A stretch of 64,000 nt of DNA, from the NCBI RefSeq assembly GCF_004116465.1, contig NZ_PDJV01000004.1, positions 124,001-188,000 of the forward strand. The letters are read 5' to 3'. The DNA is from Arcobacter sp. F2176. GTDB lineage: Bacteria > Campylobacterota > Campylobacteria > Campylobacterales > Arcobacteraceae. Below the pieces are notes generated by a model. The model did not search any database and had not been told where the DNA came from. It saw nothing but the letters and a program-made list of their open reading frames with translations. The position numbers and the translations under genes are program-made. This document shows, piece by piece, positions 1 through 64,000 of the stretch (the first letter of the stretch is position 1; each line of letters opens with the position of its first letter).

Positions 1-1
1 A

Positions 2-1924
2 GATGGAAGAATTCTCAATGACATTAGTATAAAAATGGCTTTAAACGGTGGAGGGTATGTAAATTACAAATGGATAAGGCCAGACACAAAAAAAGAAGAT
101 GAAAAATTTTCTTATGTAAAATTAATACCTAATTGGAATTTTATCATTGGTGCAGGATTTTATGTTACAGAACTACAAAATATATTAAAAGAAGAAAAAA
201 AATCTCTAAAAGAGTTATCTGATGAATATTTGATAAAAGTTTTTATTGTTCTTACTATTTTGATTTCTATATCTTTGATGATAGCAAGATATCTTTCTTT
301 AAAAATTCATAATGTTGAAATAGAAAGAGAAGATCAAATGAATATTCTAGAACAATATAAGTTATTGTTAGATAGAAGTGCTGTTGTTTCTAAGACAGAT
401 AAAGATGGGATTATTACTTATGTAAATGGTAGCTTTGAAAAAATAAGTGGATTTAATAAGAATGAACTTATAGGAGTGACACATAAACTAATTGCTCACC
501 CAGATACTCCAAGAAGTCAATCTAAAAAATTATGGGATACTATTTTAAAAGGGAAGATTTGGAAAGGTATTCTTAAAAATAAAAGAAAAGATGGTGATAG
601 TTATTATAATAGTATTACTATTATTCCAATAAAAGATTCCCAAGGTAATATTCAAGAGTTTATATCAGCAGGTACAATAGTTACTGAACTAATAGAAAAT
701 CGATCAAAACTTAAAAATCTATTTAAAACTGATGCCTTAACAGGTTTAGCAAATAGAGTAAGTTTGATAGACCAAATTTCTAAGCAAAAAAGTGGAACTT
801 TAGCATTAATTAATATTGATAGATTTAAAGAAATAAATGATAGTTATAGTCACATTATTGGTGATGAGGTAATAAAAACATTTGCTGATAGATTATTTAA
901 ATATTTTAATGAAAAAGGGTATGAATTATATAGATTGCAATCTGATATTTTTGCACTTACTATAAATAATAAAGATAACATAATTGTTGATATAAAGAAT
1001 TTTATGAATACATTAGGAAAAGAACCTTATTTATTTGAAAAAAATAAATTCATGCTTACATATACTTGTGGAATAGCATCTAATAGTGAGAATTTATTAA
1101 CTTATGCAGATATTGCACTAAGCGAAGCTAAAAATAAAAAAGTAAAAATAAAAGAGTATAACCCTTCTATGAAAAATGTTGAAGAGTTTAAAAATAACTT
1201 ATTGTGGGTAGAAAGACTACACCTTGCAATAAAAGAAAATAGAATCTTTCCCCATTATCAACCTATATATAACTATAAAACTGGGAAAATCGATAAATAT
1301 GAAGCTTTAATGAGATTAGAATTAGATGGAAAAATCATATATCCAAATGAGTACTTAGATATTGCTAAAAAAACAAAGTTATACTCAGAATTAACATATA
1401 AGATGGTGGAAAAGGTAATAAGTAAATTTGCAACTAATAATTATGAATTTTCACTTAATTTATGTATTGAAGATCTGATGAATGAAGAACTGATGATATA
1501 TGTGTTTGATTATGCAGAACAAAAAGGTGTATTTGATAGGATGGTTTTAGAAATCGTTGAATCAGAAGAGATAGATGATAGTGATTATATAAATAAACTT
1601 CTTAGAAAATTTAAAAATGAAGGTGTAAAAATAGCAATAGATGATTTTGGTAGCGGTTATTCAAATTATGACTATTTGATTAAGTTACAAGCTGATTATC
1701 TAAAAATTGATGGTTCAATCATAAAATTAATCGAAAATGATAGTAGGACACAAGATGTTGTAAAATCAATTTTTGAGTTTGCTCAAAAGTCTAATATAAA
1801 AGTTATTGCAGAGTTTGTAAGTAATGAAAATATAGATAAGATATTAAGAGAAATAGGCATAGATTATGCACAAGGTTTTTATTATGGAAAGCCAGAAGCT
1901 AAATTAATTGATGAAATAAATTAA
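2..1924 (+). CDS. Cache-PAS-GGDEF-EAL protein, probable c-di-GMP phosphodiesterase (5' end outside window)
   Basis: The reading frame is open from base 2 with no stop before the first ATG at 35, and the residues before that ATG continue a Cache-type periplasmic sensor (GGGYVNYKW, then IIGAGFYV), so the gene starts upstream of the window. One membrane segment follows (about 240-300), then a PAS domain (about 370-690, with the GIITYVNGSF signature), a GGDEF-like domain (from about 725) and an EAL domain (about 1210 to the end). The GGDEF signature is degenerate (QSDIF), so cyclase activity is unlikely. The EAL domain keeps EALMRL, the Asn of SLNL, LEIVESE, the DD of DDFGSGYSN, YLKIDG and the final AQGFYYGKP, so c-di-GMP hydrolysis is expected. 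It converges on the next gene with a 4-base overlap of the stop codons. Confidence 0.85.
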   Translation, partial: DGRILNDISIKMALNGGGYVNYKWIRPDTKKEDEKFSYVKLIPNWNFIIGAGFYVTELQNILKEEKKSLKELSDEYLIKVFIVLTILISISLMIARYLSLKIHNVEIEREDQMNILEQYKLLLDRSAVVSKTDKDGIITYVNGSFEKISGFNKNELIGVTHKLIAHPDTPRSQSKKLWDTILKGKIWKGILKNKRKDGDSYYNSITIIPIKDSQGNIQEFISAGTIVTELIENRSKLKNLFKTDALTGLANRVSLIDQISKQKSGTLALINIDRFKEINDSYSHIIGDEVIKTFADRLFKYFNEKGYELYRLQSDIFALTINNKDNIIVDIKNFMNTLGKEPYLFEKNKFMLTYTCGIASNSENLLTYADIALSEAKNKKVKIKEYNPSMKNVEEFKNNLLWVERLHLAIKENRIFPHYQPIYNYKTGKIDKYEALMRLELDGKIIYPNEYLDIAKKTKLYSELTYKMVEKVISKFATNNYEFSLNLCIEDLMNEELMIYVFDYAEQKGVFDRMVLEIVESEEIDDSDYINKLLRKFKNEGVKIAIDDFGSGYSNYDYLIKLQADYLKIDGSIIKLIENDSRTQDVVKSIFEFAQKSNIKVIAEFVSNENIDKILREIGIDYAQGFYYGKPEAKLIDEIN

Positions 1925-3021
1925 GATATTCTTCCTCTTACTCTATTTTTTCCTTTATTTTTTGCATCATAAAGCATATCATCTGCATTTTTGATTATTT
2001 CATCGATTGTATTTGTATTAGTGGAATCACTGACTCCAAAACTAGCCGTAATAAATAGGTCTGAATAAGGTACTCTTATTACTAAGGTTTCAATCATTTT
2101 TCTAATGTCTTCTGCAATAGTTATTGCTATATCAATTTTTTCATTGGGAATAGCAATAATAAATTCTTCTCCACCTAGTCTTCCAAATATAGTATCTTCA
2201 CTTAAATAATTATTTATAGTACCTGCAAATAGTTTTAGAACTTTATCTCCCATTTCATGGCCATATGTATCATTAAATTTCTTAAAGTTATCTATATCTA
2301 TCATTATTATACTCATAGGTTTATTTGATTTCTTTTGATTTTGGAACATTGAATTTGCATGCAAAAAGAAACTTCTTCTATTTTTTATTTGGGTCAAATA
2401 ATCTGTATGTGCTAAATCAAAAAGTTTAAGGTTAACTTTTTCCAATTCTTTTAAAGTGTGAGTAATTTGACTTGTTCGTTCATTTACTTTAGTTTCTAAA
2501 TTATCATTAACTATTAAAATGTGTTTTTGATATGTGCTTGTAATTATAATGGTTAATATTAAAAAGATAATTGATAAAGAAGAAAAAATTTGAATTGAGT
2601 TTTTACTTGCGATTATTATATTTTGCTTTGATTTTGTTTTGATGTGTAAGATAAGTTTATTCTTCATATCAAGAAAATGAAAGTCATTAATTAAAAATAA
2701 ATTCAATTTATAAGTATCTACTTTAATATTTTCTTTATTAATTCTTTTACTGTGTATAGTTGTTTTTATTAAACATTCGTCAAAGTGATTCTCACATATT
2801 CTTTTTACTTCTTGATAGTAAGACTTTTCTTTTAAATTTGTTTTTTGAGTAGAAATATTTAATGCATAAATAAAGTTTTTTATATCTTTATTATTTTGGG
2901 TTTGTTCAATTTCTTTATATATACCCATAGAGTAATTGTAACAAATATAGAGGAATAAAAAAGTAATAATCACCAATGGTAACAAAAATACAATAGTCTT
3001 ATCATCAAATAATTTTTTCAT
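1921..3021 (-). CDS. Membrane diguanylate cyclase (GGDEF)
   Basis: This 366-residue protein probably makes c-di-GMP. It has a membrane segment at about residues 10-28, a periplasmic stretch of about 110 residues with no domain I recognise, a second membrane segment at about 143-165, a short coiled linker and a C-terminal GGDEF domain. The domain has the entry motif DYLTQIKNRR, MIDIDNFKKFNDTYGH and an intact GGEEF active site. No RxxD inhibitory site is visible at the expected place before GGEEF, so product inhibition may be absent. It is a convergent partner of the EAL protein that precedes it, giving a possible cyclase/phosphodiesterase neighbour pair although they are not co-transcribed. 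The start ATG has a nearby AAGGAT. Confidence 0.88.
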   Translation of the reverse strand: MKKLFDDKTIVFLLPLVIITFLFLYICYNYSMGIYKEIEQTQNNKDIKNFIYALNISTQKTNLKEKSYYQEVKRICENHFDECLIKTTIHSKRINKENIKVDTYKLNLFLINDFHFLDMKNKLILHIKTKSKQNIIIASKNSIQIFSSLSIIFLILTIIITSTYQKHILIVNDNLETKVNERTSQITHTLKELEKVNLKLFDLAHTDYLTQIKNRRSFFLHANSMFQNQKKSNKPMSIIMIDIDNFKKFNDTYGHEMGDKVLKLFAGTINNYLSEDTIFGRLGGEEFIIAIPNEKIDIAITIAEDIRKMIETLVIRVPYSDLFITASFGVSDSTNTNTIDEIIKNADDMLYDAKNKGKNRVRGRIS

Positions 3022-3114
3022 GTTATCCTTACAATTTAAAAATAATTATTATACTACTTTTGTGTTTAAAAAAACTTTTTTTTGCCATTAATCTTTTATA
3101 TACACAAAATTAGG

Positions 3115-3120
3115 TATAAT
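3115..3120 (+). promoter_or_regulatory. Candidate -10 box of valS
   Basis: A perfect TATAAT lies 30 bases before the valS start codon, in the gap between divergent genes. A T-rich tract precedes it but no good -35 is visible, which is common in Campylobacterota promoters. Confidence 0.55.
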
Positions 3121-3149
3121 CGCGTAATTTTAGATAAATAGGATAATTT

Positions 3150-5798
3150 ATGAGCGAAAAGTATGAACCTTCAATTGTAGAAGATAAATTTTATAAAATA
3201 TGGGAAGATAGAGGTTACTTTGAAATAGATGGTAACAAAAACATACAAGAAGATGGGAAGAATTTCTCAATAATGATGCCACCACCAAATGTAACAGGAA
3301 GTTTGCATATTGGTCATGCTTTGACATTTACATTACAAGATGTTATAACTAGATATAAAAGAATGGATGGCTATAAAACATTATGGCAACCAGGAACTGA
3401 CCATGCAGGAATTGCAACACAAAATGTTGTTGAAAAACAATTGTTAGCAGAAGGTACGACAAAAGAAGAAATTGGAAGAGAAAAATTCTTAGAACGAGCT
3501 TGGAAACAAAAAGAGACAAGTGGTGGAAACATAGTTCACCAAATGAGAAAACTAGGAGTTACTCCTGCTTGGAAGCGTGAACGATTTACTATGGATGAGG
3601 GTTTACAAGAAGCAGTTAAAGAGGCTTTCGTATCTTTATACAATGAAGGACATATCACTCAAAATAACTACATGGTAAACTGGTGTACTCATGATGGTGC
3701 GTTATCAGATATTGAAGTTGAGCACGAAGAAGTAAATGGTAAGTTTTATCATATGATTTACAAGTTTGCAGATGGTTCTGGAGAGTTACAAGTTGCAACT
3801 ACAAGACCAGAAACATACTTTGGAGATACGGCAATAATGGTTCATCCTGATGATTCAAGATATACAGGTATTGTAGGAAAAGAAGTTTTACTTCCACTTA
3901 CAAATAGAGTTATTAAAGTAATTACAGACTCTTATGTTGATATGGAATTTGGAACAGGTGTCGTTAAAGTTACTCCAGCTCACGATCAAAATGACTACGA
4001 AGTAGGTAAAAGACACGATTTAGAGTTTATCAAAGTATTTGATGAAAAAGGTATTTTAAATGAATACTGTGGAGAATTTGCTGGACTTGAAAGATTGGAA
4101 GCTAGAAAACCAATCGTAGAAAAACTACAAGCTGAAGGTTATATAGTAAAAATAGATGAACATGTTCACCAAGTAGGGCATTGTTATAGATGTAAAAATA
4201 TTGTTGAGCCCTTTATCTCTCAACAATGGTTTTTAAGCTCAGATATGGCTCAAGAGTCTATTAGAAAGACAAAAGAGACTACAAAAGAGAGAGCAAAAAG
4301 CGGTGAGCATAATGGAACATTATTTCACCCAGCACATTGGATAAACTCATATACAGCATGGATGGATGAGTTAAGACCTTGGTGTATCTCTAGACAACTT
4401 TGGTGGGGACATAGAATCCCTGTATTTACATGTGATGATTGTGGACATCAATGGGCTGATAAAGCAGATGAGCCAGAAGAATGTCCAAAGTGTAAAAGTA
4501 AAAAATTAACTCAAGACCCAGATGTACTTGATACTTGGTTTTCTTCAGCGCTATGGGCAATGTCACCTTTAGGTTGGGGAAATAATGGAAAACTAGAAGA
4601 TTTATATAACTCTACTGATGAAGCTAATTTTTATCCAAATTCTTTATTAATCACTGGTTTTGATATTATGTTTTTCTGGGTAGCAAGAATGATGATGATG
4701 GGTGAACACTTTAAAAAAGAGTTACCGTTTGAAGATATTTATATGCATGCCTTAGTTAGAGATGAGCATGGTGCAAAGATGTCAAAATCAAAAGGTAATG
4801 TAATTGACCCACTTGATATGGTTGAAGAGCACTCTGCTGATATTATTAGATTTACTTTAGCATATTTAGCAGTTCAAGGAAGAGATATAAAATTAGGAGC
4901 TAAAAACTTAGAGCAGTTTAGAAACTTCACAAATAAACTTTACAATGCTTCAAACTTTTTACAACTAAATGTTGATACTTTCCCTGATTTAAAAGATATA
5001 GAAATCAAAACACCACTTGGTATTTATATGCAAAGCAGATTAAGTGATGCAGTTGATGAAGTAAGAGCTACACTTGATACTTTCAAATTCAATGAAGCAG
5101 CTTCTATTCTTTATAAATTTGTATGGAATGAGTTTTGTGATTGGGGTATTGAGTATGCAAAAGCTAGCAAAGATTCAGTTGTAGAACTTGGAGCAATATT
5201 TAAAGAAACACTAAAAATGGTAAGTCCATTTATGCCATTTATTTCTGACTTTTTATATCACAAATTAAGTGGAACTTCTTTAGAAGAGGGGGAATCTTTG
5301 ATGATAACAAACTTCCCTAAAGAAATAGCAAAAAATCAAGAAATGGAAGATATGTTTGCTATCATCGAAGAAGCAATTGTTGCAATAAGAAGAGCAAAAG
5401 TTATCATAGATATGGGTAATAGTAAAATTGCAAAAGCTTATATCAAACTTGATAAAACTATTGATAAAGATGTAGCAAAACCATTTATAGAAAAACTTAG
5501 CAAGTGTGAAAATATAGAGTTCGTAGATGCAAAACAAGAAAACTCTATAACAGATGTATCTGATAACCTAGAAGTTTACTTACCAACTGGTGAGATCGAT
5601 ATGACTCCTATTATTAATAAACTTTCTAAACAAAAAGAAAAATTAGAAAAAGAGATAGCAAAATTATCTGGAATGTTATCAAATGAAAGATTTGTAGCTA
5701 ATGCTCCTTCTAATGTTATAGAAGAGAACAAGGCTGGATTATCTTTGGCTGAAGAAAAGCTTGTTAAAGTTGAGGCTGAATTGAAGTCTTTGAGTTAA
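3150..5798 (+). CDS. valS: Valyl-tRNA synthetase
   Basis: Class I aminoacyl-tRNA synthetase that charges tRNA-Val in the cytoplasm. The 882-residue length fits bacterial ValRS. Visible signatures are HIGH at residues 53-56 within PPPNVTGSLHIGHA, the editing domain with TTRPETYFGDTA, a zinc-ribbon-like CDDCGHQW...CPKC, the KMSKS loop at residues 543-547 in GAKMSKSKGNVIDP, an anticodon-binding helical domain, and the C-terminal coiled-coil arm typical of ValRS (last about 70 residues). It stands alone as a housekeeping gene with its own -10 box and a hairpin after the stop. The start ATG is preceded by AGGATAATTT, a weak but usable ribosome site. Confidence 0.98.
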   Translation: MSEKYEPSIVEDKFYKIWEDRGYFEIDGNKNIQEDGKNFSIMMPPPNVTGSLHIGHALTFTLQDVITRYKRMDGYKTLWQPGTDHAGIATQNVVEKQLLAEGTTKEEIGREKFLERAWKQKETSGGNIVHQMRKLGVTPAWKRERFTMDEGLQEAVKEAFVSLYNEGHITQNNYMVNWCTHDGALSDIEVEHEEVNGKFYHMIYKFADGSGELQVATTRPETYFGDTAIMVHPDDSRYTGIVGKEVLLPLTNRVIKVITDSYVDMEFGTGVVKVTPAHDQNDYEVGKRHDLEFIKVFDEKGILNEYCGEFAGLERLEARKPIVEKLQAEGYIVKIDEHVHQVGHCYRCKNIVEPFISQQWFLSSDMAQESIRKTKETTKERAKSGEHNGTLFHPAHWINSYTAWMDELRPWCISRQLWWGHRIPVFTCDDCGHQWADKADEPEECPKCKSKKLTQDPDVLDTWFSSALWAMSPLGWGNNGKLEDLYNSTDEANFYPNSLLITGFDIMFFWVARMMMMGEHFKKELPFEDIYMHALVRDEHGAKMSKSKGNVIDPLDMVEEHSADIIRFTLAYLAVQGRDIKLGAKNLEQFRNFTNKLYNASNFLQLNVDTFPDLKDIEIKTPLGIYMQSRLSDAVDEVRATLDTFKFNEAASILYKFVWNEFCDWGIEYAKASKDSVVELGAIFKETLKMVSPFMPFISDFLYHKLSGTSLEEGESLMITNFPKEIAKNQEMEDMFAIIEEAIVAIRRAKVIIDMGNSKIAKAYIKLDKTIDKDVAKPFIEKLSKCENIEFVDAKQENSITDVSDNLEVYLPTGEIDMTPIINKLSKQKEKLEKEIAKLSGMLSNERFVANAPSNVIEENKAGLSLAEEKLVKVEAELKSLS

Positions 5799-5809
5799 TT
5801 ACTTTTAAT

Positions 5810-5836
5810 GAAGACCTTTATTGGTCTTCTCTTCCT
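5810..5836 (+). terminator. Rho-independent terminator of valS
   Basis: The arms GAAGACC (5810-5816) and GGTCTTC (5823-5829) pair perfectly around a 6-base loop 11 bases after the valS stop codon, followed by a pyrimidine-rich TCTTCCTT rather than a pure T run. Confidence 0.6.
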
Positions 5837-5983
5837 TAAAATAATAATTTTTATGCTAAAATTAAACAATTATTAGAAATATATTATAAAAATAAGAAGA
5901 ATGATAAACTTAAGATATAAAAATTATATGCAGAATATTATCCTAAAAGTTTATAAATTTTTACAACGAAAGATAAACTAACT

Positions 5984-7957
5984 ATGTCTAAAAAGAGTAC
6001 AAGCTACAATCAAATTACCGCAAAAATGATATTTATTATTTTATTAATAACTTTGGGACTTGCACTTGCATATATTGAATATATCAAAAGAGATGTTATT
6101 GTTAACCTTGCAAAAGTAGATGCAAAGAAAACAAGCAGATTAGTATTTGAATCAATGTATTCAGCTATGCAAAAAGGGTGGAACAAAGATGATATTCAAG
6201 AGATTGTTCATAGACTTAACAAAGTAGATAAAAATCTTGAAATTCTTATATATAGAGGAAAAATAGTTGCTAGTATTTTTGGAGATATTGAAAATGATAA
6301 ACTAGTAAGAACTACAGATAGTAGTGTTAAAAATGCTTTTAAAGGAACTGAATCCTTAGATATAATCAACTCAGATCTTATTAAATATTATTTCCCTGTA
6401 ATTGCGAATGATAAGTGTAAATCTTGTCATACTAATTCCGTTTCAGGTGATGTATTAGGTGTTATAAATATAAATTATCCTATAACTGATTTGAAAATAT
6501 CTTTTAATGATATGATTGATATATTTTTTATTTTTATTATTGGTTTTACAATTATAATCTTTATACTACTGTTTTTAAATTTTAATAAATATTTACTTTC
6601 ACCTATTAATAATTTTATTAAAACTGCGAATATTATCAAAAAAAGTAGTGATATAAAACAAAGAGTAACAGTAGATTATGATATTAATGAGATACAATCA
6701 ATGCAAGTTATTTTTAATGAAATGCTTGATTCAATTGAGCATCAATTTTATTATGATCATTTGACAGGACTAAAAAACAGAAGAGCTTTATTGGAAGACT
6801 TAGATAATAAAAAAGATTTATTATTTATGATAATCAATATAGATAAATTTGAGCAAATAAATAATCTTTATGGTGATGAAATTGGTGATAAAATACTTTT
6901 AAAATACAAAGAAAAATTCAAAGAACTTCTTCCCTCTACTTCAATTTTATACAAAATGCATGCGGATGAATTTGGTGTAATATCACATGGCTCAATTGAC
7001 TTAGAAGAGTTTGAAAATATTGCTTCATATATCATAAGTCAACTAGGTAAGTATGAATTTAAAATATCTGATGAAAAAACTATTTTTATCAATCTTACTA
7101 TTGGTATATCTCATGGATCAACTCTTCTTCTTCCAAATGCTGATATGGCACTTAAACTTGCTAAAAAGAATAAGAAAAACTATCTTATTTATACTGATGA
7201 TATGAGAACTTTAAAAGAGTATGAAAATAGATTAAGTTGGACACAAAGACTTATGAGAGCAATTGAAGAAGATAAAATTGTGCCACTATTTCAACCTATT
7301 GTTGATTGTACCACTTTAGAAGTTATTAAGTATGAAGCTCTTATGAGAATAAAAAGTGATGAAGATGATTATATTGTTCCGATACATTTTTTAAATATCT
7401 CAAAAGAAAACAAAATATATTTTAAATTGACCTTGATAATGTTACAAAAAACTTTTGATATTTGTAAGAAAACAAATTATAAATTTTCAATAAATTTGAC
7501 TAAAGATGATATGTTAAATGATGAAATTATTAGATTTATAGAAAATGAATTTAAATCATCTGATATTGCTAACAAAATTACATTTGAGATACTTGAGTCT
7601 GAAGGTATTGAAAACTATAATGAAATAATAAATTTTATAACAATTGTAAAAAAATATGGAGCAACAATATCTATAGATGATTTTGGAACAGGATATTCAA
7701 ATTTTGAATATCTAATAAAATTAAATTTTGACTATCTAAAAATAGATGCTAGTATGATAAAAAATATTGACAAAGATGAAAAGGCACAATTAGTAACGAA
7801 AACAATAGTTGACTTTGCTCAAAAAATTGGTGTGAAGACAATCGCTGAGTTTGTTTCTAGTAAAGATATCTTATCAAAAGTACAAGAATTGGGTATAGAC
7901 TATGCTCAAGGGTATTATTTAGGGGAACCAACTTCTATAAAAGCTCTAAATAAGTAA
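5984..7957 (+). CDS. Haem-c-type sensor, HAMP, GGDEF-EAL protein
   Basis: This 657-residue membrane protein probably degrades c-di-GMP in response to a haem-sensed signal. A membrane helix at about residues 13-31 is followed by a periplasmic region of about 150 residues that ends in CKSCH (C145, C148, H149), a classic covalent haem c attachment motif, then DVLGVININYPI and a second membrane helix (about 180-200). This arrangement resembles DUF3365/Tll0287-like sensors. A HAMP domain follows, then a GGDEF domain degenerate at the signature (HADEF), and an EAL domain with EALMRI, SINLT, LESEG, DDFGTGYSNF, YLKIDA and AQGYYLGEP, so phosphodiesterase residues are complete. It is monocistronic. Haem binding is inferred from the motif only. 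Confidence 0.88.
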   Translation: MSKKSTSYNQITAKMIFIILLITLGLALAYIEYIKRDVIVNLAKVDAKKTSRLVFESMYSAMQKGWNKDDIQEIVHRLNKVDKNLEILIYRGKIVASIFGDIENDKLVRTTDSSVKNAFKGTESLDIINSDLIKYYFPVIANDKCKSCHTNSVSGDVLGVININYPITDLKISFNDMIDIFFIFIIGFTIIIFILLFLNFNKYLLSPINNFIKTANIIKKSSDIKQRVTVDYDINEIQSMQVIFNEMLDSIEHQFYYDHLTGLKNRRALLEDLDNKKDLLFMIINIDKFEQINNLYGDEIGDKILLKYKEKFKELLPSTSILYKMHADEFGVISHGSIDLEEFENIASYIISQLGKYEFKISDEKTIFINLTIGISHGSTLLLPNADMALKLAKKNKKNYLIYTDDMRTLKEYENRLSWTQRLMRAIEEDKIVPLFQPIVDCTTLEVIKYEALMRIKSDEDDYIVPIHFLNISKENKIYFKLTLIMLQKTFDICKKTNYKFSINLTKDDMLNDEIIRFIENEFKSSDIANKITFEILESEGIENYNEIINFITIVKKYGATISIDDFGTGYSNFEYLIKLNFDYLKIDASMIKNIDKDEKAQLVTKTIVDFAQKIGVKTIAEFVSSKDILSKVQELGIDYAQGYYLGEPTSIKALNK

Positions 7958-7990
7958 TTAGAAACGAAGAATAAACTCTTTAAGGGAGTA

Positions 7991-8018
7991 TAATAAAGAA
8001 GATTTAACTTCTTTATTA
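7991..8018. terminator. Bidirectional hairpin between convergent genes
   Basis: TAATAAAGAAG (7991-8001) pairs perfectly with CTTCTTTATTA (8008-8018) around ATTTAA. It lies between the stop codons of the GGDEF-EAL gene and the small gene on the other strand, and the A/T-rich ends provide short T runs for both directions. Confidence 0.6.
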
Positions 8019-8019
8019 A

Positions 8020-8172
8020 CTAGTGCGATTTTCTTACAACCAATATCATCTTAATATTAATTACAATAAATCTAATGATTTGCCATAAGATACAAGTTCT
8101 CATAAATCTTACAAATCTACTTGGTTTTGGTGGATAGTATGCTTGCTCATAAGGTTTAGTATTTTTATTCAT
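8020..8172 (-). CDS. 50-residue protein downstream of the SQR-like gene
   Basis: A short open frame encodes 50 residues: an N-terminal tail rich in Tyr, Pro and Lys (YEQAYYPPKP), then an Arg-bounded hydrophobic stretch (about residues 27-46, LWQIIRFIVINIKMILVV) that could be a membrane-associated helix, ending RKSH. It has a strong ribosome site, AGGAGA nine bases before ATG, and begins 16 bases after the stop of the SQR-like gene, so it looks co-transcribed with it. I do not recognise the family. Coding status is supported by the ribosome site, the operon position and the terminator directly after it. A role as a small membrane partner of the oxidoreductase is inference. Confidence 0.6.
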   Translation of the reverse strand: MNKNTKPYEQAYYPPKPSRFVRFMRTCILWQIIRFIVINIKMILVVRKSH

Positions 8173-8188
8173 AATTATATTTCTCCTA

Positions 8189-9652
8189 TTATTCTGGGAT
8201 TAAAGTCCAGCCCGGTTTTAGTTGAGCTTTATATATAAACATATGATGTAACAAATGTTTAATCCAATGTCCTGCTGTTCCTACTTCTCCAAAAGTTGAG
8301 TCTTGGTCTCTTCCTGTTTCTGGATATTTTTCATAGTCTGGAACTACGGGATAAACTGTCATTGCAGCAGCTGTTCCTGTAAAGAAACCTTTACCCGTAC
8401 TTGCAACACAAGCAGCACCCATACTACTCATGCTTGCTGTATGTGTAGGAGTAGTTGATTTTCCAGTAATCATATCGCAAATAGAATGTGCAACTGCTTT
8501 TCCCATGATACCACTTGGCATACCCGTTCTTGGTGGTGTTGGAGTTATCATTGTACCATTTGGTGATTTTTGTGGTTTTGAAATAGGGTGAGGAGGTGCA
8601 AAAGCAATACCAACTGCAAAAATATTTTTATAAATTGGATTTTGTAATGTTTTTGGCCAATCACTAGCTTTCCAATCTTCATATGCTTTTGGAGTATAAT
8701 CAGCATCAACTTTTAAAAATCCATTTGGTGCAAAAATTGTATCAGTGATATCACTTCCATCTTTACCATATGCTTTTAATCCAACTCCAGCAAATGGTGG
8801 AATCAACATAGCTAAATCAAACTCTTGAGAATGGTATTCTCCATTTAATAGTTCGTAATGAGCTAAGCCTTTTTCTATTTTATTTACATGAGCACCTGTA
8901 ATCCAACTAAGTCCTCTTTCTGCATAAATTGATTCAGTAAATACTCTTGAATGTGTTAGGTATCCACCTCTATTGATATGCATTCCTCCCATACCAAAGT
9001 CACCCAAAGTCTCTTCATTTGATATCCAGACTAGATTGGCATGTTCTCTAACACCTCTTTTTTTAAGAATATGTTCGATATTAAAAATATATTCAAAAGC
9101 AGCACCTTGACAAGTACACATTCCATGTCCTGTCCCTACTAAGATAGTTTGTTTTTCACCTTTTGACATTTTTTCAATGCATTTTTCTAATTCATGATAT
9201 GCATGGACAGCATGATCTGCTGTACAAACTGAAACTGTATTTCCATCAACTTCAGGATCCAATCCAGGTGTTGCAGCAAAATTTAGTTTTGGACCAGTTG
9301 CATTAATCAAATAATCATAAGTAAGTTCTTCTATTTGTGAAGCTTTATCTTCACTGGTATATTCAATAGTTACATAGGGCTTAAAATTTTCAGTTTTTCC
9401 ATCAGGATGAATAGATAAGGCTTTTGCTTGTTTATATGTAATACCAGCTTTTTTATATATAGGTGCTAAATCAAAAGTTACATCTTCTTTACCCATTTCT
9501 CCTACTCCAACCCAAATATTTGATGGTATCCAATTCCATTTTGAATTTGGTGTAACAACTACAACTTCATGGGATTTCCCAAGCCATTTTGCTGCAAATG
9601 ATGCAGCAGTATGTCCAGATACCCCTCCTCCTAAAACGACAACTCTTGCCAT
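8189..9652 (-). CDS. Sulfide:quinone oxidoreductase-like FAD flavoprotein
   Basis: This 487-residue flavoprotein likely oxidises sulfide and passes electrons to quinone at the membrane. The N-terminus carries the FAD dinucleotide fold VVVLGGGVSGHTAA, followed by the second nucleotide-type segment INATGPKL and GTGHGMC. Cysteines at 143 (SVCTADHA), 179 and 181 (GMCTCQG), and one near residue 405 (AACVAS) fit the redox-active cysteine pattern of SQR-type enzymes. The C-terminus (MFIYKAQLKPGWTLIPE) is hydrophobic, as expected for a monotopic membrane enzyme. It is somewhat longer than many SQRs (about 430 residues), so a related flavocytochrome c sulfide dehydrogenase-like or unassigned SQR type is possible. 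A 50-residue gene follows in the same direction. Confidence 0.8.
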   Translation of the reverse strand: MARVVVLGGGVSGHTAASFAAKWLGKSHEVVVVTPNSKWNWIPSNIWVGVGEMGKEDVTFDLAPIYKKAGITYKQAKALSIHPDGKTENFKPYVTIEYTSEDKASQIEELTYDYLINATGPKLNFAATPGLDPEVDGNTVSVCTADHAVHAYHELEKCIEKMSKGEKQTILVGTGHGMCTCQGAAFEYIFNIEHILKKRGVREHANLVWISNEETLGDFGMGGMHINRGGYLTHSRVFTESIYAERGLSWITGAHVNKIEKGLAHYELLNGEYHSQEFDLAMLIPPFAGVGLKAYGKDGSDITDTIFAPNGFLKVDADYTPKAYEDWKASDWPKTLQNPIYKNIFAVGIAFAPPHPISKPQKSPNGTMITPTPPRTGMPSGIMGKAVAHSICDMITGKSTTPTHTASMSSMGAACVASTGKGFFTGTAAAMTVYPVVPDYEKYPETGRDQDSTFGEVGTAGHWIKHLLHHMFIYKAQLKPGWTLIPE

Positions 9653-9770
9653 AATCTATCCTTATTATAGTATAATGACAAATTCTATATCTTTATAAAT
9701 TATATAAAGCTTAAATTATAAGAATATCTTATTTTAAAATAATTTAATATTTATATAATTTTTAAAAATG

Positions 9771-9776
9771 TATAAT
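9771..9776 (+). promoter_or_regulatory. Candidate -10 box of the split RND pump operon
   Basis: TATAAT lies 36 bases before the adaptor start in a very A/T-rich gap of 159 bases between divergent genes. No clear -35 box is seen. Confidence 0.45.
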
Positions 9777-9811
9777 TATAAATACTTATAATTAATTGGA
9801 GTAAAATATTA

Positions 9812-10624
9812 ATGAAAACATCTCTTTTAAGTCATCTATTGAAGGTCTTTATACTTTCAATAATCTCTACAAACCTATATAGTGAGCCTTTAGAATTATC
9901 TAGTTTTATTGTTAGTGATAATCAAAAGACAATTTCAAGTAAATATAATGGATATATAGAAAAAATCTATATTAGTGAAGGTGAATATATTAAAAAAGGA
10001 AAACTTCTTTTGAAAATAGATTCAAAAGAAATGTCAACTTCAAAATCTCAAACTTTGCTTAGTATTGAACAAGCCAAGTTAAATTTTAATATTGCAAAAA
10101 ATGATTTAGATAAAGCTACAATTGATTTTGATAGATACAAAAGACTTTTTGAAAAACAGATGATTTCAAAAAATGATTTTGAAAATTTTGAACTTAAAAA
10201 AAATAATCTAGATAAAAATCTACAAATAGCAAAAAAATCTATAAAACAAAGTGAAGATAAACTTCAAGAGATAAATAAAAATCTCAAATATCTAAATATA
10301 AGAGCTTCAAGCGATGGTTTAATAATCAAAAAAAATATCAATGAAGGGGAATTGGCAACAGCTGGTACACCACTTTTAACAATAAGTGATGTTGATAATT
10401 TAAATCTTTATTTAGATGTAGCTGAGAGTGATTTATCAAAATTTAGAGAAAAAGAGAATTTAGATATCTATATTGAATCTCTTAATATAAATCAAAAAGC
10501 AATAGTAGTAGCGATATTGCCAAGTGTTGATTCTGGGATTAATAGTTTTAGAGTAAAGCTAAGTTTTAAAAGAACAGATAAAAGAGTACTTCCTGGAATG
10601 TATGCAAAAGTGAGAGTTGAATAA
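9812..10624 (+). CDS. RND efflux periplasmic adaptor (membrane fusion protein)
   Basis: This 270-residue exported protein would bridge an RND pump to an outer membrane channel. It has an N-terminal signal sequence (about residues 1-25), a biotinyl/lipoyl-like half (SSKYNGYIEKIYISEGEYIKKG), a long alpha-helical hairpin (about residues 70-160, rich in Lys and Asp), the returning lipoyl half (IRASSDGLIIKKNINEGELA) and a beta-barrel segment ending in LPGMYAKVRV. It is shorter than typical HlyD/AcrA adaptors (350-400 residues), lacking most of a membrane-proximal domain. The pump genes follow directly, with the next ATG one base after its stop codon, so translation is coupled. No outer membrane channel gene is in this operon. 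Confidence 0.88.
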   Translation: MKTSLLSHLLKVFILSIISTNLYSEPLELSSFIVSDNQKTISSKYNGYIEKIYISEGEYIKKGKLLLKIDSKEMSTSKSQTLLSIEQAKLNFNIAKNDLDKATIDFDRYKRLFEKQMISKNDFENFELKKNNLDKNLQIAKKSIKQSEDKLQEINKNLKYLNIRASSDGLIIKKNINEGELATAGTPLLTISDVDNLNLYLDVAESDLSKFREKENLDIYIESLNINQKAIVVAILPSVDSGINSFRVKLSFKRTDKRVLPGMYAKVRVE

Positions 10625-10625
10625 G

Positions 10626-12173
10626 ATGGATTACAAATCTATAAAAGTACACAATATTGGTGGACTACTTTCTAAAACTTTTCTACATAACTCTTTAACT
10701 CCCGTAATTGCGGTTTTTATTTTGATTTTAGGATATATAGCACTTACTTTTATGCCAAGGGAAGAAAATCCACAAATGATTGTTTCTGGTGGGAATATTA
10801 TAGTTTCACTTCCTGGTGCAACACCTCAAGAAGTGGAAAATGTTATTGTAAAACCAATTGAGAGAAAGATGAAAGAGGTTTTAGGAGTTGAGCATGTTCA
10901 AGGAATAGCAAGACAAGATGTGGGAATAATAAATGTCATGTTTTTTATTGGAGAAGATAAAGAGCAATCAAATCTAAAAATGTATGATAAGATGATGCAA
11001 AACTTAGATATATTACCACTGGGAGCTAGTCAACCGCTTATAAAACCTCTTGATATTGATACTGATATTCCTATTTACTCTATTGCTTTTTATTCTAAAA
11101 ATAATAAAATTAGTCAAGCAGATTTATATGAAAAAGTAAAACAGTTACAACAAAAATTTAATGCTATAGAAAATATAGCACAAGCTAATATTATTGGTGG
11201 ACATAAAAAACAATTTAATATTTTACTTGATACCAATAAACTAAATCGTTACAATTTAACAATCAATGACGTAAAACAAGCCCTTAGTGCTATTATAATT
11301 AATTCTCCCCAGTTAAAAAAAGCTAGGGGAAATGAGATAAGAATTGGAAGTATAAAAAATGTACTTCAATCTATAAATGATGTTCAAAATATAATTATTC
11401 CCGCAAGTAATACAATTGTATATTTAAAAGATATAGCTACTATAAGTGATGGGGTTGACTTTCAAAACTATAAAAAAGTAGAAATAAATCTAAAAGATAA
11501 AAATCTTTATCCACAAGTTACACTAACCCTATCTAAATTAAAAGGTTCAAATGCCGTTGTAATAGCTGATGAAGTAACTGAAAGATTATCTGAAATGAGA
11601 AGTGAATTTGAAAAAGAGGGAATAAATTACACTATTACAAGAAATGATGGTGAGAGAGCAAATGATGCTGTAACTGAACTTATGTTTCACCTTTTGATTT
11701 CAGTTGTTATTATTATTTTATTATTGATATTTGTGCTTGGTTGGAAAGAGGCTATGATTGTAACTTTTACCATTCCTGCTATTTTTGCGATTACTCTTTT
11801 TGTAGCATATTTAGGTGATCAGACAATAAATAGAATTACTCTGTTTGCTTTTCTTTTATCCCTTGGACTTTTAGTTGATGATGCTATTGTTGTGGTAGAA
11901 AATATTCATAGACATTTTCATAAAGAAGATAGTAAAAATAAAACAAATGAAGAGATTATGGTAGAAGCAACTGATGAAATTGGAGCTTCTACAAATATAG
12001 CAACAATAGCAATTATTCTAACAATGGTACCTATGGCATTTGTAGGACAAATGATGGGACAATTTATGAGACCAATTCCTCTAAATGTACCAGTAGCGAT
12101 GGCTGCTTCACTTATAATAGCATATATTTTTACCCCATATTTTGCAAATAAAATATTAAAAAGAGGAAAATAA
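10626..12173 (+). CDS. RND efflux transporter, N-terminal half (split gene)
   Basis: This gene encodes the first half of an AcrB-like inner membrane pump: one membrane helix (about residues 25-45), a periplasmic porter region (MPREENPQMIVSGG...PGATPQEVENV), then helices 2-6, including TM4 with LLVDDAIVVVENIHRH, which carries the paired Asp of the proton relay. It ends after TM6 at KRGK, the natural central cytoplasmic loop. A full pump would be about 1050 residues; here it stops at about 515 and the second half is the next gene, in another frame. The ATG at 10626 is chosen over an in-frame TTG at 10617 that overlaps the adaptor gene. Both halves should be needed to form one protomer. Confidence 0.88.
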   Translation: MDYKSIKVHNIGGLLSKTFLHNSLTPVIAVFILILGYIALTFMPREENPQMIVSGGNIIVSLPGATPQEVENVIVKPIERKMKEVLGVEHVQGIARQDVGIINVMFFIGEDKEQSNLKMYDKMMQNLDILPLGASQPLIKPLDIDTDIPIYSIAFYSKNNKISQADLYEKVKQLQQKFNAIENIAQANIIGGHKKQFNILLDTNKLNRYNLTINDVKQALSAIIINSPQLKKARGNEIRIGSIKNVLQSINDVQNIIIPASNTIVYLKDIATISDGVDFQNYKKVEINLKDKNLYPQVTLTLSKLKGSNAVVIADEVTERLSEMRSEFEKEGINYTITRNDGERANDAVTELMFHLLISVVIIILLLIFVLGWKEAMIVTFTIPAIFAITLFVAYLGDQTINRITLFAFLLSLGLLVDDAIVVVENIHRHFHKEDSKNKTNEEIMVEATDEIGASTNIATIAIILTMVPMAFVGQMMGQFMRPIPLNVPVAMAASLIIAYIFTPYFANKILKRGK

Positions 12174-13816
12174 TGAATAGTATTAATAATCTGGTTCATT
12201 TATGTATAAAAAATAAAAAAAATAAAACAATAATACTTTTGGTAACTCTATTTGCCTTTTTATTTTCTGTATATTTACTTCCTTTAGAAGTTGTAAAAGC
12301 AAAAATGCTTCCAGGAAAAGATTCAAATACTTTTACGGTATATGTAGATTTACCAACAGGAAGTTCAATCTATCAGACAAAAAAAGTAACTGATGGTGTT
12401 GTTGGTGTATTACAAAAAGAAAAAGAAGTTTTAGACTCAGAAGTTTTTTTAGGAACTTCATCTCCCCTTGATTTTGCAGGACTTGTTAAAATGAGTGGAT
12501 TAAAAAGTGGAGAGAACTTTGCAGAAATAGTTGTAAATATTTTAAAAAAGCATGATAGGGAAGAACCTTCATTTCTTATGGCTCAAAGATTAAGAATAGA
12601 GATAAATAAAGTTGTTGAAAAAATCAATCCAAAGGCTACTATAAAAATGGTAGAACCACCAGCTGGTCCTCCTGTATTAGCAGCAATCGTTGCAGAAATT
12701 TATGGAGATAATTATAACTCTATAGAAAAACTTGCAAGAAAAGTTGAAAAAGTTTTCAAAAAAACTGATGGCTTAGTTGATATTGATATTATTGGGGATG
12801 ATGATTATGAAAAGTATGAGTATATCCTTGATTATGAAAAAATAAAAAGACTTAGAATAAGAGTAAATAGTGTAACTGACTTACTTGAAACAGCATTTAA
12901 TGGTAAAGTTGTAAATACTAAAAATTCATCAAAATATTCTACTCAAATTGATTTATTTATGAGAACAAAACAAAGAGATTTTGATGTGAATAATGCCTTA
13001 TCATCTTTAAAAGTAAAAAGCTCAAATGGTAATTTAGTGCCTTTAGTAAGTATTGTAAAAGTAAAAAAAGTAAAAAATGAAAAAACGATATATTCAAAAG
13101 ATTTGAAAACTATGTTAAATGTAGTGGCAGAAACAGATATGGTATCTCAAATCTATCCACTACTTGATGCTAGAACTTTTATAAAAGAGAATTTTGGTGA
13201 TGAATATAAAGTGACAAGTGCAAATATGTTAAACCTTTGGCTTACAGATAAAAAGACAGGTGAAAAATTAAAGCTTGTTTGGGATGGAGAATTAAAAGTA
13301 ACATTAGATACTTTTAGGGATTTAGGTGGGGCTTTTATAGCAGCACTTGTTCTTATATTTTTACTTATGGTTGTTTATTATAAAAACTTTGCTTTAAGTG
13401 GAATTGTATTGTTATCAAGCTTCTTATCAATCATTGGTGTGATTTTTGGACATCTATTTGTAGATATAGTTACAACCCACACTTTCTTTTTAACAGCAAC
13501 TTCTCTTATAGGTTTTATTGCTCTAATTGGTATTAGTTCAAGAAATGCACTTTTACTAATAGATTTTACAAAACATTTAGTTGCAACTGGAATAGAGAAG
13601 AAAGAAGCAATAGCAACATCTGCATCAATAAGAGCAAAACCAATTATTCTAACAGCTGCCTCGATTATCCTAGCTTCATTATTACTATCAAACGATGCAG
13701 TTTTTGGAGGTCTTGGTGTCTCGTTAATCTTTGGAACAATAGCAGCAGTAATTGCATCAATTTTTGTTGTTCCTGTATTGATTGATAATATTGATGAGAG
13801 TGTTTTAAAGGATTAG
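12173..13816 (+). CDS. RND efflux transporter, C-terminal half (split gene)
   Basis: This 547-residue protein matches the second half of an RND pump: a cytoplasmic start, TM7 (about residues 19-37), periplasmic porter domain with PGKDSNTFTVYVDLPTGSS and PPAGPPVLA, then TM8-12, including TM10 LIGISSRNALLLIDF, where Arg stands at the position often held by Lys in AcrB. The start codon shares a base with the stop codon of the first half (TAATG), a layout for coupled translation. The reading frame differs by two from the first half and neither end shows extra non-homologous residues, so a stable division at the TM6/TM7 loop is more likely than a recent frameshift. Substrate is unknown. Confidence 0.88.
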   Translation: MNSINNLVHLCIKNKKNKTIILLVTLFAFLFSVYLLPLEVVKAKMLPGKDSNTFTVYVDLPTGSSIYQTKKVTDGVVGVLQKEKEVLDSEVFLGTSSPLDFAGLVKMSGLKSGENFAEIVVNILKKHDREEPSFLMAQRLRIEINKVVEKINPKATIKMVEPPAGPPVLAAIVAEIYGDNYNSIEKLARKVEKVFKKTDGLVDIDIIGDDDYEKYEYILDYEKIKRLRIRVNSVTDLLETAFNGKVVNTKNSSKYSTQIDLFMRTKQRDFDVNNALSSLKVKSSNGNLVPLVSIVKVKKVKNEKTIYSKDLKTMLNVVAETDMVSQIYPLLDARTFIKENFGDEYKVTSANMLNLWLTDKKTGEKLKLVWDGELKVTLDTFRDLGGAFIAALVLIFLLMVVYYKNFALSGIVLLSSFLSIIGVIFGHLFVDIVTTHTFFLTATSLIGFIALIGISSRNALLLIDFTKHLVATGIEKKEAIATSASIRAKPIILTAASIILASLLLSNDAVFGGLGVSLIFGTIAAVIASIFVVPVLIDNIDESVLKD

Positions 13817-13833
13817 AAATAATTTGAGAAAAT

Positions 13834-13863
13834 AAAAAAGTGGATTAGTTTTATCACTTTTTT
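13834..13863. terminator. Bidirectional terminator between the split pump and the HxlR gene
   Basis: AAAAAAGTG (13834-13842) pairs with CACTTTTTT (13855-13863) around a 12-base loop. It serves the convergent ends: a T run follows on the + strand and the A run gives a T run on the - strand. It overlaps the HxlR stop codon. Confidence 0.75.
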
Positions 13864-14198
13864 ACTTCTCCATACTCTTCTGCCATTTCATCTCCCCATT
13901 TTGATAATTGATAAAAAATCGGTATAAGTTTTTCACCATTTTTTGTTATTGTATATTCTACCTTTGGTGGTATGACTGGATAAACTTTTCTTGAAATAAG
14001 GTTATGTTTTTCCAAATCCCTAAGGGTTTGAGTCAACATTTTTTGTGTGATTTTCCCTAAAATTTTATGAATTTCATTATATCTCATTGTTCCCTTACTA
14101 AGATGCCAAAGAACAAGTCCTTTCCACTTTCCAGATACGATATCTAGGACAAACTCAAAGGAACATGTATAATCTTTTTCTTTGTATTTTATCTGCAT
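13854..14198 (-). CDS. HxlR-family transcriptional regulator
   Basis: A 114-residue winged-helix protein of the HxlR/YodB type. The family signature is clear: CSFEFVLDIVSGKWKGLVLW, then MRYNEIHKILGKITQKMLTQTLRDLE as the recognition region and the wing (VYPVIPPKVEYTIT). A longer in-frame ATG exists at 14294, but the residues upstream of MQIKYKEKDY look non-coding and would cover the divergent promoter; the ATG at 14198 has AAGGA just before it, so it is chosen. The N-terminal Cys in CSFE is in the place of the redox-sensing Cys of YodB/HypR-type members. It is divergent from an Old Yellow Enzyme flavin reductase, a common target of such quinone/electrophile sensors, so it probably controls that gene. 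Confidence 0.88.
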   Translation of the reverse strand: MQIKYKEKDYTCSFEFVLDIVSGKWKGLVLWHLSKGTMRYNEIHKILGKITQKMLTQTLRDLEKHNLISRKVYPVIPPKVEYTITKNGEKLIPIFYQLSKWGDEMAEEYGEVKK

Positions 14199-14210
14199 TA
14201 GTATCCTTTT

Positions 14211-14267
14211 GGTATGTATATACCTCTTGAGGTAGTTCTTGACAATATAACATATAAAAGTTAAAGT
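14211..14267 (+). promoter_or_regulatory. Candidate HxlR operator and promoter of the flavin reductase gene
   Basis: Within the divergent gap, GGTAT and ATACC flank four bases (14211-14224), and TACCTC/GAGGTA form perfect arms around TT (14221-14234). Directly after them come TTGACA (14239-14244) and, 17 bases on, TAAAGT (14262-14267), a plausible -35/-10 pair for the + strand gene. Operator placement next to the -35 box suggests repression by the HxlR protein; the assignment is inferred. Confidence 0.45.
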
Positions 14268-14292
14268 TTCGAAAAAATAAAAGGAAATAATC

Positions 14293-15357
14293 ATGAAAGA
14301 AAATTCAATTTTATTCTCTCCTATTACTTTAGGAAATTTAACTTTAAAAAATCGTATTGCAATGGCACCGATGACAAGAACACAAGCTAAAAATAATATA
14401 CCAACAGAAGATATGATAAGTTATTATGATAGAAGAGCAAAAGGTGGCACAGCATTAATTATAAGTGAAGGAACATTTGTAAATCATGAAGTTGCAAATG
14501 GTAATTTTGATGCTCCTGCATTTTATGGTGATGCTTTAATTATGTGGAAAAAACTAGTGGATAAAGTTCACGCTTCTGGGGCAAAAATAATGCCACAACT
14601 TTGGCATGCAGGAAACACAAGAAAACTAGGAGTATCTCCAAATGAAAATATGCTAAGTATTGGTCCAATGAATGAATATATTGAAGGTAAACAAACTGTA
14701 AGAGCTATGAGTCAAAATGATATAGATGAAGTAATTAAAGCATTTACAAAAGCTGTCCTTGATGCAAAGGAGTTGAATTTTGATGGAGTAGAACTTCTTG
14801 CTGCCCATGGATATTTGATAGATCAATTTTTTTGGGAAAAAACAAATCAAAGAACAGATAAATATGGAGGATCATTTACTAATAGATTGCGTTTTGCAAG
14901 TGAATTAGTAAAGTCAATAAAAAAAGCAGTAGGAAAAGATTTTCCCGTAGTATTTCGTTTTTCACAATGGAAAACTGGATATTATGATGCAAAAATTGCT
15001 AAAAATAAAGAAGAATTAAAAGAGCTTCTTTTATCACTAGTTGAAGCAGGGGTTGATATTTTTCATGTTAGTGAGAGAAGATTTTGGATGCCAGCTTTTA
15101 AAGAATCACCACTTACTCTTGCTGCATATGTTAAGAAAATAACAAATAAGCCAGTAATAACAGTTGGAAATATTGGACTTGATGAAGATTTGGAAACTAT
15201 TAAATTAGTAGAAAAAAAACTACAAGATAATGAGTTTGATATGGTTGCTGTAGGAAGAGCTTTGTTAGCTGATGCTAATTGGGTAAATAAAATAAAAGAT
15301 AATAGAATAAGTGAAATCATTCCTTTTAATGAAGATTGTTTAAAAGTACTGTATTAA
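14293..15357 (+). CDS. Old Yellow Enzyme family NADH:flavin oxidoreductase
   Basis: A 354-residue FMN-dependent ene-reductase with a TIM barrel. The family start is clear (LFSPITLGNLTLKNRIAMAPMTRTQA), followed by PQLWHAGN, the helix-strand GVELLAAHGYLIDQFFWEKTN, the conserved TDKYGGSFTNRLRFA and the phosphate-binding end (NIGLDEDLE...DMVAVGRALLADANWV). Such enzymes reduce activated C=C bonds of quinones, enones and nitro compounds with NAD(P)H in the cytoplasm. The ribosome site AAGGA precedes the ATG. It is divergent from an HxlR regulator, which suggests induction by reactive electrophiles. Substrate cannot be read from the sequence. Confidence 0.92.
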   Translation: MKENSILFSPITLGNLTLKNRIAMAPMTRTQAKNNIPTEDMISYYDRRAKGGTALIISEGTFVNHEVANGNFDAPAFYGDALIMWKKLVDKVHASGAKIMPQLWHAGNTRKLGVSPNENMLSIGPMNEYIEGKQTVRAMSQNDIDEVIKAFTKAVLDAKELNFDGVELLAAHGYLIDQFFWEKTNQRTDKYGGSFTNRLRFASELVKSIKKAVGKDFPVVFRFSQWKTGYYDAKIAKNKEELKELLLSLVEAGVDIFHVSERRFWMPAFKESPLTLAAYVKKITNKPVITVGNIGLDEDLETIKLVEKKLQDNEFDMVAVGRALLADANWVNKIKDNRISEIIPFNEDCLKVLY

Positions 15358-15429
15358 AATCAATGACATACTTGTTAATTTAAGAGCAAAGTAGTTAGAA
15401 TTTTGCAAAATAAATATTAGGAATATACT

Positions 15430-15735
15430 ATGATAACATGTTATTTAAATTATATAATTGATGCAAATAAAATAAAAGAGTTTGAACATTATGCAAAATT
15501 ATGGATTCCTTTAGTAAATAAGTTTGGAGGAACACATCATGGATATTTTCTTCCATCAGAAGGAAAAAACAATGTTGCTTTAGCTTTATTTACATTTCCA
15601 AGTTTAGCTACTTATGAAAAATATAGAAATGAATCTTTTGAAGATAAAGAGTGTATAGCTGCCTTTAAATATGCAGAAGATACAAATTGCATTATCAGTT
15701 ATGAAAGAAGCTTTTTTAGACCAGTTTTTAGTTAA
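15430..15735 (+). CDS. NIPSNAP-family small protein
   Basis: This 101-residue protein matches the NIPSNAP ferredoxin-like fold: it begins with a beta-strand (MITCYLNYIIDANKIKEFEHYAK), has the GGTHHGYFLPSEG turn and LFTFPSLATYEKYR, and ends with a short strand and FFRPVF. Family members are small alpha/beta-barrel-like dimers, often found beside oxidoreductases or as stress proteins; their biochemical role is mostly unknown. It follows the Old Yellow Enzyme gene in the same direction with a 72-base gap and precedes the AlaX-like gene by 22 bases, so an operon with the latter is likely. Confidence 0.8.
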   Translation: MITCYLNYIIDANKIKEFEHYAKLWIPLVNKFGGTHHGYFLPSEGKNNVALALFTFPSLATYEKYRNESFEDKECIAAFKYAEDTNCIISYERSFFRPVFS

Positions 15736-15757
15736 TAAGAAAATAAAAAGAATTAAA

Positions 15758-16396
15758 ATGAGTAATAAAGTATTTTGGAAAAATCCATATCAGACTGAAT
15801 TACATACAAGAATAAAATCAATTGATGATAATAAGGTTGAATTAGAAGAGACAATCTTTTATGCTGAATCAGGTGGTCAAGAAAGTGATAAGGGAACAAT
15901 TAATGGCTTTGAAGTAATTAAGGCAGAGAAATCTGGTAAGTCAATTTTTTATACACTTGAATCAGCCTCTAATTTTGTTATTGGACAAGATGTATTAGTT
16001 AAAATTGATTGGACTCGACGGTATAAACTTATGAAATTACACTTTGCGGCTGAAGTTGTATTAGAATTATTTTACAAGAGATTTACTAATCTCGAAAAAA
16101 TAGGTGCCCACATATCTGAAAATAAAAGTCGAATAGATTTTGAATTGAATGAAAGCATATCTTCTTTGCTTTCTGAAGTTCAAGCAGAAGCACAAAGTTT
16201 AATTGATGCAGATTTATTTATTGAAAGTGCTTATTCAGATGAGAAAAACGAACGAAGGTATTGGAAAGTTGAAGATTTTGCACAAGTAGCATGTGGAGGT
16301 ACTCACTTGAAAAAAACATCAGAAGTAGGGCAATTGATTTTAAAAAGGAAAAATATTGGTAAAGGTAAAGAGAGAGTAGAGATTTATATTAATTAA
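15758..16396 (+). CDS. AlaX-like alanyl-tRNA editing protein (degenerate zinc site)
   Basis: A 212-residue protein similar to the free-standing editing domains that clear mischarged Ser- or Gly-tRNA-Ala. It shows the N-terminal beta-barrel with ETIFYAESGGQESDKGTI, the helix with RRYKLMKLHFAAEVV, and the C-terminal VACGGTHLKKTSEVG. In active AlaX/AlaRS the first zinc motif is HxxxH; here it reads HFAAE, so the second His is replaced by Glu while Cys and His of CGGTH remain. Activity is therefore uncertain. The ATG at 15758 is used rather than an in-frame ATG at 15671 inside the NIPSNAP gene. The gene probably follows the NIPSNAP gene in one transcript. Confidence 0.82.
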   Translation: MSNKVFWKNPYQTELHTRIKSIDDNKVELEETIFYAESGGQESDKGTINGFEVIKAEKSGKSIFYTLESASNFVIGQDVLVKIDWTRRYKLMKLHFAAEVVLELFYKRFTNLEKIGAHISENKSRIDFELNESISSLLSEVQAEAQSLIDADLFIESAYSDEKNERRYWKVEDFAQVACGGTHLKKTSEVGQLILKRKNIGKGKERVEIYIN

Positions 16397-16454
16397 TATA
16401 TAAGTTTAAATTCTAACTTTTCTCTCATGAATACCTAAGGGTTTTCGCTTCTTC

Positions 16455-16474
16455 ACTTTTTGGTGGCAAAAAGT
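16455..16474. repeat. Perfect 8-bp inverted repeat in a non-coding stretch
   Basis: ACTTTTTG and CAAAAAGT flank GTGG, and two further pairs extend the stem after one mismatch. It lies in the 351-base gap between the AlaX-like gene and the TetR gene (16397-16747). The gap otherwise holds the MATE remnant and no intact gene. The hairpin could terminate the AlaX-like transcript, but lies 60 bases past its stop and lacks a T run. Confidence 0.4.
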
Positions 16475-16526
16475 AAAACCTGTGTTTGCACTCTATTTGA
16501 GAAAAAGCCATCAACCATATCAAAGC

Positions 16527-16659
16527 CCATTGGATTTAATGATTATTGCACTATCAAGAAGTTTTATTTTTCTTGTTATTTTTAGTAATATCAATTGCTG
16601 AAGCGGTTACTTTTGTGCTTGCAAGTGTGTTATTTAGAAAAATTAGACCAAAAAAATAG
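16527..16659 (+). pseudogene. Remnant of the C-terminus of a MATE-family efflux protein
   Basis: Two frames together read like the last transmembrane part of a MATE multidrug exporter: PLDLMIIALSR in one frame (16527-16559), then, after a shift of frame in the middle of the expected SRQVLFF motif, VLFFLLFLVIS and IAEAVTFVLASVLFRKIRPKK ending at TAG 16657-16659. The loop usually present between the last two helices appears deleted as well. No start codon or ribosome site is present and the rest of the about 450-residue protein is gone. This is recognition by eye of short segments, so family assignment is moderate. Confidence 0.5.
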
Positions 16660-16747
16660 CTTGAGAATATATGTGTAAAAAGTGATATACTAGAAATTAA
16701 ATACTTTTTGAGTTATAAATACCATGAAAAATAAAACTAAATCATTT

Positions 16748-17287
16748 TTATAATAGAAAAGTTTTCAAATCTTCGAAAATTTCTTTTTGTTCTTTCTCTG
16801 ATAGATTGATGTATTTTAAAGTCATAGAAGTAAACATTGCTTCTGAAAATAAGAAAGCTAATCTTAACTTTTTACCTTCATCTGTATTTGTATCAATTGA
16901 TCCTAGGGCACTGCTATGCCAATCTTGTAATCCTTCGAAAACAGATTTGTCTTGCAAAAGCACAGTAATAACTTTAGATATTTTATCCAATTCTTCATTG
17001 CTATTATACTTTGAAATATATTCAATATGTGCTTTTAATTCGGAATATTTTGAATTCGTATCTTTTGACAAATTTTTTATTTGATGGTTATAATCATCAT
17101 CATTCTTTTCAAAAACTGCTTTTATCATAGCCTCTTTATTTCCAAAAATATATTGAATACCACCTATTGAAATATTTGCTTTTTTAGCTACCTTTCTAAT
17201 ACTTAAACCAGAAATACCTTCATTCAAAATAATATCTTCAATAATACTTATTAAATAGTTTTTATCTATTTTATTTTTTGTACCCAA
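16748..17287 (-). CDS. TetR-family regulator of the adjacent RND pump
   Basis: A 179-residue TetR/AcrR-type repressor. The N-terminal helix-turn-helix is clear: IIEDIILNEGISGLSIRKVAKKANISIGGIQYIFGNKEAMIKAVF. The C-terminal ligand-binding part is helical and not classifiable. It is divergent from a complete adaptor-pump-channel operon, and the 103-base gap contains a perfect 18-bp palindrome close to the pump start, the standard arrangement of AcrR/CmeR/TtgR-type local repressors. The likely function is release of repression when a pump substrate binds. The ATG lies in a short spacer after AAGGAAGCG. Confidence 0.9.
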   Translation of the reverse strand: MGTKNKIDKNYLISIIEDIILNEGISGLSIRKVAKKANISIGGIQYIFGNKEAMIKAVFEKNDDDYNHQIKNLSKDTNSKYSELKAHIEYISKYNSNEELDKISKVITVLLQDKSVFEGLQDWHSSALGSIDTNTDEGKKLRLAFLFSEAMFTSMTLKYINLSEKEQKEIFEDLKTFLL

Positions 17288-17358
17288 ACGCTTCCTTTTT
17301 TCATTTTATATTATTTAATAAAAAATTAAGACTACTTTAAATAGTATTCATGCCATTA

Positions 17359-17376
17359 AATACATACGTATGTATT
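17359..17376. promoter_or_regulatory. Perfect 18-bp palindrome, likely TetR operator
   Basis: AATACATACGTATGTATT is identical to its reverse complement. It is centred at 17367/17368, 15 bases upstream of the adaptor start codon at 17391, and resembles the TACATACxxxGTATGTA class of operators bound by AcrR-like proteins. Binding by the divergent TetR protein is inferred. Confidence 0.75.
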
Positions 17377-17390
17377 GTAAAGGTTAATTA

Positions 17391-18545
17391 ATGAAATTTT
17401 GCTTAAAAGGTTTATTTTTATTACTACTTACGATTCTTTTATTAGGATGTGGTAATCAAAAAAAGAATGATTTTTCGGAAGAAAAACAAAAAATTGAAGT
17501 TGGATATATAACACTAAATAAACAAGAAGTTCCTTTTCAACAAGAGTTATCAGGAAGAATCAAAGCTATTTACAAATCTGAAGTTAGACCACAAATTGAT
17601 GGTATTATAAAAAAACGACTTTTTAAAGAAGGAAGTTATGTAAAAAAAGGTGATATTTTATATGTAATCGATCCCGATTCATATCAAGCCACTTATGAAG
17701 AAGCATTAGCAACATTAAAAAGTTCAGAAGCAAATTTAATTACACTAAAATTAAAGAATGAGAGATATAAAGAATCTGTAAAGTTTAATGTTATATCTAA
17801 ACAAGAAGCAGATGATGCCAAAGCTGCTTATTTACAAGCAATTGCTTTGGATGAACAAAATAAAGCTTTGGTAAAAAGTGCTAAAATTAATTTAGATAGA
17901 ACAAAAATAAAAGCACAAATCTCAGGCTTTATTGGAATATCTAATTACACTGTTGGTGCTTTAGTTTCGCAAAATCAAACAAATGCATTAACTACAATAC
18001 GAGATACAAATAAAGTATATGTAGATTTAAGTCAATCTAACAATCAACTATTTAAATTGAAAAAATTAAATAAAGATAGAATAAAAGAAGATGAAATAAA
18101 TGTAAATATCATTTTGCCAGATGATACTGTGTATAAACATACTGGAAAACTCAAACTTCAAGAAATATCAGTTGATGAAGATACTGGATATGTAACTTTA
18201 AGAGCAGAATTCCCAAATCCAGATGGAGAATTATTAGATAATATGTTTGTAAATACGGTAATTGAGAGTGGTAGTTCTAGTGCTTTTTTAGTTCCCCAAC
18301 AAGCTGTTACTTTAGATGCAAAATCTAATTATATTGTTACTACCATTCAAAAAAATAATACTACTGAAACAAAAATAATAACCGTAATAAGAGCAATAGG
18401 CAATAAATGGCTTGTAACAGATGGTATTTCACAAACAGATAAAATTATAATTGAGGGTCTAAATAAAATCAATGAAAAAAGTATTGTTATTCCAAAAGAT
18501 CTTAACAATTTATATGTAGATAACTCAAAAGCAGAAGTAAAATGA
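17391..18545 (+). CDS. RND efflux adaptor lipoprotein (AcrA/CmeA-like)
   Basis: A 384-residue periplasmic adaptor with a lipoprotein signal: hydrophobic leader then LLLGC with Cys at about residue 21. It contains the barrel-sandwich segment (ELSGRIKAIYKSEVRPQIDG), DGIIKKRLFKEGSYVKKGD, a helical hairpin (about residues 95-165), the returning lipoyl half (IKAQISGFIGISNYTVGALV) and the beta-barrel and membrane-proximal domains (LVPQQAVTLD...). Length is normal for AcrA/MexA-type proteins. It is the first gene of a three-gene operon with overlapping junctions (4 bases shared with the pump gene), downstream of a likely TetR operator. Confidence 0.93.
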   Translation: MKFCLKGLFLLLLTILLLGCGNQKKNDFSEEKQKIEVGYITLNKQEVPFQQELSGRIKAIYKSEVRPQIDGIIKKRLFKEGSYVKKGDILYVIDPDSYQATYEEALATLKSSEANLITLKLKNERYKESVKFNVISKQEADDAKAAYLQAIALDEQNKALVKSAKINLDRTKIKAQISGFIGISNYTVGALVSQNQTNALTTIRDTNKVYVDLSQSNNQLFKLKKLNKDRIKEDEINVNIILPDDTVYKHTGKLKLQEISVDEDTGYVTLRAEFPNPDGELLDNMFVNTVIESGSSSAFLVPQQAVTLDAKSNYIVTTIQKNNTTETKIITVIRAIGNKWLVTDGISQTDKIIIEGLNKINEKSIVIPKDLNNLYVDNSKAEVK

Positions 18546-21500
18546 TAGCTCGTTTTTTTATTAATCATCCTATTTTTGCATGGGTAATATCTTTACTTAT
18601 AATGTTATTAGGATTACTTTCTATAAAAAATTTACCAGTAGAACAGTATCCAGATATTGCTCCTCCTACAATTAATATTCAAGCAACATACGCTGGAGCA
18701 ACAGCTAAAACTATTGAAAATAGTATCACTCAACTTATAGAAGAAGAATTAACTGGATTAGATGGATTGTTGTATTTTTCTTCAACTAGCCAAACAGGAA
18801 GTTCAAGTATAAATGTTGTATTTGAAAAGGGTGTAGATCCAGATATTGCTCAAGTTAAAGTAAATAATAAGATTCAACAAGTACTTCCAAGACTTCCAGA
18901 AGATGTTAGAAAAGAAGGGGTTAGTGTTGTAAAATCACAAGATGATTTTCTTATGATACTTAGTATCCATGATGAATCAGGAAAATCAAGTGAAAATGAT
19001 ATTTCAGATTATTTAATCACCAATATAAAAGATGGACTTTCTAGAATAAATGGTGTTGGTGGAGTTGAACTTTTTGGTTCAGAATATGCAATGAGAGTTT
19101 GGATAGATCCCAAAAAACTTAAATCTTATAATCTAATGCCTTCTGATATTAATAATGCAATTTTAAAACAAAATGCACAAGTATCTGCAGGAAGTATTGG
19201 AGCAAGACCACAGGTAAAAGGTCAAGAGTTAAATGCAGATGTTGTATCAAGAAGTAAATTAGAAAATGCAAAAGAGTTTGAAAATATTGTAATAAAAAGT
19301 AATAAAAATGGTGCAGATGTTCTTTTAAAAGATGTTGCAAAAGTTGTATTAGGTAGTAATGATTACTCTTTTATATCAAAAAATAATGGATATCAAGCAA
19401 GTGGTATAGGTGTAAAATTATCTTCTGGTGCAAATGCTGTTGATGTAGCAAAAAGAGTTAGAGAATATTTATCATCATTTGAAAACTCTTTACCAAGTGG
19501 ATACATAATTTCATATCCATATGATACAACTATTTTTATTGAAGAATCTATAAAAGAAGTTGTAAAAACACTATTTGAAGCTGTGTTTTTGGTAGTCGTT
19601 GTAATGTTTGTTTTTCTTAATAGTTGGCGAGCAACTATAATCCCTGCTATTGCAGTACCCGTGGTACTGCTTGGTACCTTTGCTATTTTGAATTTTTTAG
19701 GATTTACAATAAACTCTTTAACTATGTTTGCAATGGTATTATCCATAGGTTTATTAGTTGATGATGCAATTGTTGTTGTTGAAAATGTAGAAAGGAATAT
19801 GAGAGAAAAAAAGCTTTGTGCTAAAGAAGCAACTATTATAGCAATGGATGAAATCACGAGTGCTTTAATTGGAGTTGCAACTGTACTTTCTGTAGTATTT
19901 TTGCCAATGATATTTTTTACAGGTTCTACTGGAATTATATATAAACAATTTGCAGTTACAATTATATCTTCAATGGTTTTATCAGTTGTTGTAGCCTTGA
20001 CACTATCTCCTGCTATTTGTGCTACCTTTTTAAAACCTCATAATCCAAATAAAAAGAGTAATGATGTACTTGATTGGTTTAATAGAAAATTCACTAATTT
20101 AACAAAAAAATATAAATCAGGAATTTTTAAATTTATTAATGCTCCTATGAGATCACTTGTTGCTTATATTGCAATAATAGCTGTAAGTATTTTATTTTTT
20201 GTAAAATTGCCTACGGGATTTATACCACCTGAAGATCAAGGTGATTTGATGATTCAATTTACCCTTCCAGCTGGTGCAAGTACAACACGTTCTGAAAATA
20301 CTGAAAAAATAATAAGAGATTATTTTTTAACAGAAGAAAAAAGTAATATAAATTCTATTTTTTCAATTGTTGGTTTTACTTTTTCAGGAAATGGACAAAA
20401 TGGAGGATTAGGATTTGTTGAGTTAAAAAATTGGGATCAAAGAGCTGGTATAGAAAATAGTGCAGATTCCATTGCTAATAGAGCAATGATGAAGTTTACA
20501 GATAATAAGTCAAAATATTTTATAAGAGATGCACAAGTATTTGTAATGAATCCATCTTCTGTTCCTGGTTTAGGTAATACAGATGGCTTTGAATTTCAAT
20601 TGCAAGCTGGTGCTAAAATGACAAGAGATGATTTATCAGTAGCAAAAGATTCTTTATTAAAAAAAATAAATTCAAATAAATTGATAGTAAATGCAAGAGT
20701 TGAAGGAACTGAAGAGACACCAAAATTAAAACTTGATTATGATAAGAAAAAAATCTTTTCATTGGGATTATCTTATGATGATATTGATAATACCCTAAAT
20801 ACAGCTTGGGCAGGTTCTTATGTTAATGATTTTATTGATAAATCAAGAATAAAAAGAGTCTATGTACAAGCTGATGCAAAATACCGATCTAAACCTGAAG
20901 ATTTATATCAATGGAATGTTAGAAATAATGAAAATAAAATGGTCTCTTTTGAAGAGTTTACTAATATCTCTTGGAAAAAATCTGAGAAATCATTGACAAG
21001 ATATAATGGCTTAGCTTCTTATTTAATTCAAGGTGAAGCTGCTTTTGGGGTAAGTTCTGGAGTTGCAATGGATGAGATGGAAAGATTAGCAAAACTTAAT
21101 AATAAAGATACTAAATATGCATGGAGTGGCTTATCTTATCAAGAAAGATTGTCAAGCGGTCAAGCTATATATTTATACGTATTATCTTTAGTTGTTATAT
21201 TTTTATGTTTAGCTGCTTTATATGAGAGTTGGAGTATTCCTTTTTCTGTTTTATTAGCTGTACCCTTAGGAGTTGTTGGAGCCGTTATTGCAGTATATTT
21301 TAGAGGATTAAACAATGACATTTATTTTCAAGTTGCACTTTTAACAACAATTGGATTGGTCTCTAAAAATGCAATATTGATAGTTGAGTTTGTTGAAAAT
21401 GCATATAAAAAAGGTGAATCATTAACAGTTGCAGCAGTAAAAGGAGCAACTTTAAGATTTAGACCAATAATTATGACTTCATTAGCTTTTATTGCTGGTA

Positions 21501-21679
21501 TTATTCCTTTAGCAATTTCAACAGGGGCAGGAGCAAATAGTAGGATTTCAATAGGTACAGGAATTATTGGTGGTACACTAACAGCCACGCTCTTAGTAAT
21601 ATTTTATGTTCCTCTTTTATTCATTTTAATAAAAAAAGTATTTGAAAAAAAAGAGATAAAAGGTACAAAAGATGTTTAA
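18542..21679 (+). CDS. RND multidrug efflux pump (HAE1/AcrB-like)
   Basis: A 1045-residue inner membrane proton-driven drug exporter. It opens with MIARFFINHPIFAWVISLL and LPVEQYPDIAPPTI, typical of AcrB/MexB/CmeB. TM4 carries GLLVDDAIVVVENVER with the two relay Asp residues, and TM10 carries TIGLVSKNAILIVEF with the relay Lys. The large periplasmic loops (LPEDVRKEGVSVVKS; GFIPPEDQGDLMIQFTLPAG) are full length and the C-terminal half is in the same frame, unlike the split pump earlier in the window. It overlaps the adaptor gene by 4 bases and the channel gene by 8, so the three are made together. Confidence 0.96.
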   Translation: MIARFFINHPIFAWVISLLIMLLGLLSIKNLPVEQYPDIAPPTINIQATYAGATAKTIENSITQLIEEELTGLDGLLYFSSTSQTGSSSINVVFEKGVDPDIAQVKVNNKIQQVLPRLPEDVRKEGVSVVKSQDDFLMILSIHDESGKSSENDISDYLITNIKDGLSRINGVGGVELFGSEYAMRVWIDPKKLKSYNLMPSDINNAILKQNAQVSAGSIGARPQVKGQELNADVVSRSKLENAKEFENIVIKSNKNGADVLLKDVAKVVLGSNDYSFISKNNGYQASGIGVKLSSGANAVDVAKRVREYLSSFENSLPSGYIISYPYDTTIFIEESIKEVVKTLFEAVFLVVVVMFVFLNSWRATIIPAIAVPVVLLGTFAILNFLGFTINSLTMFAMVLSIGLLVDDAIVVVENVERNMREKKLCAKEATIIAMDEITSALIGVATVLSVVFLPMIFFTGSTGIIYKQFAVTIISSMVLSVVVALTLSPAICATFLKPHNPNKKSNDVLDWFNRKFTNLTKKYKSGIFKFINAPMRSLVAYIAIIAVSILFFVKLPTGFIPPEDQGDLMIQFTLPAGASTTRSENTEKIIRDYFLTEEKSNINSIFSIVGFTFSGNGQNGGLGFVELKNWDQRAGIENSADSIANRAMMKFTDNKSKYFIRDAQVFVMNPSSVPGLGNTDGFEFQLQAGAKMTRDDLSVAKDSLLKKINSNKLIVNARVEGTEETPKLKLDYDKKKIFSLGLSYDDIDNTLNTAWAGSYVNDFIDKSRIKRVYVQADAKYRSKPEDLYQWNVRNNENKMVSFEEFTNISWKKSEKSLTRYNGLASYLIQGEAAFGVSSGVAMDEMERLAKLNNKDTKYAWSGLSYQERLSSGQAIYLYVLSLVVIFLCLAALYESWSIPFSVLLAVPLGVVGAVIAVYFRGLNNDIYFQVALLTTIGLVSKNAILIVEFVENAYKKGESLTVAAVKGATLRFRPIIMTSLAFIAGIIPLAISTGAGANSRISIGTGIIGGTLTATLLVIFYVPLLFILIKKVFEKKEIKGTKDV

Positions 21680-23060
21680 ATTTTTATTTATTTTAATAAA
21701 TATTCTTATATTTACAGGATGTAGTTTAAAGCCAGAAATTGCATATAATAACTCTATAATACCACCTAAATTTAAGGATGCAGTAGATAAAAATACTAAG
21801 GTAGAATATATACAACCAAAGTGGGAAGATTTTGTAAAAAATGATAAATTAAAGAAATTGATTAAATTGGCTCTTGAAAATAATAGAGATTTAAAAATAG
21901 CAATTTTAAATATAGAATCAGCAAGAGCTACATATAAAATAGAAAAATCAAAATATTTTCCTTCTATTGATGCAAAAGCCAATAATACAAACTCAAGAAA
22001 CATTACATCAAATAATAATACAGAAATCTCTCGTACATATTCTTCAAAATTTGGAGCTTCTTATGAGCTTGATTTATTTGGGAAAATTAGAAATTCAAAT
22101 GATTTTGCATTACAAAGTTATTTAGCTACAAAATATGCAACAACTGCAACAAAAATTAGTTTAATCTCTGAAGTTATTAATAGTTGGAATACTCTTTGTG
22201 CAAATATTGAACAGTTGAAAATATTAGAAAAAAGTATTGAAAATTTAACTTTATCATATGAATTAACACAAAAAAAATTTGATATGGGTATTGCCTTAAT
22301 TGATGATGCTCTTAGTGCAAAAACGAGTTTAAAAGAAGCAGAAGTAAGCCTTTTAAATCAGAAAACAATTATTGAAAAAAATAAGAATACGTTAGAACTC
22401 TTGGTAGCAACAACAATTCCTAAAAATTTAATACCAACTGGTTTTGAAGAAAATGAAAAAAGTCTTATGCTAATTCGACCTGGAATTTCATCAAAAGTTT
22501 TATTTTCACGCCCTGATATTATTCAAGCTGAATACAATTTAAAAGCAAAAAATGCAAATATAGGTGTTGCAAGAGCTGCATTTTTCCCTTCAATTAGTTT
22601 AACAGCAGATTATGGTCTTGCAAGTAATTCTTTGAGTTCATTGTTTAATGGAAATTCTCATACTGTGTGGTCTTTTATACCAAGTATTAATTTACCTATT
22701 TTTAAAGGAGGTGAAAATATGGCAAATTTGGATTATGCTAAAGCTCAACAAAAAATAGCTCTTGCTCAATATGAAAAAACCATACAGTCTGCATTTAAAG
22801 ATGTATCTGATGCATTGAGTGAAAGATCGAATATAACTAAACAGCTCAAGGCACAAAAAGATTTAGTAAATACAGCAAAAAAAAGTTATGACATATCTTT
22901 AAATTCTTATAAGTATGGATTAGGGAACTATTTAAATGTTTTAATTTCACAAAAAAAGTTTTTTGATTCAAAAAGGGCTTTAATTGATACTGAATTAAGT
23001 GAGTTAATAAATAGAGTAAATTTATATACTTCTTTAGGAGGTAATGAGAAAATAGATTAA
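21672..23060 (+). CDS. Outer membrane efflux channel lipoprotein (TolC/NodT family)
   Basis: A 462-residue outer membrane factor. It has a lipoprotein leader (LINILIFTGC, Cys at about residue 15), a first helical repeat (ALENNRDLKIAILNIESARA), strands and a YELDLFGKIRNSND equatorial motif, and a second repeat starting with SRPDIIQAEYNLKAKNANIGVARAAFFPSISLTADYG, as in OprM/CmeC. It completes a tripartite pump with the two upstream genes and overlaps the pump by 8 bases. A strong terminator follows immediately, closing the operon. Confidence 0.95.
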   Translation: MFKFLFILINILIFTGCSLKPEIAYNNSIIPPKFKDAVDKNTKVEYIQPKWEDFVKNDKLKKLIKLALENNRDLKIAILNIESARATYKIEKSKYFPSIDAKANNTNSRNITSNNNTEISRTYSSKFGASYELDLFGKIRNSNDFALQSYLATKYATTATKISLISEVINSWNTLCANIEQLKILEKSIENLTLSYELTQKKFDMGIALIDDALSAKTSLKEAEVSLLNQKTIIEKNKNTLELLVATTIPKNLIPTGFEENEKSLMLIRPGISSKVLFSRPDIIQAEYNLKAKNANIGVARAAFFPSISLTADYGLASNSLSSLFNGNSHTVWSFIPSINLPIFKGGENMANLDYAKAQQKIALAQYEKTIQSAFKDVSDALSERSNITKQLKAQKDLVNTAKKSYDISLNSYKYGLGNYLNVLISQKKFFDSKRALIDTELSELINRVNLYTSLGGNEKID

Positions 23061-23078
23061 ATCTATTTTCTTTTTTTT
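23048..23078 (+). terminator. Rho-independent terminator of the tripartite efflux operon
   Basis: GAAAATAGA (23048-23056) pairs with TCTATTTTC (23062-23070) around TTAAA, followed by eight T residues. The left arm covers the end of the channel gene. The convergent metA gene ends just beyond. Confidence 0.85.
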
Positions 23079-23082
23079 ATTT

Positions 23083-23991
23083 TTATTTCAACTCAAAAGG
23101 GGTTTCTTGATAAACGAAATAATTTAACCAATTAGCAAATAATAAATGGGCAGCTGAACGCCATTTTACTTTTGGGCCTTTTTCTGGGTCATTGTTTTTA
23201 AAATAGTTTTTAGGTACCTCTATCTCAAGCCCTTTTTCTACATCCCTTAAATACTCTTTTTGTAAAGAATCAAAATCATACTCAACATGTCCACTCATAA
23301 ATACATGTTTTCTATCCTTTGAAGCTACTAAACAAACACCTGAATCTTCTGAATATAGAAGTAATTCTAAATCATCAACCTTATCAATATCTTCTTTTAA
23401 AACAGTTGTATATCTTGAGTGTGGAATATAAGCTTCATCATCAAAACCTCTTAAAAGAGGGTTTGTTTTATTGAATAAATCATGTTCAAAAACACCAAAT
23501 GTTTTTTTGTCTTGTTCATATTTTGGTATTCCATGATGATAATAAAGCCCTGCTTGTGAGCCCCAACAAATATGCAAAGTAGATGTAATATTTGTCTTTG
23601 AGTATTCCATAATTTGTGTCAACTCTTCCCAATAAGAAACCTCTTCAAAAGGCATAGTCTCTATGGGAGCCCCTGTTATTATTAGTCCATCAAAATTGTG
23701 TTCTTTTATCTCTTCAAAGGTTTTATAAAAACTTTCTAAATGATCTTCTGAAGTATTTTTTGATTGATATGTTGCCGTTTTCAAAAGGGTAATCTCTGTT
23801 TGTAGGGGAGTATTCCCTAAAAGTCTTAATAATTGAGTTTCTGTTTCTACTTTATTTGGCATCAAATTTAGTATTAAAATTTTTAGAGGTCGAATATCTT
23901 GTTTCATAGCTTTTTTATCATTCATGATAAAAATATTCTCTTTTTGTAAAATTTTAACAGCTGGGAGTTTTCTAGGAATAACAATAGGCAT
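23083..23991 (-). CDS. metA: Homoserine O-acyltransferase (probably acetyl-CoA specific)
   Basis: A 302-residue MetA-type enzyme that acylates homoserine in methionine synthesis. The catalytic Cys142 ([10 protein letters not shown]), His235 and Glu237 (SGHVEYDF) fall at exactly the numbering of known MetA proteins. Residue 111 is Glu ([12 protein letters not shown]), where succinyl-specific enzymes such as that of E. coli have Gly; Glu at 111 is associated with acetyl-CoA use, so homoserine O-acetyltransferase activity (metAA) is the better prediction. The family start [11 protein letters not shown] is intact and a strong AAGGAGG lies five bases before ATG. It is monocistronic and convergent with the efflux operon. 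Confidence 0.95.
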
Positions 23992-24137
23992 ATTAACCTC
24001 CTTAATAATTTTTGGAAATTATAACATTAAAGTAATAAAAAGAGCAGATTGTATTATTTTTGCTAGATAAAATAAAATAGTTTTTATGTATCAATATGCT
24101 AGAATAGAAACCAATTTATTAATAAAAAGGACAAAGA

Positions 24138-24911
24138 TTGCCATATTTGAAAAATATAATATTACTTGTAATAACAGTATCATTTTTTACTGGATGTGTT
24201 TCCATAAAAAAAGAGAATGTTCAAGAGATGTTTCAATCAAACAATGCTGTTGAGATAAAAAGTGATTATAAAAAAATCAGTAAATTAGTTATTAGATTAA
24301 AAGAAAAACTTGATAAACGAAATCCAAGAGCTTATGATGAAAATTTAGCAAGTAAAATTTATACTGAAATTGACAATTTACAAGATACTGTAAACTTAAA
24401 ATTTAAAAATAATGAGGTAAGCTCGTATAAAAGTTATTTACAAATTGCTTTTAGTAAAGATGATATTAAAAATAGAAATGATTATTTGATACTTGGCTTA
24501 TATAAAAACATTTATGATGCATATGATATGTCTAGTAGTTATAAGATAACTGCTTTTTCATATGATAAAGAGAAGCTTTTAAAACTTTACAATAATTTGC
24601 AAATATTAGCTTGGAAAATTAAAGTTGAAAAAGATTTAAGCAATAATTACCTTTTTTTAACTTGGCAAAATAATTGGCAAATAGAATTAGAAAAAAAAGT
24701 TAAAGCTGGATTAAAACCAACTTGGAAAGATTTTGAAAATCTTGCTTTTATTAAAAATGGACAAGAGAGTATTTTTGGATATTCAAATTTATCATTTGAA
24801 CATATTCTTTTACAAATGAAAGCTAGAGTAGGTACTACTTTAGAAAGACTAGGAACTGAACCTACCCAAATGAGTTTAAATACTATAAAATCATTATTTA
24901 TCTTTTTATAG
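24138..24911 (+). CDS. Uncharacterised lipoprotein
   Basis: I do not recognise this 257-residue protein. It begins with a TTG codon (24138) with AAGGAC at a proper distance, no ATG lies nearby in frame, and the frame has a lipoprotein leader: IILLVITVSFFTGCVSIKK with Cys at about residue 20. The rest is predicted to be mainly alpha-helical and charged, with no Cys and several Trp/Tyr (LAWKIKVEKDL, LTWQNNWQIELEKKV). It probably sits in the cell envelope facing the periplasm. Its 3' end is only 3 bases from the stop of the convergent orphan RND pump. Confidence 0.7.
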   Translation: MPYLKNIILLVITVSFFTGCVSIKKENVQEMFQSNNAVEIKSDYKKISKLVIRLKEKLDKRNPRAYDENLASKIYTEIDNLQDTVNLKFKNNEVSSYKSYLQIAFSKDDIKNRNDYLILGLYKNIYDAYDMSSSYKITAFSYDKEKLLKLYNNLQILAWKIKVEKDLSNNYLFLTWQNNWQIELEKKVKAGLKPTWKDFENLAFIKNGQESIFGYSNLSFEHILLQMKARVGTTLERLGTEPTQMSLNTIKSLFIFL

Positions 24912-24913
24912 GA

Positions 24914-27900
24914 TTAAAAACTCTTTCTTAGTTTGTGTGTAATTGTAAACAAAACTGGTAGATAAATAAGATTTAAAATTGTTCCCCATAAAAGCCCAAA
25001 GCCAAGTCCTATGGCTATGGGTTGAAATATAACTGCTTGCCCTGATGGAAAAAATATCAACGAACTCATACCTATTAGTGTTGTAATTGTTGTAATGAAA
25101 ATTGGTCTAAATCTTTTTGTTGCTCTAGAAAAAATCTCATCTATATTTTTTGCCTTTTTTAAATATGTCATCATAATAATTCCATCATTTATGACAACTC
25201 CTGCTAACCCAAGTGCTCCAATAAGTGAAGGCATTGAAAGATTTAAGCCCATAATATTATGACCTATTAAAACTCCTAATAATGAGAAAGGGATAACACT
25301 CATCAAAATAAAAGTTTCCCTAAAAGAATTAAATAAGTACAACATTGACAACATAATTAAAACAAAAGTTAATGTAGAAGCAAATAACATATCACTTCTT
25401 AAGCTTGCTTGTTTCTCTGCTTCACCTTTTAGAACTAATTTAATCCCTTCATTTTTAAACCTATCTAAAATAGGTTTTATCTTTTCTAAGGCTTCACTTG
25501 CAGTTAGAATTTCAGGATCAACATTTGCATAAACATAAAAATTCTTTTCTCCATCTTCTTTCATAAGTTGTTCAAACCCTTTTATTATATTAAAATCTGC
25601 AACTTCGTATAAACTAACAAAAATTCCATCACTTAGTGGGATTTGTGTATTTTTAAAAGCTTCAAAATTGTCTTTGTTTAAGCTTTGTATTTTTATATCA
25701 AGCATATCAGTAGTATCAAAACTAACAGCTTTTTTCTTTAAAAGATAAAGATTAGACAAATATGAACCAAGACTTGACTCATCCAAACCAAGATACTCTC
25801 CATAAGTGTTTACCTTTAGTTTTATTTCGTCAATTCCAAACTTCAGAGTATTTGAGGCATTTTTTATACCATTTAATTGTTGGAGAGAACTTTGTAGTTC
25901 ATTGACTGCTTTTATTATCTTTTTATTATCATTTGATATAAGTCCGATTTTAATATCAGACTTTATAGGTCCTACTCTTTTTTCTAGAACTGATATTTCT
26001 GATAGTTTATATTTAGATTTGTAATCTTGTTTTATTAAGAATTGTTTTAATTGTTTTGCAATCTCTTTTGATTTTAATTCTCTTGTTCTATTTTTATCAT
26101 CATAATAAAAACTCAAATAAGGAGTTACATATTTATCCAAAAAGTTTGCTTCTTTTGGTTTTTGAAGCTCTAGTGTCATATACATAACATAAGAAAATCT
26201 TTCAGTATTATTTGCCGTATCTCTTCTATATCCTGCAACTGAATCAATACTTTTTATATAAAAATCATCTTTTTTAGCTATTAAGTCTTTTTCTATATCT
26301 TGTACTATTTTAAAGGCATCTTCAAGTTTTGTATTCTGGTTAGCTTTAATTGTTATTTTCACATCTGTAGCATCAAATTTTGGAAACATCTGAAATTTTG
26401 AATTTTTTGCTATAAGATAAGTAGAAAGGGGTACTAAAATGATAAAAATAGTTAAAAATGTTTTTTTCCAATCCATAAAAAAATGAAGTGTTTTATTATA
26501 AAGAACATTTACTTTTTCCCAAGAAGTGACTTTTGAATCGCTTTTAAGAGTATGTGCTGCATGTATTGGTAAGAATATAAAAGATTCTATTAATGAGGCA
26601 ACGACTAAAGCTGAAAGAGCTATAGGAATAAGTTTCATAACTTCACCTAGTGTTCCACTTATCATTAAAATTGGTAAAAAAGAAAATAAAGTTGTAATTG
26701 AAGCTATGGTTACAGGTTCTACCATCTCTTTTGCACCTAATACTGCTGCTTCTTTTGGGGCATATCCTTCTTCTATATATTGTTGAATATTTTCACTTAC
26801 AACAATAGCATCATCAACAACTATACCAATGGCTATCAAAACTCCAACAAGGGAAATCATGTTTATTGAATAACCAGATAAGTAAAAATATATTGCAGCT
26901 ATTACAAATGAAGTTGGAATACCAAGGGCAATAATAAAAGACATTCTAGCATTGATTAAAAGCATAACTATTATTGTAATTAGAATAATACCAAGCATGA
27001 TATTTGAAATGACAATATTTAATCTATCTCGTATCCTCTCGCTATTATCATCTGCTATTACAATATTTACATCTTTATTTTGTTTATTTAGTTTTGGCAA
27101 AAGTTTTTCAATATCTTTTGTTATAACCAAAGCATCTGCTGTATCATTTTGTTCTACTTTTAAAGATAAGGCATTTTTGCCATTAAAGGAGTAAAGAGTT
27201 GAAGAGTCTTCATACTTCTTTTTAACAGTTGCAATATCACTTAAATAAACTGTTTGATTTCCTATTTTTATAACACTTTTTGCAAATTCTTGGGCATTTT
27301 TTGCACCATTGTATGTTGATATATAATAGTGTTTTTCCCCTTCTATTTTACCTATTGGGAAAATATATGAAAGTGTTGATATGGCATTAAATATTTCGGT
27401 CTTATTTAATTTAAGGGCTTCTATTTTATTATCATCTAGTGATATTTCATAAAACTTATCAGAATCACCAAATATAGTTATTTCATTTATGCCACCTATT
27501 GTCATTATCTGACTTTTAATATCATCAGCTAAAGGTTTTAATTCATCAAGAGTGTATTTTGAAGAGGTCAATGATATATCCAATAAAGTTCTAGTTCTAT
27601 CTATTACTTTAACAGTTGGTTCATCCATATCAGAGGGAAGGTCTTTTTTTACAGAAGTAATTATATCTTTTACTTTATCTGATTCGTTGTATCTATCTTT
27701 TCCTTTTTTTAGTTCTAATATAATAGAGAATTTACTAGGACTAATAATAGTAGTTATTGTATCAACGCTATCAAGATTTTTTAGGTCATCTTCTATTTCA
27801 TTTACTACCATCTTATCAAGAATATCAACAGATGCTCCTGTATAAGAACCACTTATTGAAATCATTTCAAGTTCAAAAGTAGGAAAAATTTCTTTTGGAG

Positions 27901-28000
27901 TTTTGTTATATGCCCAGATTCCAATTGCAAAAATCATGAAAAAAAGAGTGTAATTGATTCTTGAATTTTCCACAAAAAACTTTAAAATTTTTTCAAACAT
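24914..28000 (-). CDS. Orphan RND-family efflux transporter
   Basis: A 1028-residue AcrB-superfamily inner membrane protein with both halves in one frame: TM1 in the first 30 residues, periplasmic porter, TM4 GIVVDDAIVVSENIQQY with the paired Asp, and TM10 with VVINDGIIMM, where the AcrB relay Lys is absent. The porter opening (KTPKEIFPTFELEMISISGSYTGAS) is that of a distinct RND branch rather than HAE1. There is no adaptor or channel gene beside it. It follows lapD on the same strand with an 81-base gap containing a 13-bp perfect hairpin and a TATAAT, so it may have its own promoter. Substrate is unknown. Confidence 0.88.
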   Translation of the reverse strand: MFEKILKFFVENSRINYTLFFMIFAIGIWAYNKTPKEIFPTFELEMISISGSYTGASVDILDKMVVNEIEDDLKNLDSVDTITTIISPSKFSIILELKKGKDRYNESDKVKDIITSVKKDLPSDMDEPTVKVIDRTRTLLDISLTSSKYTLDELKPLADDIKSQIMTIGGINEITIFGDSDKFYEISLDDNKIEALKLNKTEIFNAISTLSYIFPIGKIEGEKHYYISTYNGAKNAQEFAKSVIKIGNQTVYLSDIATVKKKYEDSSTLYSFNGKNALSLKVEQNDTADALVITKDIEKLLPKLNKQNKDVNIVIADDNSERIRDRLNIVISNIMLGIILITIIVMLLINARMSFIIALGIPTSFVIAAIYFYLSGYSINMISLVGVLIAIGIVVDDAIVVSENIQQYIEEGYAPKEAAVLGAKEMVEPVTIASITTLFSFLPILMISGTLGEVMKLIPIALSALVVASLIESFIFLPIHAAHTLKSDSKVTSWEKVNVLYNKTLHFFMDWKKTFLTIFIILVPLSTYLIAKNSKFQMFPKFDATDVKITIKANQNTKLEDAFKIVQDIEKDLIAKKDDFYIKSIDSVAGYRRDTANNTERFSYVMYMTLELQKPKEANFLDKYVTPYLSFYYDDKNRTRELKSKEIAKQLKQFLIKQDYKSKYKLSEISVLEKRVGPIKSDIKIGLISNDNKKIIKAVNELQSSLQQLNGIKNASNTLKFGIDEIKLKVNTYGEYLGLDESSLGSYLSNLYLLKKKAVSFDTTDMLDIKIQSLNKDNFEAFKNTQIPLSDGIFVSLYEVADFNIIKGFEQLMKEDGEKNFYVYANVDPEILTASEALEKIKPILDRFKNEGIKLVLKGEAEKQASLRSDMLFASTLTFVLIMLSMLYLFNSFRETFILMSVIPFSLLGVLIGHNIMGLNLSMPSLIGALGLAGVVINDGIIMMTYLKKAKNIDEIFSRATKRFRPIFITTITTLIGMSSLIFFPSGQAVIFQPIAIGLGFGLLWGTILNLIYLPVLFTITHKLRKSF

Positions 28001-28029
28001 ATTTTGCCTAAGTTTAGTATTTACATAAA

Positions 28030-28069
28030 ATTATAGATAGTAATTATTAATTTTGGATTAATAATTACT
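28030..28069 (-). promoter_or_regulatory. Palindrome and -10 box upstream of the orphan RND pump
   Basis: AGTAATTATTAAT (28039-28051) and ATTAATAATTACT (28057-28069) form perfect 13-base arms around five bases. On the - strand a TATAAT (28035-28030) follows three bases later and the pump ATG lies 30 bases beyond. The dyad covers where a -35 box would lie, so it may be an operator; it could instead be a weak terminator for lapD, though it lacks a T run. Confidence 0.5.
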
Positions 28070-28081
28070 AATATAAGCTTT

Positions 28082-30307
28082 TTATCTGCTAGCTGCGTGT
28101 AGTCCTATTTCTTTTACTTTCTCTAAGTCTTCATCTGCTTTTACATTTTCAGCCATTACTTGTATATTTACTAAATTACACAAGTCTTGCATAGACTCTA
28201 CAAAAGCATGTTTTCCAGAATCAGAAGATATTCCATTTGTATAATCTCTAGCAAGTCTTATAAAGTCAAGATTTAAGTCTTTTATACTCTCTAATGGGAT
28301 AAATTTTGATTCAAATCTTTTTACAATAATTCTAGCATGATATTGATTAACAATTTTTGCAAAAACTTTAAAGTGCTCTATATCTTTCGCAACTCCATAT
28401 GCTGTAATTGAAAATACTAATTTTTTTGCAATCAAATTGTTATTCTCAAGAGTAATTGTTAACCAATCTATAAAGTTAGAATCAATAATAGAATCAAGAG
28501 ATAGGTTTATTGAAATATTATTTTCAATTTTATTTTCTTTAATATGATTAATTACACTACTTACAACAGCTTTATCAAAATCTAATACTTTTTCATATTT
28601 TTCAGCAATTGAGATAAATGTTCCAATTGGTATTTGTTCACCATTTTTATCATATGCAGAAGTAAAGGCTTCTTGCATAATAAGTTTACCTTCATTTTCT
28701 CCTGTTAATATATATTCATTATTGATATATTTTACATCAAATTTTGAATTATCTATAATATCAAAAATTAACTCTCTCCATGATTCCATATCTCTTGCTA
28801 AATCATTTGCATCTCTTATTACTGCTTCATTTGGTCCAATTTGTTTTGCACTTTCTCTTGCTTCTATTGCCGCACTTAACATTTCAGGAATTGTTCCTAT
28901 TTGGTTAAACATAGTTATCCCAATATTTGAAATATTTTTTAAATTTGTTTCTTTTGAAAAAACATCAAATTTCGCTTTGAGATATTGGCTTAATCTTTTA
29001 ATATCATCTTCAGAACAACTCTTAGCAATTAATGCAAATTCTGAACCAAAAAATCTAAAGGCTTTTATTTCAAAGTTAAATGATTCATTTGAGTCTTGTA
29101 ATATATTTGCAAAATCTTTGATGAATTTATCTACTGCACTATTTGAGTTATTTTTAGCAAATTCAGCTAAAGATTCGATTTTTAAACTTATTACATAACC
29201 ATCCGTTTTAGAAATAAACATATTTTTCATATCTGTTTCAAATGTTTGTCTCATCTCTAATTTAGTAAGTCCATCTTGAGAGATTTTTTTAGTAACATTT
29301 TCAATATTTGCATTAAGTTTTTTGATAATTCCTTCAATCTTGCTAGACATGTCATTCATAGCAATTGCTACATTTTTTATCTCAGTTGTTACAGGTAGTT
29401 TATTTATTTTTCCAAATTTACCATGGGCAATATTTACTGCTAGTTTTTCTATATTTTTTAAAGGTTTTAAAATAAGTTGTAAAAATAAAACTAAGATAGC
29501 TAAAGATACAAAAAAGGCAATAAGTGAATATATTATAGCTCCTCTAGCTTGTTCATATAGTTTTGCATAGGCATCGCCTGCATTTGAACTTACAAAAATA
29601 GTTGCTACTTTTTTCCAACCATCACTTATTTCACTAGATTTTTCTTGCATATTTAATTGGATTAGATTTATAAACCATTGAGGCACATAGTCAAATTTCT
29701 CTTCTCTATACTCTTTTACTAAAATTTTATTTAGATTTATTTGAGATTTGGCATTTACTAATTTATTATTAATTTTTACTTTAAATGAAACTTCAAAATC
29801 ACCACCATCTTTATATTCATCTGTTGGTGTAAAAATATATTTAGTATTTGTTTTAATATCATTAGCTACTACTTCATTATTAGAAACAGAATCAAGAGAG
29901 TCTAAAGCATTTTCAAAATAAGAGTCATTGGTATCTTTTTCTATTTTCCCATATTTAGGGTCAATTTTAACATCGTCAATAGTGCTATATTTATTTATAT
30001 TCATATCTTCGATATTTTTGATTAAATCATCATTTGTAAATGAAATTTCAACATCTTCAAGTCTTATTTCTTTATAAAATCCTCTATTTGCAATTGCCTT
30101 TATTGTACTTTCTATTTCGGGGTCATGTTTATCACCAATAAGTGATTTAAGACTTATTCCCAGTGCAGTTGCAGTATCTTGTGCTTTATTTGCTGATTCT
30201 ATTTCTAAATACTCTTTTGTATTATTGACACTAATAATAAAATTACCTACAAATATCGCAAAAAATATTACAGATATTATTAAATAAAGTTGTTTAGATA
30301 AAGACAT
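28082..30307 (-). CDS. lapD: LapD-like c-di-GMP receptor (degenerate GGDEF-EAL)
   Basis: A 741-residue inner membrane protein: TM1 at about residues 7-27, a large periplasmic domain of the LapD/MoxY type, TM2 (about 258-278), HAMP, a GGDEF domain with a degenerate FGSEF site, and an EAL domain missing key catalytic residues (EAFTSA for EAL; VKRFESKF where active enzymes have DDFGTGYS). SINLS and MAENVK remain, which suits ligand binding without hydrolysis. The EAL domain ends early (GLHAASR), lacking the usual final glycine-rich strand. The adjacent upstream gene encodes a LapG-type protease, 12 bases away, which strongly supports the LapD role: when c-di-GMP is bound, the periplasmic domain holds LapG and so protects a surface adhesin. 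Confidence 0.85.
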   Translation of the reverse strand: MSLSKQLYLIISVIFFAIFVGNFIISVNNTKEYLEIESANKAQDTATALGISLKSLIGDKHDPEIESTIKAIANRGFYKEIRLEDVEISFTNDDLIKNIEDMNINKYSTIDDVKIDPKYGKIEKDTNDSYFENALDSLDSVSNNEVVANDIKTNTKYIFTPTDEYKDGGDFEVSFKVKINNKLVNAKSQINLNKILVKEYREEKFDYVPQWFINLIQLNMQEKSSEISDGWKKVATIFVSSNAGDAYAKLYEQARGAIIYSLIAFFVSLAILVLFLQLILKPLKNIEKLAVNIAHGKFGKINKLPVTTEIKNVAIAMNDMSSKIEGIIKKLNANIENVTKKISQDGLTKLEMRQTFETDMKNMFISKTDGYVISLKIESLAEFAKNNSNSAVDKFIKDFANILQDSNESFNFEIKAFRFFGSEFALIAKSCSEDDIKRLSQYLKAKFDVFSKETNLKNISNIGITMFNQIGTIPEMLSAAIEARESAKQIGPNEAVIRDANDLARDMESWRELIFDIIDNSKFDVKYINNEYILTGENEGKLIMQEAFTSAYDKNGEQIPIGTFISIAEKYEKVLDFDKAVVSSVINHIKENKIENNISINLSLDSIIDSNFIDWLTITLENNNLIAKKLVFSITAYGVAKDIEHFKVFAKIVNQYHARIIVKRFESKFIPLESIKDLNLDFIRLARDYTNGISSDSGKHAFVESMQDLCNLVNIQVMAENVKADEDLEKVKEIGLHAASR

Positions 30308-30319
30308 ATTTTTCCTTTG

Positions 30320-30967
30320 TTAAATTCTACTCATTAAATCTTTCCAAGATTTTAGATTATTTTTCCCCACAAGTTGTGAAGTCTTACCTTTATTTTTCGC
30401 TTCCCATAATCCTTGGGCATTGAAACTATAAACTGGTTTTAAGTCTGGTCTTTTACTGGCTAGTTTTAATATTTTATTTACATTATCTAAGACTACAGGT
30501 GTAGAGCTTGGTGTATGATAATATGTCAAAACCATGTGAGCTTGTTCATATTTTGTTCCCCTTTGAAGTAGCTTTACATAGGTTATTCGTAATTTATCTT
30601 CAGGAACACCTAGCTTTCTTAGGGTAAAGTATTTAGCAATTGCATAATCTTCACAATCTCCAGCTCCTGTACCCATAAATTCAAAAGGAGCTGCCCAATA
30701 ATCTTTTTTATTCCAATGGCTTTGGTCTGTTTCATATCTTATTTTATTGAAAAAGTCATTTACATCTTTTAGTTTGTGTAGAATATCTTTTGATTTAGCA
30801 TTTTCAACCATCTCATCCCAAACTAAAACTCTTATTCTAGCTTTTTCGCCATATTTTTGCGTAAATTTATCTAATTTTTCCTGAGAAATATTAAATGTCT
30901 TTACACTAAAGGCAAAGCTTATAAAAGTAATAATAAGAAGAAAAGAGATGATTGGTTTTTTTCTCAT
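30320..30967 (-). CDS. lapG: LapG-like periplasmic transglutaminase-fold cysteine protease
   Basis: A 215-residue exported protease with an N-terminal signal (about residues 1-21) and the bacterial transglutaminase-like Cys protease signature. The triad is visible: Cys105 in GAGDCEDYA, His144 in QAHMVLTY and Asp161 in VVLDNVN, at spacings close to those of characterised LapG proteins. LapG cleaves the N-terminal part of a giant repeat adhesin and releases it when c-di-GMP is low, under control of LapD, whose gene follows 12 bases later. The adhesin and its type I secretion genes are not in this window. It begins one base after the MFS gene ends, so the three genes form an operon. Confidence 0.9.
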   Translation of the reverse strand: MRKKPIISFLLIITFISFAFSVKTFNISQEKLDKFTQKYGEKARIRVLVWDEMVENAKSKDILHKLKDVNDFFNKIRYETDQSHWNKKDYWAAPFEFMGTGAGDCEDYAIAKYFTLRKLGVPEDKLRITYVKLLQRGTKYEQAHMVLTYYHTPSSTPVVLDNVNKILKLASKRPDLKPVYSFNAQGLWEAKNKGKTSQLVGKNNLKSWKDLMSRI

Positions 30968-30968
30968 A

Positions 30969-32282
30969 TCATTTTAAAGTGCTTTTTAGCTCATCCTCAC
31001 TTATTTTATCTTTATCATATTTTACTATTAAAAGATTTTCTGTATCATTTACATACCATTCATCAATTATATCACTATTTTCAAAATTTGAAAACTTTGA
31101 TTTGTCATAGTCATCTAAATTTAAATAAGCAGTTTGTTTTTTCAATGGATTTGGAAGTGTAAAAATCATAATTGCCCAAGCAATACAAATAGCTGCTATT
31201 GCTATTACTATATCAAAAAGATTTACTTTTTCAAAAAATACTCCACCTAATAAACCACCAATAAAAGTTCCAAAATAACCATAAGAATTAAATACTCCTA
31301 ATACAAAACCTCTTTGGTGAACTTTTGCATATTTTGAAGCAAGTGATTGCATAATTGGTTCATGTACATTAAAACCTATAAAAAATAAAACTACACCAAT
31401 TGCAAAAATAGTGGCACTAGATGATGTTCCAATTACTAGGTATGAAATAGCAAAGAAAATAATTCCAGCGATTAGCACTTCTTTATATTTTCCTTTTTTC
31501 TCAGCTAATATAGCAGCTGGTCCCATCGCAAGCACTCCAAATATTGTAGCTGGCATATATACTTTCCATAAATCTGACATTGACCATTCAAAATGTTTTA
31601 TTAAAACCATAGGAATAATCATAAAAGCAAAAGTCATAAAACCTTTTTGTAAAAAGTTTGTAAGATTCATTTTTAATAAGTTTTTATTGAATAATACAGA
31701 TGTAACAGCACCTTTTTTATTATAAGTGTGAGTTATTTTTGGAGGATTTGGAACTGCTTTTATTAAAACAAAAATTGAAGCAAAGGCAATAACAGCAGTA
31801 ATAATAAATAAAGACTGAACTCCTAACCAAGAACCTAGTGTTGGTCCTAAAATCATAGCAAAAGCAAATGCCATAGCAATACTTCCACCCATTAAAGCCA
31901 TCGCTTTAGGTCGTTGTTCTTCTTTTACTAAGTCACTTATAGTTGCAGTTACAACTGCTCCAATAGCTCCTGCACCTTGCATCAATCTTCCAAGTAATAA
32001 AGTCAAGATATCATTTGAAACAGAACAAATTATTGATCCTAAACCAAATAAAATAAGTCCTAGAATGATAGTTCCTTTTCTACCAAGTTTATCACTCATA
32101 ATTCCAAAAGGAACTTGAAAAATCATTTGAGTTAGAGCGTATCCTCCAACTATAATTCCAACAATAGTAGTTGTTGCACCTTGTAAGTTCATTGCATATA
32201 CAGAGATAACTGGTAATACAATAAATAATCCGAAAAATCTTAGTGAAATAATAACACTTAATGGCATAATAGATTTAATCAT
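30969..32282 (-). CDS. MFS transporter with C-terminal YAM-like domain (YajR-like)
   Basis: A 437-residue 12-helix major facilitator transporter. It carries motif A GIMSDKLGRKG, GRLMQGAGAIGAVVTATISDLVKEEQRPKAM and ILGPTLGSW, typical of YajR-like drug/H+ antiporters. After the last helix (ending near residue 385) about 50 charged residues (DIIDEWYVNDTENLLIVKYD...) fit the small cytoplasmic ferredoxin-like YAM domain of YajR. The substrate is not deducible. It is the first gene of the MFS-lapG-lapD run and divergent from rdgB. Confidence 0.88.
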   Translation of the reverse strand: MIKSIMPLSVIISLRFFGLFIVLPVISVYAMNLQGATTTIVGIIVGGYALTQMIFQVPFGIMSDKLGRKGTIILGLILFGLGSIICSVSNDILTLLLGRLMQGAGAIGAVVTATISDLVKEEQRPKAMALMGGSIAMAFAFAMILGPTLGSWLGVQSLFIITAVIAFASIFVLIKAVPNPPKITHTYNKKGAVTSVLFNKNLLKMNLTNFLQKGFMTFAFMIIPMVLIKHFEWSMSDLWKVYMPATIFGVLAMGPAAILAEKKGKYKEVLIAGIIFFAISYLVIGTSSSATIFAIGVVLFFIGFNVHEPIMQSLASKYAKVHQRGFVLGVFNSYGYFGTFIGGLLGGVFFEKVNLFDIVIAIAAICIAWAIMIFTLPNPLKKQTAYLNLDDYDKSKFSNFENSDIIDEWYVNDTENLLIVKYDKDKISEDELKSTLK

Positions 32283-32358
32283 TTATAATCCTGAAGTTTG
32301 ATAAAATAAGAAAAAATTATATACTAAATATATTAATATAACATAAATAAGGAAAGCA

Positions 32359-32949
32359 ATGAAAATAGTTTTAGCTACATCAAACAAAGGAAAAATAGGG
32401 GAGTTCAAAAAGCTTCTACCAAATGAAGAGGTATATACTTTCAAAGAGCTAATTGGAAATATGGAAATAATTGAGGATGCCAATAGTTTTAAAGGCAATG
32501 CAATAATAAAAGCAAAAGCAATATATGATAAATTAAATAGTGAAGAATACATTGTAATATCAGATGATAGTGGAATCACAGTTCCTGCAATAAACAATGA
32601 GCCTGGGATTTATTCAGCTAGATATGCAGGTGAGGGTGCTAGTGATAAAGAAAATAATGCAAAATTAATCTCAAAATTAGAAGAAAATAACTTGCAAATA
32701 ACGCCAGCTCATTATACAGCTTGTATATGTATTATTTATAAAGGTGAAGTTTCAACTGTACATGGTTGGATGTATGGAAATGTGATTCCAAAAGAGATAG
32801 GATCTGAAGGCTTTGGATATGATCCTATGTTTATTCCAAAAGGTTATGATAGAACTTTAGGTGAATTAACTCATGAGGAAAAAAATGAGTTTTCACATAG
32901 AAGCAAAGCTTTAAAATTAGCAAAAAAAGTTTTAGAGGTGATTTTATAA
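32359..32949 (+). CDS. rdgB: Non-canonical purine NTP pyrophosphatase (RdgB/HAM1)
   Basis: A 196-residue house-cleaning enzyme that hydrolyses dITP, ITP and XTP to monophosphates. All family motifs are present: [20 protein letters not shown] at the N-terminus, [45 protein letters not shown] and the C-terminal [13 protein letters not shown]. Normal length. The ribosome site AAGGAA precedes the ATG. It overlaps the convergent pseudopilin-like gene by 6 bases at its 3' end. Confidence 0.97.
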
Positions 32950-33306
32950 CTTTTTGATTAGTTGTTTATGCAAATTTATTTCATTATTTAGTGTTTTTGC
33001 ATTTATAAAAATATCAATAGTGACACTTTGAGGAAGAGTACTTAAACACCCTTTTTCAAATGTTACTTTTGCTTTTAATTTATAAATATCATCATTAAAA
33101 GATAACTTCTCGGTGCAATTAGATTTCAAATCTAGAGTATTTATATAATCTTTGAAAAAATCCATATGTAGTTTTGCTTGAGTTTGTAAATATGAATTTG
33201 TTAGATTTGAAATAGATAATGATTTTGTTTGAAGAATAAGTACAGTAAAAAATGAAAATATTGATATCAAAATTAAAGTAATAAGCAAAGAAAAAGAGTT
33301 TTTCAT
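32944..33306 (-). CDS. Small membrane-anchored protein, last of three pseudopilin-like genes
   Basis: A 120-residue protein with an N-terminal hydrophobic helix (about residues 7-27) after a short charged start, and a small soluble domain with two Cys (SNCTEKL, EKGCLST) that may form a disulfide in the periplasm. It lacks a clear prepilin cleavage motif, but overlaps by 4 bases a gene whose product has one, so a minor pseudopilin or accessory role is inferred from position. I do not recognise a family. Confidence 0.65.
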
Positions 33307-33653
33307 TTTATAATAACCACTTCTTTACAAACTCTATTTTCTAAACAGATATCTATTGAGGCATATTTATTATTTACTGTTAGGTTATACTTATTTACAT
33401 CTTTTAAAAGTAAAGAGTTTTCATAATAGAGATTTCTGTTTTTGTATGTTAATTTATCAAAACCTAAATTTTTCTCTAAAAAAAGTTTGAAATTTAAAAG
33501 TTCAAGTTTTGTTTTCTCTTCTTGAAAAGTTTGTTCATTTTTTACAAAAATTTCTTTATAAAAATAGATTGAATAAATAGAAATAAGTGAAACTATAAAA
33601 ATACAAACAATAAGTTCTATTAAAGAAAATGCTTTTTTATTTGATAAGTTCAT
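33303..33653 (-). CDS. Prepilin-type N-terminal cleavage protein (minor pseudopilin)
   Basis: A 116-residue protein with a type IV prepilin/pseudopilin leader: KKAFSLIELIVCIFIVSLISIYSIYF, with the conserved Phe and Glu at +5 of the mature helix, normally processed by a PilD-type peptidase. The C-terminal domain is short with a Cys pair (DICLENRVC). It overlaps both neighbours, which points to co-translation. Such proteins form tips or shafts of type II secretion or DNA uptake pseudopili; which one cannot be told here. Confidence 0.78.
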   Translation of the reverse strand: MNLSNKKAFSLIELIVCIFIVSLISIYSIYFYKEIFVKNEQTFQEEKTKLELLNFKLFLEKNLGFDKLTYKNRNLYYENSLLLKDVNKYNLTVNNKYASIDICLENRVCKEVVIIK

Positions 33654-33930
33654 ATTTGTATAACTTTATTTCATCACTATTTGTAGTAATCTTTTTCACT
33701 AGTAATTCTTTTCCTACACCATTTTCTAAAATAGTAATCTCTTCTTGAGAACTTTGCATATTTGAATAATCTGACTTTTTAAGTTTATTTGAGAGTGTAT
33801 TTAATTTTTGGAATTTTTTATTTGTATTATTATCGTAACTTAATTTAAAAAATATAGCTACGATAATAGATACAACTATTAAAGAAACAATCGTTTCTAA
33901 AAAGATAAAACTATTTTTTTGAGATTTCAA
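33637..33930 (-). CDS. Pseudopilin-like small protein
   Basis: A 97-residue protein that begins KNSFIFLETIVSLIVVSIIVAIFF, a helix with Glu at the place of the prepilin +5 Glu but a diverged cleavage site. The remaining 60 residues are charged with a short beta-rich end. It overlaps the proC gene by 20 bases and the next pseudopilin-like gene by 17, so it belongs to a proC-led transcript of four genes. Confidence 0.72.
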   Translation of the reverse strand: MKSQKNSFIFLETIVSLIVVSIIVAIFFKLSYDNNTNKKFQKLNTLSNKLKKSDYSNMQSSQEEITILENGVGKELLVKKITTNSDEIKLYKYELIK

Positions 33931-34675
33931 CGGCTTTTTCGTGAGCTGCTTGGATTGCTTTAATCATAGCATCTCTTACACCTTTTTCTTCTAAGGATGC
34001 AACTCCTGCGATTGTTGTTCCCCCAGGACTTGTAACTGAGTCTTTTAAAACAGCAGGATGGTTTTTTTCTAATAATCCAGCAACTCCTTCAAAAAGGCCT
34101 TGTACTAAATAAGTGCTAAATTCTCGCTCTAATCCTGCTTTTACAGCACCATCTGCAATACCTTCGGCAACTAAAGCCAAAAATGCAGGACCACTTCCCG
34201 CAACTGCTGTTGCAATGTCAAGTTGTGCTTCTGTATTTACCCATAAAGTTTTACCAATTGAATTAAATAGTTCAAGTGCTATATTTTTTGCTTCTCTATC
34301 ACCTGTAATTGTAGTCATAGATTTTCTAATTGAAGCTGCAACATTTGGCATAACTCTAATATATGTTTTTGATAATATATGTTTTTTTAGACTTTCAATT
34401 TTTGTACCGGCTAAAATTGATATAAATAAGTTTGCTTTTCCTTCAAGTCTTACTGCTACACTTTGTAAGGCGTAAGGCTTAACACAAAAAATTATATTTT
34501 TATTTGTAATATCTTCAATATCATCTAAAACTTTTACTTCAACTTCTGGTATTAATTCTTTTAATTTCTCTAATTTAACTTGGTCTCTTCCCAAAATTTC
34601 GACTTCATGACTTTCTATTAAACCTTTTGCTAAGGCTCTTGCCATCATTCCATTACCTATTAATGTGATTTTCAT
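33911..34675 (-). CDS. proC: Pyrroline-5-carboxylate reductase
   Basis: A 254-residue NAD(P)H enzyme for the last step of proline synthesis. The Rossmann start MKITLIGNGMMARALAKGL, the middle CVKPYAL, VMPNVAASI and the C-terminal signature SGPAFLALVAEGIADGAVKAG...SPGGTTIAGVASLEEKGVRDAM identify it with confidence. It is the first gene of a short operon whose remaining genes encode pseudopilin-like proteins, an odd pairing without a metabolic link. It is divergent from bamD. Confidence 0.96.
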   Translation of the reverse strand: MKITLIGNGMMARALAKGLIESHEVEILGRDQVKLEKLKELIPEVEVKVLDDIEDITNKNIIFCVKPYALQSVAVRLEGKANLFISILAGTKIESLKKHILSKTYIRVMPNVAASIRKSMTTITGDREAKNIALELFNSIGKTLWVNTEAQLDIATAVAGSGPAFLALVAEGIADGAVKAGLEREFSTYLVQGLFEGVAGLLEKNHPAVLKDSVTSPGGTTIAGVASLEEKGVRDAMIKAIQAAHEKAVEISKK

Positions 34676-34766
34676 ATTTTACCTTAATATTGTTTTTTAG
34701 ATTATATCAAATATTTCCTAAGCTTGGATTAGTTAAAATACTTCTTTTTACAAAAGGATAGTAATA

Positions 34767-35435
34767 ATGATTGGTTTAAGCACAATAGCAAAGAAGAGTT
34801 TGAGTTTGGTAATAATTGCAGGGTTTGCAATGACTCTTATATCTTGTTCATCAAAAAAAGGACCTAAAGAGTATGGTCAGCCTGCTATTTATTGGTATAA
34901 TAAAATAACTGATGACATAGCAACTAGTGATTTAGAAAGTGCAGATGATGCTTATATTTCTTTAGAGAGTGAACATAAAAATTCACCTTTATTAGCAACA
35001 GCATTAGAAATTTTGGTTAATGCACACATTGAAGAAGAAGAGTATGCCTTAGCAAATTTTTATATTGATGAATATACTAAAAGATTTGGAGTGAGTAAAA
35101 GTATTGATTATTTTAGATACTTAAAAATTAAAGCAAACTTTTTATCTTTTTCTTCTGAGTTTAGAGAACAAAATTTGATTACAGAAACACAAAGAGAGAT
35201 AAATGAGTTTATTATCAAGTTTCCAAATTCTCCATATATGCCACTAGTAGGAACAATAAATGCAAGATTAGCTATGGCAAAAGCTTCTTTTGATAAAGAG
35301 ATTGCAGATTTATACACAAGAATTGATAAACCAAAAGCTGCAAAATTTTATGAAGAAAAAGTAAGTAAAAATTGGGTTGACCCAAAAGAGATAAAAGAAG
35401 TAAATGTTCCATGGTATAGAGCAATCTTCGAATAA
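34767..35435 (+). CDS. bamD: Outer membrane protein assembly lipoprotein BamD
   Basis: A 222-residue lipoprotein with leader and lipobox (MTLISC, Cys at about residue 27) and tetratricopeptide-like helical repeats typical of BamD/ComL: YWYNKITDDIATSDLESADDAYISLESEHKNSP, ALANFYIDEYTKRFG, INEFIIKFPNSPYMPLV, and AKFYEEKV. BamD is the essential partner of BamA in inserting outer membrane beta-barrels. It is slightly shorter than enteric BamD. It is followed by lon after 28 bases, as seen in other Campylobacterota, so co-transcription is likely. Confidence 0.88.
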   Translation: MIGLSTIAKKSLSLVIIAGFAMTLISCSSKKGPKEYGQPAIYWYNKITDDIATSDLESADDAYISLESEHKNSPLLATALEILVNAHIEEEEYALANFYIDEYTKRFGVSKSIDYFRYLKIKANFLSFSSEFREQNLITETQREINEFIIKFPNSPYMPLVGTINARLAMAKASFDKEIADLYTRIDKPKAAKFYEEKVSKNWVDPKEIKEVNVPWYRAIFE

Positions 35436-35463
35436 TACAAATATATTTTAGGAGTTAATTTTA

Positions 35464-37881
35464 ATGGATTTAACAAATTATGATGAATTTCCACAGGAAT
35501 TACCATTAATTATTGAAGATGAGGTATTTTTATACCCATTTATGATTGCACCACTTTTTTTAAACAATAAGACTAATATAAGTGCAGTTGAAAAAGCAAT
35601 AAATGAAAATAAGTTAGTAATAGTTGCTGTGAGCAAAGATGGGCAAGAGAGCCAAGAAAGAGCTGATGGTCAATTTTATGATGTTGGTGTAATAGGTAAC
35701 ATTATGAGAAAAGTATCTTTACCTGATGGTAAAATAAAAGTACTTTTTCAAGGTTTAGCAAAAGGGCGAATTAGTCAATTTAAACTTGATAACCCAGATG
35801 TTTGCCAAGTAGAATTAATACAAACAAAACCATATTCACTAGAAAGTGTCACTTCTATATTAAATATTCTTAGAGAAAATGTAGGAAAATTATCGAAAAT
35901 CAATACTAAGTTTCCAGTTGATTTGATAAAAACTATTGATGAAAATAATGATGCAGTTAGAATTGCAGATTTAATATCTTCTGTTTTAAAGGTGACTAAA
36001 TCACAAGCTTATAAATTATTTTCTCAAACAGATATTGAAGCTAGATTAGTTTCAATTATAGAAATAATACAAAAAGAGATAGAAAATTTTAAAATTCAAA
36101 AAGATATTACTCAAAAAGTAAATTCTAAAATTGAAAAAACACACAAAGATTATTTCTTAAAAGAACAAATAAAAGCAATACAACAAGAACTTGGAACTGG
36201 AAATAAAAAAGATGAAGAGGTAAAATCATATTCTAAAAGGCTAAAAAAACTTAAGCCTTTTATGGGGAAAGATGCTTTTAAAGAGACAAAAAAACAAATT
36301 GAAAAGCTTTCTCGTATGCATCAAGATTCACCTGATGCTTCACTTTTACAAACATATGTGGAACAAGTTTTAGATATACCATTTGGACAATACTCTGATG
36401 AAAAGATATCTGTAGATGCAGTTGAAAAACAATTAAATAAAGATCACTATTCCCTAGAAAAAGCAAAAGAGAGAATCTCTGAATATTTTGCAGTAAAACA
36501 ACTTTTAGAACAAAGGGGAGTTGAAAATGCCAAATCAAGAGGAACTGTACTTTGTTTTGTGGGACCTCCAGGTGTTGGTAAAACTTCTTTAGCAAACTCT
36601 ATATCAAAGGCACTAAAAAGACCACTTGTAAGAGTTGCTTTAGGTGGGATGGAAGATGTTAATGAATTAAGAGGTCATAGAAGAACTTATGTTGGAGCAA
36701 TGCCAGGGAGACTTGTAAAAGGCTTGGTTGATGCTAAAAAAATGAATCCAGTAATGGTTCTTGATGAAATAGATAAATTAGGAGCAAATAACAGAGGTGA
36801 TCCAACAGCTGTTATGCTTGAAGTTTTAGATCCTGAACAAAATAATGAATTTAGAGATTTATATTTAAATTTTGCAATAGATTTATCACAAGTGATTTTT
36901 GTATCAACTGCAAATGATGCTAGAAGAATACCAGCAGCACTTAGAGATAGAATGGAATTTATTGAAATATCTTCATATACTCCAAATGAAAAGTATCATA
37001 TCGCAAAAGATTATTTGATACCTCAAGAGTTAGAAAAACATGGACTGAAAAAAACTGAAATAAGTATGAGTCAAACAACAATTGAAACAATTATTTCAAA
37101 ATATACAAGAGAAGCAGGGGTTAGAAATCTTAGACGAGTTTTTTCTAAACTATTTAGAAAAGCTGCAAAGAAAATATTATCAAAAGATGAATCGAAAGTT
37201 TTAATCAATACTAAGAATATAAAAGAGTTCTTAGATAATCCTATTTTTGAAATAGACCCAGCAGATAAAAAAAATATGGTTGGTGTTGCTAATGGCTTAG
37301 CTTGGACAGCTGTTGGTGGAGATGTATTAAAAATCGAAGCTATAAAACTAAAAGGAAAAGGTAGCTTAGTTGTTACTGGGAATCTAGGTGATGTAATGAA
37401 AGAGTCATCAAGAATTTCATATTCAGTTGTAAAAGTTTTAATTGATGAAGGTAAAGTAAAAATTGATCAAAACCTTATTCCTATGTCTTTAAAAGAAAAA
37501 GATGAAAATGTAGTTTTAGAATCAAGTGAAGTTTACAAAAGATATGATATTCACTTACATATTCCTGAAGGTGCAACTCCAAAAGATGGACCAAGTGCTG
37601 GTATTACAATGGCTTTAACTATTGCTTCTATTTTAAGTAATAAAGAAATCAAGTCTGATATTTGTATGACTGGAGAGTTAACGCTTACAGGAAAAGTTTT
37701 ACCTATAGGTGGATTAAAAGAAAAACTGATTGCTGCATTTAAAGCAAAAATGAAAAAAGCTTTAATTCCTAGAAAAAATTATGAAAGAGATTTAGAAGAG
37801 ATTCCACAAGAAGTTAAAAATGCTTTAGAAATAAAACCAGTAGACAAGATTGAAGATGTACTAAAAGAGGGTTTAATTTAA
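35464..37881 (+). CDS. lon: ATP-dependent protease La
   Basis: An 805-residue cytoplasmic AAA+ serine protease that removes damaged and regulatory proteins. The N-domain (ELPLIIEDEVFLYPFMIAP) is followed by a coiled region, an AAA+ module with Walker A GPPGVGKTS (Lys373) and Walker B MVLDEIDKLG, and the protease domain with the catalytic Ser711 in KDGPSAGITMA and Lys754 in GGLKEKLIAAF, 43 residues apart as in other Lon proteins. TAGGAGTT lies 8 bases before ATG. It follows bamD by 28 bases and precedes an unknown membrane-anchored protein by 4 bases. Confidence 0.97.
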   Translation: MDLTNYDEFPQELPLIIEDEVFLYPFMIAPLFLNNKTNISAVEKAINENKLVIVAVSKDGQESQERADGQFYDVGVIGNIMRKVSLPDGKIKVLFQGLAKGRISQFKLDNPDVCQVELIQTKPYSLESVTSILNILRENVGKLSKINTKFPVDLIKTIDENNDAVRIADLISSVLKVTKSQAYKLFSQTDIEARLVSIIEIIQKEIENFKIQKDITQKVNSKIEKTHKDYFLKEQIKAIQQELGTGNKKDEEVKSYSKRLKKLKPFMGKDAFKETKKQIEKLSRMHQDSPDASLLQTYVEQVLDIPFGQYSDEKISVDAVEKQLNKDHYSLEKAKERISEYFAVKQLLEQRGVENAKSRGTVLCFVGPPGVGKTSLANSISKALKRPLVRVALGGMEDVNELRGHRRTYVGAMPGRLVKGLVDAKKMNPVMVLDEIDKLGANNRGDPTAVMLEVLDPEQNNEFRDLYLNFAIDLSQVIFVSTANDARRIPAALRDRMEFIEISSYTPNEKYHIAKDYLIPQELEKHGLKKTEISMSQTTIETIISKYTREAGVRNLRRVFSKLFRKAAKKILSKDESKVLINTKNIKEFLDNPIFEIDPADKKNMVGVANGLAWTAVGGDVLKIEAIKLKGKGSLVVTGNLGDVMKESSRISYSVVKVLIDEGKVKIDQNLIPMSLKEKDENVVLESSEVYKRYDIHLHIPEGATPKDGPSAGITMALTIASILSNKEIKSDICMTGELTLTGKVLPIGGLKEKLIAAFKAKMKKALIPRKNYERDLEEIPQEVKNALEIKPVDKIEDVLKEGLI

Positions 37882-37885
37882 CTCT

Positions 37886-38467
37886 ATGAGCGCAAGCCAA
37901 AAAAGAGCAAGTCAAATAGTAAATAACTTTTTTACTTTGGCTTCTATTATTATGATTTCTGTAGTAATAACTCTTTATTCTAAATATGGACCAAAAGTGA
38001 AAAAAGAAGTTAGGGTGAACTCTAATTTAGAGTGTCAAAAACAAACTTTCACTTTTGATTCTATCACAAGACCTGAACTCTTAAAAGATGCAAGTTATTT
38101 TTTTAAAAATGGTTTGTATGTTTTAAGTGGAGGTTTTACAAAACCTCGATTTGGGAAATTTTATTTAAAAAATAAAATTTCTGTAGATGAAGCAGATAGT
38201 TTTTTTAGAAGTTCAATTGCTTTTGCTCAAAGAGAAAATCCAGTAAAATACTTAAAAATAAAATATGAAATCATAGAAAACGATAAAAATGACCCTAGAA
38301 AAAAAGATGAAAAAAGTAAATCTTTTGCTGGGACTATATTAAGCTCTTTTAGAATAAATGGAAAAGAAGTCTTTATGATGGAAACAAACTTTTTACATTA
38401 TGATAAAAATGAGATTAAAAATAGAATAGAATGTACAATAAAGGCTTTTAAACACAATGCAAAATGA
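37886..38467 (+). CDS. Unknown single-pass membrane protein between lon and rhomboid genes
   Basis: I do not recognise this 193-residue protein. It has a cytoplasmic start (ASQKRASQIVNN), one hydrophobic helix (about residues 15-33) and a periplasmic-side domain with two Cys (LECQKQ and RIECTI) placed near its ends, able to form a disulfide. The domain has beta-rich segments (FTFDSITRPELLKDASYFFKNGLYVLSG; KYLKIKYEIIEND). It starts 4 bases after lon and overlaps the rhomboid gene by 11 bases, so it is part of the bamD-lon-rhomboid run. A link to membrane protein quality control is suggested only by that context. Confidence 0.75.
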   Translation: MSASQKRASQIVNNFFTLASIIMISVVITLYSKYGPKVKKEVRVNSNLECQKQTFTFDSITRPELLKDASYFFKNGLYVLSGGFTKPRFGKFYLKNKISVDEADSFFRSSIAFAQRENPVKYLKIKYEIIENDKNDPRKKDEKSKSFAGTILSSFRINGKEVFMMETNFLHYDKNEIKNRIECTIKAFKHNAK

Positions 38468-38984
38468 AAAACTAATAACTGTCACAAATATAATTATTTT
38501 TATAACTGTTGTAATGTACCTAGTTCAAATAAATATGAATAATGGTTCTTTATATTTAGGACTAAATATGTTCTTTCTTGAGGGACTTTGGTATCAACCT
38601 TTATCTACAATGTTTGCTCATGGTGGAGTAGGTCATATCTTGATGAATATGTTTGTACTTTTTCAATTTGGAAATATGATAGAAAAATATAGAGGTGTAA
38701 AAGCCTTATTAGTTCTTTATTTCATGGGGGGAATAATAACTTCATTATTAAGTTTTTATTTTATGCAAGCAATTGGTATGAATAATAATTTAGTAGGTGC
38801 ATCAGGGGCAATTTGTGTGCTTTTAGGTTATATTGCACTAATTGATACTTATCAAAGAAAAGGTATCATTACTTGGATTTTAATTATCTCTGTTGCACCT
38901 GTTTTAATAGGTCTTCCAGTAGCTTGGTATGCTCATCTTATTGGTTTGGCTGTTGGTTTTGTTATGGGTAAATTTTTTAAATAA
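38457..38984 (+). CDS. Rhomboid-family intramembrane serine protease
   Basis: A 175-residue, six-helix membrane protein with rhomboid catalytic motifs: MFAHGGVGHILMNMFVLFQFGNMIEKYRG (with the HxxxN oxyanion helix), the nucleophile Ser in GASGAICVLLGY, and the catalytic His in WYAHLIGLAVGFVMG. It is compact, lacking a large cytoplasmic domain. Family members cut single-pass proteins inside the membrane. It overlaps the unknown membrane protein gene by 11 bases and ends 1 base before the stop of a small gene on the other strand. Confidence 0.9.
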   Translation: MQNEKLITVTNIIIFITVVMYLVQINMNNGSLYLGLNMFFLEGLWYQPLSTMFAHGGVGHILMNMFVLFQFGNMIEKYRGVKALLVLYFMGGIITSLLSFYFMQAIGMNNNLVGASGAICVLLGYIALIDTYQRKGIITWILIISVAPVLIGLPVAWYAHLIGLAVGFVMGKFFK

Positions 38985-38985
38985 A

Positions 38986-39144
38986 TTAATTTACAAAATA
39001 AGTAACTATACTCATAACAGCTATTACGAAAAAAATTCCAATAAAAATCTCTTTTAATTTAATAGTAGGGTTTAAAATCCCACAATAGGGACATTGTCTT
39101 AGCTTTGGTTCTATTTGGCTTTTACAGTTTCTACAAGGTTCTAT
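38986..39144 (-). CDS. 52-residue zinc-ribbon membrane protein with an apparent ATA start
   Basis: A short open frame on the - strand reads a four-Cys zinc ribbon (EPCRNCKSQIE...RQCPYCGIL) and a C-terminal membrane helix (about residues 33-51, EIFIGIFFVIAVMSIVTYFV). Its first plausible codon is ATA at 39144-39142, with AAAGGAT ending five bases before it. Two codons upstream lies an in-frame TAA, and no ATG, GTG or TTG occurs before the zinc ribbon, so a non-canonical AUA start is the only reading that keeps all four cysteines. The ribosome site, the intact zinc motif and the membrane anchor support a real gene. Function is unknown. Confidence 0.65.
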   Translation of the reverse strand: MEPCRNCKSQIEPKLRQCPYCGILNPTIKLKEIFIGIFFVIAVMSIVTYFVN

Positions 39145-39238
39145 TTTTTATCCTTTAAAATTGAAAATATACAGCAATATTTTTTTAAAGTCAAATATTA
39201 CATTATGCCATTTTATATCAAATTGTAATAAAATATTG

Positions 39239-39244
39239 TATAAT
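39239..39244 (+). promoter_or_regulatory. -10 box directly before dinB
   Basis: TATAAT ends 6 bases before the dinB ATG at 39251, so transcription would begin at or near the start codon, and no ribosome site is visible. This suggests a leaderless message, inferred from spacing only. Confidence 0.5.
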
Positions 39245-39250
39245 AGCTTT

Positions 39251-40516
39251 ATGATTATACACCTAGATATCGATTCATTTTTTGTATCTGCCCATAGAAC
39301 ACTAGACAGTACACTATTAGGCAAAGCAGTTGCTGTTGGAGGAAGAAGTAATACCTCAATATTTGATAATAAATCAAATGATAAAAAAGTATTAAGTGAA
39401 AGTAATGGTGCTTTTGTAAGTTCGATTTTAACAAAAAATAGTAAGAGTTCTGATGAGTATTACAAAGATCAAAATGGACGAATAAGAGGAATAATTACAA
39501 CATCTTCATATGAAGCTAGAAGATATGGAGTAAAAACTGCTATGAGTGTAAATGAAGCTTTGATGCTTTGTCCTCACTTGATAATGATTCCCCCTGATTA
39601 TTCTTTGTATCATGATTTATCCCAAAGACTTAACAAGTATTTATACACAAAAACTCCCCATGTGGAGCAATCTAGTATTGATGAATTTTTTATAGATTTA
39701 AGTGGATATATTGAAGATCATGATATTGGGAATTTTGCAAAAGATTTAAAAAATGAAGTTTTTGAAAAGTTTAAATTACCAATATCTATAGGTATTGCAA
39801 ATACAAAATATATAGCAAAACTTGCGACAAATGGTGCAAAACCAGATGGTATAAAAATAGTCCAACAAGATGAAGTTTATGATTTTATAAAAGATAAAGT
39901 AATCTCAGAATTCCCAGGAATAGGAAAAGGTACTGAAAAAAAATTATTAGCACATGGAATTAGAAGACTAGGTCAAATAAGAGATAAAAAAGAGCTTTTT
40001 TATTCGTGGAAAAAATCTGGAATACAACTTTATAATAGAGTATTAGGATTAGACAAAGAAAAAACACAAACAAAAACTACTAAAAAATCAATAGGAATAG
40101 GACGAACCTTTGATCCTGTGCAAGATAGAGTTGAGATAAATAGAAGGCTTGTTATTTTATGTAGGTATCTTAGTTTTTTAGTATTTAAAGAAAAAGTTAC
40201 TCCCCAAACATTCTTTTTACAAATAAGTTATGACTATAAAAACAAATCAAAAGATTATATAAATACAAATAGACTTTTCAATGAAACATATTTTAAAAAC
40301 TCGATTTTAGAACTTTTTAAAACTATAGATATTCATCCAACTCATTATATTGTTCAATTGAATTTATCTGTATCAAATTTTATAGAAAATAAAAATCACA
40401 GTTTTAACCTTTTTGAGTATGAAAAGGACAAAAAGAATTTAGAATTAACTAATAAATTAAATAAGTTAAGGGACAAGTATGGAATTGATATAATTAAAAA
40501 TGCAACAGAACTTTAA
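39251..40516 (+). CDS. dinB: DNA polymerase IV (Y-family) with an N-terminal insertion
   Basis: A 421-residue translesion polymerase. The conserved opening MIIHLDIDSFFVSAH with the first metal Asp, EARRYGVKTAMS, the catalytic SSIDEFFIDLSG, KYIAKLATNGAKPDG and EFPGIGKGTEKKL identify DinB. Relative to standard DinB the strand after AVGG is followed by about 45 extra residues (NTSIFDNKSNDKK...YKDQNGRIR) before RGIITTSSYEARR. The ATG at 39251 is chosen; a frame extension to 39161 has no homology and crosses the -10 box. Error-prone replication past damage is the known role. No LexA-like box is apparent. Confidence 0.93.
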   Translation: MIIHLDIDSFFVSAHRTLDSTLLGKAVAVGGRSNTSIFDNKSNDKKVLSESNGAFVSSILTKNSKSSDEYYKDQNGRIRGIITTSSYEARRYGVKTAMSVNEALMLCPHLIMIPPDYSLYHDLSQRLNKYLYTKTPHVEQSSIDEFFIDLSGYIEDHDIGNFAKDLKNEVFEKFKLPISIGIANTKYIAKLATNGAKPDGIKIVQQDEVYDFIKDKVISEFPGIGKGTEKKLLAHGIRRLGQIRDKKELFYSWKKSGIQLYNRVLGLDKEKTQTKTTKKSIGIGRTFDPVQDRVEINRRLVILCRYLSFLVFKEKVTPQTFFLQISYDYKNKSKDYINTNRLFNETYFKNSILELFKTIDIHPTHYIVQLNLSVSNFIENKNHSFNLFEYEKDKKNLELTNKLNKLRDKYGIDIIKNATEL

Positions 40517-40549
40517 TATAAATAATCGAAAAAAAAAGAAAAAAAGTAG

Positions 40550-40555
40550 TATAAT
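40550..40555 (+). promoter_or_regulatory. Candidate -10 box of the SnoaL-corA pair
   Basis: TATAAT occurs 27 bases before the ATG at 40582, in A-rich sequence after the dinB stop codon. AAGAGAG near the start codon serves as ribosome site. Confidence 0.5.
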
Positions 40556-40581
40556 TTTTAAAATTTCAATAAAGAGAGAAA

Positions 40582-40983
40582 ATGAACAGAAATAAAGAAA
40601 TCGTAAAATCTTATTATGAGAACCTTTGGAATAAAAAAGATAAATCATATATTGATAAACTATTTCATGATGATATACTTTTTAGAGGTACATTAGATGT
40701 AGAAACACATGGTAAAAAAGAGTTTGAAGAGTACTTTGATATGATTTTGCATGCCCTCCCAAATTTATATCATGGGGTTGAACTTATGATTGCAGAAAAT
40801 AATTTAGTGAGTGCAAGAGCTATATATAATGGAACGCATTTAGGAAAACTTTTTGACATAGAAGCGACTAATAGAAGAATAAGATATAACGGAGCTTCAT
40901 TCTTTAGAATAGAAGATGACAAAATAAAAGAAATTTGGGTTTTAGGTGACTTAAATTCATTATATAAACAATTAAGCAAATAA
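40582..40983 (+). CDS. SnoaL-like / NTF2-fold protein
   Basis: A 133-residue protein with the cone-like NTF2/SnoaL fold pattern: N-terminal helices (KEIVKSYYENLWNKKDKSYIDKLFHDDILFRGT), a central GKKEFEEYFDMILHALPNLYHGVE and beta-strands ending IRYNGASFFRIEDDKIKEIWVLGD. Similar proteins are ester cyclases, isomerases or unknown; the substrate cannot be inferred. Its stop shares a base with the start codon of the corA-like gene (TAATG), so the two are translated together. Confidence 0.78.
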   Translation: MNRNKEIVKSYYENLWNKKDKSYIDKLFHDDILFRGTLDVETHGKKEFEEYFDMILHALPNLYHGVELMIAENNLVSARAIYNGTHLGKLFDIEATNRRIRYNGASFFRIEDDKIKEIWVLGDLNSLYKQLSK

Positions 40984-41759
40984 TGAAATTAAATACAATA
41001 GATGATTTTCACCTAACTGATATTGATAATGAAGCCCACCCTTCAGTATTTTTCAAAGATGAAAATTATGATTTATTTATAATTAGAATTCCTAAAATTA
41101 CAAACAATAGAGTAGTTCCAGTAAGTAAAGCTTTTATAATTACAGATAATTCTTATTTTTATTATGATAGAAAAAATAGAAATTTTGTTGATTTAAAAAA
41201 TATTGATGGATTTTATGAATTCTTAAATAAAGATATTGATTCAATATTGAACATGGTAAGTAATTACATAAATGAAATAGAAAATATTGAAGATAGCTTT
41301 TATGAAAACAAAATAGATAAAAATTTTAATAAAAAATGGTTTTCTTACAAAAATGATTTTATTAAAATGAATAGAGTATTATTTAAATGTGTTGAAGTTA
41401 TTGGAGTATTGATAAATGATTATAAGAAAGATGACGACTATTTAAAAAGTAACTTTGAAGATATGCAAGAACATTTAAGCAGAGCACATAGAAACTCTGG
41501 AATGCTCTTAGAAAAGCTTGATGCTTTGCATAACTCATATATAGTAGAAAATAATGAGCAGATGAATAGAACTGTTTATATTTTGACTTTACTATCAGGA
41601 ATATTTCTACCATTAAATTTAATTGTTGGATTTTTTGGTATGAATACTACTTCTTTACCTTTTACTCAAGGAATTGGTGGTACTCAATTTGTAATAAATA
41701 TACTTCTTTTTTCAGCTATTGTATCAATTCTTTTAGTGTTTTTTATTAAAAAAAGATAA
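40983..41759 (+). CDS. CorA-like divalent cation channel
   Basis: A 258-residue CorA-superfamily protein. The C-terminus has the two channel helices and the GMN selectivity motif (VGFFGMNTTSLP), preceded by a long helix (about residues 85-200) typical of the CorA funnel. It is shorter than standard CorA (about 316-350), with a reduced N-terminal domain. It ends in KKR at the cytoplasmic side. Magnesium or other divalent transport is the expected role. Coupled by TAATG to the preceding gene; its 3' end runs into a shared terminator. Confidence 0.88.
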   Translation: MKLNTIDDFHLTDIDNEAHPSVFFKDENYDLFIIRIPKITNNRVVPVSKAFIITDNSYFYYDRKNRNFVDLKNIDGFYEFLNKDIDSILNMVSNYINEIENIEDSFYENKIDKNFNKKWFSYKNDFIKMNRVLFKCVEVIGVLINDYKKDDDYLKSNFEDMQEHLSRAHRNSGMLLEKLDALHNSYIVENNEQMNRTVYILTLLSGIFLPLNLIVGFFGMNTTSLPFTQGIGGTQFVINILLFSAIVSILLVFFIKKR

Positions 41760-41780
41760 CTGTTTTTAGTTATCTTTTTT
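41749..41780. terminator. Perfect 13-bp bidirectional terminator
   Basis: AAAAAAGATAACT (41749-41761) pairs exactly with AGTTATCTTTTTT (41768-41780) around GTTTTT. It overlaps the last codons of both the corA-like and the M42-like genes and gives a T run on either strand. Confidence 0.9.
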
Positions 41781-42812
41781 CTCAATATAAAGTTTTGATA
41801 AAATTAAAACCATTGTATCTATGGATTTTTTAGTAGTAGTTTCCCTTACTGTATGATATCCAATAGTTGGAATTTGAAGAGTTGTACCTTGAATCTCACC
41901 ATCTGTTGCATCAATTATTCTTCCTAGTTCTGTAACTCCCACTGAACCTTTTGTTCCTGCACTTAACATTTGATTTTCTAAATAAGCATCTTTGTAGTGG
42001 TAATTTATATTATTTTCAATAACTATTTTTTTAAGTTTTTCTTCTAAAGGTGATTTGAAAACAGCATTTTCATCTCTATTCCTCAACACAATATCTAAAT
42101 TTGTAATATGATCTACACTACTGTATGGACTTGTATCTAAAACAAGAAGTTCATCTGTTGTTAAATTAAATCTTCTGAAATATTCAAGTAAAAATCTCCA
42201 ACTTTTTCCAGCTTCTTCACTTGCTGTAAAAAATGCAGTTCCTTGATATCCAAGATGGTACAAATAAATAATCATAGCAATAGAGATAACATTATCAAGT
42301 TGAGCAGAAACTAAGCCATTCTCATCTATGTTCAGCGTATCCATAAATGCTATAGCAGTTCCGGGTAGAAGATGTTTAAGACCATCAATTTTAAAAATAA
42401 TATTTTTTCTTCTATCACAAAGAAAGGCATCTTTAATAACTCCCATTCCCAAATAACTTCCAGACCATGGCTCATATGATTGAACTTTATGATCCATAAA
42501 TCTCATTTCAAAGTTTTTTAAAAGTTTTTCAGAGTTTGAATTCCCTCTTAAGTCAGCTTGATTTTTTGCAATAAAAGCAGCATATTGGAACTCATTATGT
42601 CCTGTACAAATCAAACCATGTCTATCTGCATGGGCAGAAATATATCCCTCTTGTGGATTACTTCCTTTTGCAACTAAAACACCATCATAGTATTCAACAT
42701 TTAAATCTAATTCTTCAAGCTCTCTTTTCACTCTCATAAAAAAAGGATGTTCTGCTCCCACAACACTTGGTGTTCTAATTAGCTGTTTTAAAATATCGTA
42801 AAATTTTTCCAT
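41766..42812 (-). CDS. M42/M20-like metallopeptidase
   Basis: A 348-residue putative zinc aminopeptidase of the M42-like type. It contains metal-site motifs GYISAHADRHGLI (His, Asp), the Asp of SAQLDNVISIA, the catalytic Glu pair in FTASEEAGKSW, and the Asp of LVLDTSPYSS; a further His near PTIGYHTVRE fits the last ligand. It is the last gene of a rimB-rimK-aspartoacylase-like-M42 run, separated by one base from the gene before. A role in cutting glutamyl or other short peptides made by the RimK-type ligase is an inference from position. Confidence 0.85.
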   Translation of the reverse strand: MEKFYDILKQLIRTPSVVGAEHPFFMRVKRELEELDLNVEYYDGVLVAKGSNPQEGYISAHADRHGLICTGHNEFQYAAFIAKNQADLRGNSNSEKLLKNFEMRFMDHKVQSYEPWSGSYLGMGVIKDAFLCDRRKNIIFKIDGLKHLLPGTAIAFMDTLNIDENGLVSAQLDNVISIAMIIYLYHLGYQGTAFFTASEEAGKSWRFLLEYFRRFNLTTDELLVLDTSPYSSVDHITNLDIVLRNRDENAVFKSPLEEKLKKIVIENNINYHYKDAYLENQMLSAGTKGSVGVTELGRIIDATDGEIQGTTLQIPTIGYHTVRETTTKKSIDTMVLILSKLYIEKKDN

Positions 42813-42813
42813 G

Positions 42814-43860
42814 TTATTCTATTATCTCTTCATTATTTAATTCGTAAAATTCGCTTTGTTTTATGGCATCTTCATTGAAGTATTCCATCTTGTTTTCGGC
42901 AATATTTAAGTTACCAAATTTTGCTATGTGAAAAACCGCATCACCTTCTTGAGCAAGGGGAATTTGAGATTTCCCTATAATGATTCCATCAAAGGGTGCT
43001 AATATTTCAAAACTATTATCATCTAATGGTTCATCAATATAAGCAATAACTTCATTCTCTTTTACAATATCGCCCAAGGCTTTTATTGTTCTTATCATTC
43101 CACTTTCACTGGCTCTTATCCATTTACTTACTCTTGAAGTTATTGGAGTCTTACTTCCTTTTCGTATTACTTTGGGAAGCATGGCATTTTCTCTTAAGAC
43201 GTTAATAATACCTTTTACTCCGATTCTTATACACGTTTCATCAAAACGCAATGCTTCACCTGCTTCATAAAGAAGTATTGGTATACCACTTTCTTCACCT
43301 TCAGCTCTTAGTGACCCATCTCTTAATTCTGAGTGTAAGATGACAGGTGCACCAAAAGCACGAGCTAGTTTTAGAGTATATTCATTATCCATATTTGTTC
43401 TTATTTGTGGTAAGTTTGATTTGTGAATAGAGCCTGTATGCAGGTCAATTCCTAAATCACACTTTGAAACTATCTCTTCAAAAAAGATTTTTGCAATTCT
43501 ACTTGCAATTGAGCCTTTACCACTTCCTGGGAAACTTCTATTTAAATCTCTTCTATCAGGTAGATATCTAGATAGTGTCATAACTCCATAAACATTTACA
43601 ATGGGTGCAAAGATTATAGTTCCATGTAGTTTTTTTAAAATATTTAGTTTTCTGATTCTTCTAATAATCTCTATACCATTTAATTCATCCCCATGAATTG
43701 CTGCACTTATAAAAACTATCGGTCCTGCTTTTTTACCTCGTATTACTCTTATTGGCAAATTTGTAGGAGTATTATAAAGTTTTGGTAACTCTAAATTTAT
43801 CTTTACTTCTTTTCCCCTTGGTACAACAATACCACCAATTACCAAATCACTACTTTGCAT
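42814..43860 (-). CDS. Succinylglutamate desuccinylase/aspartoacylase family protein
   Basis: A 348-residue zinc hydrolase of the AstE/AspA family. The metal-binding motif IHGDELNG (His and Glu), NRSFPG for substrate carboxylate binding, and GIDLHTGS (His ligand) are visible, and a C-terminal beta-rich module (IRASESGMIRTIKALGD...FDGIIIGKSQIPLAQEGD) resembles a lipoyl-like fold. Family members remove acyl or amino groups from acidic N-acyl amino acids. It lies in an operon with rimK (5 bases upstream) and the M42-like gene (1 base downstream), so its substrate is probably a glutamate-containing product of RimK. Confidence 0.88.
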   Translation of the reverse strand: MQSSDLVIGGIVVPRGKEVKINLELPKLYNTPTNLPIRVIRGKKAGPIVFISAAIHGDELNGIEIIRRIRKLNILKKLHGTIIFAPIVNVYGVMTLSRYLPDRRDLNRSFPGSGKGSIASRIAKIFFEEIVSKCDLGIDLHTGSIHKSNLPQIRTNMDNEYTLKLARAFGAPVILHSELRDGSLRAEGEESGIPILLYEAGEALRFDETCIRIGVKGIINVLRENAMLPKVIRKGSKTPITSRVSKWIRASESGMIRTIKALGDIVKENEVIAYIDEPLDDNSFEILAPFDGIIIGKSQIPLAQEGDAVFHIAKFGNLNIAENKMEYFNEDAIKQSEFYELNNEEIIE

Positions 43861-43865
43861 CTAGT

Positions 43866-44798
43866 TTAAGCTCCAATATTATCTTTTTTTATTTTTCTTT
43901 TTTTAGTACTTTTTTCTGATGCTGGAGTTACACTTTTTTCAATATAATCCATGATTTTACTTGCAATATCTAGATTTGTCGATTTTTCAATTCCTTCTAA
44001 TCCAGGACTTGAATTTACTTCCATAACAAGTGGTCCTCTAGATGAGGGTATCATATCCACTCCACAAACTCCAAGACCCATAGCTTTGGCAGCTGCTATT
44101 GCAGTTGATTTTTCTTTTCTTGTTAGTTTATGTGCTGTAGCACTTCCACCTTGGTGAAGATTTGATCTAAAATCGCCTTCTGCACCTTGTCTTTTCATGG
44201 CTCCTACAACTTCCCCATTTACAACTAATACTCTAATATCAGCTCCTCCTGCTTCTTCAATATACTCTTGAACAAGTAAGTTTACATCCATGCCATAAAA
44301 GGCATCAAGAACAGACTTTGCAGCTTTTTCGCTATCAACTAAAACTACACCAACACCTTGTGTTCCTTCTAATATTTTCAAAACTAAAGGTGCTCCACCT
44401 GATAGTGCTATTACATCTTTTGCACTTGATTTATTTGAAGCAAATACTGTTTTTGGCATATCAACATCATTTTTTGAAAGAACTTGTAAACTTCTTAGTT
44501 TATCTCTACTTCTTGTAATTGCTAAATTTCCAGAAGTACTAAATACATCCATCATCTCAAAGTGTCTTACCATTGCTGCACCATAAAAAGTTCTACTTGC
44601 TCCAATTCTTGGAATAATTGCATCAGGAGTTGGTAATACTTTACCTAAATAATTTATGATAAGTTCACCTTTCATTATCTCAATAGTACATTTTAAATAA
44701 TCAATTACTTTAACTTCCCAATTCTTTGCTTGGGCTGCTTCCACTAATCTTCTTGTTGAATACAACTCTTTATTTCTTGATAATATATAAACTCTCAT
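43866..44798 (-). CDS. rimK: RimK-type ATP-grasp glutamate ligase
   Basis: A 310-residue ATP-grasp enzyme related to RimK, which adds glutamate residues to the C-terminus of ribosomal protein S6, and to related amino-acid ligases. Features are the N-terminal MRVYILSRNKELYSTRRLVEAA, IIPRIGASRTFYGAA, the ATP-binding PLVLKILEGTQGVGVVL, QEYIEEAGGADIRVLVV and metal-binding CGVDMIPSSRGPLVMEVNSSPGLEGIE. The C-terminal tail is Lys-rich (STKKRKIKKDN). It follows the rimB-like gene by 2 bases. Target (S6 or a small molecule) is not proven by sequence. Confidence 0.93.
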   Translation of the reverse strand: MRVYILSRNKELYSTRRLVEAAQAKNWEVKVIDYLKCTIEIMKGELIINYLGKVLPTPDAIIPRIGASRTFYGAAMVRHFEMMDVFSTSGNLAITRSRDKLRSLQVLSKNDVDMPKTVFASNKSSAKDVIALSGGAPLVLKILEGTQGVGVVLVDSEKAAKSVLDAFYGMDVNLLVQEYIEEAGGADIRVLVVNGEVVGAMKRQGAEGDFRSNLHQGGSATAHKLTRKEKSTAIAAAKAMGLGVCGVDMIPSSRGPLVMEVNSSPGLEGIEKSTNLDIASKIMDYIEKSVTPASEKSTKKRKIKKDNIGA

Positions 44799-44800
44799 TA

Positions 44801-45226
44801 TTATTTTTCCTCTTTTTTATTACATAAATACTCTTGTGAAACATCAACTAAAAACTTATCTTTTAAAAATCTTCTTCCAATTAACATTGGAAATTTCATA
44901 TCAGCTCTATTTGTCAGAGAAATGATACTTTTATATTTTTTACCAAAAAATTTTACACTTACTTTTATGGATGGTCTTATTTGAACTGTTCCATTTGAAC
45001 TTTTTACACGTTTTATTTTATATATAGGTAAAGTTATTCTTTTACCATGATATGAAGCATGCACTTCATCAAGTAAAGTAAAACTTACTTTATTTTCTTC
45101 GATTTCAATATCATCACAATGTAAAGCATTTGAATCAGCACCCGTATCTACTTTAGCATCTAAATCAAACAATTCCAAGTCAAGTATTGAGATACTTTCT
45201 TTTCTGCCAACTATCTTTTTTTCGAT
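44801..45226 (-). CDS. rimB: RimB-like retropepsin-type protease with apparent ATC start
   Basis: A retropepsin-like aspartic protease of the RimB/ATP-dependent zinc protease family. The active-site motif AKVDTGADSNALHC is near residue 25, and the second half reads FPMLIGRRFLKDKFLVDVS. The first ATG/GTG/TTG in frame is a TTG at 45178, but it would cut off EKKIVGRKESISILD, which matches the usual start of the family. The frame is open 16 codons further to ATC 45226-45224, with AAAGGA six bases before it, and an in-frame TAA lies just upstream with no ordinary start codon between. An AUC start is therefore preferred (141 residues). It leads the rimB-rimK-aspartoacylase-M42 operon. Confidence 0.82.
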   Translation of the reverse strand: MEKKIVGRKESISILDLELFDLDAKVDTGADSNALHCDDIEIEENKVSFTLLDEVHASYHGKRITLPIYKIKRVKSSNGTVQIRPSIKVSVKFFGKKYKSIISLTNRADMKFPMLIGRRFLKDKFLVDVSQEYLCNKKEEK

Positions 45227-45250
45227 GAAATATCCTTTATAGTTTTAAAA

Positions 45251-45256
45251 ATTATA
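45251..45256 (-). promoter_or_regulatory. Candidate -10 box of the rimBK operon
   Basis: On the - strand TATAAT ends 25 bases before the proposed ATC start of rimB, giving a leader of about 18 bases that contains the AAAGGA ribosome site. Confidence 0.55.
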
Positions 45257-45395
45257 TCATAGTTTAATATAAAAATTATGTCTAAATAAAAATGTATAGC
45301 TTGATTGTAATAAATCTAAAAGGAAGATTAATGATTATATTTTTATAAGAATAAGTTATTAAATTTGTAAAAGGAAGGGATAGTAACTTTGATAT

Positions 45396-46013
45396 TTAAA
45401 GTTCTATCACTTCATTACTAAGTTCATTTTTGTCATTTTTTTCTATAGGGAAATTATTTATTAAAATTTCACTACAGTTTTTTATTGCTTTTTCATATCC
45501 CTGTGTGAATTCTTTATTTTTTACATCTTTAATAAATTCATTTACTATCTCTTGCCAATATGTATCATCTATTTTTTCTTTTACATTTTTATCTGTAATT
45601 ATTTCTACATATTTTTCTTCAATTGATACAAAAAACATGATTGCTAGTTTTGTTTGAGTGTCATAAAGTCCTTGATTAATAAACTCTTCTTTGGCCTTTT
45701 TTGAGGCTTTGTTATACTTATATTTTTTTGGTAAAAGATATAAAAAGTACTGTTTAAAATTATGAAACATAAGTATAAAAAATGCAAAAGTTGATAATTG
45801 TATCTCAAAAAACATTATCGTACTTGCATTAAAATATAAACTAATAAGTGAAATCAAAAATGTAAAAACTAAAGAAAATATTAAAATCAATAGATTATAA
45901 GAAGATGAAAAGTCTGTAATAACAGCAACAAGTTCTGCTGAACTTTTCTCTTCAAGTTTTTTTATTTGTTTTTCTATAGATTCTTTTTCATCGTTATTTA
46001 AATACATTACCAT
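45396..46013 (-). CDS. TPM-domain membrane protein
   Basis: A 205-residue protein with an N-terminal half-TPM segment (DEKESIEKQIKKLEEKSSAELVAVIT), two membrane helices (about residues 42-65 and 70-88) and a C-terminal TPM-like part (DTQTKLAIMFFVSIEEKYVEIITDKNVKEKI...). TPM domains are found in proteins of the thylakoid TLP18.3 and YgcG type, with weak phosphatase or membrane maintenance roles. It is the third gene of a LemA-TPM-TPM operon and overlaps the preceding gene by 7 bases. The final residues are acidic and charged. Confidence 0.8.
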   Translation of the reverse strand: MVMYLNNDEKESIEKQIKKLEEKSSAELVAVITDFSSSYNLLILIFSLVFTFLISLISLYFNASTIMFFEIQLSTFAFFILMFHNFKQYFLYLLPKKYKYNKASKKAKEEFINQGLYDTQTKLAIMFFVSIEEKYVEIITDKNVKEKIDDTYWQEIVNEFIKDVKNKEFTQGYEKAIKNCSEILINNFPIEKNDKNELSNEVIEL

Positions 46014-46909
46014 CCTCCACTAGCGCCACCGCCACCAAAACTTCCACCGCCTCCACCGAAGCTGCCACCAAAACTACTAGAACCTGAACTAAAGCCACCA
46101 CCAAAACCAGTTCCAAAACCAATACTATTATCGTATCTAGAACTATGATTTGAATTACTTGTTGAATTGACTATTTTACTATTTACTCTAAAGATTGTTA
46201 ATGTAAAAAAGATAAAAGCAATAAGTGAAATGATAAAGCTACCTGTACCAATTGTAATAAAAAGTCCAGCAAACCCACCAAATGTCATTGATTGAAAAAC
46301 TCTTGATGTCTTTTTTAAGTTCATTTTAGCAAATATTGTACCAATAAATGGAGCTAAAAATATTATCATAAAGTATAAAATAAATAGCGGGAATATATTC
46401 CCACTACTACTAGTATGTGTTTCTTGTTTATATTCACCTTTTATTGAACTAATAATTGCATTAGTTCCTTCTAAAAGTCCTTTATAATAATCACCTTTTT
46501 TAAAATATGGTTTGATTTTATATTCGATTATTTCGTGAGATCTAGCATCTGTTAAACTTCCTTCTAATCCATATCCAACTTCGATTCTGATTTTCTTTTC
46601 TTTCATTGAAACAATTAATAAAACACCATTATCTTTATCTTTTTGTCCGATTTTCCAATATCTTCCTATTTGATAACCATAATCTTCTATTTCATTACCA
46701 TCAAGAGATTTTAAAGTCAAAATAACTATTTGATTTGAAGTCTCTTTTTCTTGGGCATTTATTATATTTGTTAAAGTCTCTTTTTGATTTGAAGTTAAAA
46801 TCCCTGCATTGTCAACTACTCTTCCTGTTAATTTAGGAAAAGCAATATTTGCTACAAGTAGATTTTGTAAAAGTAAGATATTAAAAAGTATAAAAACTAT
46901 TTTTTTCAT
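46007..46909 (-). CDS. TPM-domain protein with Gly/Ser-rich tail (YgcG-like)
   Basis: A 300-residue exported protein with a signal sequence (about residues 1-22), a complete TPM domain (TGRVVDNAGILTSNQKETLTNII...RIEVGYGLEGSLTDARSHEII...GDYYKGL), three membrane helices (about residues 170-240) and a Gly/Ser/Phe tail ending GGGGASGGW, the standard YgcG layout. Function is not firmly known; the genes travel with LemA. The gene lies 1 base after lemA on the - strand. Confidence 0.88.
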   Translation of the reverse strand: MKKIVFILFNILLLQNLLVANIAFPKLTGRVVDNAGILTSNQKETLTNIINAQEKETSNQIVILTLKSLDGNEIEDYGYQIGRYWKIGQKDKDNGVLLIVSMKEKKIRIEVGYGLEGSLTDARSHEIIEYKIKPYFKKGDYYKGLLEGTNAIISSIKGEYKQETHTSSSGNIFPLFILYFMIIFLAPFIGTIFAKMNLKKTSRVFQSMTFGGFAGLFITIGTGSFIISLIAFIFFTLTIFRVNSKIVNSTSNSNHSSRYDNSIGFGTGFGGGFSSGSSSFGGSFGGGGGSFGGGGASGGW

Positions 46910-46910
46910 T

Positions 46911-47501
46911 TTAGAAGTTTACTTTTGGTGTTTCTTGTTCTTTTTGAGTAGCTGTAAAATTCTCTTTTACTTTAGCTTCAGGATAAAGAATTGCTGCAAT
47001 AATTTTTCCAGGGAAAGTTCTTAATTCCATATTATATTTTTTTACACTTTCTATGTAATCTCTTCTTGCAACTGATATTCTATTTTCAGTTCCTTCAAGT
47101 TGAGATTGTAGTGCTAAAAAGTTTTTATCAGCTTTTAAATTTGGGTATTTTTCAACAACAACCATAAGTCTAGAAAGCGCAGAACTTAAAGCCCCTTGTG
47201 CTTGTTGGAATTGTTGAACCAATTTAGGGTTTGATAACATCTCAGGAGTCAAAGATATTTTTCCTACATTTGCTCTTGCTTGAGTAACTTCAGTTAGAGT
47301 AGATTTTTCATGATCTGCATAACCTTTTACTGTTGATACTAAGTTAGGAATTAAATCTGCTCTTCTTTTATATTGATTTTGAAGTTGTGAAAAAGATGCT
47401 TTTACATTTTCATCTAAGGTTGGGACATTATTAACATTTGCAAATAAAATTCCAACAAATGCCAAAATAATAACACCTATAACTATTAAAAACGCTTTCA
47501 T
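46911..47501 (-). CDS. LemA-family protein
   Basis: A 196-residue protein with an N-terminal membrane helix (about residues 2-22) and a long helical domain. Family landmarks are NVPTLDENVKASFSQLQNQYKRRADLIPNLVSTVKGYADHE, LTEVTQARANVG, ENRISVARRDYIESVKKYN and FPGKIIAAIL. LemA proteins form a coiled four-helix bundle at the inner membrane; the molecular role is unclear. First gene of the LemA-TPM-TPM operon. Confidence 0.93.
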   Translation of the reverse strand: MKAFLIVIGVIILAFVGILFANVNNVPTLDENVKASFSQLQNQYKRRADLIPNLVSTVKGYADHEKSTLTEVTQARANVGKISLTPEMLSNPKLVQQFQQAQGALSSALSRLMVVVEKYPNLKADKNFLALQSQLEGTENRISVARRDYIESVKKYNMELRTFPGKIIAAILYPEAKVKENFTATQKEQETPKVNF

Positions 47502-47643
47502 ATTAAACCTTTATTTTAAAGTATTAGTATGGTATTGAAATTTTAATTAACAAGCAATGAAAAGAGTTTTATTTTTAATGAAAAAGTTGTAAGAAGAAGC
47601 TGTTTCATAAGGATAATTACAAATTATTGTATATAAAGTTTTT

Positions 47644-47727
47644 TGGTGCAGATGATGAGATTTGAACTCACACGACTCTCGCCACGAGCCCCTCAAGCCC
47701 GCGTGTCTACCATTCCACCACATCTGC
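47644..47727 (-). tRNA. tRNA-Leu (anticodon GAG)
   Basis: Read on the - strand, the 84 bases form a class II tRNA: acceptor arm GCAGATG paired with CATCTGC, D arm GTGGTGGAATGGTAGACAC, anticodon stem CGGGC/GCTCG around TTGAGGG with anticodon GAG, a variable stem, T arm GTGAGTTCAAATCTCAT, discriminator A and encoded CCA. It sits alone between lemA and the MarR-family gene. Confidence 0.96.
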
Positions 47728-47777
47728 ATTTAAAATATCTAAATCTTTAATATATGATTATTTATTTTAAGTGCGGA

Positions 47778-47783
47778 ATTATA
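47778..47783 (-). promoter_or_regulatory. Candidate -10 box of the tRNA-Leu gene
   Basis: On the - strand TATAAT ends 50 bases upstream of the mature tRNA 5' end and is followed by a GC-containing CCGCAC discriminator-like stretch. Confidence 0.45.
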
Positions 47784-47852
47784 GCAATAAAACCTTATAG
47801 ATTTAATTAAAAAGAAATTTTTATGAAACTACTTGTTAAAACAATATTTGTC

Positions 47853-47888
47853 TTGACAAGTAATTTAAAAAAATGTATAGTAATACAT
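47853..47888 (+). promoter_or_regulatory. Promoter of the MarR-SDR operon with overlapping operator
   Basis: TTGACA (47853-47858) and TATAGT (47876-47881) are 17 bases apart, a near-consensus promoter. The arms ATGTAT (47873-47878) and ATACAT (47883-47888) form a perfect dyad around AGTA over the -10 box, a typical position for autorepression by a MarR protein. AAGGAG (47889-47894) follows as a strong ribosome site. Confidence 0.65.
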
Positions 47889-47899
47889 AAGGAGTATAT

Positions 47900-48337
47900 A
47901 TGAATTTTGATATGAATAATTCCTTGGATTTTATTTTAAATAGAACTGCTTTAGCTATGAAAACAGGTTTTAATAAACAAATAAAAGAGTTTGATATCTC
48001 TCCTGAACAGTGGTCCTTGATTTTTAGGATTGTTGAAAATAATGGATTGACCCAAAAAGAGTTGGCAAGTAGTACATATAAAGACCAAGCTAATATTACA
48101 AGAAGTCTTGACAGGCTTGAAAAAAAAGGTTTTTTGACTCGATTAGTAAATAGTAAGGATAGAAGAATTATAAATATTTTTTCAACATCAAAAGCAAAAG
48201 AGTTGGTTGAAATAATAGTTCCCATATCTAAACAATATAATCAACTGCTTTCAACAGGTTTGAGCCAAGAAGAATATGAAAGTTTAATTGGCTTATTAAA
48301 TAAAGTTTATACAAATATTGAAGAAGAAGGAGACTAG
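47900..48337 (+). CDS. MarR-family transcriptional regulator
   Basis: A 145-residue winged-helix regulator. Typical MarR features are FDISPEQWSLIFRIVENNGLTQKELASSTYKDQANITRSLDRLEKKGFLTRLVNSKDRRIINIFSTSKA with the wing RxxxxxDRR. N- and C-terminal helices form the dimer. The promoter carries a dyad over the -10 box, so the protein probably represses its own operon, releasing it on binding a small ligand. It shares the operon with an SDR oxidoreductase that begins on the base after its stop codon. Confidence 0.92.
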   Translation: MNFDMNNSLDFILNRTALAMKTGFNKQIKEFDISPEQWSLIFRIVENNGLTQKELASSTYKDQANITRSLDRLEKKGFLTRLVNSKDRRIINIFSTSKAKELVEIIVPISKQYNQLLSTGLSQEEYESLIGLLNKVYTNIEEEGD

Positions 48338-49051
48338 ATGAATTTAGAGAATAAAACTGTATTTATTACAGGTGCAAATGGTGGTTTAGGTAGTGCATTT
48401 GTAAAAGAATTTTTAAATTATAATGTTAAAAAAATATATTGTAGTGCAAGAGATATAAGTAAATTGGATTCTATAAAAAAATTATCTAATAAAATAGAAT
48501 TAATAGAATTAGATATTACTAATAAAGAACAATTTAAAAGTTTAGCATTAACTATTGGGGAAATAGATGTTTTAATAAACAATGCAGGTGCAAATAGTGC
48601 TAAAAGATTGTTTGATAATGAAATTTTAGATTTTGATGTAAATTTATTTGGTACTTTGAATAGTTGTAGAATTTTATCAGAAAATATAAATAATGGTGGG
48701 ATTATTATTAATATATCCTCTGTATTGGCACTAATAAATCTTCCTATTATGGCTTTATATTGTGCTTCAAAAAGTGCTTTACACTCTATAACACAAGCTT
48801 TAAGAGCAGAGTTGAAAACAAAAGATATATCAGTATATGAAGTATTACCAGGTCCTATTGATACAACTATGTCAAAAGATTTACAAATGCCAAAGACTTC
48901 ACCTAATGATATTGTAAAGGCGACTATAAATGGTCTAAATAGTGACGAATATGAAATATATCCTGATTCGTTTGCAAAAGTTATAAGACAAAGATTAGAA
49001 GAAGATAGAATAAATTTAGAAAATGAATTTGCTCAATCTATAAATTATTAG
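48338..49051 (+). CDS. Short-chain dehydrogenase/reductase
   Basis: A 237-residue SDR with the cofactor motif TGANGGLGSAF, NNAGANSA, ISSVLALI with the active Ser and the YCASK catalytic Tyr-Lys pair. It uses NAD(P)H to reduce a carbonyl compound; the substrate is unknown. It follows the MarR gene without a gap, is likely controlled by it, and ends in a strong terminator. The LSGxD/NAG-type motifs and length are normal for a classical SDR. Confidence 0.9.
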   Translation: MNLENKTVFITGANGGLGSAFVKEFLNYNVKKIYCSARDISKLDSIKKLSNKIELIELDITNKEQFKSLALTIGEIDVLINNAGANSAKRLFDNEILDFDVNLFGTLNSCRILSENINNGGIIINISSVLALINLPIMALYCASKSALHSITQALRAELKTKDISVYEVLPGPIDTTMSKDLQMPKTSPNDIVKATINGLNSDEYEIYPDSFAKVIRQRLEEDRINLENEFAQSINY

Positions 49052-49057
49052 AAATAA

Positions 49058-49092
49058 AAAAAGGGTCAAGAGAAAAACTCTTGACCCTTTTT
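49058..49092. terminator. Bidirectional terminator between SDR and atpE genes
   Basis: AAAAAGGGTCAAGAG (49058-49072) pairs perfectly with CTCTTGACCCTTTTT (49078-49092) around AAAAA, with T runs for both strands. Confidence 0.93.
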
Positions 49093-49121
49093 AGATTTTA
49101 TTAAATCTGTAGATTTAAATA

Positions 49122-49436
49122 TTAACCTAGGAATGGATTTGCATATAATGCAATCATTGCAACAACAAGTGCATAAATAACTTGTGCTTCGATCATCGCT
49201 AAAGCAATGAACATTGTTGTCATTAATTTTCCACCTAAACCTGGGTTTCTAGCAGTACCAGCAATAGTTGCAGCAGCAGTATTACCCATACCAATAGCAC
49301 CACCAAGTGCAGCAAGACCTAAACCAATACCAGCAGCTACTACAGAGTAAGCTTTTAGTGTTTCATTTGCAACTTCACCGTCAGCAGCGAAAGCAGCACC
49401 AGCGATAGCTAGCATTAAAAGAACGATTTTTTTCAT
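49122..49436 (-). CDS. atpE: ATP synthase F0 subunit c
   Basis: A 104-residue proteolipid that forms the rotor ring of ATP synthase. An N-terminal leader-like segment is followed by helix 1 (VVAAGIGLGLAALGGAIGMGNTAAATIAGTARNPG, with the conserved polar-loop RNPG) and helix 2 with the proton-binding Glu in MFIALAMIEAQVIYALVVAMIAL. The gene stands alone without other atp genes, as is usual in Campylobacterota. A 200-base leader gap precedes it, with no clear promoter picked out beyond an A/T-rich region; AAGGAT precedes the ATG. Confidence 0.95.
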   Translation of the reverse strand: MKKIVLLMLAIAGAAFAADGEVANETLKAYSVVAAGIGLGLAALGGAIGMGNTAAATIAGTARNPGLGGKLMTTMFIALAMIEAQVIYALVVAMIALYANPFLG

Positions 49437-49636
49437 TCTATATCCTTATAATATATTTTGTTTACAAAGTCTGTTCGGATAGCGTAACCAATCTATAAAT
49501 AGACTAGCAATACTTACATAAATGCAAATATTTCCCTACTTGTCACTTTGTTGGGGTGTATTGTACACTCTCTTAGGTTAAATTTTCTTTATAATGAGTT
49601 TTAAAATAATTAAATTATTACATTATGTAACAAAGT

Positions 49637-51694
49637 TTAAATTAAATGTTCAGGCTCATGCAAAAAATAGCCTTGTGCACAATCAATATCCAATGATTTT
49701 ATTGTTTCAAATACTTCTTGCGAATCAACAAATTCTGCAACAACTTCTAATCCTAATTGTTTAGCAAAATTTACAATAGTAGAAACAGTAATAAAAATAT
49801 TTTTGTCTTTATGTATATTTCTAATCAAAGAACCATCTATTTTTAAAATATCTACATTAAGTTTAATAATATATTCAAAGTTTGAATATCCTGTTCCAAA
49901 ATCATCAATTGCAATTCTCACACCTAAGCTTTTCATCTTTTTTATAAAAGCTGTAACTTTTTCAAATTCATTTATCTGTTCAGATTCAACTATTTCTAAT
50001 ATAATTCTTTTATTTGTTTTAGTTTCAAGTAATACATTAGTAAGATACTCTACTGTTTCTTCATTTGTAATATCTTGTATTGTAAGATTAATAGAAAAAG
50101 AGTTTTCTTTGTCTTTAAAATAATCACAAGCTAGTCTTATCATCTTTCTTGTCATATCGTGATAAAGTCTTGCTTTTTTTGCATGCTCTAAGAAGAAGAA
50201 AGGAGATAGTATCTTATCATCTACTTCAAGTCTCATTAGCACTTCATATTTTATTTTACCGGTTATATTATGTATGATCTTTTGGCCATAAATTAAAAGA
50301 TTATCATTTTTTAAGGCATATTTTATTTTATTTGTTAATTCTACTCTTTTTTTCAAAGTATCTTTATTTTTATTTTCTAGATTCATTACAAGAGTTTTGT
50401 TCTTATCTTTTGCTTCTTGCAGAGCCATTTCTGCTTCAACTAATAACCATTCTCTTCCAGTTGAAATACCAATAGTAAAGGATAAGTTTAATTCTTGATC
50501 TTTATATGTAATAGGATTTATTTTTACTTTATCTAAGAAATCTAGGCATAAGTTTTTTAAAGACTCTGTTGAGTAGTTTCCAGAAGCCAATATCCCAAAA
50601 ATATCTCCACTAATTCTGTAAACATTAATATTGTAATCATTAAAAACTGATAATACATTTGAAAGTTCTTTTAGTATAAAATCTCCAACATCTATCCCAT
50701 ATACATCATTTATATCTCTAAAATGATTGATATTAATCATGGCTAGTTTAGGAAATAAAAGAATTTTAGAATCTTCTACAAGCTTTTGTCTATTTGGTAA
50801 ACCTGTTAGATTATCAGTAAATTGTTTTGTGATTATTTCATCTTTTTCAAATAATGAAGTAACATCATTTCTAATGCCAATATATTCTTTTATTTCATTA
50901 TTTGAATCTAAAATAGGAATAATTGTTGAGTTAACATAATAGATACTTCCATCTTTTTTCTTATTTGATATAATACCTTTGTAGATATTTTTGCTTTCTA
51001 ATATTTCCCACAAATTTTTAAAAAATTCTTTTGGAGTTTCAGGATTTCTAATTATGTTATGATTTTTACCTAGTAACTCCTCTCTTGAGTATCCAGATAT
51101 TTCACAAAACTTATCATTTACATAAGTGATTATTCCTTTTGTATTTGTTTTAGTAACAATTGAACTCTCATCTAAGGCTTTTTTATATTCTTCTAAAAGC
51201 ATTAGGGCTTCAACTAAATCAGAATCTTTTATATCATTTAAAACATGATTTAAACTCTCAATTTGGCTATATTTTTCTTTTAATTCTTTGTTTTTATTCT
51301 CAATTGTTTTTTCTTTTTCTTTTTCTTTTGATATATTTCTCCATCCAGCAATAAAAATAATTTCATCATTTAAAGTAGATTTTTTCAGTGTGACTTCAAC
51401 CCAAAACTCTTTATTATTTGAATCCGTATGCAACCATTCAAATCTTGAAAATCCATTATTAGAACATTCTTGGATGAGTAATTTTTCTTTTTCTGTTGAT
51501 AGGTTTCCATCAGGTTGATATTTGGGAGAAATTTGTGAAGGGTGAATATTGAATAGTTCGTCTTTATTTTTCATTTTAAGTATATCAAGTGCAGCTTGAT
51601 TGCAATCAATAAACTTATTGCCTTTTAAAAATAAAATGGGGTCTATAGAATTTTTAAAGATAATTTCATAATAATCTATATTTTTTAGATTCAA
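49637..51694 (-). CDS. PAS-PAS-GGDEF-EAL signalling protein
   Basis: A 685-residue cytoplasmic protein with no membrane helix. A first PAS domain spans about residues 8-130 (FLKGNKFIDCNQAALDIL), a short coiled linker follows, a second PAS at about 170-290 (IVTKTNTKGIITYVNDKFCEISGYSREELLGKNHNIIRNPETPKEFF), then GGDEF with a degenerate SGDIF site, then an EAL domain in which the motif reads EVLMRL, with SINLT, LEIVESE, DDFGTGYSNF, ILKIDG and AQGYFLHEP intact. Phosphodiesterase activity is therefore likely; EVL is a tolerated variant. The PAS pair suggests a redox or ligand input. Monocistronic. Confidence 0.87.
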   Translation of the reverse strand: MNLKNIDYYEIIFKNSIDPILFLKGNKFIDCNQAALDILKMKNKDELFNIHPSQISPKYQPDGNLSTEKEKLLIQECSNNGFSRFEWLHTDSNNKEFWVEVTLKKSTLNDEIIFIAGWRNISKEKEKEKTIENKNKELKEKYSQIESLNHVLNDIKDSDLVEALMLLEEYKKALDESSIVTKTNTKGIITYVNDKFCEISGYSREELLGKNHNIIRNPETPKEFFKNLWEILESKNIYKGIISNKKKDGSIYYVNSTIIPILDSNNEIKEYIGIRNDVTSLFEKDEIITKQFTDNLTGLPNRQKLVEDSKILLFPKLAMININHFRDINDVYGIDVGDFILKELSNVLSVFNDYNINVYRISGDIFGILASGNYSTESLKNLCLDFLDKVKINPITYKDQELNLSFTIGISTGREWLLVEAEMALQEAKDKNKTLVMNLENKNKDTLKKRVELTNKIKYALKNDNLLIYGQKIIHNITGKIKYEVLMRLEVDDKILSPFFFLEHAKKARLYHDMTRKMIRLACDYFKDKENSFSINLTIQDITNEETVEYLTNVLLETKTNKRIILEIVESEQINEFEKVTAFIKKMKSLGVRIAIDDFGTGYSNFEYIIKLNVDILKIDGSLIRNIHKDKNIFITVSTIVNFAKQLGLEVVAEFVDSQEVFETIKSLDIDCAQGYFLHEPEHLI

Positions 51695-51818
51695 TTCAAA
51701 TTCCTATTTTTATATTAAAGTAATATAACAAAATAAATATAATAATATATTAAAGTGAAAAATAATAGTAATAATCAGTTCTGAAATTTAATTTGATTAT
51801 AGTTTAAACATAGTAGTG

Positions 51819-51824
51819 TATAAT
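51819..51824 (+). promoter_or_regulatory. Candidate -10 box of the AsmA-like gene
   Basis: TATAAT lies 29 bases before the ATG at 51853 in a 158-base A/T-rich gap between divergent genes. AAGGCTTC before the ATG is a weak ribosome site. Confidence 0.45.
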
Positions 51825-51852
51825 TTAATAAATAAAATATTAAGGCTTCATA

Positions 51853-53364
51853 ATGAAAAAACTTTTTTTTGGATTAACATTTTTAATTATTATTGTTCTT
51901 GTAGGAGCTTATGCTTTATTATTTACAACAACTGGTAATGGGATAGTCTCTTCATTAATAGAAAATAAAGTAAATGAACAAAAAGATTTAAATTTTAAAA
52001 TAAATAAGTTTGTATTAACTACAAAAAATATTGAGTTCGATGCCTCATTAGATAAAAACTCAAATATAAAAATCATCGGTGATTTATTAATATTCTCAAA
52101 ATCTGTTGATATCAAGTATGATATAAATATTTTGGACTTATCAAAGTTAGAAAAATACACAAAACAAAAATTAAATGGCAATTTCAGTACAAGTGGAACA
52201 CTTAAAGGTGATAGTTCTTTAGCTACACTTGAAGGTATTAGTGATATTTTTAAAAGTAGTACGGATTATAAAGTACAATTAATAAATTTTGAACCTTCTA
52301 ATATCTTATTTAATGTAAAAAATGCAAAAATAGATGAGATATTACACCTAATAAATAAACCTAAATACGCTATGGGAAACATAACAATTAATGGTGATAT
52401 AAAAAATGCAAAATTAGATAAATTAAATGGAAATATAGATACAAAAATCGTAAATGGACTTGTAACAAATAGTTTAGTTAATAAAGATTTTAATACAAAA
52501 TTAGTAGATAGGTTAACTTTTCGTGGAGATGTGCAAACAGATTTACAACCAAATAAAGCTTTGTCTAAAATTGATTTTTATTCAACAATGGCAAATCTTT
52601 TTGTAAAAAAAGCAGATGTTGATTTAAAAGATATGGTTATAAAAAGTGATTACTTTTTAAATATTGATGATCTTTCAAAACTTTTTGATGTTACACAAAC
52701 TAAGTTAAGAGGGAAAATTGATGTTGCAGGTGATATCAAAAAAGACAAAGATTTACTTGTAAATGGTTATTCTGAATTATTAGACGGTAAATTAAGATTC
52801 AAACTATTAAATGATGACTTTTCAGCTAATATTGATGATATTGAAATTCTAAAAGTACTACACATGCTTTATTATCCAGAAATTTTTACCTCAAAATCAA
52901 AATTGAAATTGGATTATAATCTTGCAAAACAAGTAGGTGATTTAAAAGGTGATTTATTAAATGGGCAATTTAAGAAAAATGAGTATTCAACTATAATAAA
53001 TAGTTTTGCAAAATTTGATCTTACCAAAGAAGTTTATGAAAATATATCATTAGCTAGTAATATAAATAAAAATATAATCAAATCTACGATTAATATGAAA
53101 AGTAACTTAACAACAATTAATGTTGATCCTTCTGTAATTGATACAAAAACAAAAGTAATAGATGCTTTGGTACAAACACAAATAAAAGGAATAACTTTTG
53201 ATACAAAGATATCTGGAGATATATCAAATCCAAAAGTTAAAGTTGATACTAAAAAGCTTTTAGAAAGTGGCATAAAAGAAAAAGCCAAAGAGAAAATAGA
53301 AAAAACAATAGAAAAAAAGCTTGGAGATAAAGCAGGAAATTTATTAAAAAGTCTTTTTAAATAG
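51853..53364 (+). CDS. AsmA/TamB-like membrane-anchored protein
   Basis: A 503-residue protein with an N-terminal membrane helix (about residues 4-23) and a long periplasmic part built from repeated beta-strand units, with DxxGNIxINGDIKNAKLDKLNGNI, KLRGKIDVAGDIKKDKDL and LKGDLLNGQFKK resembling the AsmA-like bridge of lipid-transfer proteins. The C-terminus is Lys/Glu-rich and helical (KEKAKEKIEKTIEKKLGDKAGNLLK). The family assignment is by pattern, not certain. Such proteins help move phospholipids or assemble envelope components. A hairpin overlaps its stop codon. Confidence 0.65.
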   Translation: MKKLFFGLTFLIIIVLVGAYALLFTTTGNGIVSSLIENKVNEQKDLNFKINKFVLTTKNIEFDASLDKNSNIKIIGDLLIFSKSVDIKYDINILDLSKLEKYTKQKLNGNFSTSGTLKGDSSLATLEGISDIFKSSTDYKVQLINFEPSNILFNVKNAKIDEILHLINKPKYAMGNITINGDIKNAKLDKLNGNIDTKIVNGLVTNSLVNKDFNTKLVDRLTFRGDVQTDLQPNKALSKIDFYSTMANLFVKKADVDLKDMVIKSDYFLNIDDLSKLFDVTQTKLRGKIDVAGDIKKDKDLLVNGYSELLDGKLRFKLLNDDFSANIDDIEILKVLHMLYYPEIFTSKSKLKLDYNLAKQVGDLKGDLLNGQFKKNEYSTIINSFAKFDLTKEVYENISLASNINKNIIKSTINMKSNLTTINVDPSVIDTKTKVIDALVQTQIKGITFDTKISGDISNPKVKVDTKKLLESGIKEKAKEKIEKTIEKKLGDKAGNLLKSLFK

Positions 53365-53390
53365 ATTTAATTTGACAAAATTAAATCTAT
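53361..53390. terminator. Hairpin between convergent genes
   Basis: ATAGATTTAATTT (53361-53373) and AAATTAAATCTAT (53378-53390) pair over 13 bases around GACA, spanning the ends of the AsmA-like gene and the small secreted-protein gene. It is A/T-only apart from one G-C pair and lacks a T run, so terminator activity is uncertain. Confidence 0.5.
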
Positions 53391-53651
53391 TATCTCATTA
53401 CTATCTTTTGAATTAGATAGTGCAATCTGTATTATAGTTTGTTCTTTGTTTAATATTTTAATATTATTATCAGTTAGTTTCTTTATAATATTTTTCGTAT
53501 CAATTTTAAATACTTCTGATAAATCTATAAGAGAAGTGTTGATAATCTTTGAATAGAGTTTTTCATATATCTTTGTATCTTTATTTAAATATGATGAAGA
53601 AGCAAAAGTAATAATAGTAAAAATTGTTAATAGTAAAAATTTTAATTTCAT
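53367..53651 (-). CDS. Small secreted protein, unknown
   Basis: A 94-residue protein with a signal sequence (about residues 1-19, LLLTIFTIITFASS) and a mature part without Cys or recognisable motif, rich in Lys, Asn and Ile (KLYSKIINTSLIDLSEVFKIDTKNIIKKL). Its 3' end overlaps a hairpin shared with the convergent AsmA-like gene. Its ATG is preceded by AGGATATTAC. Coding status rests on the signal sequence and ribosome site. Function unknown. Confidence 0.6.
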   Translation of the reverse strand: MKLKFLLLTIFTIITFASSSYLNKDTKIYEKLYSKIINTSLIDLSEVFKIDTKNIIKKLTDNNIKILNKEQTIIQIALSNSKDSNEIIDLILSN

Positions 53652-53741
53652 GTAATATCCTATATATAATCGTATTATATAGTTTGATATTTAATGAAAA
53701 GTATTGAAAAGTTAATAAATAGTTAATTGAAAAGGAAAAGA

Positions 53742-54452
53742 ATGGAACAATTAAAAAAAGTATTAATAACAGGTGGAAATAAAGGAATAGGGCTAGCTGT
53801 TGTAAAAAGATTTATTGAACTTGACTATGAAGTTGTAGTAGTAGCAAGAGATTTTTCAAATTTTGAATTTAAAGACAATGCAAAAGTTAGATGTATAGAG
53901 TATGACTTATCAAATATAGATGGACTAAAAGATTTAGAAAAAGAAGTAGGAGAAATTGATACTTTAATCAACAATGCTGGATATATGCAACCAAAATACT
54001 CTTATGATAACTATCCCCTTGACGCAAAAGAGCATATTATGAATGTGGATTTGTATGCTCCTGTTGAACTTATGACACTATTTTGCGAAGGTATGAAAAA
54101 AAGAAATTATGGAAGAATAGTAAATACAGCTTCAATTGCAGGACAAATCGGTCATCCTGATATTTGGTATGGGATTGCAAAAGCAGGGCTTATGAATGCA
54201 ACTAAAATTTTTGCTAAACTTTTAGGTGGCCATAATATTGTTGTAAATTGTATAGCTCCAAGTCCTGTTGAAACTGATATGCAAAAAGATAACTCAGAAG
54301 AGAGAAAAGCAGAATTTAAAAAAGCAGTTCCTTGTGGAAGATTTGCAGAACCAAGTGAAGCAGCTGAAGTTATAGTTTGGTTAGCTACTTCTTGTCCTGA
54401 GTATGTAAATGGAACAACAGTTGATTTTAATAATGGGTCATATACTAGATAA
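53742..54452 (+). CDS. Short-chain dehydrogenase/reductase (FabG-like)
   Basis: A 236-residue SDR with TGGNKGIGLAV, NNAGYM, NTASIAGQIG and the catalytic Tyr and Lys in WYGIAKAGL, and a late PVETDM motif ending VNGTTVDFNNGSYTR, like 3-oxoacyl-ACP reductases. The ATG at 53742 is chosen since AAAGGA lies just before it; the frame also begins with TTG at 53727. The reaction is a ketone/alcohol interconversion using NAD(P)H; substrate unknown. It overlaps the 3' end of the convergent DMT transporter by 8 bases. Confidence 0.88.
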   Translation: MEQLKKVLITGGNKGIGLAVVKRFIELDYEVVVVARDFSNFEFKDNAKVRCIEYDLSNIDGLKDLEKEVGEIDTLINNAGYMQPKYSYDNYPLDAKEHIMNVDLYAPVELMTLFCEGMKKRNYGRIVNTASIAGQIGHPDIWYGIAKAGLMNATKIFAKLLGGHNIVVNCIAPSPVETDMQKDNSEERKAEFKKAVPCGRFAEPSEAAEVIVWLATSCPEYVNGTTVDFNNGSYTR

Positions 54453-55347
54453 TAGTTTGTTTTTTACCAAAGATTCTTATATTATTAAGAATCTTTACTG
54501 CAATCAATGTCAATATAGTCCCTATGATTATAGATAAGCTTATATGCTCTTTTAAGAAAATAACACTTAATATAATAGCAAATAGTGGAACTAGGAAAAT
54601 AAATGAACTAACTTCATTTGTTCCTAGTTTTTCTATTCCTACAAAATAAATAGTTGTAGCAAAAGTTGTAGAGATAATTGAAATAGATAGAATATTTAAC
54701 CAAAAAATCCAATCAAAAACTTTATAATCAATACTTGGTACATCAACAAAAAATATCATAACCATAATAGTTGAGATAACATACATGTAAAATGTAAATA
54801 CCATAGGTGAAATTTTTGTAGCCTTTGAACTTACAATTGTCAGTATTGGCCAAAGAATTGAAGCTAATACAAAATAAATATTTTTTTGTGAAAATATTTG
54901 TTCATGTGAAAAAGACCAAATATTAAGCATAGTTAGAACTCCAAGACCTCCAAGAACTAAGGCAAAAATATCTTTTTTTTCTATTTTTCTTCCAAAAAAC
55001 ATTGCCATAATTAAAAAAGTATTTATTGGAATCATAGTAGTTACTAAAGCTCCACCAAGGCTTGCTGTTCCAAATTTTGTCCCTAAAAAATAGCATTTCA
55101 TATAAGCTATCATTACAATTGAAGCTATAACAACTAAAATAAAACTTTTTAGATTTATATGAAAACTTTTCTTTGAATATAACAATACGGGAAGAAGTGT
55201 AATAATTGTAAATACATTTCTAAAAAACACTAATTCATATTCATTAATATAAGCACTTAAAACTTTTGCACTAACCCAAGATGCCCCCCATCCTGCCATG
55301 GCTAGGAACATTAGAGCATAAAAAATATTTTTACTTTTGTCTGTCAT
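54445..55347 (-). CDS. EamA-family drug/metabolite exporter
   Basis: A 300-residue inner membrane protein with ten hydrophobic helices arranged as two EamA repeats (MFLAMAGWGASWVSAKVLS at the start of the first; VFTFYMYVISTIMVMIFF near the start of the second). Members export amino acids or other metabolites; substrate is unknown. The gene is downstream of an AraC-family regulator on the same strand, 51 bases away, so that regulator may control it. Confidence 0.88.
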   Translation of the reverse strand: MTDKSKNIFYALMFLAMAGWGASWVSAKVLSAYINEYELVFFRNVFTIITLLPVLLYSKKSFHINLKSFILVVIASIVMIAYMKCYFLGTKFGTASLGGALVTTMIPINTFLIMAMFFGRKIEKKDIFALVLGGLGVLTMLNIWSFSHEQIFSQKNIYFVLASILWPILTIVSSKATKISPMVFTFYMYVISTIMVMIFFVDVPSIDYKVFDWIFWLNILSISIISTTFATTIYFVGIEKLGTNEVSSFIFLVPLFAIILSVIFLKEHISLSIIIGTILTLIAVKILNNIRIFGKKQTII

Positions 55348-55398
55348 ATCTCATCTTTTTTATTTGATAAGCAAATTGTATATAAATAAACTAAAAAT

Positions 55399-56190
55399 TT
55401 ATAGAATAAAATTGCTATTTTTTTGTAAATAAGAAGGTGTATATCCAAAATATTTTTTAAAATTACGAGTAAAATGGGATTGGTCATTGAATCCCACTTG
55501 AATACTTGCTTCACAAATGGATAAACCATTTTGAATTAGAGAGTTTGCTCGATTAAGTCTTTCATTTACAATAAAAGCATGGGGTGTAAGTCCAATATCT
55601 TTTTTAAACAATCTTAGAAAATGGAATTTACTAAGATTAACATTTTTTGCAAGTATATCAAGGGTAAAGTTTGTATCTATTGAATCATTTATAAATTCAT
55701 AGGTCTGTTTTATAATTTTTTTATCTTCAAAAATTTTTTTATAATCTTTTGTATATAAAGTTGAATCTAAAATTAAACTAGATAGCGCTTCTATTAAATA
55801 AGCTTCAATCAATAGTTCATCTTCTTTTTTAAAATATGCATCAAAGAAGTTGTGGACTTTTAGGAATAATATTTTGTTATCAACTATATGTCTTTGAAAA
55901 TAGGGTATTTTCTTTTCATAAAATATTTGTTCATAAATATTTGAAATAATTTCTACCGTTGGATAAAAATTTGCGTGAGACCACTCTTTAGCTTTTCCAC
56001 CATGAACTTCACCTGGATTATTTATTCTTATTGAATATTCATATGAATAATAACTTTGGTGTACATTAAAAGTTTTAATAAATCCTTTATAGGTTATTCC
56101 AATAGTGTATGTATCATGGTAATGTTTTGTAAAGTCTTCATTGGAATGGCTTACATTTTCAAATAGAATATTATTTAATATTTTTGACAT
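55399..56190 (-). CDS. AraC-family transcriptional regulator
   Basis: A 263-residue regulator with an N-terminal cupin-like sensor (KHYHDTYTIGITYKG, NNPGEVHGGKAKEW) and a C-terminal double helix-turn-helix: NFTLDILAKNVNLSKFHFLRLFKKDIGLTPHAFIVNERLNRANSLIQ, then SICEASIQVGFNDQSHFTRNFKKYFGYTPSYL. It lies before the EamA exporter gene in the same direction and probably activates it. The inducer is unknown. Confidence 0.9.
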   Translation of the reverse strand: MSKILNNILFENVSHSNEDFTKHYHDTYTIGITYKGFIKTFNVHQSYYSYEYSIRINNPGEVHGGKAKEWSHANFYPTVEIISNIYEQIFYEKKIPYFQRHIVDNKILFLKVHNFFDAYFKKEDELLIEAYLIEALSSLILDSTLYTKDYKKIFEDKKIIKQTYEFINDSIDTNFTLDILAKNVNLSKFHFLRLFKKDIGLTPHAFIVNERLNRANSLIQNGLSICEASIQVGFNDQSHFTRNFKKYFGYTPSYLQKNSNFIL

Positions 56191-56235
56191 GGCAAAATTA
56201 TATCTAAAATAAAAAAGAAATATAGAAGAAAATTG

Positions 56236-56808
56236 CTATTTTACTATTTCTTCTAATGTTTCTTTTATTTTAGCAGGGTCTGAAAAATGGTCAACTTTTG
56301 CTCTAAACTTACCATCTTTATCAAAGATATAGATAAAAGAAGTATGTGAAACTGAATAACCCATTGCTGAATCTTTTAAATTTATTTTTTTATAGTATGT
56401 TTTATATCTAGATGTAATATCATCAATATTTTTTTTTGTTGAAGTTGCACCTATAAAATTTGGATGAAAATAATGTGCATACTCTTTTAGATTTTTAAGG
56501 GTATCTCTGTCTGGGTCTACACTTATAAATAATCCCACAAAGTCTTTAGCTTTTTCTTTTGGTAGTCTGTTTATTGCTTGTGCTAGCGAACTTAATGAAG
56601 TAGGGCAAACATCAGGACAAAATGTATATCCAAAATAAATAGCTAGATACTTACCTTTGAAGCTATCTTTTGTAATTTCTCCATCAATTGTATTTACTTT
56701 GAAAGCATATTGTTTATGCTCTTTATAATCTCGTACATAAGGTCTAGCTATTATAATTATCACAATTGCAATTGTTATTGCAATGAAAATTTTAAAAATC
56801 TTACTCAT
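56236..56808 (-). CDS. SCO1/SenC-type copper-binding thioredoxin-fold protein
   Basis: A 190-residue protein with an N-terminal membrane anchor (about residues 5-21) and a periplasmic thioredoxin-like domain. The copper ligands are visible: Cys64 and Cys68 in FCPDVCPTS and His155 in YSVSHTSF. SCO proteins help assemble the CuA or CuB centre of cytochrome oxidases. The gene is last of the Fur-nhaA-PCuAC-FixH-like-SCO run; the stop codon of the preceding gene shares a base with its start (TAATG). Confidence 0.93.
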   Translation of the reverse strand: MSKIFKIFIAITIAIVIIIIARPYVRDYKEHKQYAFKVNTIDGEITKDSFKGKYLAIYFGYTFCPDVCPTSLSSLAQAINRLPKEKAKDFVGLFISVDPDRDTLKNLKEYAHYFHPNFIGATSTKKNIDDITSRYKTYYKKINLKDSAMGYSVSHTSFIYIFDKDGKFRAKVDHFSDPAKIKETLEEIVK

Positions 56809-57299
56809 TATTTACCTGTTTTAAATTGGAATCTAGCTCCAATAGTTTTATTTATTTTTTCTACTCTTATATCTGCATTCCATATCATATTACCAACTGG
56901 ACATGTAGGAAGAGTACCTATTGCTTCATAGTTTCCATTTCCTAGATTTTTAATTGGTAAATTAAAATCACCCATGAACATATTTGTTGCATATATATTT
57001 AAATGTAAATCTTTTAACTCTTTATTGTTACTTTTGATTTCAAATTTAAGGGCTTGCATAAGTGGAATTGATTTTGGATTTATGCTTAATTCAAAAGTTG
57101 TACCATCTTGTATTTTTACAATACAAGAACTTTGGTGTAAGTCACAACTTGAATCTTGTGTTATAAATTGCGCTTCACCTTTAAAAGATTGATAAAGTGA
57201 AGAAAAATCTATAAGAAAATATCCTACAACAATAAAAAGTACAACTACTACTTGTAGTATTGCACTTTTTAAATTGTTAGGTTTTTTTTCTTGTGGCAT
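56808..57299 (-). CDS. FixH/YtkA-like membrane-anchored protein
   Basis: A 163-residue protein with one membrane helix (about residues 12-31) and a small periplasmic domain. It has two Cys in CDLHQSSC, a MNMFMGDFN methionine-rich segment and LPTCPVGNMIWNADIRV, which resembles the copper-linked FixH/YtkA domain (MxMG...LPMCxxG...W). The family assignment is by pattern. It lies between a copper chaperone and a SCO protein with tight spacing, so a role in copper delivery to a terminal oxidase is likely. Confidence 0.65.
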   Translation of the reverse strand: MPQEKKPNNLKSAILQVVVVLFIVVGYFLIDFSSLYQSFKGEAQFITQDSSCDLHQSSCIVKIQDGTTFELSINPKSIPLMQALKFEIKSNNKELKDLHLNIYATNMFMGDFNLPIKNLGNGNYEAIGTLPTCPVGNMIWNADIRVEKINKTIGARFQFKTGK

Positions 57300-57302
57300 T
57301 AT

Positions 57303-57794
57303 TTAATTACTTCCACATTTACCTGTACCACAACTCATACCTTTTTTCACACTCTTCATCTCTTTTTTCATCATTCCACCCATTACACTTTTTACAGGAA
57401 TAGTTATAGTTTTATTCTCTCCATTTGAGAAATTAAGAGTAATAGTTACATTCTCTTTTTCTTTTAATGGCTTATGAAGGCCTATTAACATAACATGAAA
57501 TCCACCTGGTTTAAGAGATGTTTCTTTATTTGCAGGAATATCTATTTTTGGAACTTGGTACATCTTCATTACACCATCTTTCATGCTATGTGTGTGAAGT
57601 TCAACTACTTTTGAAATATCAGATGTAGCTTTTATAAGAGCTATATCTTTATTTGTTTTATTCTCTATAGTCATAAATGCAGCCGAATTTGGAAGTCCAG
57701 GAGGTGTTGCTCTAACATATGCATCTTTAACTTCAATATTTGAAGCAAATAGAGTTGATGCACTTAGTAGTGCTAAAAGAAGAAAATTTTTCAT
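57303..57794 (-). CDS. PCuAC-type periplasmic copper chaperone
   Basis: A 163-residue secreted protein (signal MKNFLLLALLSASTLFAS) with the PCuA(C) fold and copper ligands in the pattern H(M)...M...HxM: VELHTHSMKDGVMKM and GGFHVMLIGL. The tail is Met-, Lys- and Cys-rich (GGMMKKEM...GMSCGTGKCGSN), a possible extra copper site. The ATG at 57794 has AAAGG six bases before it; an upstream ATG at 57818 adds a charged start with no function. It delivers copper to oxidase subunits in other bacteria. Located between nhaA and the FixH-like gene. Confidence 0.9.
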   Translation of the reverse strand: MKNFLLLALLSASTLFASNIEVKDAYVRATPPGLPNSAAFMTIENKTNKDIALIKATSDISKVVELHTHSMKDGVMKMYQVPKIDIPANKETSLKPGGFHVMLIGLHKPLKEKENVTITLNFSNGENKTITIPVKSVMGGMMKKEMKSVKKGMSCGTGKCGSN

Positions 57795-57836
57795 TTTGTA
57801 CCTTTTTTTGATTTCCAAAATTTTATAATTTAAGTG

Positions 57837-59126
57837 TTAATTATGTGTTAAATCTTTTTTTAATAATATTAACAACACTCCAATTATAGCTGCAATAAAT
57901 GAAGCTACAAATATCCCTAATTTTACAGCAGAAATTATGCTTTCATCAAGAAAAGCAAGGTGTGTTATGAAAATAGACATTGTAAATCCAATTCCCCCTA
58001 AAAATCCAACTGCGATAATTTCATACCATGAAATATTATCTGGTTTTTTAACTAGTTTTAGTTTGGTTGCTAGATATGTAAATCCAAATATTCCTATTGG
58101 TTTTCCAATAATTAAACCAAAGACAACACCTAATACAATCATTAAGTTTGCGCTTATTCCTGAGAAGTCTATTAGTACTCCAGCATTTGAAAATGCGAAT
58201 AAAGGCATAATAAAATATGCAGATAATCCATGTAAACTATGTTCTAATCTCATAAGAGGATTTTGTACCTTATCATAGTTATCAGCAATATTTTCCAAAG
58301 CATCAATTTGATGATGGTTTAAAATAGATGTAGGTTCGATATTGTTTTCAAAAGTAGCTATGTCTTTTTTTGTATCTTCAACAAATGCATTTTCACCAAT
58401 TTTTGATCTTATAGGAATAGCCAAAGCTAATAAAACACCTGCAACAGTTGCATGAATCCCAATTGCATGAATATATATCCATAAACCAATACCAAGAATT
58501 AAGTAAGGTAATAATTTAGTTACACCTTTTATATTTAATGCCCAAATTAAAGCGTAAATTACGCCTGCATGTAAAAAATACTGAGTATGAATTTCACTTG
58601 TGTAAACAGTAGCGACAACTAAAACAGCACCTAAGTCATCTACAACAGCAAGGGCAACTAAAAATAATTTTAAAGCTGGATTTACTTTTTTTCCTAAAAG
58701 CATCAAAATACCTAATGCAAATGCAATATCTGTGGCCATTGGAATACCAAATCCTAGTGGATTATCAGTATTTAATGCTACATATATCAATGCTGGAATA
58801 ATCATCCCCCCAAGAGCTGCAATAATAGGAAATAAAGCCTTGCTTACAGATGAAAGTTCCCCAACACTCATCTCTCTTTTTATCTCTAATCCTACCATTA
58901 GAAAAAATAATGCCATAAGTCCATCATCAATCCAATAAGTCAAGGTCATAGAAATACTATGTTCACCAAGATTTATTCCTAATGGCATATGCCATAGATC
59001 ATAATATGCTTGTCCTAAACTAGAATTTGCAGTTATTACTGCTGCTACAGTTGCTAAAAAAAGAAGTATTCCACTAAGTGCTTCTTTATTTATAAATTTG
59101 TCTAAGGTGACAAGTTTTTTTATCAT
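57837..59126 (-). CDS. nhaA: Na+/H+ antiporter NhaA
   Basis: A 429-residue, about 12-helix antiporter. The family signatures are FFLMVGLEIKREMSVGELSS, ATDIAFALGILMLLGKKVNPALK with the ion-binding Asp, and LVALAVVDDLGAVLVVA with the paired Asp, followed by the late GFLGGIGFTMSIFITHLAF. Sodium or lithium extrusion and pH control in the inner membrane is the known role. The ATG at 59126 has AAGGAA five bases before it and does not overlap the Fur-family gene, so it is preferred to the upstream ATG at 59156. It follows the Fur-family gene by 11 bases, in the same operon. Confidence 0.93.
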   Translation of the reverse strand: MIKKLVTLDKFINKEALSGILLFLATVAAVITANSSLGQAYYDLWHMPLGINLGEHSISMTLTYWIDDGLMALFFLMVGLEIKREMSVGELSSVSKALFPIIAALGGMIIPALIYVALNTDNPLGFGIPMATDIAFALGILMLLGKKVNPALKLFLVALAVVDDLGAVLVVATVYTSEIHTQYFLHAGVIYALIWALNIKGVTKLLPYLILGIGLWIYIHAIGIHATVAGVLLALAIPIRSKIGENAFVEDTKKDIATFENNIEPTSILNHHQIDALENIADNYDKVQNPLMRLEHSLHGLSAYFIMPLFAFSNAGVLIDFSGISANLMIVLGVVFGLIIGKPIGIFGFTYLATKLKLVKKPDNISWYEIIAVGFLGGIGFTMSIFITHLAFLDESIISAVKLGIFVASFIAAIIGVLLILLKKDLTHN

Positions 59127-59137
59127 AATATTCCTTT

Positions 59138-59503
59138 TTACAAACAATTTGGACATATTCCTTTAATAATTATATTCTCGATTTTGTGATTTTTTAAATT
59201 AAATCTAAAGTCCTCATGAAGGCATTCGATTTTAGAACAATTAGTACATATAAAGTGTGCATGTTTACTTTTTTTTATTTCAAAATATCTTTTTTTATCA
59301 TTTGATTCAAAAGAATCAATAATATCTTCTTCTTCAAATCTAGTGATATTTCTGTAAAAAGTAGCCTTATCCATATTGATTGAAAATTTTATTTCTTCAT
59401 AACATAAAGGTTTAGAAGAGTTTGATAGTACTTCTAGTATCTCTTTTCGTGAGCTTGTTAGTTTAATATTTCTATCTTGAAATAATTTGTTTATATTGTC
59501 CAT
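59138..59503 (-). CDS. Fur-family metal-dependent repressor
   Basis: A 121-residue regulator with a Fur winged helix (QDRNIKLTSSRKEILEVLSNSSKPLCYEEIKFSINMDKATFYRNITRFEEEDII) and the metal part with HAHFICTNCSKIEC and a C-terminal CPNC; Cys86/Cys89 and Cys117/Cys120 give a structural zinc site. Which metal it senses (zinc, iron, manganese) is not clear; the neighbouring ZnuA-like gene favours zinc. Two near-identical 18-bp dyads lie between the two divergent genes. It leads the nhaA-PCuAC-FixH-like-SCO run. Confidence 0.88.
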   Translation of the reverse strand: MDNINKLFQDRNIKLTSSRKEILEVLSNSSKPLCYEEIKFSINMDKATFYRNITRFEEEDIIDSFESNDKKRYFEIKKSKHAHFICTNCSKIECLHEDFRFNLKNHKIENIIIKGICPNCL

Positions 59504-59525
59504 ATATAATTATAACACATGAAGC

Positions 59526-59543
59526 TTGCAACTAAGTTGCGTT
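59526..59543 (+). promoter_or_regulatory. Dyad site 1, candidate Fur-family operator
   Basis: TTGCAACTAAGTTGCGTT contains the perfect dyad GCAACT-A-AGTTGC. It lies 23 bases before the start codon of the Fur-family gene. It matches site 2 read on the other strand at 16 of 18 bases. Confidence 0.65.
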
Positions 59544-59570
59544 AAAGCGAAATATCACTAAAATTCTAAA

Positions 59571-59588
59571 AATGCAACTTGGTTGCAA
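59571..59588 (-). promoter_or_regulatory. Dyad site 2, candidate Fur-family operator
   Basis: AATGCAACTTGGTTGCAA contains arms TGCAAC and GTTGCA around TTG. It lies 18 bases before the znuA-like start codon, with its centre 46 bases from that of site 1. Same consensus as site 1 in reverse orientation. Two copies in one divergent gap point to control of both genes by the Fur-family protein. Confidence 0.65.
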
Positions 59589-59606
59589 TAAATAGGAGTT
59601 CTCTAA

Positions 59607-60488
59607 ATGAAAAAAATCTTTTATATATTTTTAATAATATGCTCATCACTTTATGCACAAAAAACTGTTACTGTAAGTATTTTACCTCAGAAGTATTTTG
59701 TAGAAAAAATAGCAAAAGACAAAGTAAAAGTAAATGTTATGGTTCAACCTGGTTTTTCACCTGCTACATATGAACCTAAAACTTCTCAAATGAAAGAATT
59801 AATAAATTCTGATATTTATTTCTCTATTGGTGTTCCTTTTGAAGAATCTTGGTTGAGTAAATTTACAGATATTAATAAAAACATGTTACTTATAGATACC
59901 TCAAAAGGTATTAAAAAAAATAAAATGCTTGGACATCACCACCATGATGAAGTTAAACATGAAGAACAAGAACATCATGAAGAACATCATCATGATGAAG
60001 AGTCTTTAGATCCACATATTTGGTTAGATCCAATATTAGTGAAAACACAAGCAAAAAATATTTTAGACGCTCTAATAAAAGTAGATACAAAAAATAGAAA
60101 ATTTTATTATGATAATTATAAAATTTTTTTAACAGAACTTGATAATTTAAATATGAACTTATCTAATATTTTAAAACAGATAAAAGGCAAAAAGTTTATG
60201 GTTTTTCATCCTTCTTGGGGATATTTTGCTAAAAGATATGACTTAGAACAAGAAGCAGTTGAAAAAGAAGGAAAAGAACCTAAACCAAAAGAGATGATAG
60301 CTCTTATAGAAGAAGCAAAAGATGAAGGTATAAAAGTATTATTTGTAGCTCCTCAGTTCTCAAAAGTAGCAGCAACTACAATTGCTGAAAATATTGGTGG
60401 AAGTGTTATTGAAATAGATCCTTTATCTTACAAATGGGAAAAAAGTTTACTTGACATCTCAAATAAATTGGTGAATACATATAAATAA
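59607..60488 (+). CDS. ZnuA-like metal-binding protein with His-rich loop
   Basis: A 293-residue periplasmic protein of the cluster A-I (TroA/ZnuA) fold with a signal sequence (about residues 1-17). The His-rich loop is long (residues 110-130: HHHHDEVKHEEQEHHEEHHH). Metal ligands: His137 in DPHIWLDP and His in FHPSWGYFAKR are present, but the first site reads SPATYEPKTSQ, with Ala where ZnuA usually has His, a variant seen in a sub-branch of the family. No ABC permease or ATPase follows; instead the stop shares a base with the start of an RcnA-like transporter gene (TAATG). AGGAG precedes the start. Zinc is the likely metal, nickel or cobalt possible. Confidence 0.88.
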   Translation: MKKIFYIFLIICSSLYAQKTVTVSILPQKYFVEKIAKDKVKVNVMVQPGFSPATYEPKTSQMKELINSDIYFSIGVPFEESWLSKFTDINKNMLLIDTSKGIKKNKMLGHHHHDEVKHEEQEHHEEHHHDEESLDPHIWLDPILVKTQAKNILDALIKVDTKNRKFYYDNYKIFLTELDNLNMNLSNILKQIKGKKFMVFHPSWGYFAKRYDLEQEAVEKEGKEPKPKEMIALIEEAKDEGIKVLFVAPQFSKVAATTIAENIGGSVIEIDPLSYKWEKSLLDISNKLVNTYK

Positions 60489-61885
60489 TGAAATTAATAT
60501 TTATTCTTCTTCTAATAGCTCAAACAGTTTTTGGTTGTGCTTTATGTGCAGTATATTCTCCAAAAACTAGAGTTGTGCTTGATGTAAAGACAAATGATAG
60601 TTTAATAAAAGAAATTGATGTAAAATGGATAGTTACAAAAGCTTTTACAAAGACTTTAAATAATGTATACGATACGAATTTAAATGAGAAATTAGATAAA
60701 GATGAGTTAGAAAATGTAAAGATAGCTTTTCGTAATTATGTTGAACCAAGAGATTTTTTAGTAAATATATCTTATGGAAAAAAAATAAATAAACTAAGAT
60801 CAAATAGAATAAGAGTAAATGATTTAAAAGTTGATATTGAAAATGGTCTTTTGCATATTCGGTATAAAATATTATTAGATTACAAATTAGTAAAAGATGA
60901 TATTTTATATTTTAATACAGATGATAAAGAAGGTTATTTTATTGTTACTATTGCAGAAAATGCTGTTAAGTATGATCCTACTGTATTTAAAAAAGAGACA
61001 ATCGATGCAAATAGTGTAAGTTTTCATATTATTAAAGATATAGAAGAGCAAAAAAAAGAAGAAATTACTCCTGTTAAAAAAGTTGAAGTAAAAGAAGAGT
61101 TAAAAAAAACGCCTAAAGTTCAAGATGAGAACTACTTAACAAAGTTTTCAAAGCAAATAAAACAAAATCTTTTAAAAATAGAAAAAGGTGATAATTTTGC
61201 TTTATTTACACTTTTATTTATATCATTTATTTATGGAATTATTCATGCTATGGGACCAGGTCATGGTAAATCATTGGCATTTTCATATTTTATGAGTAAC
61301 AAAAGTTCTTATACAAGAGCTTTAATTATCTCTCAATTAACTGCATTTATTCATATACTTGGAGCTTTGATTCTTGTTTTGATATCAGTATTTTTAATAA
61401 CTACTTTTTTAAATAGTTTTGTAGATGATTCTATTAAAATTATTACAAAATTATCTGCTATATTTATTATGCTATTGGCAGTATTTATTTTGTATAAAAA
61501 AGTAAGAAAGAAAGAATCTTATTGTAATGTTTGTTGTTCTTCACACGCACATGATCACAATCACGAACATAATCATAATGAACATAAAAAAATAAAAAAA
61601 CAAGATTTATTTTTTGTTTTAACAGCAGGAATTATTCCTTGTCCTGGTACTGTTATATTATTTTTATATGCTTTTGTATTGAAAACTTACTTTGCAGTTA
61701 TTTTAGCATCTATTGCTATTAGTTTTGGGATGGGATTAGTTATTTTTGCTTCTTCATTTTTGAGCTTAAATTTAAACAAAGTGTCAAGTAAAGTAGAAAA
61801 ATTTAGAAATTTTGTGGAAATAATCTCACCAATATTTATTTTCTTATTAGGGTTGTTATTATTTTTCAATGTAAATGTAATATAA
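60488..61885 (+). CDS. DUF1007 - RcnA/NreB-like metal transporter fusion
   Basis: A 465-residue protein: signal sequence (about residues 1-17), a periplasmic DUF1007-like part (to about residue 200, with TNDSLIKEIDVKWIVTKAFT), a charged linker, then about six membrane helices of a RcnA/NreB/HoxN-type transporter. Metal motifs are HAMGPGHGKSLAFSYF, a cytoplasmic His loop (HAHDHNHEHNHNEH) preceded by CNVCCSSH, and IIPCPGTVILFLY. RcnA relatives export nickel and cobalt, HoxN relatives import nickel. It is coupled by TAATG to the ZnuA-like gene, and no ATPase gene is present. Direction and metal are unknown. Confidence 0.85.
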   Translation: MKLIFILLLIAQTVFGCALCAVYSPKTRVVLDVKTNDSLIKEIDVKWIVTKAFTKTLNNVYDTNLNEKLDKDELENVKIAFRNYVEPRDFLVNISYGKKINKLRSNRIRVNDLKVDIENGLLHIRYKILLDYKLVKDDILYFNTDDKEGYFIVTIAENAVKYDPTVFKKETIDANSVSFHIIKDIEEQKKEEITPVKKVEVKEELKKTPKVQDENYLTKFSKQIKQNLLKIEKGDNFALFTLLFISFIYGIIHAMGPGHGKSLAFSYFMSNKSSYTRALIISQLTAFIHILGALILVLISVFLITTFLNSFVDDSIKIITKLSAIFIMLLAVFILYKKVRKKESYCNVCCSSHAHDHNHEHNHNEHKKIKKQDLFFVLTAGIIPCPGTVILFLYAFVLKTYFAVILASIAISFGMGLVIFASSFLSLNLNKVSSKVEKFRNFVEIISPIFIFLLGLLLFFNVNVI

Positions 61886-61896
61886 ATTATTAAATA

Positions 61897-61924
61897 AGGA
61901 GAGGTTAAATACTCTCCTCTTTTT
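61897..61924. terminator. Terminator between the metal operon and the chemoreceptor gene
   Basis: AGGAGAG (61897-61903) and CTCTCCT (61912-61918) pair around an 8-base loop, followed by CTTTTT on the + strand. The loop and right arm cover the last codons of the convergent chemoreceptor gene. Confidence 0.75.
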
Positions 61925-63788
61925 CATTGTCTTTTTTTAGTTCTACTTTTTTAGCTTTTATATCATCTTTGCCTAAAAACTCTTTTTCATTTGCATTTTT
62001 AACTATTAGTTTTGATATATTGTCTGTAATTGCTGCTACCTCATGTGTATTTGCTGCAACCATCGCATTTTGCTGTGTTTGTCTATCTAGGATAGTAACA
62101 GTGTTATTAATTTGTTCAATTCCTTGATATTGCTCTTTACTTGCTGTTTCAATGTCTGTTATTAATTCTATTGTTTGAGAAATATTTGTATTTAATTCTC
62201 CATACCCATTAATCATATCAGAAGCAATAGTTTTACCTTCATTAGCTTTTTCCAATGCATTTTCAACTAAAGCCTTTATTTCACGAGCTGCTTCTGCACT
62301 TCTTGTTGCTAGGTTTCGTACTTCTTGTGCAACAACTGCAAAACCTTTTCCAGCTTCTCCTGCTGTTGCTGCTTCAACTGCTGCATTGAGTGATAAAATA
62401 TTTGTTTGAAAAGATATTTGATCTATAACATTAATTGCCTCATTTATAGCAGTTACTTGTTTATTAATATCTTCCATTGCAATAGATGTGTTTGAAGCTA
62501 ATTCTTGACCTTTTTCAACTGATACTGTAACGCTACTAGAAAGTTTAGACATTTTTTCTATATTTTCTGTATTATTTTTAATATTGCTTGTTATTTGTTC
62601 TAGTGCTGCTGAGGTTTCTTCTAAACTTGCAGCGGTTTGATTTGAACTTTGATTTAATTTATCAACATTTACTAATAATATATCAGAACTTTCATCTAGG
62701 GTTAAGCCATTTGATTTATTTTCACATAACATTTGTGTAGTTACATTTCCTAAATGATTAATTCCTGATGCAAGTTTTAAAAGATGCTCTTCTAGTCCCT
62801 CTTCATTTATTCTACCAAGATAGTTATATTTTGAATATTCTTCTACTATAAATAATACATTATTTATATTTGTTTCTATAGTTTGGGCCATATCATTAAG
62901 TACATCTTTTAATTTATTTAATGAAGGATTTGAAACATTCATTTGTATTCTTTGATATAAATCTCCTTGTTCAAATTTAGCTAAAATGCTTATTGCTTCA
63001 TCAATTAATGCATTATCTTCTTCAAGACCTTTTTTTGTATTTATAATACTTACATTTACAACTTTTGCCATCTCTCCAAATTCGTTTTTCTTTTTATCAT
63101 CAAGAAGTTCTATTTCATCTGTTTCTTTATTTAAATATGCAAAAAATGAAATTAAACCATTTTTAAAATTTTTTAAAGATTTAACAATTGTTTTTGAGAT
63201 TAGAAAAGATATTAAACTAAATACAAGTATAGAAACACTAGCTAATATAATTAGTACAATATCTTGAAGGTATAAAGACTTTTCTTTAAATAACATAGCT
63301 TGGTCATGAATTTCACTTAATCCTCCTTCTATTGATTGAACTTTACTAATCATCACTCCTAACATTGATTGAAGTTCATTTGAATCATTAGTTACACCAT
63401 TATCAAGATTATCAATTTTTGCCATTGAATACTTCTCAAATATATTTTGATATTTTTTAATATCAATAAGTAATTCATTAATTTGTTCAGAATCTTTTTG
63501 TAAAAAGTCTATTTTGATATTTTTTAATTCACTTACATCTTTATATAGATTTTTAAAAGAATCTATTACCATATCAGCTGTATCTTCATCCAAATCACTT
63601 GAAAATTGTTTTGAAGTGATTCTTGCGTGTAAAACTCTTATTATAATTTTGTCGATTTCCATTGCAGTATTTATACTTAATTTTGCTTTAGCAGAAAAAT
63701 ATCTATTAGTAAGACCAGATATTATAATAATGATTAAAAATAATAAAGGGAAAAAAAGAAGCTTTCTATTTGTAGAAATTGTTGGCAT
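61905..63788 (-). CDS. Methyl-accepting chemotaxis protein
   Basis: A 627-residue chemoreceptor with TM1 (about residues 9-27), a helical periplasmic sensor of about 140 residues, TM2 (about 176-198), a HAMP-like segment, a cytoplasmic coiled coil and the conserved tip [44 protein letters not shown]. The ligand is unknown. The end ([10 protein letters not shown]) has no NWETF-like pentapeptide. The next gene upstream on the same strand, cut by the window end, may be a second receptor. Confidence 0.93.
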
Positions 63789-63888
63789 TATATGTATCCT
63801 CAGTTATAAAATAATTTATAAGGTAACATATAATATTTACAGAATGGTTACACTCCATAAAGTATAAAGAAAAATAATATTGATGAAA

Positions 63889-63908
63889 GGAGAGTTTAAA
63901 AACTCTCC
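63889..63908 (-). terminator. Hairpin after the partial chemoreceptor-like gene
   Basis: GGAGAGTTT (63889-63897) pairs perfectly with AAACTCTCC (63900-63908) around AA, overlapping the stop codon of the partial gene. On the - strand only a short TTTC follows, so termination may be weak. Confidence 0.55.
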
Positions 63909-64000
63909 CATTCATCATCATTTTTACTATTTGAAGTTATTACTTGTGGTTTATTATTAGATTGAACTTTTGGAGTTGTTGTTTCTTTCTTTTCAATTTT
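63896..64000 (-). CDS. C-terminus of a probable chemoreceptor (5' end outside window)
   Basis: The last 34 codons of a frame open to the window edge read a Lys/Thr/Asn-rich tail (ETTTPKVQSNNKPQVIT) ending NDDEWESF. The final EWESF has Trp and Phe in the spacing of the xWxxF pentapeptide that tethers CheR/CheB to chemoreceptors, and such flexible tails precede it. With another receptor downstream, this is most likely the end of a second methyl-accepting protein, but the fold itself is not in view. Confidence 0.6.
   Translation of the reverse strand, partial: KIEKKETTTPKVQSNNKPQVITSNSKNDDEWESF

Follow-up and report, generated by a model that had tools for sequence, protein, structure and literature searches.

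Which transporter does a metal-binding protein of the ZnuA family serve when its gene has no ABC transporter genes beside it? In the window, the 64,000-nucleotide stretch of DNA analysed here, such a gene (encoding the protein referred to below as SBP) overlaps the start of a gene for a DUF1007-NicO fusion protein, with the stop codon of the first and the start codon of the second sharing the TAATG at 60486-60490. Both genes are intact and coupled as the initial annotation of this DNA had described (Table 1), and its statement that no ABC permease or ATPase gene adjoins the ZnuA-like gene agrees with the ORFs at the locus, where none was found beside the pair. The next gene past the pair is a convergent chemoreceptor-like ORF. 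We propose that the locus is probably one half, SBP plus accessory transporter, of a Zur-type system for zinc uptake under starvation, from which the ABC part has been relocated. This reading follows from an ABC gene pair lacking its own SBP gene on contig C6, from paired operator boxes accompanied by a Fur-family gene, and from detached ABC genes that carry a box of their own in relatives.

Table 1 Features of the SBP and DUF1007-NicO locus (positions in the window)
Feature	Position	Strand	Basis
Fur-family regulator, candidate Zur, 121 aa	59138..59503	-	PF01475 60 bits; CxxC...CxxC; divergent from SBP
Operator 1, TGCAACTAAGTTGCG, 7-1-7 palindrome	59527..59541		same position kept in relatives
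Operator 2, TGCAACTTGGTTGCA	59573..59587		46 bp after operator 1, 19 bp before SBP start; kept in relatives
ZnuA-family metal-binding protein (SBP), 293 aa, signal peptide	59607..60488	+	PF01297 224 bits; nearest structure 1pq4
Ala53 codon, in place of first ZnuA His ligand	59763..59765	+	comparison with 1pq4 and orthologues
SBP His/Glu-rich flexible loop	59937..59999	+	sequence; pLDDT <50 at residues 113-129
DUF1007-NicO fusion protein, 465 aa	60488..61885	+	domain profiles, alignment, model; start overlaps SBP stop
DUF1007-like domain, presumably extracytoplasmic; CxLC at predicted mature N-terminus, EF-hand-like loop D62-E73	60539..61042	+	DUF1007 in 14/16 members
NicO membrane domain: HAxGPGHGK, CxxC loop, IPCPGT motifs	61193..61885	+	NicO 60.7 bits

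The binding protein and the DUF1007-NicO fusion

The SBP matches nearly the whole PF01297 profile above its cut-off, and the closest solved structure is Synechocystis ZnuA (1pq4), with 43% identity over 255 residues. The predicted model (mean pLDDT 89) superposes on 1pq4 over 255 residues at 1.6 Å (Z 33.7). Comparison with this structure and with orthologues confirmed the earlier observation that Ala replaces the usual first His ligand: Ala53 occupies the position where 1pq4 has PHTYEP and where most SBP orthologues keep the His. The other two ligands, H137 and H201, are retained and are invariant in 40 orthologues, leaving the three-His set of ZnuA and cluster A-I proteins incomplete. Long His-rich segments had been noted in both proteins; that of the SBP is conserved in kind, but the NicO loop is common only to the nearest aligned relative.

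A tree of 60 SBPs places the His-to-Ala change as a single event within those Arcobacteraceae in which the SBP and NicO genes are split from the ABC genes, that is, as a derived change within one lineage. Among 104 genomes of the family, 95 of which have the SBP, Ala or Thr stands at the first ligand in 42 SBPs, and an intact fused NicO gene adjoins every one of them (42/42), whereas NicO is lost or broken in 8 of 29 genomes of the His-bearing split relatives of genus g2. The corresponding Fisher p of 0.0006 is descriptive only, because the 42 SBPs share one origin and are phylogenetically non-independent. These facts leave some limited room for a switch of partner to NicO. In Ala-bearing Arcobacteraceae, the SBP would then be a periplasmic metal chaperone loading (or taking from) DUF1007-NicO, decoupled from the ABC or no longer mainly feeding it, and the pair a binding-protein-dependent metal transporter without an ATPase. 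We consider this unlikely; the association counts towards it, but the Ala substitution arose only once on the tree, and shrinkage of the genome within a single genus may explain the NicO losses.

The NicO domain of the fusion protein scores above its cut-off of 27.7 bits. DUF1007 scores 16.3 bits in the window's member (cut-off 27), and is matched by 14 of 16 relatives at E ≤0.01 (best E 1.1e-10). The predicted model has a beta-rich domain ahead of the membrane helices (mean pLDDT 79.5). Across 44 sequences, C17, C20, D62 and E73 of the DUF1007-like part and H253, H259, H289 and C385 of the NicO domain are invariant, and C346 and C349 are conserved in at least 90%. Those NicO relatives whose function is known act on nickel and cobalt, and the best-known of them, RcnA, are nickel/cobalt exporters. 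The fusion protein matches the RcnA-type efflux model NF007454 at 52.3 bits, well short of the 195-bit cut-off. Since a Foldseek search of the model against the PDB returned no significant match, the direction of transport cannot be read from structure. On contig C16 of the same genome (G000), NicO and DUF1007 are encoded by two distinct genes (L014:2817-4332) without a box, so the genome has both fused and unfused forms.

Operators and the candidate Zur regulon

The gap between the Fur-family and SBP genes holds two TGCAACT-N-AGTTGCA-like 7-1-7 palindromes that are kept in relatives. Paired boxes of this type, 45-50 bp apart and with at most one mismatch, are confined to three sites in the genome: in this gap, before a complete znuABC operon, and between divergent pyrC and hisI-ribA genes. 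Both of the latter are second copies, as PyrC is encoded twice (68% identical) and PRA-CH, the product of the hisI that is fused here to ribA, is also encoded twice. We rejected chance as the source of the boxes, given 47 matches at up to two mismatches compared with 11 for a reversed control pattern and the restriction of paired sites to the three places. The 7-1-7 palindrome is a documented form of the Zur box (PMC6103462), and PyrC and HisI paralogues belong to Zur regulons elsewhere (PMC2770081, PMC6103462). A palindromic box thus marks both zinc-uptake genes and zinc-sparing paralogues in this genome, as expected of a Zur regulon.

The Fur-family protein has CTNC and CPNC as its structural CxxC pairs, and an orthologue is encoded divergently from the SBP in most relatives. 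It scores 20.6 bits against the Zur model (cut-off 167), and higher against PerR/Fur models, also below their cut-offs. The profile comparison is a point against our reading, and the protein is called a candidate Zur because of its regulon, not its profile score. The regulator is very likely Zur, and the metal very likely zinc. A locus for nickel or cobalt acquisition under a Nur- or Fur-like regulator would accord with the name of the NicO family, and the profile scores do not settle the regulator; yet the same operator precedes the second znuABC and the pyrC and hisI-ribA paralogues, which are zinc-starvation genes elsewhere, and the nearest solved structure of the SBP is that of a zinc protein. 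We regard a nickel/cobalt system as highly improbable, and the co-regulated genes led us to reject it as the main reading.

The main rival for the role of NicO is an outward guard, in which the zinc-starved SBP-ABC system would also admit nickel and cobalt and the co-expressed RcnA-like NicO would pump them out. The export role of RcnA, the weak match to NF007454 (52 bits) and the operons closely shared with the importer in several layouts speak for such a guard, but the match is far below the cut-off, an N-terminal extracytoplasmic domain resembling metal-binding domains fits uptake equally well, and Zur-repressed genes mostly have uptake or sparing functions (PMC6103462). We rate the guard as doubtful. 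The initial annotation had left uptake or export open; of the two, uptake is the more likely because the regulon is Zur-like, and the evidence puts the chance that the fusion helps uptake, not export, at about even.

Three further observations concern other genes. A box-like sequence, TGCGACTAAGTCGCA (two mismatches, full palindrome), lies between two tandem outer-membrane porin-like genes on contig C8 (L095:4700), a candidate for a zinc porin. A dksA-like gene after hisI-ribA on contig C12 (L094:6130-6500) is broken in this assembly by a frame shift near a run of A, which may reflect either a pseudogene or a fault of the assembly. Within the window, the Fur-family gene is followed on the minus strand (56236-59156) by genes for NhaA, a PCuAC-like copper chaperone, an unknown protein and an SCO-like protein. 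Because the order of this stretch is partly kept in near relatives, its copper-handling genes may share a Zur-type promoter.

The probable ABC partner and gene orders in relatives

The genome encodes three ZnuA-family proteins, namely the SBP, the ZnuA of the full znuABC operon found at C4:3.8-6.3 kb on this contig, and a paralogue beside aspS on contig C11 (L003:1435-2235). The last has none of the three His ligands and no ABC neighbours, and appears to be a degenerate or repurposed binding protein. Two ZnuB-type permeases score above 200 bits, one belonging to the complete znuABC and the other encoded on contig C6, where its gene follows that of its ATPase (ZnuC-ZnuB) with no SBP gene alongside. 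In Paracoccus, zinc SBPs that have diverged do not use one another's permeases (PMC7731109). The SBP here is 28% identical to the ZnuA of the complete operon, close to the 25% at which sharing failed there. For this reason, the C6 permease has no other plausible binding protein in the genome, and the SBP likely works with the C6 ZnuC-ZnuB. The cognate-type permease and ATPase are orthologous to the neighbours of the SBP in relatives. C6-type ZnuB and ZnuC are 46-47% identical to C. coli proteins encoded beside trxA/trxB-like genes, which from gene order we take to correspond to C. jejuni Cj0143c-Cj0141c. The latter is a high-affinity zinc system of C. jejuni (PMC4178425).

An orthologue-level match to the SBP was found in 100 of 150 genomes of the order and a C6-type permease in 97 of these 100, with orthologues called from score bands and not from trees for every gene. 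In 74 of the SBP-bearing genomes no more than 5 kb separates the two genes, and the distance is mostly 0.6-0.9 kb, enough for the ATPase gene between them. By comparison, a fused NicO is beside or near the SBP in only 17 genomes. The steady partner of the SBP is therefore the ABC, whereas the presence of NicO varies. Where the SBP-NicO pair lacks an adjacent ABC, a C6-type permease is encoded elsewhere in all ten genomes of this survey. Another 28 genomes were reached via named loci, almost every one of them carrying such a pair; 27 have the permease, and the exception is a small metagenome bin.

A scan of genome contigs based on the NicO alignment yielded 80 named loci, whereas the same scan with a single NicO protein as query gave no matches. 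An SBP gene lies near the NicO fusion at 64 of the 80, far beyond chance. The linkage of the two genes in Campylobacterota, the absence of which would have counted against the initial annotation, is thus conserved. Four arrangements were seen. In the first, a Fur-family gene is divergent from SBP-NicO and the ABC is elsewhere (Arcobacteraceae, C. coli). The second and third are SBP-ZnuC-ZnuB-NicO (Sulfurimonas and others) and SBP-NicO-ZnuC-ZnuB (C. concisus), both of which also have a divergent Fur-family gene and a box. The fourth, found in three Sulfuricurvum-type genomes (L180, L182, L183), is an operon of a Fur-family gene and NicO divergent from a complete znuABC of the other type, with a box between. 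From these arrangements, the NicO fusion has been kept with, or rejoined to, zinc-uptake genes. DUF1007-NicO is an accessory protein in several gene orders across Campylobacterota, and the common operon and operator back the earlier suggestion that this transporter goes with the metal system.

Other arrangements were also noted. In Sulfurospirillum (L133, L134, L138, L140, L144), genes for NicO, a DUF1007-NicO fusion and DUF1007 stand in a row with no SBP or Fur-family gene adjoining. Some Arcobacteraceae encode a longer SBP relative (~430-470 aa) directly beside ZnuC-ZnuB, with boxes upstream (L124:8947-10323, L129:5348-6715).

The gene orders also bear on a possible ABC-independent role of the SBP with NicO. 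Split lineages keep the SBP and NicO genes together with the ABC elsewhere, the split or joined state changed about four times on the SBP tree, and the two genes overlap. In C. coli the ABC genes have an SBP gene of their own alongside, and another SBP gene is paired with NicO at a separate site. This suggests that SBP-NicO pairs can occur away from the ABC, and fits less well with our reading. On the other side, almost every split genome examined retains the C6-type ABC, which in the window's genome has no other SBP of its type, and several relatives keep the SBP without NicO. The proposal of a distinct module of binding protein and secondary transporter without an ABC ATPase is not the best reading. 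The simpler alternative offered with it, ZnuBC partners encoded elsewhere, is borne out by the znuC-znuB genes on C6 as far as sequence can tell.

The preferred reading, a Zur-type uptake system with a relocated ABC, gains from five split-layout relatives: there, a box lies 10-34 bp upstream of the detached znuC itself, which places both halves in one regulon. Against it, no box precedes the C6 znuC-znuB in the window's genus, where weak boxes (up to four mismatches) upstream of znuC were not found either; the SBP is without one of its three zinc His ligands, and known NicO relatives handle nickel and cobalt.

A probable variant layout of a known zinc system

The protein families, the modelled fold of the SBP, the operator, the co-occurrence and the alternative gene orders are established from sequence. 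Based on these, we propose that under low zinc the candidate Zur would leave the two boxes, allowing expression of the SBP and DUF1007-NicO. The SBP would collect periplasmic zinc and deliver it in trans to the C6 ZnuC-ZnuB importer. DUF1007-NicO, translationally coupled to the SBP, would most likely act as an auxiliary metal permease, its extracytoplasmic domain (with the CxLC and EF-hand-like loop) binding zinc and its NicO domain (with the HAxGPGHGK histidines and the IPCPGT cysteine) providing an auxiliary metal path, more likely inward.

This system resembles ZnuABC, as represented by Synechocystis ZnuA, in the family and fold of the SBP, in two of the three His ligands and in the His-rich loop. 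It differs in the Ala at the first ligand and in the NicO fusion in the operon, and, whereas orthologous SBP genes are usually beside znuC and znuB, the ABC genes of this genome are detached. The Campylobacter ZnuABC of the Cj0143c-Cj0141c type is related to the C6 ABC, but forms one contiguous operon, and in C. coli that locus has neither NicO nor a box. As in the Zur regulons of gamma- and betaproteobacteria (znuABC, pyrC2, hisI2, ribA), a 7-1-7 box precedes znu genes and second copies of pyrC and hisI-ribA; in contrast to those regulons, the box is TGCAACT-N-AGTTGCA, the NicO fusion is an added target, and the metal ligands of the PyrC paralogue seem, by eye, to be retained. AztABCD of Paracoccus denitrificans likewise combines an ABC importer for zinc with a periplasmic helper for metal handling that is encoded alongside, although AztD is a soluble chaperone and the helper domain here is fused to a NicO membrane transporter. 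RcnA/NicO proteins with a DUF1007 partner, such as the C16 pair, have the same domains; here, however, these form one chain, under a zinc-type operator and beside a zinc SBP, unlike the C16 pair with its lack of a box.

Literature searches on DUF1007 or NicO with znuA or Zur found no description of the SBP-NicO arrangement, and absence from the searched literature is not proof of novelty. The layout is an unusual, apparently undescribed variant of a known zinc-scavenging system and not a new kind of transporter: it is probably ZnuABC under Zur, in a different gene order and with an added, apparently undescribed component. In Campylobacterota, Zur-type gene sets for zinc uptake repeatedly include the DUF1007-NicO fusion, and the analysis provides a box sequence and a candidate Zur regulon for a group to which Campylobacter coli and C. 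concisus belong. It further cautions against taking the lack of ABC genes next to an SBP gene as a sign of independence from an ABC transporter, and the Ala substitution tied to NicO retention offers a case in which a change of partner by a binding protein can be tested.
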